Source of the DNA: Ruminiclostridium sp.
Lineage (GTDB): Bacteria > Bacillota > Clostridia > Oscillospirales > Ruminococcaceae
Direction: 5' to 3'
DNA: 38,337 nucleotides
Assembly: GCA_017941355.1 (NCBI GenBank)
Contig: JAGAWN010000073.1
Coordinates: 1-38,337 of the forward strand
A program made the translations under genes and the position numbers. Below the pieces are notes generated by a model. That model did not search any database and was not told the DNA's origin. It saw only the letters and a program-made list of their open reading frames with translations. The first letter of the stretch is position 1. Each line of letters opens with the position of its first letter. This document shows positions 1 through 38,337 of the stretch, in pieces.

Positions 1-203
1 GCGCTATCGAGAAGCACCATGAAGAAAGATTCCGCGCACTCCTCAACAACATTGATATGCAGAGAGTGTTCGAGAAGAGCGATGAGACTATCTGGGAATG
101 CCGCAACTGCGGACATCTCGTTATCGGCAAGAAGGCTCCCGGTGTCTGTCCTGTATGCGGTCACCCGCAGAGTTTCTTCGAGGTAAGAAAAGAAAACTAT
201 TGA
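1..203 (+). CDS. Rubrerythrin, C-terminal part (partial at window edge)
   Basis: The reading frame is open from base 3 to the TGA at 201-203 and encodes 66 residues. The end of the ferritin-like helix is followed by a rubredoxin-type iron site with two Cys pairs (CRNCG and CPVCG). This is the classic C-terminal module of rubrerythrin, a cytoplasmic non-haem di-iron peroxidase that uses rubredoxin-type electrons to remove hydrogen peroxide in anaerobes. The catalytic four-helix bundle lies outside the window, so intactness cannot be judged. A strong hairpin terminator follows directly. Confidence 0.88.
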   Translation, partial: AIEKHHEERFRALLNNIDMQRVFEKSDETIWECRNCGHLVIGKKAPGVCPVCGHPQSFFEVRKENY

Positions 204-214
204 GTTACATAAAA

Positions 215-311
215 AGCCCCGCACGACGACAGGACGTCGTACAGAAGGTTTCCAAAGACGCGCACGATGCGCGTATAAAAAGAAACCTTCGAGATGCGGG
301 GTCTTTTTTAT
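215..311. terminator. Branched bidirectional intrinsic terminator
   Basis: An outer stem (CCCCGCA with TGCGGGG) encloses a CGACG/CGTCG hairpin and a GAAGGTTTC/GAAACCTTC stem. The second stem carries a further ACGCGCA/TGCGCGT hairpin at its tip. T-runs lie on both outer flanks: TCTTTTTT on the plus side, and A5 (T5 on the minus strand) on the other. It therefore suits termination of rubrerythrin on the plus strand and of hicB on the minus strand. It is larger and more branched than an ordinary terminator. Confidence 0.8.
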
Positions 312-718
312 TTGATATTATTATTCATATTCAACTCATTCTCAAGCGCTTCTTTCAGAAACACAGAGATATTGATACCGTTGTGTTCCGCCTGTGAACA
401 TAACCAAGCAGGCAAAGAAACAGTCTTTTTTATATATTTGTTCTGCATTTTCTCACGGAACGGCGGCATAAATACCTCTACAAGCATAAGCGTCTGATTT
501 CTTTCGATACCTATGCGTTCAAACGGCGTTGGCTCCGGAATAACCTCATTATCGGATTCCATACCATAGATATGCAGCTGCATTGCTTCCTTGGCATTTT
601 TCACTGCATTTTCGATCGAATCGGCACACGGCAGACATCCGGGAAGATCGGGAAACTCAACGGAAATGCCGTCCTCTCCCTTATCAAGTATCGCGGGAAA
701 AATATATGTGTCTTTCAT
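308..718 (-). CDS. hicB: HicB-family antitoxin with C-terminal ribbon-helix-helix domain
   Basis: A 136-residue protein with the two-part HicB build. Residues about 5-65 form the degraded RNase H-like HicB fold (the FPDLPGC motif, then an ENAVKNAKEAM helix). Residues about 98-130 form a ribbon-helix-helix segment (KKTVSLPAWL followed by two helices), expected to bind operator DNA. It should neutralise the adjacent HicA toxin by direct contact and repress the pair. The start follows AGGAGACCGAT. It lies 21 bp downstream of hicA in the toxin-first order usual for hicAB. The stop codon falls inside the branched terminator. Confidence 0.88.
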   Translation of the reverse strand: MKDTYIFPAILDKGEDGISVEFPDLPGCLPCADSIENAVKNAKEAMQLHIYGMESDNEVIPEPTPFERIGIERNQTLMLVEVFMPPFREKMQNKYIKKTVSLPAWLCSQAEHNGINISVFLKEALENELNMNNNIK

Positions 719-739
719 ATCGGTCTCCTTTAATCTCTG

Positions 740-937
740 TTAATCAAAATGCACACCCGACTGCTTTTCTATACTTTTAAGTGTTTTTATCGGAATATCC
801 TTGACAGGGTGTGTTACGGTAACTCTGCCCGGCTTGTTCTTATGCTTGAATTGATGATGATCTCCGCAGCAGGCAACCTCATACCACCCGTCAGCTTTTA
901 GTTTTCTTATCACATCTCTTGAAGAATAACCTTTCAT
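740..937 (-). CDS. hicA: HicA-family mRNA interferase toxin
   Basis: A 65-residue basic protein with the dsRBD-like HicA fold. It has an N-terminal SSRDVIRKLKADGW helix, then GDHHQF at 25-30, which holds the conserved catalytic His (H27/H28), then a strand with VTVTHP and a C-terminal helix (TLKSIEKQSGV). HicA proteins cleave translated mRNA independently of codon sequence. The start follows AGGAGCAGATA. The cysteine pair at 23-24, just before the catalytic motif, is uncommon. All key residues are present, so it is likely functional with HicB. Confidence 0.9.
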   Translation of the reverse strand: MKGYSSRDVIRKLKADGWYEVACCGDHHQFKHKNKPGRVTVTHPVKDIPIKTLKSIEKQSGVHFD

Positions 938-954
938 TATCTGCTCCTGTAATA

Positions 955-983
955 ATTATATCACACATTTATAAATTCGTCAA
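955..983 (-). promoter_or_regulatory. hicAB promoter
   Basis: Read on the minus strand: TTGACG (978-983), a 17-bp spacer and TATAAT (955-960). It lies about 20 bp upstream of the hicA start, so the leader is very short. HicB autoregulation through its ribbon-helix-helix domain is expected from the family but no operator was proven here. Confidence 0.75.
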
Positions 984-998
984 TACACGTTCTGAAAA

Positions 999-1026
999 CA
1001 GCCCTTCCCGAAAACGGAAAGGGCTG
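999..1026 (-). terminator. Intrinsic terminator after the sugar-binding lipoprotein gene
   Basis: CAGCCCTT and AAGGGCTG arms, extended by further GC pairs around one mismatch, form a hairpin followed on the minus strand by TTTTC. It lies 24 bp beyond the stop codon of the solute-binding protein. Confidence 0.75.
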
Positions 1027-1049
1027 CTGCTGATTCAGATATAATGTTA

Positions 1050-2570
1050 TCAGAAACCGAGAGAAGCGTTCATCTCGTCGATGTTTGTGTTGATAACGTT
1101 TGCGTACTCTTCACGAGCCTGCTCGAATGAAGGTTCGGACATATCGTTGATAGGCGCCTTCATGATGTGATCCATAGGAGTATCGCCGGAAGTACCGTGG
1201 ATACCGTCTGTACCTGCACCGTAGGAGAAGTCGAATACAGGTGTGAGAGTTGTAGCGGAAGGATTCTCGAATACGTTCCAAAGCAGATCATAAGCTTCGT
1301 CTGTCCAGTTGTAGTTCTCGAATGCCTGCGCTCTGCCGGCAGCTATAGTGGATTCGTCAGTCTTTGCAAGCATGAGGCACTTGTTCCATGCTCTGTAGGA
1401 ATCGAGGTTGGTGGAACCTGCGCAGAGTGCGTAACCGAATACGTCATAGTTGCAGGGATGTCCCTCTGCGTTCGGATTCTTGGGTCCCGGTACGAAGAAT
1501 ACGTCGTCGTTCTCGATGCCGACTTTCTTCATGTACTTGTACAGGTCACCCTGCCACCACCAGTCGCCCTGTGTCATGAACAGTGTATCGCCTGCGAGCC
1601 AAGCCTTGTCGTTTACAGACCAGCCGTTCTCAACCAGCGGGTAGCGGTAGTTCTGCTCACAGAGAGTTCTGATTACCTGAGCTGCACGCTCGATCTCGGG
1701 TGTGTAGAGGTTGTTTACGATCTTGCCGCTGTCGTCCATACCGATCATCGGTATGCCTGCGGAGTTCATGATAGAGGACTGTATGTACCAGCCGTCAACG
1801 AGGTACTTATTCTCGCCTGTCTGCTGGAACTGCTTGCCCATGTCGAGCATGTGATCCCAGTCCCACTCACCGTCAAGGAAGAGCTGGTAAGGATCCGGCA
1901 GACCTGCTTCTTCAAGAATGCTTCTGCGGTAATACCAAAGATCTTCTACTCTGAACTGGTTTACGGGGCAGTACATTTTGCCGTTCCACTTGATCTGTGC
2001 GCTGATCTCACGGTAACCGTCCCACTCGGGGCCGCTCATGTCGATAACGTCGTCGATAGGCTGGAACATATTTCTGTATGCTGTGTAGGGGAAGCAGAGA
2101 GTTGTGAACTCGAACATATCCGGTGAATCGCCGGAAGCCACCATCTGCGCAAGCTTGTCATAGCCTGTACCGTAAGCATAGCTGCTCCATACTATGATAG
2201 CGTCCTTGTAATCGCCGTAGGAAGCCTCGCCCTCCTCCGGAATGCCGTAATTCTGTCTGAATATCTCGTACTCAGCAGTGTTTTCCTCGTTATACCATGC
2301 GGAGAGGAATATGAGCTTTTTCTCGGGGTGCAGTTCTTCTTCAACAGCTATATTGGAAGCAGCGTCCTGAACGCCCTCGTTCTGACCGAATGTTTCGGCA
2401 GTTGTAAGCTCTGTTGTTGTGGTAGCAGCCGTGGTCTGTGCAGCATCTCCGCCGCCGTTCGCACTGTCACCGCCGCCCTGTGTTCTTCCGCCGCCGCCTC
2501 CGCAGGAACCGGCACCGATAACGGTTGCCATTGCGAGAGCACCGGCAAGTAATTTGTTGATCTTCTTCAT
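1050..2570 (-). CDS. Extracellular sugar-type solute-binding lipoprotein (family 1)
   Basis: Residue 1 is placed at MKKINKLLAGALA because GGAGGAACAGAT lies just before this ATG; an upstream in-frame ATG has no such site. The protein is 506 residues. It has a type II signal peptide ending in GAGSC, a Gly run, and a Gly/Ala/Thr-rich surface linker to about residue 75. The remainder resembles family 1 sugar-binding proteins, with SGDSPDMFEF near the ligand cleft and WNGKMYCPVN. Such proteins deliver oligosaccharides to an ABC permease in the membrane. No permease or ATPase gene is next to it, so it must pair with one encoded elsewhere. It is divergent from GH43/GH27 glycosidases, which suggests plant glycan utilisation. 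Confidence 0.85.
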   Translation of the reverse strand: MKKINKLLAGALAMATVIGAGSCGGGGGRTQGGGDSANGGGDAAQTTAATTTTELTTAETFGQNEGVQDAASNIAVEEELHPEKKLIFLSAWYNEENTAEYEIFRQNYGIPEEGEASYGDYKDAIIVWSSYAYGTGYDKLAQMVASGDSPDMFEFTTLCFPYTAYRNMFQPIDDVIDMSGPEWDGYREISAQIKWNGKMYCPVNQFRVEDLWYYRRSILEEAGLPDPYQLFLDGEWDWDHMLDMGKQFQQTGENKYLVDGWYIQSSIMNSAGIPMIGMDDSGKIVNNLYTPEIERAAQVIRTLCEQNYRYPLVENGWSVNDKAWLAGDTLFMTQGDWWWQGDLYKYMKKVGIENDDVFFVPGPKNPNAEGHPCNYDVFGYALCAGSTNLDSYRAWNKCLMLAKTDESTIAAGRAQAFENYNWTDEAYDLLWNVFENPSATTLTPVFDFSYGAGTDGIHGTSGDTPMDHIMKAPINDMSEPSFEQAREEYANVINTNIDEMNASLGF

Positions 2571-2615
2571 ATCTGTTCCTCCAAAAAAGGGTTTAAGTCC
2601 GTCATTAACAGACTT

Positions 2616-2629
2616 GTGTATAAATACAC
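2616..2629. promoter_or_regulatory. Short palindrome in the leader of the solute-binding protein gene
   Basis: GTGTAT-AA-ATACAC is a perfect 6-bp inverted repeat 46 bp upstream of the binding protein ATG. It sits just downstream of a plausible minus-strand -10 (TATAAT, 2644-2649). The position suits a repressor operator. No regulator gene is adjacent. Confidence 0.35.
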
Positions 2630-2672
2630 CTTTACACTTTTTTATTATACACGCAAAAATCAATAAAAACAA

Positions 2673-2701
2673 TTGACAAATTCAATAAATGATATTATAA
2701 T
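2673..2701 (+). promoter_or_regulatory. Promoter of the GH43-GH27 gene run
   Basis: Perfect TTGACA (2673-2678), a 17-bp spacer and perfect TATAAT (2696-2701), set in very AT-rich DNA. The leader to the GH43 start is about 65 bp. Confidence 0.8.
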
Positions 2702-2774
2702 ATTTTATAACATTTAACTTAAATAAAAGGATTAAATGTAGTTTTTGACTTAAATATAAACAGGAGGAGCATCA

Positions 2775-4238
2775 ATGACATATCGAAATCCGGTAATAAA
2801 GGGGTTCTACCCGGATCCGTCCGTATGCTGCGCCTACGGTAAATATTACCTTGCGGCAAGCTCGTTTCAGTATTTTCCCGGAGTACCGCTGTTTGAGAGC
2901 GACGATCTGGTGAACTGGACGCAGATAGGTTTTGCACTGACACGTCCGGAACAGGTCATGCTCGACAAGATAGGAAGCTCCGGCGGAGTTTTCGCGCCGA
3001 CACTGAGGTTTCACAACGGACGTTTCTATCTTGTGACTACGAACGACACCACACATGAAAATTTTTATGTCTGGACAGACGATATCTACGGCGAATGGTC
3101 TGACCCGATAACCGTGGATCAGAGCGGTATAGATCCCTCCCTGCTCTTCGATGAGGGCAAAGTGTACTTTCTGAGCAACGGCGAGGACGACAGCGGAGTT
3201 TCCGGCGTGGTGCAGTGCGAGATCGACATACTCACCGGCCGCAAGCTTACTCCCAGCCGGTGCATCTGGCAGGGTTCCGGCGGCAGGTTCCTCGAAAGCC
3301 CGCACATGTACAACATCGACGGCATCTATTATCTCATGGCGGCGGAGGGCGGCACGGAGTACGGTCACATGATTACCTGCGCCCGCTCCGACAGTCCGTG
3401 GGGACACTTTGAAAGCTGCCCGCGGAACCCGGTTCTCACCAACCGCAACAAGGCTCCATACATCATTCAGGGCATAGGTCACGGCGATCTGATACAGGAC
3501 AAAAACGGAAACCGGTACATTCTCTGTCTCGGCTTCCGGCAGATACACCGCTGGATGACTTTCCACCATCTGGGACGGGAAGTATTCCTCGTTCCGGTCA
3601 CATTCGGGAACGACGGCTGGTTCACGGCAGGACATGACGGTACCTGCGACGAATATTACGATATCGAGGGTGACTTCCCTCAGGAAGAAAAGCGGATCTT
3701 CACATTTGAGAACACCCTGTGGAACGTTGACTGGCAGTACCTGCGCAAGCCCGTACCGGAGAACTATATATTCGACAAAGACCGTCTCACGCTGAAAGGT
3801 ACGAACATAACGCTTGACGATACCGACTCTCCCACTTTCATCTGTATGCACCAGCGTGATTTCTGCTTCAGGCTCCGTACAAAAGTAAGCATCGACGCGG
3901 GAGAAGCGGGGCTGACGCTGTATCACTGCGAAACCGAGCATTACGACATAGCAGTACGCAGGACGGACAAGGGATTTGAAGCTGTCCTGCGGCTGAACAT
4001 AGGCGGTATAAAACATGAACAGGCGACTGTTTATATTCCGGACGGGAGTGCCGATATCTCCGTTGCAGCCGACAATCTGAGCTATGTGTTCATGGTGAAC
4101 GGACTGATGATCGGCAGCGCGGACACCAAATACCTGTCCAGCGAGGTCTGCGGCGGCTTCACCGGAACGGTCATAGGGCTGTACGCAACCGGGCAGAACA
4201 CAGCGGATTTTACGGATTATGAAATTAAATATGAATAA
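2775..4238 (+). CDS. Glycoside hydrolase family 43 (beta-xylosidase / alpha-L-arabinofuranosidase type)
   Basis: A 487-residue protein with no signal peptide, so it likely acts in the cytoplasm on imported oligosaccharides. The N-terminal five-bladed propeller has the three acidic residues of GH43: D14 in the FYPDPS motif (general base), D120 in GIDPSL (pKa modulator) and E174 in FLESPH (general acid). Residues about 310-487 form a C-terminal beta-sandwich of the kind common in GH43 xylosidases. The start follows an AGGAGGAGCATCA site. It is the first gene of a run with a GH27 enzyme 18 bp downstream. Whether the substrate is xylosidic or arabinosidic cannot be settled from the sequence alone. 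Confidence 0.9.
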   Translation: MTYRNPVIKGFYPDPSVCCAYGKYYLAASSFQYFPGVPLFESDDLVNWTQIGFALTRPEQVMLDKIGSSGGVFAPTLRFHNGRFYLVTTNDTTHENFYVWTDDIYGEWSDPITVDQSGIDPSLLFDEGKVYFLSNGEDDSGVSGVVQCEIDILTGRKLTPSRCIWQGSGGRFLESPHMYNIDGIYYLMAAEGGTEYGHMITCARSDSPWGHFESCPRNPVLTNRNKAPYIIQGIGHGDLIQDKNGNRYILCLGFRQIHRWMTFHHLGREVFLVPVTFGNDGWFTAGHDGTCDEYYDIEGDFPQEEKRIFTFENTLWNVDWQYLRKPVPENYIFDKDRLTLKGTNITLDDTDSPTFICMHQRDFCFRLRTKVSIDAGEAGLTLYHCETEHYDIAVRRTDKGFEAVLRLNIGGIKHEQATVYIPDGSADISVAADNLSYVFMVNGLMIGSADTKYLSSEVCGGFTGTVIGLYATGQNTADFTDYEIKYE

Positions 4239-4256
4239 TATAAGGGAGGTCAGACC

Positions 4257-5525
4257 ATGTTAAACTTTACAGAAAAAGCCCCTATGGGCTGGAACAGCTG
4301 GGATTGCTGGGGTGCGGCGGTAAACGAGGATACAGTGCGCAAGAACGCCGAATTCATCTCGAAAAACCTCAAAAAGTACGGCTGGGAGTACGTCGTTGTG
4401 GATATCCAGTGGAGCGCGGCAAACGCTAAGAACCATGAGTACGAGCCGTTTGCTGAGCTGTGCATGGACGAGTATTCGCGCCTTATCCCCGCAGAGAACA
4501 GATTTCCGTCGTCCGCCGGCGGAAAGGGCTTCGCACCGCTTGCGGACTACGTTCACTCGCTCGGACTGAAATTCGGTATCCACATAATGCGCGGTATCCC
4601 GCGGCAGGCAGTTCACCGCAACACGAAGATACTGCATTCCGAACGCACTGCCCGCGAGATAGCAAAGACCGACAGCATTTGTCAGTGGAACACAGATATG
4701 TACGGCGTTGACCCCGCAAAGGACGGCGCAAAGGCTTACTATGACAGCATTTTCAGACTGTACGCAAAGTGGGGCGTGGATTTCGTCAAGTGCGATGACA
4801 TCGCGCGCGAGTTTCCGCACGCGGAAAGCGAACTGATAATGCTCAGCAAGGCGCTTCAGGACTGTCCTATCGAAATGGTGCTGAGTCTCTCGCCGGGACC
4901 CGCTCCGCTGGAAAAAGCCGAGCTGTTCAAGCAGATCTCAAATATGTGGCGCATCACCGATGACTTCTGGGACAAGTGGGAGCTTCTGTACGCTATGTTT
5001 GAGCGCTGCGAGAAATGGTGTACCCACACAGGCGCGGGACACTGGCCGGACGCGGATATGCTGCCGCTGGGCGCGATACTGCAGGACTACTCGCCCGACA
5101 GCCGCACGAAGTTCACACCGGACGAACAGATAACGATGATGTCCCTCTGGTGCATCTTCCGCTCTCCCCTTTTCATGGGCGGCGATCTGACAAAATGCGA
5201 CGATATGACGCTCAAACTGCTGACGAACGAGAAAATACTGCAAATGCACAGCAACGCGAGAAACGCGCATCAGGTATGGCGCAGGACTATCGACGGCACA
5301 GAGCATATCCTCTGGACTGCGAACGACGTGAACGGCGGTACATACGCTGCCGTGTTCAACACGGGCGACAAGGAAAGCAAGGTAGATATACCGCTGAAAG
5401 ACCTCGAGATAACGGGAACATTCACCTGCACCGAGCTGTGGAGCGGACTCAGTGCGCCTATTGCGAACAAGATCAGCGCGCGGCTCACCCCACACGGCGC
5501 AAAGGTGTTCAGACTTTCGAGATGA
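4257..5525 (+). CDS. Glycoside hydrolase family 27 (alpha-galactosidase / beta-L-arabinopyranosidase type)
   Basis: A 422-residue cytoplasmic (beta/alpha)8-barrel enzyme. Seen: the family opening MGWNSWDCWG at 10-19, VVVDIQW near 46-52, the nucleophile region FVKCDD with D180, and WRITDD at 231-236, where D235 is the likely acid/base. A small C-terminal beta domain follows (about 335-422). The retaining mechanism is known for the family. The ribosome site GGGAGG lies 8 bp before ATG, and the gene starts 18 bp after GH43. Most GH27 members are alpha-galactosidases, but the KCDD form and the linkage to GH43 leave arabinopyranose as an alternative substrate. Confidence 0.88.
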   Translation: MLNFTEKAPMGWNSWDCWGAAVNEDTVRKNAEFISKNLKKYGWEYVVVDIQWSAANAKNHEYEPFAELCMDEYSRLIPAENRFPSSAGGKGFAPLADYVHSLGLKFGIHIMRGIPRQAVHRNTKILHSERTAREIAKTDSICQWNTDMYGVDPAKDGAKAYYDSIFRLYAKWGVDFVKCDDIAREFPHAESELIMLSKALQDCPIEMVLSLSPGPAPLEKAELFKQISNMWRITDDFWDKWELLYAMFERCEKWCTHTGAGHWPDADMLPLGAILQDYSPDSRTKFTPDEQITMMSLWCIFRSPLFMGGDLTKCDDMTLKLLTNEKILQMHSNARNAHQVWRRTIDGTEHILWTANDVNGGTYAAVFNTGDKESKVDIPLKDLEITGTFTCTELWSGLSAPIANKISARLTPHGAKVFRLSR

Positions 5526-5573
5526 ACGTAACCGATTTTACCGATAATACAATTTACAACAGGAGATAACAAA

Positions 5574-6386
5574 ATGAAGAAAGCAGTATTGAAACTATTC
5601 GCCGTGGTGATCGCCGCAGCAATGACGCTCTGCTCATGCGGACAGATAGGTGAGGCGGCATCACAGCTGGCGGGAGCGGTGGTAAGTTCCGCAGGAGCGG
5701 AATTGTCCTCCGCGATGTCTGAGGGAGCCGCGGATCTCGCCGAGGGAATGAACGAACTTAAAAGCGGTCTTAACGAAATGTCCGGCGCAGTATCGAGCGC
5801 GGTGTCCGAGGGTGCCGACGAGTTCTCGAACGGTATGGAGGAACTGAAAGACGGACTCGGAGAAGTCTCAAGCGGACTTGAAAGCGCGGGCGGTGTCGTT
5901 TCCGAACACATCGGCAACATTGCCGGTGACATAGGCTCGCGTGTATCGGACGGGCTTTCGGAGATCCCTCAGGTGATAGAAAGCGTTCAGAGCGAGGTTT
6001 CCGGAGAACTGAGCGAAATTGCCGACAACGTAGGTTCCGAACTTTCGGAGGCTGCCGAAAAGATCACGACTGCCGCTTCCTCGGAGGATACAACGACAGC
6101 TCCGAAAGAAACAAAGACCTACAAATTCCGCAATCAGAAGCGCTATGACGAGCATTATGAGAAGCACGGCGCCGAGTTCGGAAACATCACGAAAGAGGAA
6201 TATCTCCAGCTTGCGAACGACCTTATCAACTCTGATTCAGACCGGGTACTGCACAAATACTCCGATGACGGCGACTATATGTATTTCGATCAGGACACAA
6301 ACTATTTCCTTGTGCTTTCGGAGGACGGCTACATCAGAACATTCTTTATCCCGACAGCGGGAATAAACTACTGGAACAGACAGTGA
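5574..6386 (+). CDS. Lipoprotein with helical repeat stalk and C-terminal toxin-like (BECR-type RNase) domain
   Basis: A 270-residue protein. The signal peptide ends in the lipobox LCSC (Cys22). Residues about 25-165 are an Ala/Ser/Glu/Gly-rich helical stalk with a loose 11-residue periodicity (GMNELKSGL, GMEELKDGL). Residues 182-270 form a compact domain. It has a KRYDEHYEKHGAEFG opening, an EEYLQLAND helix, and an ending rich in strands (YFLVLSEDGYIRTFF, then INYWNRQ). This pattern closely resembles C-terminal domains of LXG and other polymorphic toxins of the barnase/EndoU/colicin/RelE-like fold. Candidate catalytic residues are H194, H198, R255 and the terminal NRQ. Being lipid-anchored rather than secreted is unusual. 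The toxin assignment is from motif memory and is not proven. Confidence 0.65.
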   Translation: MKKAVLKLFAVVIAAAMTLCSCGQIGEAASQLAGAVVSSAGAELSSAMSEGAADLAEGMNELKSGLNEMSGAVSSAVSEGADEFSNGMEELKDGLGEVSSGLESAGGVVSEHIGNIAGDIGSRVSDGLSEIPQVIESVQSEVSGELSEIADNVGSELSEAAEKITTAASSEDTTTAPKETKTYKFRNQKRYDEHYEKHGAEFGNITKEEYLQLANDLINSDSDRVLHKYSDDGDYMYFDQDTNYFLVLSEDGYIRTFFIPTAGINYWNRQ

Positions 6387-6399
6387 CGGAGGTGCGCAA

Positions 6400-6591
6400 A
6401 TGCTGAAATGTGCTTGCTGCGGTCAGCCGACAGTAAATGAGGAATATGATATCTGCCGTGTCTGCGGCTGGGAGCGTGACCATGTTCAGGAACGCTTCAT
6501 AGGTATGCGCGGAGGCGCAAACAAACTGTGTCTCGCGGAAGCGAGAGAGCTTTTCCGGGAGACAGGAAGTTCGGAACCGGAAAAAGAATGA
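6400..6591 (+). CDS. Small CPCC-type cysteine-rich zinc-ribbon protein
   Basis: A 63-residue protein that starts 13 bp after the toxin-like lipoprotein, with a GGAGG site. The N-terminal zinc ribbon has C4, C6 and C7 (CACCG) and C19/C22 (CRVCGWE), followed by a GGANKLCLAEARE helix. This is the layout of the cysteine-rich CPCC family. Members of that family recur next to polymorphic-toxin genes and are proposed immunity or accessory factors. The tight coupling to the lipoprotein suggests such a partnership here, but no function has been shown. Confidence 0.6.
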   Translation: MLKCACCGQPTVNEEYDICRVCGWERDHVQERFIGMRGGANKLCLAEARELFRETGSSEPEKE

Positions 6592-6593
6592 CA

Positions 6594-6786
6594 AAAACCC
6601 CGGAAGTGAGATATCTTCCGGTGTCAGTCTGTCGAAAAAGTTCCTTTTTTCGACAGACGTCCTACGCGGACAGCGGCAGGGCGGACCCTGCACCCATGCC
6701 GTTTCACGGAGATTCGAGCATCTGTGGAAAGATATAAGGCTTTATTGACAAACAAAACCCCGGAAGTGAGATATCTTCCGGGGTTT
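6594..6786. repeat. Terminator duplicated as 28-bp direct repeats around a hairpin-rich spacer
   Basis: The same 28 bases occur at 6594-6621 and 6754-6781 (A4-C4 then GGAAGTGAGATATCTTCC and GG). The second copy continues into GGTTTTT, giving a complete hairpin that terminates in both directions: the glycosidase/toxin run on plus and the ppk operon on minus. The first copy lacks the closing Gs and the T-run. Between them lies a 13-bp perfect stem with a 6-base loop (6627-6658), then a GCAGGG/CCCTGC hairpin and apparently non-coding sequence. No open frame in the spacer looks real. Confidence 0.75.
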
Positions 6787-6789
6787 TTA

Positions 6790-7728
6790 CTATTCTGCAA
6801 GTTTGTATTTTTCAACGAAAGCTTCAATGCTTTCATCACTCTGCGGGTCAAATCCGCTGTCACACGGGATAAGGCTCCAGTTCTCCGCTGCCTCATTCTT
6901 CTCACCGGGAGCAAGAGTTTTCAGCACTCCGAGCGTTTCGATCTCGATAATATGCCGATCGGTGAAAGTCTCGAAGTTGCAGCCGCCGTCCGGGTAATGC
7001 ACGCCGCGTTCATATCCGAAAGATTTGCGGAATATCTGACCGTCGGAGACATAAGCGCACCAGCCGTCGATGTTGTTCATGCCTATCTTGAACTTCTCCG
7101 GCTTGTCCGTCTGGCGCAGAGTAAGATACTTGTTGCTGATGTACAGGCGTTCATCGCGGATATCGGTGTACTCCCACAGGATAAGACGGCGGTTGGACAA
7201 AAGCCCGGTCTGTTCCCTGCTCTGCGGAACTATCAGAGTCCCGCCTTTCTCGCCGACTGTCATGCACCACGGCGACAGCCTTATAGGCTTGTCGGAGATG
7301 TTTTCGATAGAATGATACACGGTAATACCACTGCCGTTCTCAGCAAGCGTCACGCGCATGACGTGCTGCTCTCCCACCTTTGTGCGGGGAGCGGGCGTGA
7401 ATGTGACAGTACCGCCGCTTATATCATACCGTACCGGGGAATTGTCGGGGGTGTAGCTTTCCGGAAAGCTCTCCGGGCTTGACCAGAGCCGATGTCCGCC
7501 GTAAATATACCAGTTCTCGTCTGTACCGAAGAACCTATGCAGTTCGTCCGAATCCCGATAAGTGCTGCGCTGCGTATCCTCGTTCAGAACATTCCTGCAC
7601 CCGTCCAGTGCGTAACTGATGATGCGGGGTCCCACATCGACGGTGATGCGCGCAGTGACCGTGCCGTTGCTCATTACAAGGCATTTTCCGAAATTTCCGT
7701 ATTCTTCCTCAAAAATTCTGATGCTCAT
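6790..7728 (-). CDS. DUF4380-family protein (aldose-epimerase-like fold, function unknown)
   Basis: The start is set at MSIRIFEEEY because GGAGTGAAACT precedes it and the ATG lies only 4 bp after tmcAL; an upstream in-frame ATG would sit deep inside tmcAL. The 312-residue protein has DVGPRIISYAL at about 28-38 and GGHRLWSSPE at about 75-84, both hallmarks of DUF4380. This is an all-beta family related in fold to galactose mutarotase-like carbohydrate-binding proteins. No signal peptide is present, so it is cytoplasmic. It is the last gene of the ppk operon. A sugar-binding or epimerase role is only suggested by the fold. Confidence 0.75.
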   Translation of the reverse strand: MSIRIFEEEYGNFGKCLVMSNGTVTARITVDVGPRIISYALDGCRNVLNEDTQRSTYRDSDELHRFFGTDENWYIYGGHRLWSSPESFPESYTPDNSPVRYDISGGTVTFTPAPRTKVGEQHVMRVTLAENGSGITVYHSIENISDKPIRLSPWCMTVGEKGGTLIVPQSREQTGLLSNRRLILWEYTDIRDERLYISNKYLTLRQTDKPEKFKIGMNNIDGWCAYVSDGQIFRKSFGYERGVHYPDGGCNFETFTDRHIIEIETLGVLKTLAPGEKNEAAENWSLIPCDSGFDPQSDESIEAFVEKYKLAE

Positions 7729-7732
7729 AGTT

Positions 7733-8902
7733 TCACTCCAAAATAACAGGTTTTGATGTATAGTCGAGTCCGCAGACGCGCTTTTTGTCAAAGGCGAGAG
7801 CGTACAGATCTCCGGCACGCTCCTCAAGCTGCGCAAAACGGCGGGTCTTTGTGTTCTTCTCCGCAAGCGATTTCAGCGAAGTGTCGATAGGAAGTTCGCA
7901 TTCTGCAGCCGCGAGTATCTCCCTGCCCCGCCCGTTCATACCGAGTATGCGCACATACGGCGGCAGCGTTTTAAGATCGGTCTTGCGGATACCGATGAAC
8001 TCTGCCATTACTATCCGACGGATACGCGACATGGTGTAACGCTTGGTCTTGATAAGCGCGTACAGCTCCGCAAGGCTCGTAGATACCCGCGCGGCTTTGT
8101 AAATGCGGTTTTCAAGACCCATCAGCACGTTCGGCGCTTTTTCCAGTTCGTCACGGGACATGATACGCAGCTTCGCAAGTATTGCCGTTTCGAGATTTGA
8201 CATTTTTGCAATGTTTTCCGCGTATCCCTCCGGGAGTTCCGGCACGAACGCGCTCATGTCCTCACCTGCGATAAGCGACCTGCGGATATGCGACGCACTT
8301 GCGTAATAACCGCTCGTTCTGCCGCTGTCATGTTCTGTCCCGACACGTTTTATCGTCACCGGTTTTATCGACGAACCGAACTCGCCGAGCGCTTTGAGAT
8401 ACTCGACAGCAAGCGTGTTGTTCGGTGCAGTCAAGGCGTCGATGATGTCTTCCTCATAATACTTCTCGATTGTCTTTTGCAGCGCGGCGGGATAGCTGTC
8501 ACCGGCTCTCATGTGCATGAAAAAGTCCTCATTCTGCTGCGCGAACATGACCGCTCCGGCAGTCTCTTCAAGCAGCGAAACATCTCCGCATTCGCTGCCG
8601 AAGCTTATCATCTCCACGCAGCCGAGGTCTTTGAGGAGCGACACCGCGCCGGTCGCGAACTGCTCCGCACTTCCGAGCGCATACGCCACGGGCAGTTCGA
8701 TTATCAGGTCAGCACCGTTTTTCAATGCAACCTCCGCACGGCGATACTTGTCAAAAACTGCGGCTTCACCTCGCTGTGTGAAGTTACCGCTCATCACGAC
8801 AGCTATGTGAGTAGCGCCGTACAGTTCCTTTGTCTTTTCTATGTGGTATTTATGTCCGTTGTGGAAAGGGTTGTATTCCGCAACTATCCCGCATATCTTC
8901 AT
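7733..8902 (-). CDS. tmcAL: tRNA(Met) cytidine acetate ligase TmcAL
   Basis: A 389-residue cytoplasmic enzyme of the YlbM/TmcAL nucleotidyltransferase family. It uses acetate and ATP to make N4-acetylcytidine at the wobble position of elongator tRNA-Met. Seen: the opening GIVAEYNPFHNGH at 5-17 with the HxGH nucleotide motif, MSGNFTQRG at 38-46, ELPVAYALGSAEQFA at about 70-84, and a SASHIRRSL motif in the middle. Length is typical. AGAGGTGGTAAT precedes the start. It sits 30 bp downstream of the GTPase-NYN gene, giving the operon a translation-related theme. Confidence 0.93.
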   Translation of the reverse strand: MKICGIVAEYNPFHNGHKYHIEKTKELYGATHIAVVMSGNFTQRGEAAVFDKYRRAEVALKNGADLIIELPVAYALGSAEQFATGAVSLLKDLGCVEMISFGSECGDVSLLEETAGAVMFAQQNEDFFMHMRAGDSYPAALQKTIEKYYEEDIIDALTAPNNTLAVEYLKALGEFGSSIKPVTIKRVGTEHDSGRTSGYYASASHIRRSLIAGEDMSAFVPELPEGYAENIAKMSNLETAILAKLRIMSRDELEKAPNVLMGLENRIYKAARVSTSLAELYALIKTKRYTMSRIRRIVMAEFIGIRKTDLKTLPPYVRILGMNGRGREILAAAECELPIDTSLKSLAEKNTKTRRFAQLEERAGDLYALAFDKKRVCGLDYTSKPVILE

Positions 8903-8932
8903 ATTACCACCTCTTTCTGCAATACGTTGGAT

Positions 8933-11521
8933 TCACTTTTTTAGTTTATTTGCCGAATTGTTCGCAAAAATGGTCTCGCGGATATCACGTTCAGCCTTCA
9001 TCACTTCGTCATGGAACTCCGATGCCGACATTCTGTACGCGCCGTTGCCGAGAATGATTATCTGCTCCAGACGGTCTGATGTGGCAACACGGACACGGTG
9101 CTTCTTACCGAGTTCATGTGTTGCTTTCTCTATGTACATATCGGCTGTTTCTGCTTCTTTTGTATAGATCACGGAGATACCGCCGACCTCCTCGACCTCA
9201 CGCACTGCGCCTTTTACACGGTACGCGTCAAACACGAGGATAAGGTTCCCGCCAGTGAATCCCCGGTAATTGCACATCGCGTTTATCAGCGTTGTGCGGG
9301 CAAGTTCAAGGTTGTCCTTAGCCAGCACATTCAGCTCGTCCCATGAAAAGATGATGTTGTAGCCGTCAACAAGCAGGTATTCGTCTCCCGTCAGCACCGG
9401 CTTGTAAACGTACTCCTTTTCTTTCTCGGAGTGCTTCTTTACGGTGTTCATGGCATTTCGCGGGTCACGGTTTATCTTGCCGTAGGTGCGCTCGAAAATA
9501 GCCATTAACTCCTTGTCATCATACACTGCGGGAGCGGTCTGACGGCGCAACGGCACCGTTTCAGGCTCCGCAGGACGTTCGGGTTCCAGCACAGACGGAA
9601 CGTGCATATACTGCGGGACTTCGTTCCACTTTACCGCAAATCCCGCCCCGTGGGAGCAGAACACGCTGTCCGCGGTGTTTTCAAGGTCGGTTTCCGGGTC
9701 ATATCCCGACGCGGTTATTACCTCATCAGCGTCCTTGCAGGGAAAATACCCGCCAAAAGACAGCGATATCTTTCCGCGCCCTTTCGTATAGCCGGAAACG
9801 TCTGTCTGATACCCGCGCATTTTCGCTATCGGCGCAGTTCCTTTGATCTCAGATGTTCCTGTGTTGCCGGAAATCGGAACAGGCTGTGAGAACTCTGCGC
9901 CTATGCGCTGCAAGTCGGTCATTGCCCGCCCAACGAACTCGTCCGGAAGCTCGATACGGAACTCATAGTAGGGTTCCAGCAGTACGCTCTGCGCGTTCAT
10001 AAGTCCCATTCGTACTGCACGGTAGGTAGCCTGCCGGAAATCCCCGCCCTCGGTATGCTTAGGGTGGGAGCGCCCGCCCGCGACTGTTATCTTCATGTCC
10101 GTTATCGGCGAACCCGTAAGAACTCCGCAGTGCGCTTTCTCCGCAAGGTGCGTGAGGATAAGCCGCTGCCAGTTCAGCGCGAGACGCTCCTCCGGGCAGT
10201 CCGCCGCGAACACAAGCCCGCTGCCCTGCGGAAGCGGCTCCATGAGCAGATGAACCTCCGCGTAGTGGCGAAGCGGCTCGAAATGCCCTACGCCCTCGAC
10301 CTTGTTCATAATAGTCTCTTTATATGCAATACTGCCCTCATCAAAAGACACATCGTAACCGAAACGCTCGGAAATGACGGTTTTAAGCACTTCAAGCTGT
10401 ATCTCGCCCATAAGGCTTATGCGTATCTCTTTGAGCCGGTCATGCCACGAAACGTGCAGTGCCGGGTCTTCCTCGCCCAGCGTTTTCAGCTTCGTGAACA
10501 CGGTATGTTCATCGGCACCGTCGGGACAGATGACCCGATATGACAGCACAGGCTCCAAGAACGGTTTTACCGCGTCACGCTCGGCACCCAGCCCCTCGCC
10601 CGCATACGCGGAAGGCAGCCCCTCGACTGCACACAGTTCCCCTGCAAAGACTTCATCGGCAGTGCGGAACTTCGCGCCGGAATACACACGCAGTCTGTCG
10701 GCTTTTTCCGGTACCGCGTCCTTACCGCATTCTATCACGCTTTTGACTTTCAGACTTCCGCCGGTTATCTTCATGTGAACAAGGCGTGTATTACCGTCTG
10801 TAGAGATCTTATATACTTTTGCGCCGAATTCTCCCGATCTTTCCGGCTCGGCTGTGAAGCGGACAAGCAGATCAAGCAGCGTCTCTATTCCCTGTAATTT
10901 CAGCGCGGAGCCGCATACACAGGGAAATATCTCTCTGTTCATAACCGCCTGCGCAAGCGAACGGTCACTGATACAGCCGCCGGCAAGGTATTCCTCCATA
11001 AGCGTTTCGGAACACAGCGCAGCCGCGTCGTCGATATCGGCTTTTTCAGCCGTGAAGTCTGTTACCGCGCTGCTTAGCCTGCGGTTGAGTTCCGCTGTAT
11101 GCTCGGTCATGCTCAGATGGGAGATATCTGTTTTGTTCACAAAAATGAAAACAGGAACATTGTAGCGTTTCAGCAACTCCCACAGTGTCTCCGTATGGCT
11201 CTGAACGCCGTCCGTGCCGCTTATCACCAGAATTGCCGCGTCAAGCACCGAGAATGTGCGCTCCGTTTCGGCAGAGAAATCGACGTGTCCCGGAGTGTCG
11301 AGAAGCGTGAACTGCGTCCCGTCATGCTCCATTACCGCCTGCTTCGAGAAAACCGTGATACCGCGGCTTTTTTCGATACTATGCGTGTCAAGAAAAGCGT
11401 CCCCGTGATCCACGCGTCCAAGCTTCCGTATATTACCGCTTGTATAAAGCATTGCTTCCGCAAGAGTGGTCTTGCCGGAGTCAACGTGGGCGGTCATTCC
11501 TATCACAAGCCGTTTGTTCAT
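8933..11521 (-). CDS. TetM/EF-G-like ribosomal GTPase fused to a C-terminal NYN (Rae1/YacP-type) nuclease domain
   Basis: An 862-residue protein. Residues 1 to about 640 are a full translational GTPase of the tetracycline-ribosomal-protection type. Motifs: P-loop AHVDSGKTT (11-19), switch I RGIT (53-56), DTPGH (75-79) and NKTD (129-132). Domains II to V follow, including the domain IV KGRGKISLSFGGY segment. After an acidic/proline linker, residues 714 to about 850 form a YacP/Rae1-like NYN domain. It has VDGYN with D719, FDAY with D765, ETADMYIEK with D794 and ATSDRLEQ with D816, the acidic set expected of a PIN-like metal-dependent RNase. Rae1 of Bacillus cuts mRNA in the ribosomal A site. 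The inference is a factor that enters the A site by GTPase action and cuts mRNA there. A tetracycline-resistance label would be misleading. It starts 6 bp after ppk with only a weak ribosome site, suggesting coupling. Confidence 0.88.
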   Translation of the reverse strand: MNKRLVIGMTAHVDSGKTTLAEAMLYTSGNIRKLGRVDHGDAFLDTHSIEKSRGITVFSKQAVMEHDGTQFTLLDTPGHVDFSAETERTFSVLDAAILVISGTDGVQSHTETLWELLKRYNVPVFIFVNKTDISHLSMTEHTAELNRRLSSAVTDFTAEKADIDDAAALCSETLMEEYLAGGCISDRSLAQAVMNREIFPCVCGSALKLQGIETLLDLLVRFTAEPERSGEFGAKVYKISTDGNTRLVHMKITGGSLKVKSVIECGKDAVPEKADRLRVYSGAKFRTADEVFAGELCAVEGLPSAYAGEGLGAERDAVKPFLEPVLSYRVICPDGADEHTVFTKLKTLGEEDPALHVSWHDRLKEIRISLMGEIQLEVLKTVISERFGYDVSFDEGSIAYKETIMNKVEGVGHFEPLRHYAEVHLLMEPLPQGSGLVFAADCPEERLALNWQRLILTHLAEKAHCGVLTGSPITDMKITVAGGRSHPKHTEGGDFRQATYRAVRMGLMNAQSVLLEPYYEFRIELPDEFVGRAMTDLQRIGAEFSQPVPISGNTGTSEIKGTAPIAKMRGYQTDVSGYTKGRGKISLSFGGYFPCKDADEVITASGYDPETDLENTADSVFCSHGAGFAVKWNEVPQYMHVPSVLEPERPAEPETVPLRRQTAPAVYDDKELMAIFERTYGKINRDPRNAMNTVKKHSEKEKEYVYKPVLTGDEYLLVDGYNIIFSWDELNVLAKDNLELARTTLINAMCNYRGFTGGNLILVFDAYRVKGAVREVEEVGGISVIYTKEAETADMYIEKATHELGKKHRVRVATSDRLEQIIILGNGAYRMSASEFHDEVMKAERDIRETIFANNSANKLKK

Positions 11522-11527
11522 ACTGCG

Positions 11528-13600
11528 TTAATTTGTGTTCGGAGCCTGGCGGTACGCGTGGTCATACAGCATATCCTGCGCTGAAACAGCGATATCCTTA
11601 CCCGGGAACCGCCGTCTGTAACTTCCGTCCGGCTGCATCTCACGCGCCTGTACATTGTCCATGCGAAGCAGCTCAAATATCCCCTCAAGCTGCATTCGGA
11701 GTTCTTCCGAGTACACCGGCAGCGCCACTTCCACACGGCGGAGGGTGTTGCGTGTCATCCAGTCGGCGCTGGAAATGTAATAGGAAGCTTCGCTGCCGTC
11801 TCCGAAAATGTAGATACGGGAGTGTTCAAGATAGCGTCCCACAATGCTTATAATGCTTATATTGTCGGAAAAACCCTCTACTCCGGGCCGCAGACAGCAG
11901 ATGCCGCGGACTACCATTTCCACCCTTACTCCCGCACGGCTTGCTTCTATAAGCTTATCCATAAGCACCTTGTCTGTAAGACTGTTCATTTTAAGCCGGA
12001 TATGTCCCGTACCTCCGTTTTTCTGCTTTGCGATCTCACGGTCTATCAGGTCAATCAGCTTGTTTTGCAGACAATGGGGCGCTACAAGCAGCCGCTGCAT
12101 ATGATCGACAGTCTCACCGAGAGTCAGCGCCTGGAATACCGCCGAAGCCTCGTGTCCTATATCGGGGTCAGCCGTCATTACGGACAGATCCGTGTACAAT
12201 CGGCTTGTCTTTTCGTTGTAATTTCCGGTACCCACCTGAGTGATGTACTTTATCTCGTCACCTTTTCTGCGCAGTATCAGACATAGCTTGCTGTGAACTT
12301 TAAGCCCGTCGATCCCGTATATGACATGACAGCCCGCACGTTCGAGGCGGCGGCTCCACTCGATGTTGTTCTCCTCGTCGAAGCGGGCTTTCAGCTCGAC
12401 AAGAACATCTACCTGCTTGCCGTTCTCTGCGGCTTCCACAAGGCTCTCGACCACTTTGCTGTCGCGCGCGAGACGGTAAAGCGTCATCTTAATGGAGATA
12501 ACGCTGGGGTCATGTGCAGCCTCGCTCAGCATCATCAAGAACGGACGTATGCTCTGATAGGGATAATGCAGCATCTTGTCCCCCTCCTCGATCTGATCGA
12601 GAATGGAGCGCGATTCGTCGAAATCCGGGGATTTCTTCGGCGGGCGGGTCGCGTAGAACAGTTCGGAACGGCTGCGCAGCTGATCGCAGATCCCTGAGAA
12701 GAACGAAACGTCGAGCGGCGTATCATAAGTGAAAACCATGCTGCTGTCAAGCTTTATCTGATCGCAGAGGTTCTTCACCGTTTCACGCTCGATATCGCCG
12801 TTGACTTCTATACGCACGGGGCAAAGTTTCTTGCGCAGCTTCACAACCTCCGCCATGTGGTCACGGTAGTTGAGATCCTCGTCGTAGATACTGTCCGCGT
12901 CGATGTCAGCGTTGCGGGTTATTCTCGCGAGAGCCGAATACTTCACCTTATAACCGCTGAAAACAAGGGGCAGATAGTGCAGTATCAGCTCCTCGGCAAG
13001 CATGAAACAGCCTGTGCGCTCCGGTATCGGGATAAGTCTCGGGAACAACCGGCTGCCGCAGGGAACTATGCCTATCTTGACCTTTTCCTTTTCGCCCTTG
13101 CCGCTTTTGCTGACGAGAGTAGCCACGGCATAGATCTCGCGGTTCTGCAAAAACGGGAAAGACTGCTTCTTGCCAACGACAAAGGTTGACAGCAGCGGCA
13201 TGAAATCGTTCTTGAACAGCGTGCGCAGGTACTTTTCGGACTTTTCGCCGATATCGGAAAAGTCGATCAGCGTTATACCCTGATCCCTGAGCTTTTCGAT
13301 AAGCGAGCGGTAGATGCTGTCACGTCTTTTGCAGAGTTCACGAACTCTTTCTGCGGCAGCGGCTATCTGCTCCGCATAAGTCATTTTCGTTTTGTTGTCG
13401 CGGCTCTCGCTGTCAAGCAGCATCTGATCGTGCAGGCTTCCGATACGCACCATGAAGAATTCATCAAGGTTACTCTGGAAGATAGACAGGAACGTGAGAC
13501 GCTCACACAGCGGCACGCGCTCGTCCTCGGCTTCTTCAAGCACTCTTTCGTTGAATCTGAGCCATGAAAGCTCTCTGTTTTCAAAGCATAAGTTTTCCAT
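11528..13600 (-). CDS. ppk1: Polyphosphate kinase 1
   Basis: A 690-residue cytoplasmic enzyme that makes inorganic polyphosphate reversibly from ATP. The N-terminal domain opens with NRELSWLRFNERVLEEA, then LSIFQSNLDEFFMVR, both highly conserved. The catalytic core contains PYQSIRPFLMML, and ARFDEENNIEWSRRLERAG leads into the phospho-accepting His of the DGLKVHSKLCLI motif. A second PLD-like half follows (GTGNYNEKTSRLYTD, then HIRLKMNSLTDK). Length matches the family. GAGGTAAAAC precedes the start. It is the first gene of a four-gene operon. Confidence 0.96.
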   Translation of the reverse strand: MENLCFENRELSWLRFNERVLEEAEDERVPLCERLTFLSIFQSNLDEFFMVRIGSLHDQMLLDSESRDNKTKMTYAEQIAAAAERVRELCKRRDSIYRSLIEKLRDQGITLIDFSDIGEKSEKYLRTLFKNDFMPLLSTFVVGKKQSFPFLQNREIYAVATLVSKSGKGEKEKVKIGIVPCGSRLFPRLIPIPERTGCFMLAEELILHYLPLVFSGYKVKYSALARITRNADIDADSIYDEDLNYRDHMAEVVKLRKKLCPVRIEVNGDIERETVKNLCDQIKLDSSMVFTYDTPLDVSFFSGICDQLRSRSELFYATRPPKKSPDFDESRSILDQIEEGDKMLHYPYQSIRPFLMMLSEAAHDPSVISIKMTLYRLARDSKVVESLVEAAENGKQVDVLVELKARFDEENNIEWSRRLERAGCHVIYGIDGLKVHSKLCLILRRKGDEIKYITQVGTGNYNEKTSRLYTDLSVMTADPDIGHEASAVFQALTLGETVDHMQRLLVAPHCLQNKLIDLIDREIAKQKNGGTGHIRLKMNSLTDKVLMDKLIEASRAGVRVEMVVRGICCLRPGVEGFSDNISIISIVGRYLEHSRIYIFGDGSEASYYISSADWMTRNTLRRVEVALPVYSEELRMQLEGIFELLRMDNVQAREMQPDGSYRRRFPGKDIAVSAQDMLYDHAYRQAPNTN

Positions 13601-13633
13601 GTTTTACCTCATTAAAAAAGAAGTTCTACATTA

Positions 13634-13662
13634 ATTTTATAACTTTGAGCGGGATTTGTCAA
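13634..13662 (-). promoter_or_regulatory. Promoter of the ppk1 operon
   Basis: On the minus strand: TTGACA (13657-13662), a 17-bp spacer and TAAAAT (13634-13639), 34 bp before the ppk1 start. Confidence 0.78.
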
Positions 13663-13745
13663 TAGTAACTTACGGTATTCCGGGATTCTTCCGATCCGGC
13701 TCCCGGCTGTACACAGTTGTGTTCACGTTAAATTGCTTATTGGCG

Positions 13746-13776
13746 TTTGTTGAATTTGCATAAAAATTTCAACAAA
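13746..13776. promoter_or_regulatory. Inverted repeat between the ppk1 and EAL promoters
   Basis: TTTGTTGAA (13746-13754) and TTCAACAAA (13768-13776) are perfect 9-bp arms with a 13-bp AT-rich centre. They lie 14 bp upstream of the -35 of the EAL gene and about 84 bp behind the divergent ppk1 -35. There is no T-run, so it suits a protein-binding site better than a terminator. Confidence 0.5.
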
Positions 13777-13789
13777 TTGTTGGGTTATA

Positions 13790-13818
13790 TTGACTTTCTT
13801 TGTAAAATATAGTATAAT
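13790..13818 (+). promoter_or_regulatory. Promoter of the EAL-domain gene
   Basis: TTGACT (13790-13795), a 17-bp spacer and TATAAT (13813-13818), 32 bp before the start codon. Confidence 0.8.
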
Positions 13819-13850
13819 ATAGTAAATTTTGCGGACAGGAGAGTGACGTT

Positions 13851-15818
13851 ATGTATATACACATGATACCCACATTTGATATATGCGCACTGATTATCTT
13901 CACTTTCATCGTTGTCGCAAGCATATTCAGACGCATGACACGCGGCAAGACAAACAGGTACTTCATTCTGATGAACTGCGTCTGTATCCTCACCTGTATC
14001 TGCGATATCGCGGCTTCTTACCTTGACCAGCTTGCGGAGCCGTCTCTCGACGCCCTTCAGTTTGCCGCCCACACGATACGGCTGTTTCTGTTCAACTCTA
14101 TCGCTCCGATCTACTTCGTTTATATAATCGCACAGACAGATACATTTCACATTTTCGGCAGGAAAAGAACCGAGATACTCTTCCTCGTTGTTCCGGTAAC
14201 AGTTTACGCTGCCGCATTTACGGCAAACTGCTTCAACGGCATGATATTCAGTGTAAGAAACGGGGTGTACACACGCGGCGCCGCTATGAACATTCTGTAT
14301 ATCGTCGGCGGTCTGATCTGCGGTGCGTGCATTGGATATCTGCTTGTTTACCGTAAGCTTTTCAGCTTCGGCAGGCTTGCCGCGATACTCGGAACTTTTC
14401 CTCTGCTCCTCTGTGCGCTTATCGTGCAGTTCTTTGACCGTGAGATACGGATAGATATGCTCGCGTTTGCATTCGGACTTCTGTTCATATCAATGTTCAT
14501 AAATCGTCCGGAGGCGTACATAGATTTCAATACCGGTGTCTATAAATTCAACGCCTACGCGCACGATATGAAGATGAACTTCTACAACAAAAAACCGGTA
14601 GATGTTATATTGATAAACATTGCCAATTATCTGCAGATACAGGAAATACTGAGCTACGATGCCGCCAACGATATGCTGAAGCTTGTCGCGGAGCGTATCA
14701 TTGCCATCATCAACCGCTCAAAGACCGACGCGGGTGTCTATTACCTTGACAAAGGCAGGTTCTGCATTGTAATAAACTACACTGACCACGAAAAGACCGA
14801 GTACACAGCCGAAAGCATCAATGCCGCGCTGAAGCCCAAGGTTCCGCTTAACGGAATGGAACTGAACCTTATCGCCTTTGTATGTATTGCGAAATGTCCC
14901 GAGGAAATATCGGATTTCAATACGCTGATAGAGTTCGGAAAAGACCTGTCCTCCAAGTTCCAGTTCACCGGAAAGGTGCTTCACGCCGGAGAATTGCTGG
15001 ATAAGAGCCGTTACGATCTCATGGGCGAGATCGACAAGATAATTGCGGACGCGGTGCTTAACAGGAAATTTGAAGTTTTCTATCAGCCGATCTACAGTCT
15101 CTCCGAGGGGAGATTCCGTTCGGCGGAAGCGCTGGTGCGCCTTTACAACGAGAAATACGGTTTCATATCTCCGGAGATATTCATTCCGATCACCGAAAAG
15201 ACCGGCGAAATTCACAAGATCGGAATGTTCGTTTTCGAGGAAGTCTGCAAATTCATCGCAAGCGACGATTTCAAGCGGCTGGGATTGGAATACATCGAGG
15301 TCAACCTGTCTATCGTTCAGTGTATGCAGGGCGGTCTTGCGGGCGATCTGCTGGGAGTAATGAAGAAGTACGGTGTTTCGCCCGATCAGATCAACCTTGA
15401 GATCACCGAATCCGCCGACTCCAAGACCCAGAACATTATTGCCGAAAACCTCACTTCCCTGCTCAACGCGGGACTGACATTCTCACTCGACGATTTCGGC
15501 ACCGGTTATTCATATATGGCGCGAATGGCATTGCTTCCCCTGAAGATCGTGAAGCTTGACAAGACTTTCGCAAACTTTGAATCCAATCCGCGGCTTATGA
15601 TCGTTCTCCAGAACACGGTAAAGATGCTGAAAGACATGGATATGGAGATCGTCGTTGAGGGAGTCGAGACGCAGGAACTGGTTGAGCGCTTCGCATTGCT
15701 GGAATGTGAATATATCCAGGGATTCTACTACTCCCGTCCGATACCGAGAGACGAATTCGTTGAATTCATCAGCAACTCGATCCCCGATGAAAATGAAAAC
15801 ATAATACTCATGGCGTAA
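13851..15818 (+). CDS. Membrane-bound EAL-domain cyclic-di-GMP phosphodiesterase with degenerate GGDEF domain
   Basis: A 655-residue protein. Residues about 8-220 hold seven hydrophobic segments, a 7TM sensor-like input module. Residues about 230-385 have the shape of a GGDEF domain, but the signature is replaced by LDKGRF, so no cyclase activity is expected. Residues about 400-640 are an EAL domain. The motif EAL is at 426-428, and the metal and loop-6 motifs NLEITES and DDFGTGYS (547-554) are intact. LDKTF, VEGVETQE and QGFYYSRP are also intact. It should hydrolyse cyclic-di-GMP at the inner face of the membrane. AGGAGAGTGACGTT precedes the start. A terminator follows directly, so it is transcribed alone. 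Confidence 0.92.
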   Translation: MYIHMIPTFDICALIIFTFIVVASIFRRMTRGKTNRYFILMNCVCILTCICDIAASYLDQLAEPSLDALQFAAHTIRLFLFNSIAPIYFVYIIAQTDTFHIFGRKRTEILFLVVPVTVYAAAFTANCFNGMIFSVRNGVYTRGAAMNILYIVGGLICGACIGYLLVYRKLFSFGRLAAILGTFPLLLCALIVQFFDREIRIDMLAFAFGLLFISMFINRPEAYIDFNTGVYKFNAYAHDMKMNFYNKKPVDVILINIANYLQIQEILSYDAANDMLKLVAERIIAIINRSKTDAGVYYLDKGRFCIVINYTDHEKTEYTAESINAALKPKVPLNGMELNLIAFVCIAKCPEEISDFNTLIEFGKDLSSKFQFTGKVLHAGELLDKSRYDLMGEIDKIIADAVLNRKFEVFYQPIYSLSEGRFRSAEALVRLYNEKYGFISPEIFIPITEKTGEIHKIGMFVFEEVCKFIASDDFKRLGLEYIEVNLSIVQCMQGGLAGDLLGVMKKYGVSPDQINLEITESADSKTQNIIAENLTSLLNAGLTFSLDDFGTGYSYMARMALLPLKIVKLDKTFANFESNPRLMIVLQNTVKMLKDMDMEIVVEGVETQELVERFALLECEYIQGFYYSRPIPRDEFVEFISNSIPDENENIILMA

Positions 15819-15857
15819 ACGGCACTTGTGTACTTTTCTCACAATGTGCCGTTTTTT
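15817..15857 (+). terminator. Intrinsic terminator after the EAL gene
   Basis: ACGGCAC-TTGTG pairs with CACAA-T-GTGCCGT (one bulged T) and is followed by a run of T residues. It overlaps the stop codon region. Confidence 0.85.
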
Positions 15858-15919
15858 GTAGGATTACCCAAACAGGTATCGGGGGAATTGTCATTTGTTA
15901 CAAAAATCCGGTCAGTCTC

Positions 15920-15948
15920 TTGAAAATATTACAAAAATATGTTATATT
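15920..15948 (+). promoter_or_regulatory. Promoter of the SprA-type metalloprotease gene
   Basis: TTGAAA (15920-15925), a 17-bp spacer and TATATT (15943-15948). The first start codon lies about 200 bp downstream, leaving an unusually long leader. Confidence 0.6.
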
Positions 15949-15955
15949 TACTGTA

Positions 15956-16147
15956 GGTTATTATCTTTAATAACCGTGGTTTGTGTTTTGAAAAGGCAAC
16001 ATCTGATCACCTGCCGCAGTCCCGGAGAGACTGAAAGGCGGATCGCACGGGTTCACCGGAACCGATCACTCCGGTGCCGTGCCAATATCTACCCTATGCT
16101 TCAATGAGCTGCGACAGGCTCGGAGGCTGCCGAAATCAAGGGGGGAT
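15956..16147 (+). promoter_or_regulatory. Long structured 5' leader of unknown class
   Basis: About 190 nt between the promoter and the ATG, with several nested hairpins. These are GGTTATT/AATAACC (from 15957); CAGTC/GACTG inside a CTGCC/GGCGG stem (about 16013-16042); and GCACGG/CCGTGC enclosing a GGTTC/GAACC hairpin (about 16044-16083). A GC-rich segment follows up to the G6 ribosome site. The multi-stem layout resembles a riboswitch aptamer or other cis-acting RNA. I could not match it to GEMM, cobalamin, TPP, SAM, ZTP or THF cores. Confidence 0.4.
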
Positions 16148-16153
16148 ATGAAT

Positions 16154-16900
16154 ATGACTTTGGACGCACTGAAACTCAACCAGAGCATTTCTAACTACAG
16201 AAATGCAGCCAATTCATATCTCAAAGTGTCTGACGACGCAAAAAAACTCGGTCTCAAGGAAGAACAGACCATTAAGAAAAATGAAAGCCGTTATGATCTT
16301 GACGGAACACTCAAGGAAGAGCATTTGCCCATCGGTTCTTTGGAAAAAGCAAAGAAAAAAGAGGAAGATGCCGAAAAGTTCGGTCTCCTGACCGCAAAGG
16401 ACAGGGATAAAAAGACCGACAAGGCTGACAAAACCGATAAAACCGAAGGAAATATTCTCGATAAAGACGTTCGCGGCAAGGAAAAAGACGATGAAAAAGG
16501 TCTTTTCGGTCTGAAAAAAGACAAAAAAGACGGCTTTGCAAAAGATCCGCCGGACTGTGAATGTGAAACCTGCCGTAAAAGGCGCTATCAGGACGATTCG
16601 GATGATTCTGCGGTCTCGTTCCAGATGCCTACCGCAATGTCTCCCGCTGCCGCAAAAAGCAGAGTGCGGAGCCATGAACTCGAACACGTTCGCAGAGAGG
16701 GTATCAAGGCAAGACAGGAGGGCAAACATATCGTTTCCCAGACTGTCCAGATCAAGACCGATACCTGCAGCGAATGTGGACGCGTATATGTTTCGGGCGG
16801 TCTGACAAGAACCGTTACGCGCGTTGACATGAGAGATTTCCACAGAATGTTTATGCTCGGCTTCGACGGTAAAGACGAACTCGGCAGAGACATAAGCTGA
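16154..16900 (+). CDS. SprA-family putative zinc metalloprotease
   Basis: Two close in-frame ATGs exist, at 16148 and 16154. The second has the better spacing from the G6 site, so it is chosen; the first adds only Met-Asn. The 248-residue protein starts with a short helical segment. A Lys/Asp/Glu-rich, probably disordered region spans about 20-130. A conserved C-terminal domain begins with CECETCRKRRYQDDSDD and contains HELEH (174-178), which fits the HExxH zincin motif. A CSECGRVYVSGGLTRT ribbon follows. This is the pattern of SprA-related putative metalloproteases. No signal peptide is seen. Substrate is unknown. It is a single gene with its own terminator. Confidence 0.75.
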   Translation: MTLDALKLNQSISNYRNAANSYLKVSDDAKKLGLKEEQTIKKNESRYDLDGTLKEEHLPIGSLEKAKKKEEDAEKFGLLTAKDRDKKTDKADKTDKTEGNILDKDVRGKEKDDEKGLFGLKKDKKDGFAKDPPDCECETCRKRRYQDDSDDSAVSFQMPTAMSPAAAKSRVRSHELEHVRREGIKARQEGKHIVSQTVQIKTDTCSECGRVYVSGGLTRTVTRVDMRDFHRMFMLGFDGKDELGRDIS

Positions 16901-16912
16901 CAGGAAGACCAT

Positions 16913-16948
16913 AACGGCGGCTACTCATAATACCGCCGTTTTCTCTTT
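16913..16948 (+). terminator. Intrinsic terminator after the SprA-type gene
   Basis: AACGGCGG (16913-16920) and CCGCCGTT (16933-16940) arms with a 12-base loop, followed by TTCTCTTTT. Confidence 0.8.
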
Positions 16949-17002
16949 TGACCGCGATCTGCCGGTTATTTCAAAAAAATATCGTTTTTTTGAAAAAAGT
17001 AC

Positions 17003-17031
17003 TTGACTTATTGTGAAATATGTGTTAAAAT
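17003..17031 (+). promoter_or_regulatory. Promoter of the two tRNA-Ser genes
   Basis: TTGACT (17003-17008), a 17-bp spacer and TAAAAT (17026-17031), 38 bp upstream of the first tRNA. Confidence 0.75.
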
Positions 17032-17069
17032 ATATAAGCAATCGGGTCACAGCTCGATAGATGAGATTT

Positions 17070-17158
<89 letters not shown>

Positions 17159-17194
17159 AGCCTTTTGGCTAATATTTTTAAGAAATCGGCACTT

Positions 17195-17284
17195 GCAGAA
17201 ATACCCAAGTGGTGAAGGGGCTCCCCTGCTAAGGGAGTAGGTCGGGAAACCGGCGCGAGGGTTCAAATCCCTCTTTCTGCGCCA
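17195..17284 (+). tRNA. tRNA-Ser (anticodon GCT)
   Basis: The class II fold has fully paired acceptor arms GCAGAAA/TTTCTGC and a CTCCC/GGGAG anticodon stem with GCT at 17228-17230. The long variable arm GTCGGGAAACCGGC, a T-arm with GTTCAAATC and an encoded CCA are present. It lies 36 bp downstream of the other serine tRNA and is probably cotranscribed with it. Confidence 0.95.
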
Positions 17285-17304
17285 ACGGGGAATGCTCCGC
17301 CGTG

Positions 17305-17341
17305 ATCCCGTCTCGGGTTTATCCGGGACGGGATATTTTTC
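17305..17341 (+). terminator. Intrinsic terminator after the tRNA-Ser pair
   Basis: ATCCCGTC (17305-17312) and GACGGGAT (17327-17334), with an extra CGG/CCG inner pairing, are followed by ATTTTT. It abuts the truncated end of the antisense mnmM remnant. Confidence 0.85.
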
Positions 17342-17519
17342 TGTCTCGCAGTTCAGAGTTTTCAGAAACCCTAAAGCGTTCGGCACAGCCTACCAACTCA
17401 CACAGAAACACGGTATCATTTCCGCGTCCGGCTGTGCAGTCAATACATATATCCCCCGCACTGACCTGTTTTTCAAGGAACTCATGCGCAAGCTGGACTG
17501 CGCCGAATGTACTTGCCAT
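17319..17519 (-). pseudogene. Truncated N-terminal remnant of an MnmM/YtqB-type methyltransferase
   Basis: The 66-codon frame opens with AVQLAHEFLEKQVSAGDI, then CIDCTAGRGNDTVFLCELVG. This matches the N-terminal helix and SAM-binding loop (D-x-T-x-G-x-G-x-D-T) of the MnmM (YtqB) rRNA/tRNA methyltransferase family, normally about 190 residues. After the SAM loop the sequence no longer resembles the family, and it stops inside the tRNA terminator. The start still has a GGGAG ribosome site. The intact enzyme methylates the wobble side chain in mnm5s2U synthesis. This copy cannot be active. Confidence 0.65.
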
Positions 17520-17598
17520 ATTCTCGTTTTCTCCCTTTTCGTTTTTTACATTGCAGTGACGTTACGGTATATCCTGCTCTCCGGTCAGAGACAGGTAC

Positions 17599-17718
17599 TC
17601 AGACCGACATTCCCCCGTCTATGACAAAAGTCTTCCCTGTGATGTACCCGGCTCTGTCACTTATCAGAAAAGTGCTTTCCCGACAACTTTGCCGCATTTC
17701 CGATATATTATTCCGCAT
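17599..17718 (-). pseudogene. C-terminal remnant of a short-chain dehydrogenase (3-oxoacyl-ACP-reductase-like)
   Basis: A 39-codon frame ends in FLISDRAGYITGKTFVIDGG, then MSV and stop. This is the very typical C-terminus of SDR enzymes such as FabG, where the YITG and DGG motifs close the fold. The Rossmann half and the catalytic Ser-Tyr-Lys are missing, and upstream codons run into a stop. It lies 80 bp upstream of the mnmM remnant on the same strand, so the interval is a degraded two-gene locus. Confidence 0.7.
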
Positions 17719-17821
17719 TTATTTTACCACAAATAATAATGAAAGTCAAACAATTATCGGCGATTTCATTATAATGCCATATTGCCGCATTGACATCAAC
17801 AATCCGCATCGGTTCTTACGG

Positions 17822-17865
17822 CAATGATGAATATCATTGACATTGATACCGTTTTGATGTATAAT
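17822..17865 (+). promoter_or_regulatory. Consensus promoter with palindromic operator for the MFS-cbiC pair
   Basis: Perfect TTGACA (17837-17842), a 17-bp spacer and perfect TATAAT (17860-17865). A perfect inverted repeat CAATGAT-GAAT-ATCATTG (17822-17839) overlaps the -35 by three bases. Such a strong promoter normally needs a repressor, and the palindrome is the likely site. No cobalamin riboswitch fits in the short leader of about 35 bp. Confidence 0.8.
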
Positions 17866-17902
17866 TCTAATGGTAATAAGAGCATTTCCGGGAGACACTG
17901 AA

Positions 17903-19072
17903 ATGGAAAAGAAAAAAACAAATATAAGAGCTTTGCTTTTCTGCGGACTGCTGATGACGATAACGGCTGCTTCGGACTCGCTGAGAGGCATATTCCTGCC
18001 GGAGTTCCGGAAAGCTTTCGCACTGTCGGAACAGCAGGCAGGCATGATAATAATGATTAGCTACATAGGCAATCTGCTGTTTCTGTCCGTAGGCGGGAGA
18101 CTGTCTGACAGGATACCGCGGAAGCGCTATATCACGGGGCTGCTGATAATATGGTGCGCCGCGCTTTTAACATACGTTCTTACGGAAAACTACCATATCC
18201 TGCTGGCAGGTATGATCTTTTCAATGGGCGGCTCCACGATGCTATCAACCACCGTGAATATGATGACTCCGCTGATGTTTGCGGTTCCGGCAATGGTGGT
18301 AAGCATACTGAACTTTCTTCAAGGCGTCGGTATAACAGTCTCACAGAACATAGCAGGAAGATTCTCCGACAGTCTCGGCGCATGGCACACGGTAAACCTG
18401 ATACTGCTTGCTGCCGCGGCGGTATGCCTTTTACTGCTCGCGGGACTGAAACTCCCGGAGACAGAGAAAAGCGAAGCGCAGGAAAAGATAAGCATACCCG
18501 CGCTTCTGCGATCTCCCGCAAGCATACTTCTGATACTGATCTGCGGCAGCTATTTTGTGGCAGAGCATGGTCTTATGAACTGGCTGACATCATACGGCAC
18601 GGAGTATCTCGGAATGAGTCTGCAGGACGCATCTTTCACATTGTCGCTGTTCTTCGGAGGAATAACCGTCGGCAGACTGATATTCGCGCCGTTCATTGAC
18701 AAAATCGGCGTGTTCGGCACACTGCTGATATCTTCCGCAGCGGGAGCCGCCCTGTATATCACCGGAATGGCACTCGGAACAGCCGGTACATTCTTCATTG
18801 CCGCGGCGGGACTTGCGCTTTCAGTCGCGTATCCGCTGATAGTCATGCTGATCGGGAAGTTCTTCCCCGCCTCAGTTTCGGGTTCCGCTACCGGTCTGAT
18901 ATTAAGTATCGGCACACTTGCGGATATCGGCTTCAACGCGTTTTTCGGCAGCTTTGTAAACGCAGTGGGCTACGGTATCGCGATGACCGTTATGCCGGTA
19001 TCGGCAGCGCTTTTCTGTGTGCTGCTGTTCACACTCAGATTCGCGGTAAGAGAGTCAAGGAACATCAGATAA
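17903..19072 (+). CDS. MFS transporter of unknown substrate
   Basis: The start is MEKKKTNIRALLF, behind GGGAGACACTGAA. An earlier in-frame ATG at 17870 would lie almost at the transcription start. The 389-residue protein has twelve hydrophobic segments. The first-half loop GGRLSDRIPRKRY, between segments 2 and 3, is the MFS signature A motif, and a related loop (ITVGRLIFAPFIDKIG) occurs in the second half. It is upstream of cbiC with a 47-bp gap, and both likely share the promoter. Export or uptake of a cobamide-related compound is possible from context only. Confidence 0.82.
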   Translation: MEKKKTNIRALLFCGLLMTITAASDSLRGIFLPEFRKAFALSEQQAGMIIMISYIGNLLFLSVGGRLSDRIPRKRYITGLLIIWCAALLTYVLTENYHILLAGMIFSMGGSTMLSTTVNMMTPLMFAVPAMVVSILNFLQGVGITVSQNIAGRFSDSLGAWHTVNLILLAAAAVCLLLLAGLKLPETEKSEAQEKISIPALLRSPASILLILICGSYFVAEHGLMNWLTSYGTEYLGMSLQDASFTLSLFFGGITVGRLIFAPFIDKIGVFGTLLISSAAGAALYITGMALGTAGTFFIAAAGLALSVAYPLIVMLIGKFFPASVSGSATGLILSIGTLADIGFNAFFGSFVNAVGYGIAMTVMPVSAALFCVLLFTLRFAVRESRNIR

Positions 19073-19119
19073 ACGCAGGTTTCACGCCGCATATACCAAC
19101 TTTTCACAGGAGAGATTCT

Positions 19120-19758
19120 ATGGAGATCAAAAACATTCTTCCCGCCGATATCGAACGCCGCAGCATGGAGATTATAGAGAGCGAGCTTGGCGATATGTCG
19201 GCATTTACCGAACATGAAAAACTTATCGTAAAACGCTGTGTACATACCACCGCCGACTTCGATTACAAGAAAAATCTGCGGTTCTCACCCGACGCCGCGG
19301 AGCGAGGTATCGCCGCTCTGAAAGCGGGAGCGGTGATCGTCACCGACACGCAGATGGCGTATTCGGGTATAAGCAAGCCTGCCTGCCGATCGCTTGGCTG
19401 CGAGGTGCATTGCTTTATGTCAGACCCGGATGTTGCGGAAGAAGCCAAAAAACGCGGTGTCACCCGCGCGGTAGTCTCTGCGGAGAAAGCAGCGGAAACA
19501 TTCGCCGGCAGACAGGTGATCTACGCAGTGGGCAATGCTCCCACTGCGCTTATACGGCTGTATGAGCTGATAAGCGAAAACCGGTTCCGCCCGGCTCTGG
19601 TCATCGGAGTCCCTGTGGGATTCGTGAACGTTGTTGAAGCAAAAGAACTGATAATGACGTCAGACGTTCCCTGCATCGTTGCAGCAGGACGAAAAGGCGG
19701 CAGCAATGTTGCCGCCGCCGTTGTCAACGCTATGCTGTACACGCTGTATCAGCGCTGA
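19120..19758 (+). CDS. cbiC: Cobalt-precorrin-8 methylmutase CbiC
   Basis: A 212-residue enzyme that moves the methyl group from C11 to C12 to give cobyrinate. Seen: the EHEKLIVKRCVHTTADFDY segment with the conserved catalytic His, VIVTDTQMAYSGI, and YAVGNAPTALIRL, all family hallmarks. GVPVGFVNVVEAKE is followed by AAGRKGGSNVAAAVVNA near the end. AGGAGAGATTCT precedes the start. Unlike all the other cbi genes here, it is on the plus strand next to an MFS gene. Its last 10 bases overlap the 3' end of cbiP, which converges on it. Confidence 0.96.
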   Translation: MEIKNILPADIERRSMEIIESELGDMSAFTEHEKLIVKRCVHTTADFDYKKNLRFSPDAAERGIAALKAGAVIVTDTQMAYSGISKPACRSLGCEVHCFMSDPDVAEEAKKRGVTRAVVSAEKAAETFAGRQVIYAVGNAPTALIRLYELISENRFRPALVIGVPVGFVNVVEAKELIMTSDVPCIVAAGRKGGSNVAAAVVNAMLYTLYQR

Positions 19759-21212
19759 CCGATGATCCTGTAAACAAGCCCCATATCAAGGTTCTTCCGC
19801 ACTTCATCCGCAAGTATATCGAACTGCGTTTCCTTGTATGTTTTCCTGTCGCAGACCTTACCGTCAAAGTGCAGTCCCTTACGTTCGGAGAGTATTCCGA
19901 CGACAGCCGCCGACACCTGCGGTTCATCGAAAACTCCGTGGATATAGCAGCCGTAAACGCTGCCGCAGAATGCGCCGCCGCAGTCAAGCAGCTTATCCGC
20001 GTTCCCGCCGGTCTCACCCATGTGTATCTCATACCCGCTGAAATGAAGCCCCGACAGTCCGGACAGCATACCGCCGATCTGCGCGAAATGCCCCTCCGTT
20101 CGTGTCCGGTGCTTTTCGGCGGAGAACACAGTCCCGGTATCCAGCAGACCTATTCCCTCGATCTCACCGCCGCCCTCGGAGTTTAAAGGATCGGCTATTT
20201 TCGCGCCGAGCATCTGATAACCGCCGCAAATGCCGAATACAGGCAGCTTCCCGGCGGCTTTTTTTATTGCGGCTTCGATCCCGCTTTCACGCAGCCACCT
20301 CATATCGGCTATGGTGCTTTTCGTTCCGGGGAGTATTATCATGTCCGGTTCTCCCAGCTCTGAAAGCTTCGTTACATACCGCACCGAAACTCCGTCGTAC
20401 TGCAAAAAAACATCAAAGTCGGTATAATTCGAGATATGCGGCAGCCGTATCACGGCAATATCTATGACCCCGTTCACGGAGCGGTTTTCAAGCTTGTCGG
20501 AAAGGCTGTCCTCGTCCTCGACATCGCACTTTATGTACGGTACTACCCCCGCCACGGGTACTCTTCCCCGCTCTTCAAGAATATCAACTCCGCTCTGAAA
20601 GATCGTCTTGTCTCCGCGGAATTTGTTTACAACAAGTCCCTTGATACGTTCACGTTCTTCCTGCTCTATAAGCATCAGAGTACCGAGAAGCTGCGCGAAT
20701 ATCCCTCCTCTGTCGATGTCTCCCACAAGCAGCACCGGCGCGTCAACAAGCTTCGCAAGTCCCATATTCACGATATCGTCGGCTTTGAGATTAAGCTCCG
20801 CGGCGCTGCCCGCACCCTCGATCACGATTATGTCATGCTGTGCGGCAAGACTGTTATACGCGGCAAGAATGTCCGGTATCAGTTCTTTCTTGTGCCGGAA
20901 ATATTCGGCGGCTTTCATATTTCCGCGCACCTTTCCGTTCACTATCACCTGCGAACCGACATCTGTGGTGGGTTTCAGCAGCACCGGATTCATCAGCACA
21001 GACGGTTCGAGTCCGGCGGCTTCCGCCTGCATTGCCTGAGCGCGTCCGATCTCAAGACCGTCGGCGGTGATATATGAATTGAGCGCCATATTCTGTGACT
21101 TGAACGGTGCCGCCGAATAGCCGTCCTGTCTGAATATACGGCACAGCGCCGCTGTCAGCAGGCTTTTCCCGACATTTGACATCGTGCCTTGCAGCATTAT
21201 GTTTTTTGCCAT
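19749..21212 (-). CDS. cbiP: Cobyric acid synthase CbiP
   Basis: A 487-residue glutamine-dependent amidotransferase that amidates side chains b, d, e and g of adenosylcobyrinic diamide. The N-terminal synthetase domain has the P-loop-like GTMSNVGKSLL (9-19) and PFKSQNMALNS. The C-terminal class I glutaminase-like domain holds the nucleophile Cys in FGICGGYQMLG, with a His in GYEIHMGET. It is the last gene of the operon. Its start overlaps the end of cobD by 16 bp. No terminator hairpin is evident before the converging cbiC. Confidence 0.96.
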   Translation of the reverse strand: MAKNIMLQGTMSNVGKSLLTAALCRIFRQDGYSAAPFKSQNMALNSYITADGLEIGRAQAMQAEAAGLEPSVLMNPVLLKPTTDVGSQVIVNGKVRGNMKAAEYFRHKKELIPDILAAYNSLAAQHDIIVIEGAGSAAELNLKADDIVNMGLAKLVDAPVLLVGDIDRGGIFAQLLGTLMLIEQEERERIKGLVVNKFRGDKTIFQSGVDILEERGRVPVAGVVPYIKCDVEDEDSLSDKLENRSVNGVIDIAVIRLPHISNYTDFDVFLQYDGVSVRYVTKLSELGEPDMIILPGTKSTIADMRWLRESGIEAAIKKAAGKLPVFGICGGYQMLGAKIADPLNSEGGGEIEGIGLLDTGTVFSAEKHRTRTEGHFAQIGGMLSGLSGLHFSGYEIHMGETGGNADKLLDCGGAFCGSVYGCYIHGVFDEPQVSAAVVGILSERKGLHFDGKVCDRKTYKETQFDILADEVRKNLDMGLVYRIIGQR

Positions 21213-22213
21213 TTTATCACCTTTTCTATCGCTTTTATCAGTGCTTCATTTTCTTCGTGTATGCGCACCGCGATCCGGAAATATCCCTCTCCGAGTCCGC
21301 TGTAATTTCCGCAGTTCCGTATCATTATCCCCTCATTCAGAAGCAGTCTGTCAAGCGGAATACCGCACCTGAACAGTATAAAATCCGTATCGGACGGAAA
21401 CACCTCAAAACCGTATCTCCGCAATTCTCCGGACAGGTATGCACGCTCTCCGGCGATGATCTTACGGGCATTCCCGACATACTGCGTTTCGTCAAGTGCC
21501 GCGATACCCGCAGCCTGCGCCACTGACGAAACGCTCCAGAACTGCCCGCAGCACCGCACTTTTCCGGCAATGCCGGGACTGCCGAAAAGTGCGTAACCGA
21601 GCCGCAGTCCCGCCATTGCATAGGTTTTGGTGAACGCTTTCAGAACTATGGTATTCCCGTTTACAAATTGCCTGACGCTGTGCATTTCAGGGTTTTCACA
21701 AAGCTCGATAAAACACTCGTCACACAAAAAAACAATGTCGTTCCCACTGCATTTTTCGCTGATCTTTCCGAGCAGTTCGGTGTCGTACAGCTGTCCCGTC
21801 GGATTGTTGGGATTACAGAGTATCAGCATATCAACGCTTTCGTCAAGAACTCCGCAGATACTTTCCGGCGGGTATTCCGCGACAGTGCAGCCTGCTTCAC
21901 CGAGCGCCTTTGCGTATTCCGAAAATGTGGGCTTCGCTATTACCGCGCGTTTCGGTCTGAGCGCGTGAACTATACGGAAAATAAGATCGTCGGCACCGTT
22001 CCCGCAGACGATATTCTCAGCCGGGAACTTTTCGCTGAGCGCAAGCTTTTCCGTCAGTTCTCTGCAATGCGGATCGGGATACCTGTCACTTTTTCCCACA
22101 GCTTCGGCAGCCGCCTTTCTCACGTTTTCCGGCATACCGAGAGGATTGAGATTCGCGGAAAAATCGAGCTTTACACTGCGCCCGTAAATATCGCCGCCAT
22201 GCTCATTCATCAT
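21197..22213 (-). CDS. cobD: Threonine-phosphate decarboxylase CobD (class I/II aminotransferase fold)
   Basis: A 338-residue PLP enzyme expected to make (R)-1-amino-2-propanol phosphate for the nucleotide loop. Seen: HGGDIYG and LDFSANLNPLG at the N-terminus, LCNPNNPTG, CDECFIEL with the PLP-ring Asp, and KAFTKTYAMAGLRLGY holding the Schiff-base Lys. The family resembles histidinol-phosphate aminotransferases, but the opening motifs and the place between cbiB and cbiP make CobD much more likely. The ATG overlaps the cbiB stop. Confidence 0.92.
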   Translation of the reverse strand: MMNEHGGDIYGRSVKLDFSANLNPLGMPENVRKAAAEAVGKSDRYPDPHCRELTEKLALSEKFPAENIVCGNGADDLIFRIVHALRPKRAVIAKPTFSEYAKALGEAGCTVAEYPPESICGVLDESVDMLILCNPNNPTGQLYDTELLGKISEKCSGNDIVFLCDECFIELCENPEMHSVRQFVNGNTIVLKAFTKTYAMAGLRLGYALFGSPGIAGKVRCCGQFWSVSSVAQAAGIAALDETQYVGNARKIIAGERAYLSGELRRYGFEVFPSDTDFILFRCGIPLDRLLLNEGIMIRNCGNYSGLGEGYFRIAVRIHEENEALIKAIEKVIKWQKT

Positions 22214-23169
22214 GCGAAAACACCTCCGTATATCAGCACCCGCAGAACCGAGAACAGAACCAGCATTATCGCGGAAGTAAGATACATGAGCCTGTTCGCG
22301 CGGCGGATATCTTCATTCACGATCGGGCGTTCGTCATCGCCGATATACGGCTTTTTATGCAGTTTCCCGAAATAGTATGCGTCACCCGCAAGCCGTACTC
22401 CCAGCGCTCCTGCGCATACCGACTCCGTCTGCGCGGAATTTGGGCTTGCGTGTTTTCTTCGGTCACGCCGCCATATCCTCCATGCGTTTTTTCCATCATA
22501 CCCGAGAAGAAACGCGGAAACGATCATAACAAGCGCGGTTATCCGCGAGGGAAGATAATTAAGTACATCGTCAAGCCGCGCCGCGAATTTTCCCAGCTTT
22601 TCGTATTTCTCATTTCTGTAGCCGATCATGGAATCCATAGTGTTCGCCGCCTTGTAGAAGAATCCTCCGGCTGCACCGAAAAGTGACATATAAACGATCG
22701 GAGCGGTCACACCGTCTGATGTATTTTCCGCCACAGTCTCCACCGCAGCGCGGATTATCCCGTCACGGTCAAGCACCTGCGTGTCCCGCCCGACTATCAT
22801 AGACACCGCTTTCCGCGCAGCTTCCGTGTCCGGTGCATTATACACTTTCATGCTCTCGCTGTACAGGCTTCGCGCCGCAAGCATATAAAAGCACATCACA
22901 CTTTCGGCTGCAGCACCGAGCCAGACGTTCACGGAATAGCAGAGATAAAGAATTACGCACGGCACTCCCGTTGAAAGCAGGAGAGTCACAGCAGCGAGAA
23001 ATATCCCGCCCGCAGTAAGATCCGCAAAATGCGCACGGACGAATTTTTCAAGCGCGGAGATCAGCCGCCCGATCAGACGTATCGGGTGCGGAAGGCTGTA
23101 CGGATCACCTATGAGAAGATCCAGCAGGAATCCTGCCGCGAGCGGTATTATCGGTATTATCCAGTTCAT
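22210..23169 (-). CDS. cbiB: Adenosylcobinamide-phosphate synthase CbiB
   Basis: A 319-residue integral membrane protein that joins aminopropanol phosphate to adenosylcobyric acid. Family motifs: LDLLIGDPYSLPHPIRLIG near the N-terminus, VGRDTQVLDRDGIIRAAVETVAEN in three adjoining pieces around 125-150, and ANTMDSMIGYRNEKY around 185-199. RKHASPNSAQTESVCAGALG follows further on. Several hydrophobic segments lie at the N-terminus, in the middle and at the C-terminus. It overlaps cobC upstream and cobD downstream by 4 bp each. Confidence 0.95.
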   Translation of the reverse strand: MNWIIPIIPLAAGFLLDLLIGDPYSLPHPIRLIGRLISALEKFVRAHFADLTAGGIFLAAVTLLLSTGVPCVILYLCYSVNVWLGAAAESVMCFYMLAARSLYSESMKVYNAPDTEAARKAVSMIVGRDTQVLDRDGIIRAAVETVAENTSDGVTAPIVYMSLFGAAGGFFYKAANTMDSMIGYRNEKYEKLGKFAARLDDVLNYLPSRITALVMIVSAFLLGYDGKNAWRIWRRDRRKHASPNSAQTESVCAGALGVRLAGDAYYFGKLHKKPYIGDDERPIVNEDIRRANRLMYLTSAIMLVLFSVLRVLIYGGVFA

Positions 23170-23726
23170 ATTTTTCCGAGTATCCTGAGTTTTTCACCGT
23201 CATATTCCGTCACATAACCGTGTCCGTTTTCGGTCATGTATTCGTAAAATTCCCTTTTTGGAAAGGCGAGCTTTTCCAGTACGGACATTATCGTCCCGCC
23301 ATGCACAACAAATGACATCACCGTGCAATTCGCGTTTTCGCGCACTGCACGCAGGAATCCCGTCACGCACCGTCCGCGGAATCCGTCAACATCTTCGCCC
23401 TCCGGCGGTGCGGTCATTCCGTTATTCGATATCCATTTCATATAGACCGGATCGCCGTCAAGTTCCGCGTGACATCTTCCGTCGAAGATTCCGAAATCAC
23501 ATTCGCGCAGTTCATCATATATCATCGGTTTCTTTGTCGGATAAATGATCTGCGCGGTTTGCAGACAGCGCTTCATAGGGCTTGCGGCAACGATGTCACA
23601 TTCCGGATAAGCGATTCTTTTAAGTTCGTCCTTCCCGATATCACAAAGCGGTTCGTCTGTTCTTCCGATAAACCGTTTTTCTGTATTGCCCGCTGTTTTT
23701 CCGTGGCGAATAAAGTTGATTATCAA
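23166..23726 (-). CDS. cobC: Histidine phosphatase CobC-like (alpha-ribazole phosphatase)
   Basis: The start is set at a TTG (23726) because AAAGGAG lies 7 bp before it. That TTG overlaps the TGA of the upstream cobU-like gene (TTGA), and the family begins right here with INFIRHGKTAGN. The 186-residue protein has RHG (catalytic His) at residues 7-9 in this numbering, FIGRTDEPL, SPMKRCLQTA and ELRECDFGIFDGR. Its second His lies in SFVVHGGTI. It should remove phosphate from alpha-ribazole phosphate or adenosylcobalamin phosphate. cobS, its usual partner, is not in the window. Confidence 0.87.
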   Translation of the reverse strand: MIINFIRHGKTAGNTEKRFIGRTDEPLCDIGKDELKRIAYPECDIVAASPMKRCLQTAQIIYPTKKPMIYDELRECDFGIFDGRCHAELDGDPVYMKWISNNGMTAPPEGEDVDGFRGRCVTGFLRAVRENANCTVMSFVVHGGTIMSVLEKLAFPKREFYEYMTENGHGYVTEYDGEKLRILGKI

Positions 23727-24103
23727 TTTTCTTCTCCTTTGATGACAGTGACTATCCCGCAGCATACGCGGTAAACCGCTTCCGATCTTCCTGCTATGAT
23801 ACAGCCCGCGCGTCCGGTCATTTCCCGCCACTCCCGCTCGCTTTTTTCAAGCGGGATTATCCCGCAGCCGATCTCGTTCATTACTATCACATCGCAGTCA
23901 AGTTCTTCCGCATATTTCAGAGGGTCCTTGCCCTGCTCCTTAAGCCTTTTCACAACAAGCTCGTAATTGCAGATACAGCGGGCATTCTCAATACCCGATA
24001 TATCGCAGCTGCCGCCGTCCAGGATATCGCCGTCTGTGAGTCCGAACAGCCGTTTTGCAGCATCACGCTTGCCCTGAAATGCTCCGCCTGTTATCATTAT
24101 CAT
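23723..24103 (-). CDS. Second, shortened CobU-like nucleotide-binding protein
   Basis: The start is set at 24103 by an ATGA overlap with the cobU stop; a longer upstream frame would run deep into cobU. The 126-residue protein has a P-loop-like ITGGAFQGKRDAAK. Its C-terminal half (VIVMNEIGCGIIPLEKSEREWREMTG in pieces, then AGRSEAVYRVCCG) matches the CobU end, where an E-x-G-x-G-x-x-P motif binds the base. It lacks the middle HRxxR region that carries the guanylylated His in CobU. It probably arose from cobU duplication. It may be a regulatory or complementary subunit, or it may do only one of the two reactions. Confidence 0.75.
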   Translation of the reverse strand: MIMITGGAFQGKRDAAKRLFGLTDGDILDGGSCDISGIENARCICNYELVVKRLKEQGKDPLKYAEELDCDVIVMNEIGCGIIPLEKSEREWREMTGRAGCIIAGRSEAVYRVCCGIVTVIKGEEN

Positions 24104-24621
24104 AATAAAAGTCCGCCTTTCAGTATCACCGGTATGCCGTAAACACACTCTGTCACATTGTCGGAAATGCCTGCGATCATAGAGTTCAGCCGTCCCAGGA
24201 TCTCAATGTATCTGTTGGTTTCCGGAGAGTAGAAAATACCGTCTGAACCTACATTGTTGGTGACTATCACAAGCGTACCCGCACGCTCGTGCAGCTGCTT
24301 TATTCCCTGCATTATCCGCTCTGCCGGGTCACTTACCTCTTCCCCGCCGAACATTTCGTTTGCGCAGAGATTGGCGATACATTCAAGCAGGATATTGCAG
24401 TTGTCCGGCAGCGACAATTCGTGCAGTCCGGTATATTTCTCAATTGTTTCAAAACCTTTTCCGGCGCGTATCTTCCTGTGTCTTTCGATAGCGGCAAAAG
24501 CCTCTTCGCCGTATGGCTGCATTGTTGCTATGTAGAATTTGTTCTCGGTGAATCTGTCAAGCAGGCGTTCCGCAAGCCGGGATTTTCCGCACTTTGCGCC
24601 GCCTGTTATAAGTGTTGTCAC
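24100..24621 (-). CDS. cobU: Adenosylcobinamide kinase / guanylyltransferase CobU
   Basis: A 173-residue protein that phosphorylates adenosylcobinamide and then transfers GMP to it. Seen: the P-loop GGAKCGKSRLAERLL at 7-21, FYIATMQPYGEE, and IERHRKIRAGKGFETIE, which holds the His that forms the GMP intermediate. A strand with LLECIANLCANEMF and VTNNVGSDGIF follow, the latter replacing the usual E-V-G-x-G-I-V-P. That substitution is notable because the adjacent paralogue keeps the E-x-G-x-G-x-x-P version. It overlaps cobT by 4 bp. Confidence 0.9.
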   Translation of the reverse strand: MTTLITGGAKCGKSRLAERLLDRFTENKFYIATMQPYGEEAFAAIERHRKIRAGKGFETIEKYTGLHELSLPDNCNILLECIANLCANEMFGGEEVSDPAERIMQGIKQLHERAGTLVIVTNNVGSDGIFYSPETNRYIEILGRLNSMIAGISDNVTECVYGIPVILKGGLLL

Positions 24622-25652
24622 AGCGGTCTGTACCTCTCCAGTTTAATATCGTCGAACCTGTGCGCGTTGTTGTAAACGCTGAGTGCGCAGTCAAGCAGCG
24701 GCAGCAGCATAAGTCCTCCCGTTCCCTCACCGAGCCGCATTTCCGCGGTTATCAGCGGTCTTAGTCCGAGCGCGTCCAGAAGCATTTTTCCCGTAGGTTC
24801 CGCAGAAACATGACTTGCAAACATATAATCTTTGCAGCCGGAAACGAGTCTCTCGGCGATCAGCGCCGCGGCAGCCGATATAGCGCCGTCGATCACCACC
24901 GGTATCCCACATTCCGCGCCCCCTATGAACAGTCCCGCCATTCCCGCGATATCGAAGCCTCCGAGCTTTGCGAGTACATCGAGAGCGTTTTCGGGATCCG
25001 GTCTGTTTACGGCTATTGCCCGTTCAATAACTTCTGTTTTGTGCGCAAGCCGGGCATCGTCAAGCCCTGCTCCCCGCCCTGTCACAGCGGCAGGAGCAAC
25101 ACCGAGCAGCACCGACGCTGCCGCCGCCGATGTTGTGGTATTCCCGATTCCCATTTCTCCGGTGACGATAATGTTTATATCCTCCGCTTTCGCTTCACGG
25201 ACAAGTTTAATTCCGGTCATTACCGCGCGCTCAGCTTCACCCTGAGTCATTGCAGCACCGGCTGCGATATTCCGAGTGCCGTTTGCGGTTTTCCTGTCGA
25301 GCGCGGAAGTCTTTCCCGCGACGCCGATATCCACCGCGATCACATCTGCATTCACGGTTTCGGCAATGACATTGACATTTGAGCGTCCTGCCGCGATCTC
25401 GTCGGTGCAGAGCGCGGTCACGCTGCTGTCCGACTGTGAAATCCCCTCGCATACCACGCCGTTGTCCGCGCACATCACCACGGCGCGCCGCCTGCCGAAC
25501 CGTACATTTTCGGTATGCTGTATCTTCGCTGTCTTTATGATCGCGTCTTCGAGAAGTCCGAGACTTCCGAGCGGTTTGGCAATACTGTTCCAGCGATCTT
25601 CCGCCCGTTTTCCCGCATCTTCGTCGAGCGGCGATCTTTCAATACTTATCAT
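24618..25652 (-). CDS. cobT: Nicotinate-nucleotide-dimethylbenzimidazole phosphoribosyltransferase CobT
   Basis: The start is set at MISIERSPLDEDA, 7 bases after GGAG; the earlier ATG would overlap cbiA by 20 bp. The 344-residue enzyme activates the lower base by moving ribose phosphate from nicotinate mononucleotide. Seen: a LGLLEDAI segment, MCADNGVVCEGISQ at about 61-74, GEMGIGNTTTSAA at about 166-178, and GRGAGLDD. Near the C-terminus MRLGEGTGG contains the catalytic Glu. Length matches the family. Confidence 0.95.
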   Translation of the reverse strand: MISIERSPLDEDAGKRAEDRWNSIAKPLGSLGLLEDAIIKTAKIQHTENVRFGRRRAVVMCADNGVVCEGISQSDSSVTALCTDEIAAGRSNVNVIAETVNADVIAVDIGVAGKTSALDRKTANGTRNIAAGAAMTQGEAERAVMTGIKLVREAKAEDINIIVTGEMGIGNTTTSAAAASVLLGVAPAAVTGRGAGLDDARLAHKTEVIERAIAVNRPDPENALDVLAKLGGFDIAGMAGLFIGGAECGIPVVIDGAISAAAALIAERLVSGCKDYMFASHVSAEPTGKMLLDALGLRPLITAEMRLGEGTGGLMLLPLLDCALSVYNNAHRFDDIKLERYRPL

Positions 25653-25653
25653 T

Positions 25654-26991
25654 TCATTTCTCCGTATTATCAATGCAAATCTTCACAAAGTTCCCGGCAA
25701 TTTCCGGATCGGCATAAAAGTACAGATGCGGGAATCCCGCGTAAAGCGTCTGTTCCGCATGACCGCACTCCCATTCCCTGCCGTCCGCCTTTTGTGCTGT
25801 AAAACCCCTTCCGCAGCAAGTGCTGTCGAAATAATGAAACTCATGCGCAGTGAATCTCTCATTCTTTTTGCAGAGCAGATTATCGTTTTCCGCAGTCAGC
25901 GTAACATAACCGAAACGCTGCAGTCTGTCTGTCCTGTATGCTTTCCCGTGTATGACTCCCGCACCGGAAAACTCCGTTCCGTCCATATCGGTGAAAGTAT
26001 CGTGCAGATACATGAATCCGCCGCATTCCGCAATCGCCGGCAGTCCGTTCGTTATCTTCTCACGGATATCCGAGAGCATTCCCGTGTTTGCTGAAAGCAT
26101 TTCCGCATATAACTCCGGATAACCTCCGCACAGTATAAGACCGGATATGTTCTCCGGCAGCCTGCTGTCCGCAAGGGGTGAAAAAAAACGTATCTCGCAG
26201 CCAAGCTTTTTCAGCAGCTCAATGTTGTCCTCGTAAATGAAACAGAACGCTTTGTCCCGCGCGACAGCGATAACCGGCTTTTTGTCGGTAAGCTGCCGTA
26301 TATCCGGCTGAACGAACCGCGGAAAAGCGCGTTCCGAATCGTTTATTATCCCGTCTATGTCTATGTATTTTTCCGCAAGCTCTCCGAGCCTGTCAAGCTT
26401 CTCTCTGAGATCTGCTATCTCACCTGCTGTGACAAGTCCGAGATGACGGCTTTCTATGGTTATACCATTGTTCGGGAAACAGCCGTAATACCTTGTCCCC
26501 GCTTCTTCGCAAAGTTTTTTTGCAAACGGGATAAGCCGTTCAGGCAGGCGGTTGAAAATAAACCCGGCGATATCGTTCGGAAGCCTGTAACCGAGAAATC
26601 CGTGCATCACAGCACCGACAGAATCGCTCATACCCTTGCAGTCGATCACAATGACCGCCGGGGTTTCGGTTATCTGCGAAAGCGAGTATGCAGAACCGCG
26701 TCCGGATACTCCGTCGTAGAAACCCATTACTCCCTCTATAACCGAGATATCGCTGTCTTTTCCGTGTTCGTGCAGCAGATATTTCAGCGTATCGTCATTG
26801 CAGAAGAAGCTGTCGAGATTGTAAGCCGGGATACCGATGACCTCGCGGTGAAACATCGGGTCTATGTAATCCGGTCCGCACTTGAAAGCCGAGACACGCA
26901 TTTCTCGTTTTTTCAGCGCGGAAAGCAGCGCACAGGTCAGAGTGGTCTTGCCGCAGCCGCTGTGCGTTCCGGCAATTATAACCCGCTTCAT
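25654..26991 (-). CDS. cbiA: Cobyrinate a,c-diamide synthase CbiA
   Basis: A 445-residue glutamine-dependent amidotransferase acting on side chains a and c. The N-terminus has the ATP loop GTHSGCGKTTLTCAL (8-22) and KCGPDYIDPMFH. The middle has EGVMGFYDG. The C-terminal glutaminase domain holds the nucleophile Cys in AIAECGGFMYL. GYPELYAE is conserved in CbiA/CobB. It overlaps cbiET by 4 bp. It is distinguished from cbiP by the CGPDYIDP motif. Confidence 0.95.
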   Translation of the reverse strand: MKRVIIAGTHSGCGKTTLTCALLSALKKREMRVSAFKCGPDYIDPMFHREVIGIPAYNLDSFFCNDDTLKYLLHEHGKDSDISVIEGVMGFYDGVSGRGSAYSLSQITETPAVIVIDCKGMSDSVGAVMHGFLGYRLPNDIAGFIFNRLPERLIPFAKKLCEEAGTRYYGCFPNNGITIESRHLGLVTAGEIADLREKLDRLGELAEKYIDIDGIINDSERAFPRFVQPDIRQLTDKKPVIAVARDKAFCFIYEDNIELLKKLGCEIRFFSPLADSRLPENISGLILCGGYPELYAEMLSANTGMLSDIREKITNGLPAIAECGGFMYLHDTFTDMDGTEFSGAGVIHGKAYRTDRLQRFGYVTLTAENDNLLCKKNERFTAHEFHYFDSTCCGRGFTAQKADGREWECGHAEQTLYAGFPHLYFYADPEIAGNFVKICIDNTEK

Positions 26992-28178
26992 GTTCTCTCC
27001 CCCGCGATTATGAACACAGGGTTCTGCGCATTCAGCATTGTATGCCCCCCGATTATCCTTGTGCGGGTAACGGAGATCTGCGTGATTTCCGGCGAGATCC
27101 TATGCTCTCTGAACGCAGCCGCCGCTTCATTAAGTGTTTCCAGCGTTACGGCAGTAATCACGGCTTTCTGCGAACCTCCGGGAGACAGAGCGGAGCCGAG
27201 GATCCCTGCGATATTCCCGCCCGCACCGCCTATGAATACCTTGTCCGGACGAGGAAGTTCCCGCAGTATCTCCGGGGCTGCACCGCAAAGCGCGTGAATG
27301 TTGTCGCAGCCGAATTTGCGGGCATTGCTCACTGTCAGCTTTACGGCAGCTTCGTTCTTATCGACAGCACAGACCGTTCCCTCGTTTGCCGCAAGCGCAC
27401 ATTCCACGCTTACCGAGCCTGTGCCGCAGCCGATATCCCACACCGTATCATTATAGCACACATTCAGCTTTGATGCAACTGCCGCCCGCACTTCCGATTT
27501 GGTCATAGGCACATCGCCGCGCGTGAATTCCTCGTCCGGTATTCCGGTACGCACGTTTCTTTCCGGAGCCGCATTTTCGGTAATTAACGCGCAGAGTCCG
27601 GCGCACTGCACCTCCGAAAGCTCTGCGGCGGTTCCGGATATTAACTGCTCATCGGGATAGGAAAGCCTTGCTCCGATATGTACAGCGGTATCGCCCATTC
27701 CATATTCACACAGCCGTTTGCAGATATCCGCGGGAGTTATGCCGCCGCCCAGCAGGAAGAAGCACTTACGATTTCCGCAGACACTGCGGACGATATTCCC
27801 CTGTGCCCCGTGCAGGCTTACAAACTTCATATCATGCCACGAAAGCCCGAGTTTCGCGCACATATAAACAGGCGTGGAAATACCCGGAATTATCTCGGCA
27901 TCACAGCCGGAAAGCCGCTTTTCCAGCAGCCTCGCGCCGCTGAAAAAACCGCAGTCACCGGACATCAGTACAGCCGCGGTGCCGTGTCCGCACTGTCCGA
28001 GAAACGCGCAGATATCGTCGGTTTTCCAGCACTCGAAAACCTGTTTTCCGAGCGCCGCAAAAGGTTCTGTCATGCGCTTTGCGCCGATCAGCACATCTGC
28101 TTTTCCGATCGCGTTTTCCGCTTCGGCAGTAAGTGTTTTCCTGCCGTCCATTCCTATGCCGACAACGTACACTTTCAT
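26988..28178 (-). CDS. cbiET: Fused cobalt-precorrin-7 C5-methyltransferase / C15-methyltransferase-decarboxylase CbiE-CbiT
   Basis: A 396-residue fusion. Residues 1 to about 200 are CbiE, a tetrapyrrole methylase with VVGIGMDGRKTLT at the N-terminus and MSGDCGFFSGARLL. Residues about 208-396 are CbiT, with EFTRGDVPMTKSEVRA, then the Rossmann SAM loop VWDIGCGTGSVSVE and VFIGGAGGNI. The fusion corresponds to CobL of the aerobic pathway and is common in Clostridia. ATGA overlaps on both sides. Confidence 0.95.
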   Translation of the reverse strand: MKVYVVGIGMDGRKTLTAEAENAIGKADVLIGAKRMTEPFAALGKQVFECWKTDDICAFLGQCGHGTAAVLMSGDCGFFSGARLLEKRLSGCDAEIIPGISTPVYMCAKLGLSWHDMKFVSLHGAQGNIVRSVCGNRKCFFLLGGGITPADICKRLCEYGMGDTAVHIGARLSYPDEQLISGTAAELSEVQCAGLCALITENAAPERNVRTGIPDEEFTRGDVPMTKSEVRAAVASKLNVCYNDTVWDIGCGTGSVSVECALAANEGTVCAVDKNEAAVKLTVSNARKFGCDNIHALCGAAPEILRELPRPDKVFIGGAGGNIAGILGSALSPGGSQKAVITAVTLETLNEAAAAFREHRISPEITQISVTRTRIIGGHTMLNAQNPVFIIAGERT

Positions 28179-28903
28179 AGTCTGTAACCTCTCGGAGTGA
28201 CAAGTTTTCCGTCAATTACGCGGGTAACGGAATTGCCGACAAACACGGTGGTGAACATATCGACAGCCGTGTCTTGCAGCTCATGCAGCGTCAGTATCCT
28301 GCATTTCTCTCCCTCACGTCCGATATTCTCCGCTATCCCGCAGGGTGTGTTTTCCTCCCTGTATTTCAGAATGATCTCACACGCCCGCCGCAGATTATCC
28401 GTGCGCTTGCGGGACATGGGATTGTACAGAACTATCACAAGATCACCCATTGCCGCACCCTCCAGCCGCTTTTCTATGACCTCCCAAGGTGTCAGCAGAT
28501 CGGACAGACTTATCACCGCAAAATCGTTGGTGAGCGGTGAACCGAGCAGTGCCGCGCCCGAAAGCGCCGCCGTTACTCCCGGTATCACTTTTATCTCAAC
28601 ACCGGGAAAGCTGTTCTCCGCAAGCTCAAAGGCAAGCGACGCCATTCCGTAAACTCCCGCGTCACCGCTGCATACAAGAGAAACATCAAACCCGTTCGCA
28701 GCCTGCTCCAGCGCGTATAACACCCTTTCTTTCTCCTGCCTCATTCCGGTCGAATAGTATTGTTTTTCCGGATAAAACGGGCGCAGCAGATCACAGTACA
28801 CCGTGTAACCGACTATCAGAGAACTTTTTTCTATTGCATCTGCCGCTTCCGGTGTCATACCCTGCCGGGATCCGCCGCCTGTTCCGACTATATACAGCAT
28901 CAT
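28175..28903 (-). CDS. cbiH: Cobalt-precorrin-3 C17-methyltransferase CbiH
   Basis: A 242-residue tetrapyrrole methylase that methylates C17 and contracts the ring. Seen: the N-terminal YIVGTGGGSRQGMTPEAADA, IVGYTVYCDLLRP, STGMRQEKERV and SGDAGVYGMASL. ISLSDLLTPWEVIEKRL and VLYNPMSRKR follow, all characteristic of CbiH/CobJ. It overlaps cbiG and cbiET by 4 bp each. Confidence 0.95.
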   Translation of the reverse strand: MMLYIVGTGGGSRQGMTPEAADAIEKSSLIVGYTVYCDLLRPFYPEKQYYSTGMRQEKERVLYALEQAANGFDVSLVCSGDAGVYGMASLAFELAENSFPGVEIKVIPGVTAALSGAALLGSPLTNDFAVISLSDLLTPWEVIEKRLEGAAMGDLVIVLYNPMSRKRTDNLRRACEIILKYREENTPCGIAENIGREGEKCRILTLHELQDTAVDMFTTVFVGNSVTRVIDGKLVTPRGYRL

Positions 28904-29910
28904 TCGCCGCTCCTTTCAAGATCAATGAATACCGGCAGTTCCGCAACTGCCGCAGTAACTCCGTTTCCTGCGGTTTTCGGCACTGTGAGCCTGCCGCCGC
29001 CGCATACCGCCGCCCGTTCGCATACGTTGTCGGAACCGGTCACTTTCTCGACAAACTCCGAGTGTGCAAACTCCCCCGGAACGCTCATCAGTTCCTCAGC
29101 CGTATATGTTTTCAGCGGCAGTCCGAAGTTATCGCACAACTCCCGCAGCCCCGGTTCGCCGGATTTGATATCTATCGTTGCTATCCCCGCAAGTCTGCGG
29201 ATATCCAGCCCGTTCTCCGCGAAAACGGACAGAATATGCTTTGTTACGGTTTCGCAAGCCGTACCTTTTTTGCAGCCGATACCTGCGACTAAATTTGCGG
29301 GCATCAGATTCAGTGTCAGATCAAACGGCTTTTCGTCCGCGCTGCCGGAAACGCAGATACCGATTCTCCCTCCGGCAGTTTCCGTAAGCTCTGCCGGTAC
29401 CGCGGAATGAGGATAACGACAGCAGAACCCGACTCTCTCACCGTTCACAACTGCCGCCGCGACAGACTTTGCAGCCTGCATATCACATATCACAAGTCCG
29501 TTGCTTTTCGCAAACATATCCGGTGAGAACAGCCCGTGTGAATCGGTTGCCGTGGTGATGACAGGAACAGCGCCGAGTATCGAAGCGACCTTCCGGGCAA
29601 GAGCGTTTGCGCCGCCGATATGCCCCGACAGCAGCGGGATAACGAACTTTCCGTTATCGTCAGCGACGATTACTGCCGGATCGGTAAGCTTCGATCGTAT
29701 GCACGGCGCGACCGCACGGACGGCGATACCTGCCGCACAGACAAAAACCAGCGCTTCATAGCTTTGAAACAATTCGCCGGTCAGAGTTTTTATATCGGAG
29801 AAGGACACTGCCTGCGGATCGCTGTGTTTTTCAAAGCAAAACCTGTCACCCTCGATCTTTCCGGTCAGCTTTCTCCCGTTTTCGGTGAATGAGATAAGTG
29901 CGGTTTTCAC
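28900..29910 (-). CDS. cbiG: Cobalt-precorrin-5A hydrolase CbiG
   Basis: A 336-residue enzyme that opens the delta-lactone ring and releases acetaldehyde. The N-terminal region has VFVCAAGIAVRAVAP and PLLSGHIGGANALAR, the family signature, followed by ATDSHGLFSPDMFA. The C-terminal domain begins with LVAGIGCKKGTACE and ends in a GGGRLTVPK stretch. Three-part length matches single CbiG. It overlaps cbiF by 4 bp. Confidence 0.95.
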   Translation of the reverse strand: MKTALISFTENGRKLTGKIEGDRFCFEKHSDPQAVSFSDIKTLTGELFQSYEALVFVCAAGIAVRAVAPCIRSKLTDPAVIVADDNGKFVIPLLSGHIGGANALARKVASILGAVPVITTATDSHGLFSPDMFAKSNGLVICDMQAAKSVAAAVVNGERVGFCCRYPHSAVPAELTETAGGRIGICVSGSADEKPFDLTLNLMPANLVAGIGCKKGTACETVTKHILSVFAENGLDIRRLAGIATIDIKSGEPGLRELCDNFGLPLKTYTAEELMSVPGEFAHSEFVEKVTGSDNVCERAAVCGGGRLTVPKTAGNGVTAAVAELPVFIDLERSGE

Positions 29911-30662
29911 TTTTTTGCCTTTCTGTAACCCGTTCCGAATGTCCCGTCATAAAGTTTTGACAGCTCGTGTCCGCTGTCCAGGACACGTCCGACTATTATA
30001 AGCGCGGTTTTCTTTATCCCGTTCGCAGCCGCCGTTTCGTTCAGCCTACCCACGGTGCAGCGGCATACCTTTTCGTCCTTCCACGTTGCTTTATATACTA
30101 TTGCAGCCGGCGTATCGGGCGAATACCCGCCGCGTATCAGCCGCTCCGACAGTTCGGCTGTCATTCCCGCGCTCAGAAAGATAACCATGGTGCAGCCGTG
30201 CGCCGCAAGTGCCGGAATACTCTCTCCCTCCGGTACGGCAGTCCGTCCCGCCATTCGCGTTACGATCACCGACTGCGACACCCCGGGCAGTGTGTATTCC
30301 GCTTTAAGTGCTGCGGCAGCGCCGAACATGGAACTTACACCCGGCGTTACCCGGTACTCTATGCCGAGTTTTTCGAGTTTCTCAGCCTGTTCACGAAGCG
30401 CGCCGTACAGCGACAGATCTCCGGTCTGCAAACGAACTGTGTGCAGTCCCGCTTTTTCCGCTCTGACGATTATATCCGTGATCTCTTCCAGTGTCAGCCG
30501 CGCACTGTCATATACCGCACAGCCCTTTTTCGCGTACTCAAGCAGTTCCGGATTTACCAGCGAGCCTGCGTAGATTATCACGTCCGCGGACTGCAAAAGC
30601 TTCATTCCGCGCACAGTTATCAGGTCTGCGGCACCGCAGCCCGCTCCTACAAAATCAACCAT
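29907..30662 (-). CDS. cbiF: Cobalt-precorrin-4 C11-methyltransferase CbiF
   Basis: The start is set at MVDFVGAGCGAADLITV, 5 bases after GCGGAGGAG; the upstream ATG is in cbiD. The 251-residue tetrapyrrole methylase has IYAGSLVNPELL at about 30-41, RLQTGDLSLYGALREQ at about 77-92, and TPGVSSMFGAAAAL. IFLSAGM and VYKATWKDEK follow. These distinguish CbiF/CobM from other methylases of the pathway. It overlaps the end of cbiD by 8 bp. Confidence 0.96.
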   Translation of the reverse strand: MVDFVGAGCGAADLITVRGMKLLQSADVIIYAGSLVNPELLEYAKKGCAVYDSARLTLEEITDIIVRAEKAGLHTVRLQTGDLSLYGALREQAEKLEKLGIEYRVTPGVSSMFGAAAALKAEYTLPGVSQSVIVTRMAGRTAVPEGESIPALAAHGCTMVIFLSAGMTAELSERLIRGGYSPDTPAAIVYKATWKDEKVCRCTVGRLNETAAANGIKKTALIIVGRVLDSGHELSKLYDGTFGTGYRKAKK

Positions 30663-31794
30663 TGTACTCCTCCGCAATACGCTTTGTAAGCGCGTCGGCG
30701 CACGATGTTCTCACAAGTATATCACGCTTGTCCGAGAACATCACAGCCGCGATCTCAGCCGCGCCTTTTACTTTTGCTTCAAGGTAATATCCGGCGCGCT
30801 CCGAAAGTATTCCGAGAGTCCCGCGCAGATATCCCGCTTCGTCAAGAATGTCCAGAGCCGCGTCAACCGTGGCACATTCCGGGAGCCTTTTCAGCGTCCC
30901 TGTATCCGCACCCGCAAGCAGCCCGCAGGTAACAAGCACTTCCATACGTCCGTCAGCCTGCGCGGAATGTGTGTTCATTATCCCCGCTCCCAGCTTCACC
31001 AGCTTGCCGATATGCCCTATTATCAATATCCCGCGGAAGCCGAGTTCAAGCGCGATATCCACAGCGTCACCGATAAAGTTGCTGCATTTTACGCTTTTCT
31101 CAACATCGAACGGCATGGCACGCGCTATAAAATTCTCGCCGTAATTTCCGAGAGTAAGGAAAATATTTTCATATCCCCCGGCTTTTCTCATATTCATTTC
31201 TGTCCGTATCGTATCCACAAGCGCGGCATTGCTCATAGGCTCGATGATTCCGCTTGTGCCGATAACGGAAATACCGCCCTCTATCCCGAGCCGCGGATTG
31301 TATGTCCTTTTCGCGATCTCCGCTCCTCCGGGAATACTTATCTCGACCGAAAATCCGCCTTTATATCCGTATTTCTGTGCGATCTCCGAAACCGCCTCCG
31401 ATATCATTCTGCGAGGAACCGAATTTATCGCCCATTCCCCCACAGGCTGATCCAGCCCGGCTTTCGTTACCTTTCCGACACCCTCTCCGCCCGTGATCGT
31501 GATACCGCTTTCCGTCTTTACTACCTTTGCGAAAACGAGTATTCCGTTGGTTATGTCGGGGTCATCACCGCTGTCTTTTTTTACCGCGCATCTCGCGTAC
31601 CCCGACGTGACCTCGGGTTCGTGGATATCGAGAGTGAGTGTTATTCCTTTCGGTGTAGCAAGATCCGTACTGACTGCTATTTTTCCCGTTAATACGCCGA
31701 CAGCCGCAGCCTTAGAGGCTGCGGCGGCGCATGAACCGGTGGTATAGCCGCAGCGGAGAAGTTTCCCGCTGCGGTAAACATATTCGTTCATCAT
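30655..31794 (-). CDS. cbiD: Cobalt-precorrin-5B C1-methyltransferase CbiD
   Basis: A 379-residue SAM-dependent methyltransferase specific to the anaerobic pathway, which supports the cobalt-early route. Seen: RCGYTTGSCAAAASKAAA at 14-31, KDSGDDPDITNG at about 73-84, and VGKVTKAGLDQPVGEWAIN at about 106-124. VIGTSGIIEPMS, GNYGENFIA and HIGKLVKLGAGIMNTHS are also present. Its ATG overlaps the cbiK stop. Confidence 0.97.
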   Translation of the reverse strand: MMNEYVYRSGKLLRCGYTTGSCAAAASKAAAVGVLTGKIAVSTDLATPKGITLTLDIHEPEVTSGYARCAVKKDSGDDPDITNGILVFAKVVKTESGITITGGEGVGKVTKAGLDQPVGEWAINSVPRRMISEAVSEIAQKYGYKGGFSVEISIPGGAEIAKRTYNPRLGIEGGISVIGTSGIIEPMSNAALVDTIRTEMNMRKAGGYENIFLTLGNYGENFIARAMPFDVEKSVKCSNFIGDAVDIALELGFRGILIIGHIGKLVKLGAGIMNTHSAQADGRMEVLVTCGLLAGADTGTLKRLPECATVDAALDILDEAGYLRGTLGILSERAGYYLEAKVKGAAEIAAVMFSDKRDILVRTSCADALTKRIAEEYNG

Positions 31795-33194
31795 GATATG
31801 CTGTCCGACTTGAATGTAAGCTCGCGGTCATACCATTCGGACTTCTTTGTGCTCCATGCGGCACACTGAATGGGAGTGTCCAGCGCAGCTACAGGGATCG
31901 TGTATGTATATGCGCCTTCCGCGTCCTCAACGAACGGGATACACTCGCTCTCGTCAGCGTTAGCGGCTTCTTCGACGGTACCCATGAACAGCTTTCCGTA
32001 ACCGGTGCCGCTGAGTGTCATTACCGCGGTCATTTCCCCGCCCGCAACGGTAAGCTCGCACTTCACGATTTTGAACATGGAAGAACTCGAATCCACATCT
32101 ATGCTGTATGTGCCGTCAGCGAGTGCGGTATCTCCGGCAGATGCGGCGGTATCTTCCGCGCCGAGAGGCTGCGCATTCTTCACATGGTCAACATAAATAT
32201 CACGGATAGCAGGTATCTCGCCAAGTCCGCGAAGAACAGGAACTACTTCAAATCCCTCGTTGGTGAGTATGGTTTTCCAAGAATCTTCCTCGTCCCCCGC
32301 CATATCGTTGTTTGCGTGATCGCCCGCAACAACCATGAGCGGTTCGAGAATAACACGCTTGTAACCGAAGTTCTTCACGAATGCGACCACATCTTCGATC
32401 GACGGCTCGGCTTCGACCGTGCCTATGCAGTAAGGCTTCTTCCCCGCGTCTATGAGCTTCTGCTGAAGTCTGGAGTATGTTGCGTTCGAGGAATGCTCTG
32501 TACCGTGTCCCATGAATACTATAGCTGTCTCGCCGTCATCATATTCCGAAGTTGCGACAGTGATAGCGTTGATTACGTTGGTGTAGTCCTCGTCACTTGT
32601 GAGCAGAGGTGCGCCTACCTTTACACTGTCGAACTTGTCCGCGTTGGCTCTTACGACTTCGATCAGATCATCGTACTCATAACCGCTCATAACGTGCGTG
32701 GGCTGAACCGTCAGATCTTTCACGCCGTCAGCTTCAAGACGCGCAAAAGCTTCATCTACATTGTCGATCTCAAGTCCGTCACGTTCTTTCAGCTTGTCGA
32801 TTATTATCTGGCTTGTGAACGCGCGACGCACATCGTAATCGGGGTTCGCTGCCTGGACCGCTTCCTCGATAGTGCCTATGGTCTTGTCGCGGCTGTCGTT
32901 GTAGCTGGTGCCGAAGCTTACCATGAGTATCACGGGCTTGTCCGCCGCAGTGTCCTCCTCGGGCTTTTCGGTCACTGCCTCGGTTTCCGGTGCGGCAGTC
33001 GTCGTTTCGGTCTCGCTTTTCTCCGCTGCGGCAGTCGTGCTTTCAGTCTCGTTTTCGGCTGCTGCCGCTGTTGCGGAAGTCGTCTCCGCCGCCGTCGATG
33101 TTCCGGATGTTCCGGCATTATTGCCGCATCCTGCCATTGAGATCGCGCAGACCGCACTGAGCAGTGCTGCTGTTGTTCTTGCTGTTCTTGTCAT
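31791..33194 (-). CDS. cbiK: Lipoprotein sirohydrochlorin cobaltochelatase CbiK with C-terminal NEAT-like domain
   Basis: A 467-residue protein. The signal peptide ends in SMAGC (Cys23), and a Thr/Ala/Glu-rich linker spans 25-85. Residues about 86-345 are a class II chelatase of the CbiK type. The metal-site residues are present: H230 (MGHG), E261 or E263 (TVEAEP) and H293 (GDHANND). Residues 359-462 form a beta-sandwich (DGTYSIDVD at the start, YDRELTFKS at the end). It is homologous in pattern to the first gene of this operon and resembles NEAT domains. CbiK normally works in the cytosol, inserting cobalt into sirohydrochlorin. Here lipid-anchoring puts it outside the membrane, as in periplasmic CbiK forms of Desulfovibrio. 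GGAGATATTCAAA precedes the start. Confidence 0.92.
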   Translation of the reverse strand: MTRTARTTAALLSAVCAISMAGCGNNAGTSGTSTAAETTSATAAAAENETESTTAAAEKSETETTTAAPETEAVTEKPEEDTAADKPVILMVSFGTSYNDSRDKTIGTIEEAVQAANPDYDVRRAFTSQIIIDKLKERDGLEIDNVDEAFARLEADGVKDLTVQPTHVMSGYEYDDLIEVVRANADKFDSVKVGAPLLTSDEDYTNVINAITVATSEYDDGETAIVFMGHGTEHSSNATYSRLQQKLIDAGKKPYCIGTVEAEPSIEDVVAFVKNFGYKRVILEPLMVVAGDHANNDMAGDEEDSWKTILTNEGFEVVPVLRGLGEIPAIRDIYVDHVKNAQPLGAEDTAASAGDTALADGTYSIDVDSSSSMFKIVKCELTVAGGEMTAVMTLSGTGYGKLFMGTVEEAANADESECIPFVEDAEGAYTYTIPVAALDTPIQCAAWSTKKSEWYDRELTFKSDSIS

Positions 33195-33243
33195 TTTGAA
33201 TATCTCCTTCTTTATATTTCAAGGTCTTATGACCCTGTTGTCG

Positions 33244-33984
33244 TCACATATATTTATCGTAAAGTTCGCCGGAAAGCCCGAAATGTTCGATCAGAGTGTC
33301 TCTGTCAAGCAGCTCTGAGGGTTTTCCGATACCGGTGCAGCGTCCGTTTCTTATAAGCAGCACGGTGTCGGATATCTTCCCCGCAAGCTCCGTTTCATGC
33401 AGAGACATGACCACCGCTATTCTCCGCTCATGCCGCAGCTTGTCCAGCATTTCGAGAAATGTCAGCTTGTAGTGGATATCGAGAAAAGAAGTCGGTTCGT
33501 CCAGCAGCAGTATCTTCGGTTCGCGGCAGACCGCTCTTGCAAGCATCACTCTCTGCTTCTGTCCGTCGCTTATCTCGCCGAAAGAGCAGTCCGCGAGTTC
33601 CGCCGTATCCGTCAGCCGCATAGCTTCCGCTGCCGCTTTTTTGTCCGCGTCACCCAGCAGTCCGAATGTCCCGGTATAGGGATACCGCCCTGTCTCAACA
33701 ACGTCGCGGCAGGTCATCATATCCGTTTTCGGACGGTCTGTAAGCATTGCCGAGACTTGTTTCGCAAAAGAATTTCTGTTCATATCCGACAAGCTTACTC
33801 CGTCTATGAAGATCTCACCCGACAGCGCCGGTATCTGTCCTGCCAGCGTTTTCAGAAGCGTGGATTTGCCGGAGCCGTTCTGCCCGATAAATGTAAGTAT
33901 CTCCCCGCCGTTCACAGTGAACGATATGTCATGCGCTATCATGCGTTTGCCGTAGCCCGCGCACAGATTCCTAACTTCCAGCAT
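33244..33984 (-). CDS. ABC transporter ATP-binding protein, iron-chelate/cobalamin type (FecE/BtuD)
   Basis: A 246-residue ATPase. Walker A is GQNGSGKSTLLK at about 33-44, the Q-loop follows, and the signature is SDGQKQRVMLARAV (altered SGGQ). Walker B is ILLLDEPTSFLDIHY and the H-loop is VVMSLHETELA. It powers the FecCD-type permease encoded upstream, with which it overlaps by 14 bp. It is followed by a 49-bp gap before cbiK, the largest gap inside the operon. The substrate may be a corrinoid, iron chelate or other tetrapyrrole. Confidence 0.93.
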   Translation of the reverse strand: MLEVRNLCAGYGKRMIAHDISFTVNGGEILTFIGQNGSGKSTLLKTLAGQIPALSGEIFIDGVSLSDMNRNSFAKQVSAMLTDRPKTDMMTCRDVVETGRYPYTGTFGLLGDADKKAAAEAMRLTDTAELADCSFGEISDGQKQRVMLARAVCREPKILLLDEPTSFLDIHYKLTFLEMLDKLRHERRIAVVMSLHETELAGKISDTVLLIRNGRCTGIGKPSELLDRDTLIEHFGLSGELYDKYM

Positions 33985-34984
33985 TGTCCCTGTTCTTTCT
34001 CAACATTATCATCAAAACCACCGGAGCGCCGAGAACCGACGTCACAGTGCTGATACCGAGTTCCGACGGCGATATCACCGTCCTTGCTATTATGTCGCTT
34101 ATTATGCAGAATACTCCCCCGCCGAGAAAACAGGCGGGTATCATTACGATCGGTTTTGCTGTCCCGAACAGCATTTTTATAAGGAACGGCACAGCAATAC
34201 CAACAAATGTCACCGGTCCCGCAAATGCAGCCACACAGCCCGAAAGCAGGCTTGACAGCAGTATCATCGCAATACGCACAGCCTTAATGTTCACGCCCAT
34301 TTCGACCGCGTAGCTTTCACCCAGCTGATACGCGCCGATCGGCTTTGACATGAAGAATACCGCTGTCAGAGAAGCGAAAATTATGACTGCACACACTATG
34401 AGCGACTCCGATCTGAATCCGGAGAATGTACCGACAGACCAGCCGTGCAGGTTCACTATATCCGAATCGTCAGCAAAATTAACGATGATGTCCGTTATCG
34501 CCGTGCAGATATACCCTATCATAACACCGCACACCACAAGCAGCGACATACTACGGATCTTTGACGACATCAGCAGCACTGCCGACATTGCGCACAGCGC
34601 CCCGATAAACGCGGCAAGCGCCATGACTGCCGAGTTCAGCCCGAAGGCTGTCTTTGCGGAAACAATAAGCGCTATCGCCACGGCAAGACGTGCTCCCGAT
34701 GATATACCGAGAACAAAGGGTCCCGCGATCGGATTGTGAAAGTAAGTTTGCAGCATATATCCCGACAGCGCCAGCGCTCCTCCCAGCATCAGCGCCGCAA
34801 GAGTGCGCGGCAGCCGTATTTTAAGCAGTATCATCTCCGCGGTATCGTCCGAACCGCCGCCTATGATGATCTTCAGAGCTTCGGCGGGTGATATGTCCGC
34901 GCTGCCCGCCGAAATGCCGACTGCGGTAAATACAACAATAAGCAGGAGAAGCAGCGCGAATGAAAACACAATTCTTTTCTTCAT
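33971..34984 (-). CDS. FecCD-family ABC permease (iron-chelate/cobalamin importer)
   Basis: A 337-residue integral membrane protein with about ten hydrophobic segments. FecCD hallmarks include RLPRTLAALMLGGALALSGY near residue 55 (shown in the family as the first cytoplasmic coupling motif), NPIAGPFVLGISSGARL, and GPVTFVGIAVPFLIK. It forms a homodimeric channel of the BtuC/FhuB class. Its ATG shares one base with the stop of the binding protein (TGATG). Confidence 0.94.
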   Translation of the reverse strand: MKKRIVFSFALLLLLIVVFTAVGISAGSADISPAEALKIIIGGGSDDTAEMILLKIRLPRTLAALMLGGALALSGYMLQTYFHNPIAGPFVLGISSGARLAVAIALIVSAKTAFGLNSAVMALAAFIGALCAMSAVLLMSSKIRSMSLLVVCGVMIGYICTAITDIIVNFADDSDIVNLHGWSVGTFSGFRSESLIVCAVIIFASLTAVFFMSKPIGAYQLGESYAVEMGVNIKAVRIAMILLSSLLSGCVAAFAGPVTFVGIAVPFLIKMLFGTAKPIVMIPACFLGGGVFCIISDIIARTVISPSELGISTVTSVLGAPVVLMIMLRKNRDNAGS

Positions 34985-36108
34985 CAGTCTATTTTATACA
35001 GGTATGTCGTTTCCTCTCCGGTGTCGGAAAACACAGTATGCAGATCGGTCAGAATGTCGCCGGTGCGCATTATATCCTGATAAACGCTTCGCCCGGTACA
35101 CCATACATCACCGTTTTGCACCGCTCTGAAATCCGCAAGCAGCGGCTCTTTTGCCACAAGCTCGTCAATGCTGTATATCTCGCCGGAAATGTTGCAGTTG
35201 TAAATGATTATATCCGCGTCTTTAGCGTGCAGACAGAACTGTTCGGGTTCGAGAGTCACGGAGGAAGCAGCGTTGTCCTCACCGAGGAAGCTGAAAACAT
35301 TCTCTCCTCCCGCCATTTCTATCATCTTTGTTATGTAGTCGCCGGATTTCCGGGTAACTATCCTGCCGGACGATGTGACATAGAAGAATACAGCCGTTCT
35401 GCCGCAGGACTGAACATCGGCAAGTTCGTCAAAGTGCGCTTTCTGCTCATTGAACAGTTTCTCACCGAGTTCCGGACAGCCCGCTATGCGCGCATAGACC
35501 TTTACCCATTCGCAGCGTCCAAGCGGATGCGTCTCATAGCTTGAACGATCCACAAACACCGGTATGCCGAGTTCTTCCAGCTTTTCTTTTACTTTCGGGA
35601 CGTGTTCCGACATGGTGGACTGCACCGAAAGTCTGCACCCCTGCGCAAGCAGCAGTTCATAGTCAGGCTCACTGTACTTACCCGCATAGAGGATACCGCC
35701 GCTCTCCATTGCGGCACGGGCGTTTTCGATGTACCAGTCCTCCTGCTTTACCGCCGAGAAACGTATGTCTGAAAGTCTGTCCATTGCGTCGTAAAAGCAC
35801 ATCACCGCGCTTGCCGCCATATAGATGAGATCAGGCGAATGAGGTATGACCGTGATATTCTCCGAAAGACCTTCGGGCGCGCTGTCCGTTATCAGATACG
35901 CGCTGCCGTCATTTGTCGTTATCATCGCGTCGCCGTTGTCATATTCGTAAATCGTGAAACAGTCCGCATACGCGTTGCTCACCTTTTCCGGTTCGGAATA
36001 ACCGGCTATGACTGTCGGATCTTTATTCTCAGCCGGAGTTCCGGAACAGCAGCAGAGATTCATTATCAACGCTGCCGAGATCAGAAATGCCGTAATTCTT
36101 TTTATCAT
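34984..36108 (-). CDS. FecB/BtuF-type solute-binding lipoprotein
   Basis: A 374-residue protein with a type II signal peptide ending in NLCCC (lipidated Cys within residues 19-21). Two lobes are joined by a long helix, as in class III binding proteins. The sequence has IRFSAVKQEDWYIE, LLAQGCRLSVQSTMSEHVPK, GIPVFVDRSSYETHPLGRCEWV and AGGENVFSFLGED. The second lobe ends with the QNGDVWCTGRSVYQ motif. It should deliver ligand to the permease encoded next. Family members bind siderophores, haem or cobamides. Cobalamin riboswitch control favours a corrinoid or a precursor. Overlaps of ATGA and TGATG lie on its two sides. Confidence 0.9.
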   Translation of the reverse strand: MIKRITAFLISAALIMNLCCCSGTPAENKDPTVIAGYSEPEKVSNAYADCFTIYEYDNGDAMITTNDGSAYLITDSAPEGLSENITVIPHSPDLIYMAASAVMCFYDAMDRLSDIRFSAVKQEDWYIENARAAMESGGILYAGKYSEPDYELLLAQGCRLSVQSTMSEHVPKVKEKLEELGIPVFVDRSSYETHPLGRCEWVKVYARIAGCPELGEKLFNEQKAHFDELADVQSCGRTAVFFYVTSSGRIVTRKSGDYITKMIEMAGGENVFSFLGEDNAASSVTLEPEQFCLHAKDADIIIYNCNISGEIYSIDELVAKEPLLADFRAVQNGDVWCTGRSVYQDIMRTGDILTDLHTVFSDTGEETTYLYKID

Positions 36109-36527
36109 TTTCTCCTCTTCCCTGTCCTTATGACCGCGATCACGGCGGCTGCCACCGCTGCGGCAGCGACTGCCGAACCCGCGATGATAAGCGGGATATC
36201 CGCACCGTTCCCCGCCGGAAGCGAGGACTTGTCGAATGTTATCACATAGTCTATAAGATGCGGCTCCGACATAGCAAGAGTCTCCGCCTGCACCGAAAGC
36301 GGCTCGTCAAGCGTATATACCGGTATCACGAAAACCGAATTGCCGCTGTCATTCACCGGCAGAAATTCCTTTCCGTCAACTATCATAAGATCGTAATTGG
36401 AACTGCTCCATTCCACCTCAGCGGTCATGCTTTCACCCGATACGGTGAGTTTCACGGGAGAAAGTATATGCGCCTTTCCCGTGCCGCCTGTCATGGTTAT
36501 CTCAACACTGTAGATCCCGTCATTCAT
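36105..36527 (-). CDS. Membrane-anchored NEAT-like domain protein without a signal peptide
   Basis: A 140-residue protein. Residues 2-100 form a single beta-sandwich (DGIYSVEITM, then LTVSGESMTAEVEW, YDLMIVDGKEF, FVIPVYTLDEP, and PHLIDYVITFD). A transmembrane helix lies at about 111-134, with a basic tail (KRRK). The domain matches the C-terminal domain of CbiK in layout and end motifs. The ATG follows GGAGG by 5 bases, and an in-frame TGA directly precedes it, so no signal peptide can be encoded upstream. With a basic tail inside, the domain should face outward. It may bind a metal-tetrapyrrole at the surface and hand it to the binding lipoprotein; this is inferred. It is first in the riboswitch-controlled operon. 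Confidence 0.8.
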   Translation of the reverse strand: MNDGIYSVEITMTGGTGKAHILSPVKLTVSGESMTAEVEWSSSNYDLMIVDGKEFLPVNDSGNSVFVIPVYTLDEPLSVQAETLAMSEPHLIDYVITFDKSSLPAGNGADIPLIIAGSAVAAAAVAAAVIAVIRTGKRRK

Positions 36528-36551
36528 TCAAGCCTCCGATAAATAAAAAAC

Positions 36552-36576
36552 GACGTGCCTTACCGAAAGGCACGTC
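36552..36576 (-). terminator. Second tandem terminator in the cobalamin leader
   Basis: GACGTGCCTT (36552-36561) and AAGGCACGTC (36567-36576) form a perfect 10-bp stem with a 5-base loop. On the minus strand it is followed by GTTTTTTATTT, 15 bases before the ribosome site of the first gene. Confidence 0.88.
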
Positions 36577-36579
36577 ATT

Positions 36580-36611
36580 AAAAAAGGCAGACCAGCAATG
36601 CAAAGTCCGCC
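36580..36611 (-). terminator. First terminator, probable riboswitch expression platform
   Basis: Read on the minus strand, GGCGGAC and GTCTGCC pair across a 12-base loop and are followed by TTTTTT. It lies between the aptamer and the second terminator, the place expected for cobalamin-dependent attenuation. Confidence 0.75.
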
Positions 36612-36624
36612 TCCGTAAACAAAC

Positions 36625-36790
36625 GTGATTTCCGGTTCCGGCAGAAACACAGCCCGCTTCCACGTATCTGACTTATCTGTTCTATTCCGTCCGGGATAAA
36701 ACAGCTTCACAGTGACCGACTCGCGGGGATTTGTGTTTTCCGGAAGAAAACACGCACCCACATTCCGTGTCCCGAAACATATCGTTCGGT
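36625..36790 (-). promoter_or_regulatory. Cobalamin riboswitch aptamer
   Basis: On the minus strand the leader contains the B12-box-like core AAGTCAGATAC (36664-36674) followed by GTGG. It is preceded by a CCCGCGAGTC, GGTCACTGTGA stretch (36707-36727), the usual conserved block, and a GGTGCGTGT upstream arm. The order and spacing match the cobalamin riboswitch class. High adenosylcobalamin or another cobamide should stabilise the aptamer and stop transcription at the downstream hairpins. The exact boundaries are approximate. Confidence 0.87.
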
Positions 36791-36823
36791 TGAAGCAAAA
36801 GCTATATATTCATTTGATATATT

Positions 36824-36852
36824 ATTATACCATATAGTGCCGAGATAGTCAA
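36824..36852 (-). promoter_or_regulatory. Promoter of the cobalamin operon
   Basis: On the minus strand: TTGACT (36847-36852), a 17-bp spacer and TATAAT (36824-36829). Transcription would start about 30 bp upstream of the riboswitch. It is the only clear promoter found for the 17-kb operon. Confidence 0.85.
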
Positions 36853-37049
36853 TTAGGTCTTATGAACAAATTCTTATTATATGAGTGCAGTTTTTTTGTG
36901 CGGAGGTGACGATAAACATCCTAACGATACCCGAAAAACATAATAAGACACGGGCATACAAACGTCTGTTCCTGTAACGGAAAGGCGGTGCTGTTATTAT
37001 CAAATAGTGCTGACAGATCGTATTGGTTTTTCACTGGTGTGATGAGGTA
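36853..37049. other. Intergenic stretch between the cobalamin promoter and the UvrA-like promoter
   Basis: About 200 bp with no convincing gene. Two very short frames (15 and 23 codons) have no supporting homology I can defend. No terminator hairpin or tRNA is seen. Confidence 0.6.
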
Positions 37050-37078
37050 TTGACAAATATACTTCTATACGATAAAAT
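37050..37078 (+). promoter_or_regulatory. Promoter of the UvrA-like gene
   Basis: Perfect TTGACA (37050-37055), a 17-bp spacer and TAAAAT (37073-37078), 39 bp before the start codon. Confidence 0.8.
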
Positions 37079-37117
37079 TGTATATGATATTTCAGATAAA
37101 GGAATGGGAGAAATATA

Positions 37118-38337
37118 ATGTCAGACAAAAAAACAAATATACCCGCGAATATCGAAGTACGCGGGGCAAGAGTACACAATCTGAAAAATGTCGATGTGGA
37201 TATACCTCTGAACGGTATAGTCGGGATAGCGGGAGTTTCCGGCTCCGGCAAGTCCTCACTTGCTCTCGGTGTGCTGTACGCCGAGGGTTCACGCAGATAT
37301 CTCGAATCGCTTTCCACATACACAAGACGGCGGATGACAGGAGCCGCGAAAGCGCAGGTAGATGAAGTGCGGTATGTACCGGCAGCTCTCGCGCTTCACC
37401 AGCGTCCCGGAGTTCCGGGAATACGCAGCACCTTCGGGACTTCCACCGAGCTGCTGAACAGCCTGAGGCTGATGTTCTCGCGGCTGTCGGTATATAAATG
37501 CCCGAACGGTCATGATGTCCCACCTACACTCGGACACGCCGCAATGACGGAGATATGCTGTCCGGTATGCGGCGAGAATGTGACAACTATCGGTGCGGAG
37601 GAGCTTGCGTTCAACAGTGCGGGAGCCTGCCCCGAATGTGAGGGGACGGGAATTGTGCGAACCGTCGATGAAAGCACACTCGTTCCCGATGAATCGCTAA
37701 CCATTGACGAGGGCGCGGTGCTTCCGTGGCAGACGCTCATGTGGTCGCTTATGAAGGATATAGCCCGCGAAATGGGAGTGCGGACGAATGTGCCGTTCTG
37801 TGAGCTTACCGACAAGGAAAAGGATATCGTGTATCACGGCGCTCCCGAAAAGAAGCATATCCTATACATGAACGAAAAGACCGGCATGGCAGGCGAAATG
37901 GATTTCACCTATTATAACGCGGTTTATACAGTTGAGAATGCGCTCTCAAAGGTAAAGGACGAAACGGGCATGAAGCGTGTCGAGAAGTTCCTTAAACAGG
38001 GAAACTGCCCTTGCTGCAAAGGAACAAGGCTTTCGGAGCGCGCAAGGTCACTGAAACTGCGCGGAGTATCGCTCGATGAAGTCTGCACACTGCCGCTGTC
38101 GGAGCTTATCGAATGGGTGAACGGCGTACCCGCGTCGCTGCCGGAGGAAATGCGGCCGATGGCGGAGAGTATATGCGAAGCCTTTCACCATACCGCAAAG
38201 CGCCTTGTTGACCTCGGACTGTCGTACTTATCGCTTGACCGCGCGGCTTCCACGCTCTCTACCGGAGAACGCCAGCGCACACAGCTTGCACGCGCCGTCC
38301 GCAACCGTACCACAGGCATACTCTATGTGCTTGACGA
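37118..38337 (+). CDS. Short UvrA-like ABC ATPase (partial at window edge)
   Basis: The ATG follows GGGAGAAATATA, and the frame stays open for 406 codons to the window end. The N-terminus has the UvrA opening [19 protein letters not shown] and the Walker [20 protein letters not shown]. It is followed by [13 protein letters not shown], Cys pairs (CPVCG, then CPECEGTG) and [13 protein letters not shown]. The first ABC signature [14 protein letters not shown] lies at about residue 379, roughly 100 residues earlier than in full-length repair UvrA. This places it with the short UvrA paralogues, some tied to drug self-protection, rather than the core excinuclease subunit. The second ATPase half is outside the window. 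Confidence 0.88.

Follow-up and report, generated by a model that had tools for sequence, protein, structure and literature searches.

A candidate B12-regulated operon of Clostridia that joins NEAT-fold domains, a lipoprotein CbiK and an ABC importer

Five genes in a 38,337-nucleotide stretch of Ruminiclostridium sp. DNA (contig JAGAWN010000073.1, positions 1 to 38,337; hereafter the window) probably form a B12-repressible module for tetrapyrrole capture, metal change by CbiK and import for the cbi enzymes. In the mechanism that we propose, (i) NEAT-fold domains outside the membrane would hold a sirohydrochlorin-type tetrapyrrole; (ii) the lipoprotein CbiK would change the ring metal there, most likely by inserting cobalt, possibly after stripping another metal; and (iii) the FecB/FecCD/ABC importer would carry the product inward for cytosolic cbi enzymes. 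In relatives, the module would replace the start of the pathway, i.e. the hem genes (ring), CbiMNQO (cobalt) and cytosolic CbiK (insertion). The elements of this scheme that we infer are the ligand of the module, the direction of metal transfer, the import of the product and the outer position of the first gene's NEAT domain. Searches of open-licence literature gave no title or abstract opening that describes this operon.

Organization and leader of the operon

The five genes have the identity, order and strand given in the initial annotation, and Pfam agrees that a FecB-type protein, a FecCD permease and an ATPase lie between the two domain-sharing genes (Table 1). The adjoining cbiD overlaps the 3' end of cbiK by 4 bases.

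Table 1. Features of the operon and its surroundings in the window
Feature	Position	Strand	Basis
Divergent cobalamin-riboswitch-like leader	36603..36812	-	Likeness to the G000:C271 leader; predicted fold; no Rfam match
Terminator-like hairpin and T run, just upstream of the first gene	36541..36576	-	Read from the sequence; also in the predicted fold
NEAT-fold protein (type A), 140 aa, C-terminal membrane helix, no signal peptide	36105..36527	-	
FecB-type substrate-binding lipoprotein	34984..36108	-	Peripla_BP_2, E 8.3e-27; lipobox-like N-terminus by eye from the translation
FecCD permease	33971..34984	-	PF01032, E 2.6e-74; best NCBIfam model BtuC, below cut-off
ABC ATPase	33244..33984	-	Pfam; best NCBIfam model corrinoid ATPase, below cut-off
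Lipoprotein CbiK: chelatase domain (aa 89-341) and C-terminal NEAT-like type B domain (aa about 358-467)	31791..33194	-	
cbiD, first gene of the adjoining cbi/cob cluster	30655..31794	-	TIGR00312, 396.9 bits (cut-off 200)

The window importer reaches none of the BtuFCD equivalog cut-offs: the permease scores 200.5 bits against the NCBIfam BtuC model (cut-off 334), the ATPase scores 180.1 bits against the corrinoid ATPase model (cut-off 537), and no window protein matches BtuF among the NCBIfam models. Importer linkage is seen in 30 of the 35 operon genomes, and the importer ATPase is fused to the corrin-ring enzyme CbiD in seven genomes. The locus of the commensal Gemmiger formicilis ATCC 27749 combines CbiK, a lipoprotein with two NEAT-like domains, a binding protein, an ATPase-CbiD fusion and additional cbi genes with an Rfam cobalamin riboswitch. 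Joint frames of permease, ATPase and CbiD (963 aa, 983 aa and similar) were rejected as triple fusions: only the ATPase and CbiD are recognized in them, and the stretch ahead of the ATPase, which has no recognized domain, is in our reading permease sequence overlapped in another frame.

The B12 control proposed in the initial annotation is favoured by riboswitches in relatives and by a divergent leader shared among several sequences, but the leader in the window is itself without any Rfam match. RF00174 is above its gathering score in 23 of the 30 orthologous operon loci scanned. In the window, RF00174 has no match at gathering and none at E ≤ 1 on positions 36000-37300, and a relative of the divergent leader gives RF01482 as its only match (15 bits, E 3.3). 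The conserved core of the leader (about 36621-36732) contains the B12-box-like AAGTCAGATACGTGG. The leader is 85% identical over 113 nt to one on another contig of the same genome (G000:C271:352-459), which scores 22.2 bits against RF00174 (E 0.0025) and so stays under the gathering score of 31.5 bits. The same divergent leader is present in nine sequences with two-sided changes at 12 of 40 predicted pairs, and the predicted fold of the longer stretch 36528-36805 is better than those of 200 shuffled versions (z -4.3).

NEAT-fold domains and the lipoprotein CbiK

Structure modelling gives the first-gene protein a NEAT beta-sandwich fold, which bears out the NEAT-like domain proposed earlier. 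The window protein has no NEAT match in Pfam or NCBIfam; at E ≤ 0.1, PF05031 picks up 28 of the 39 aligned type A members, with 2.5e-6 as the lowest value. The motif YxxxY is the haem ligand motif of NEAT domains. Its first position, with an equivalence taken from the model hairpin, is H in 34, Y in four and R in one of the aligned members, while the second Tyr is kept in all 39. The former description of a surface protein needs correction for this gene: the product has a C-terminal membrane helix but no signal peptide, and it begins directly at the NEAT domain, its ATG being preceded by a stop codon. In our scheme this domain would lie outside the membrane. The haem-uptake NEAT domains of the Isd/Hbp systems, which also pair with FecB/FecCD-type importers, have the same fold as type A. 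By contrast with them, the operon domain generally has H-x-x-x-Y instead of YxxxY (34 of 39) and is coupled to a CbiK chelatase and the B12 regulon.

The operon CbiK matches Pfam CbiK over residues 89-341 (E 1.8e-87) and scores 256.6 bits against the NCBIfam equivalog NF047852, under its cut-off of 400. Its lipobox MTRTARTTAALLSAVCAISMAGC with Cys23 and the chelatase residues H230, E261, E263 and H293 are as first annotated, and the lipobox predicts that the protein is exported rather than cytosolic. Lipobox CbiK occurs in 63 named loci of an 80-locus set. H230, E261 and H293 are identical in all 29 aligned CbiK rows (28 exported and one cytosolic), and E263 is kept in 20. The catalytic His pair, H230 and H293, is thus present; for Salmonella CbiK, His145 and His207 are named (PMC7689651).

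Sequence comparison indicates that the C-terminal type B domain of CbiK is homologous to type A. A single-pair BLASTP search against the first gene (E 2e-8, 29% identity) and a profile-profile comparison (probability 98.8, E 1.2e-16) agree on the resemblance that the first reading had noted. The profile of this NEAT-like domain has no NEAT match among PDB sequences; the fold comparison of whole CbiK gave a list filled by chelatases. For the periplasmic enzyme from Desulfovibrio vulgaris (CbiK; 2xvx, 2xvz), the solved chain comprises 269 residues and includes no NEAT-like domain.

Another lipoprotein homologue of CbiK is known from Porphyromonas under two names, IhtB and FetB, which we take to be one protein. 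The Iht/Fet system of Porphyromonas gingivalis likewise combines this homologue with a binding protein, a permease and an ATPase; its proposed substrate is haem, for FetB a role in manganese insertion into protoporphyrin is proposed, and the available part of the source mentions, unlike for the present operon, neither a NEAT domain nor a B12 riboswitch (PMC13402209). FetB is the closest solved exported relative, and its description on protoporphyrin in that part of the source counts against the sirohydrochlorin reading.

Distribution in relatives and the window genome

The operon is present in many Clostridia and Coriobacteriia genomes. The order-wide pattern supports that exported CbiK stands in for the set of cytosolic CbiK, CbiM and HemB. 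Compared with the anaerobic start that uses cytosolic CbiK, CbiMNQO and the Hem enzymes, the operon has a chelatase of the same family and the same downstream cbi genes, but the chelatase carries a lipobox, and strong CbiM and HemB are mostly absent alongside it. Exported CbiK is inversely associated with both in Fisher tests, which ignore kinship. For CbiM, a match had to reach E < 1e-30 to be counted (57 of the 81 matching genomes), and an all-match count was also made; the HemB search covered 39 of the 52 genomes with cytosolic CbiK alone. Before these counts, G252 (weak CbiK match) and G386 and G396 (unusual N-termini) were excluded, and six extra genus members (G002, G007, G011, G022, G024 and G034) stand outside the CbiM and HemB counts. 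Absences also occur among cytosolic-only genomes, for strong CbiM in 15 of 52 and for HemB in 7 of 39. At the family level, the differences are not significant in f1 and f24, and the CbiM pattern is reversed in f14 (3/4 vs 7/14). HemB is found in three of the six extra genus members with the operon.

In 26 of the 35 operon genomes, no CbiK besides the exported one passes the cut-off, whereas the other nine also contain a cytosolic CbiK, on a doubtful contig in the case of the window genome. Second CbiK matches in G066 and G084 are very weak (E 4.5e-5 and 5.5e-4), and a search of 41 operon genomes found no separate CbiX. Corrin-ring genes are clustered with the operon in 17 of the 26 exported-only genomes, and HemB, taken alone of the early ring genes, is present in one of these 17. 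Eight others (G191, G203, G237, G265, G288, G306, G354 and G364) have no cbi genes in the stretches examined around the operon. No CbiL match passes the cut-off in G011, G015 or G022, the last being a weak case; G022 and G004, whose operon contigs measure 5.8 and 4.5 kb, do not enter the argument from absent corrin-ring genes. Several Lachnospiraceae loci contain only late genes (CbiP, CobT, CobU, CobS, CbiB and CobD) downstream within the stretch.

The absence of CbiMNQO that had been noted near the locus extends, for CbiM, to the whole window genome. A search for early ring genes gave the opposite outcome: HemB is present within a group of hem genes, and HemA, C, D/SUMT, L and a CysG-N-like gene were recognized by similarity to G011 genes named by eye, so the genome is not a strict precursor salvager. 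It also contains a second, cytosolic CbiK on contig C271. Over 3759 bases, the DNA of this contig shares 99.4% identity with a contig of G002, another species, whereas identity between the operon proteins of these genomes is 64-78%, which points to recent transfer or cross-binning of C271; the CbiK that C271 encodes branches within the exported clade. We therefore reject the argument that this cytosolic CbiK settles the matter. Given the hem genes and the cytosolic CbiK, sirohydrochlorin could be made and loaded inside, and ring and cobalt may also come from elsewhere than the operon. Among the observations that the initial annotation had named as contrary to its reading, a cytosolic CbiK is thus found, while CbiM is absent from the genome and the first-gene fold is NEAT.

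Alternative readings and biological meaning

The route of capture, metal insertion and import suggested at the outset is supported in part: it agrees with the NEAT fold, the lipobox of CbiK, the relatives' riboswitches and the ATPase-CbiD fusions, but the cytosolic CbiK and HemB of the window genome speak against a strict version of it. In a more specific form, cobalt would enter already seated in sirohydrochlorin or siroheme scavenged from neighbouring cells: surface CbiK would load or swap the metal, a His-ligand NEAT domain would hold the ring and the ABC transporter would import it, making ring synthesis and free-cobalt import losable. We consider this form a serious possibility, at somewhat less than even chances.

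Salvage of finished corrinoids is an unlikely explanation. Here the importer would take cobinamide or other corrinoids, the NEAT domain would bind a corrinoid, and exported CbiK would be corrinoid-handling or a relict. The invariance of H230, E261 and H293 across all 29 rows argues against this, as does the fact that exported CbiK is the sole CbiK in 26 of 35 genomes, with no CbiX found and corrin-ring genes in 17 of the 26. B12 riboswitches are often placed on uptake genes, as the corrinoid explanation would have it, and the permease and ATPase score best against the BtuC and corrinoid ATPase models of NCBIfam, though under their cut-offs; yet the ATPase is joined to the corrin-ring enzyme CbiD in seven genomes. 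The loci with only late genes after the operon, within the stretch, in several Lachnospiraceae and the eight of 26 exported-only genomes without nearby cbi genes are also in its favour.

Iron acquisition from haem or porphyrin, as for IhtB/FetB, with exported CbiK stripping iron from NEAT-caught haem, appears quite improbable given the cobalamin riboswitches (23 of the 30 loci that were scanned), the operon linkage and ATPase fusion to cbi genes, and the inverse association with CbiM and HemB. We give very little credence to tetrapyrrole salvage in which CbiK binds or hands over the ring, or removes its metal, and cobalt is imported separately and inserted inside. HemB absence alone would account for ring import, and nine of the 35 operon genomes have a cytosolic CbiK too, but the other 26 have none over cut-off, no CbiX was found in 41 genomes and CbiM is mostly missing.

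Tetrapyrrole precursor salvagers, which have corrin-ring genes without early ring genes, are primarily Firmicutes, and 78% are host-associated among classified genomes; 5-aminolevulinate dependence was tested in three species, and the available part of the source names no uptake route for later precursors (Shelton et al., PMC6461909). The operon is a candidate for such a route, with a concrete importer, chelatase and binding domain for precursor salvage. Many gut bacteria have this B12-regulated set, in which a cobalt-inserting enzyme, domains of the haem-binding type and an importer are placed at the envelope; it looks like a means to pick up a ready-made ring and cobalt from outside, replacing their making and loading inside. 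If so, it would help to explain how B12 is made by bacteria that lack the first synthesis steps, cobalt insertion for B12 could occur outside the cytosol, and gut microbes would share a B12 precursor.

Operon organization, CbiK location and distribution

The five genes of the operon lie on the minus strand, and cbiD overlaps the operon end by 4 bases, followed by the rest of the cbi/cob cluster. The lipobox (Cys23) and the residues H230, E261, E263 and H293 assigned to CbiK by the initial annotation are at the correct positions; H230, E261 and H293 are the same residue in 29/29 aligned CbiK rows, and E263 in 20/29. The claimed match between the CbiK C-terminal domain (type B) and the first gene (NEAT-fold type A domain) is also confirmed: they are homologous as single sequences (E 2e-8) and by profile-profile comparison (probability 98.8, E 1.2e-16). 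By contrast, the label 'surface protein' is less certain for the window's first gene, which has no signal peptide and a stop codon directly before its ATG. Its close relatives have a similar start, while more distant relatives carry NEAT-type domains in lipoproteins or after signal peptides (by eye).

The domain profile matches 38 of 394 genomes sampled from the order. The domain occurs together with CbiK in 35 of these, and importer genes adjoin both in 30/35 (the others being G306, G337, G364 and, at contig ends, G288 and G136). Most often CbiK is followed by a lipoprotein carrying type B and type A domains in tandem, and then by the binding protein, permease and ATPase. CbiK has a lipobox in 33 of the 35 genomes, its N-terminus being cut off or not readable in the remaining two (G084 and G342), and in one of 60 other CbiK loci in the order-wide sample (G386, where cbi genes adjoin and no NEAT domain was called). 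A scan of species genomes gave at least 592 loci, the best 80 of which are from records named Oscillospiraceae, Lachnospiraceae, Coriobacteriia and others, including Gemmiger formicilis ATCC 27749 and the complete genome of Lachnospiraceae bacterium GAM79. In these best 80 loci of named genomes, 63 CbiK frames have a lipobox and seven do not, frames at contig ends being left out; of the seven, L287 has a signal peptide (read by eye) and L283 has no clear start. In a tree of 103 CbiK rows, the exported forms fall in one clade (99/89, 43 rows) that also includes the cytosolic CbiK of the window's genome and the ambiguous row L132.

Features of the operon, its leader and related loci
Feature	Genome or locus	Position (strand)	Description
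Operon	window	36527-31791 (-)	five genes
First gene	window		140-aa protein, C-terminal membrane helix
Second gene	window		Peripla_BP_2 lipoprotein
Third gene	window		FecCD permease
Fourth gene	window		ABC ATPase
Fifth gene	window		467-aa lipoprotein with CbiK domain
Divergent leader	window	36603-36812 (-)	upstream of first gene
cbiJ (named by eye)	G011, G002, G034		between cbiH and cbiET; absent from window cluster at 28175-28178
Contig C271	L023	1-8138	8-kb contig; Btu-like ABC operon, CbiL, cytosolic CbiK
CbiK tandem	G011, L016	6355-8472 (-)	CbiK-CbiK-NEAT type B in one lipoprotein, 705 aa
CbiK tandem	G034, L015	15154-16753 (+)	apparently similar; interrupted by contig end
Flavodoxin gene	G034, L015	11185-11708 (+)	NCBIfam flav_short above cut-off; between divergent leader and NEAT gene
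Exported CbiK locus	G386, L245	6578-10832 (+)	consecutive BtuC-like permease, Btu-like ATPase, lipoprotein CbiK, binding protein
NiCo and two c-di-GMP-I riboswitches	G100, L118	13450-13521 (-), 16565-16660 (+), 16811-16897 (+)	near operon
ATPase-CbiD fusions	L112, L118, L122 = L273, L274, L310, L311, L324

Proposed B12 control

The proposal of B12 control is supported by orthologous loci and a shared leader, although not by an Rfam match in the window, where no cobalamin riboswitch was found. Of 30 orthologous operon loci that we picked, 23 have one (5/7, 7/8, 6/8 and 5/7 by set), located at -160 to +239 bases relative to the called first gene of the operon (for L111, the frame called nearest is spurious, with cbiK beginning 141 bases downstream); none was found by Rfam in L117, L118, L119, L252, L253, L275 and L304. 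Over 113 nt, the window leader shares 85% identity with the leader of another ABC operon of this genome; that second leader scores 22.2 bits against RF00174 (E 0.0025), below the gathering score. This divergent leader is common to nine sequences, including the Rfam-negative L252 and L253, with both-sided changes in 12/40 predicted pairs. We take it to be a putative cobalamin riboswitch of divergent type, with a terminator.

In G011, G007, L251 and L253 the leader is followed by what reads as a gene start similar to that of the G034 flavodoxin gene, which the window lacks. In genus g112 (L132, L134, L136 and L140), CbiL occurs with an ATPase, an ABC-2-like permease (by eye) and a lipoprotein with NEAT-like domains, preceded in G347 (L134) by the divergent cobalamin-like leader; this cluster might be a tetrapyrrole exporter.

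Association with HemB, CbiM and corrin-ring genes

CbiK is present in 90 genomes of the order sample; after three were set aside (G252, G386 and G396), the rest divide into 26 exported-only genomes, nine with both forms and 52 that are cytosolic-only. Strong CbiM matches (E<1e-30) occur in 3/26 exported-only versus 37/52 cytosolic-only genomes (p 6e-7), any CbiM match (E<=0.001) in 6/26 versus 38/52 (p 3e-5) and HemB in 3/26 versus 32/39 tested (p 2e-8), all p values ignoring kinship. Genomes with both forms have strong CbiM in 1/9 and HemB in 9/9. Within family f13, CbiM is found in 0/6 exported-only versus 21/23 cytosolic-only genomes and HemB in 2/6 versus 17/18. Family f14 agrees for HemB (0/4 versus 7/7) but is reversed for CbiM (3/4 versus 7/14), and f1 and f24 follow the overall direction with differences that are not significant. 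HemB is present in three of six further genus members outside the order sample.

Corrin-ring genes are in the same cluster in 17 of the 26 exported-only genomes, of which one has HemB (G220) and two have strong CbiM (G100 and G337); CbiA and CbiC alone were seen in G136, at a contig end, and no corrin-ring genes within the stretch fetched in eight. Operon genomes with exported CbiK alone are thus not simply genomes lacking B12 synthesis. For example, CbiL occurs alongside a cbi/cob cluster in G243 and G390, while HemB and CbiM were not found. A CbiX search of 41 operon genomes gave matches in 33, every one on CbiK itself. In such genomes, the cobalt insertion on which CbiL and the later enzymes depend thus has exported CbiK as its sole candidate among the genes found.

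The window's genome has its own CbiL (contig C8) and gave no CbiM match in a genome-wide search. It does have HemB; similarity to G011 genes, themselves named by eye, also points to HemA, C, D/SUMT, L and a CysG-N-like gene. The same set adjoins genes read by eye as sulfate assimilation in G011, which suggests a siroheme role. A cytosolic CbiK was also found, next to CbiL on contig C271, which shares 99.4% identity across 3759 bases with a contig from a different species (G002) and appears to be a recent transfer or cross-binning. Given this hem set and second CbiK, the module need not be indispensable there.

Proposed mechanism and alternatives

We propose that NEAT-fold domains would bind a tetrapyrrole outside the membrane, lipoprotein CbiK would then exchange or insert its metal, and the binding protein would hand the product to the importer, from where cbi enzymes would continue; plentiful B12 would switch the operon off through the riboswitch. 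CbiK is described as using cobalt at its cellular availability for insertion into sirohydrochlorin (PMC7689651). Two precedents come from Porphyromonas: FetB is described as producing manganese protoporphyrin at the cell surface (PMC13402209), and in the Iht system a protein of this kind is paired with an importer (PMC10913741). Haem-iron uptake of the Iht type would account neither for the B12 riboswitch nor for the linkage to cbi genes.

The strongest alternative is corrinoid salvage, since the best-scoring models of permease and ATPase are Btu, though below cut-offs, and late cob genes alone follow the operon within the stretch in some Lachnospiraceae. However, salvage leaves unexplained both the invariant chelatase residues and the absence of HemB from genomes that do carry corrin-ring genes. 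Tetrapyrrole import for the cbi enzymes, on the other hand, predicts importer-pathway fusions, and the importer ATPase is fused in one frame to the corrin-ring enzyme CbiD in 8 of the 125 loci examined, spread over seven genomes that include two Gemmiger formicilis records; Pfam found both domains in 4/4 fusions tested.

The single parts are already known; for their combination, in which NEAT domains, exported CbiK, importer and B12 riboswitch stand in for HemB, CbiM and cytosolic CbiK, the titles and abstract starts listed by searches of the open-licence literature yielded no description. This combination bears on the uptake question raised by tetrapyrrole precursor salvagers (PMC6461909).
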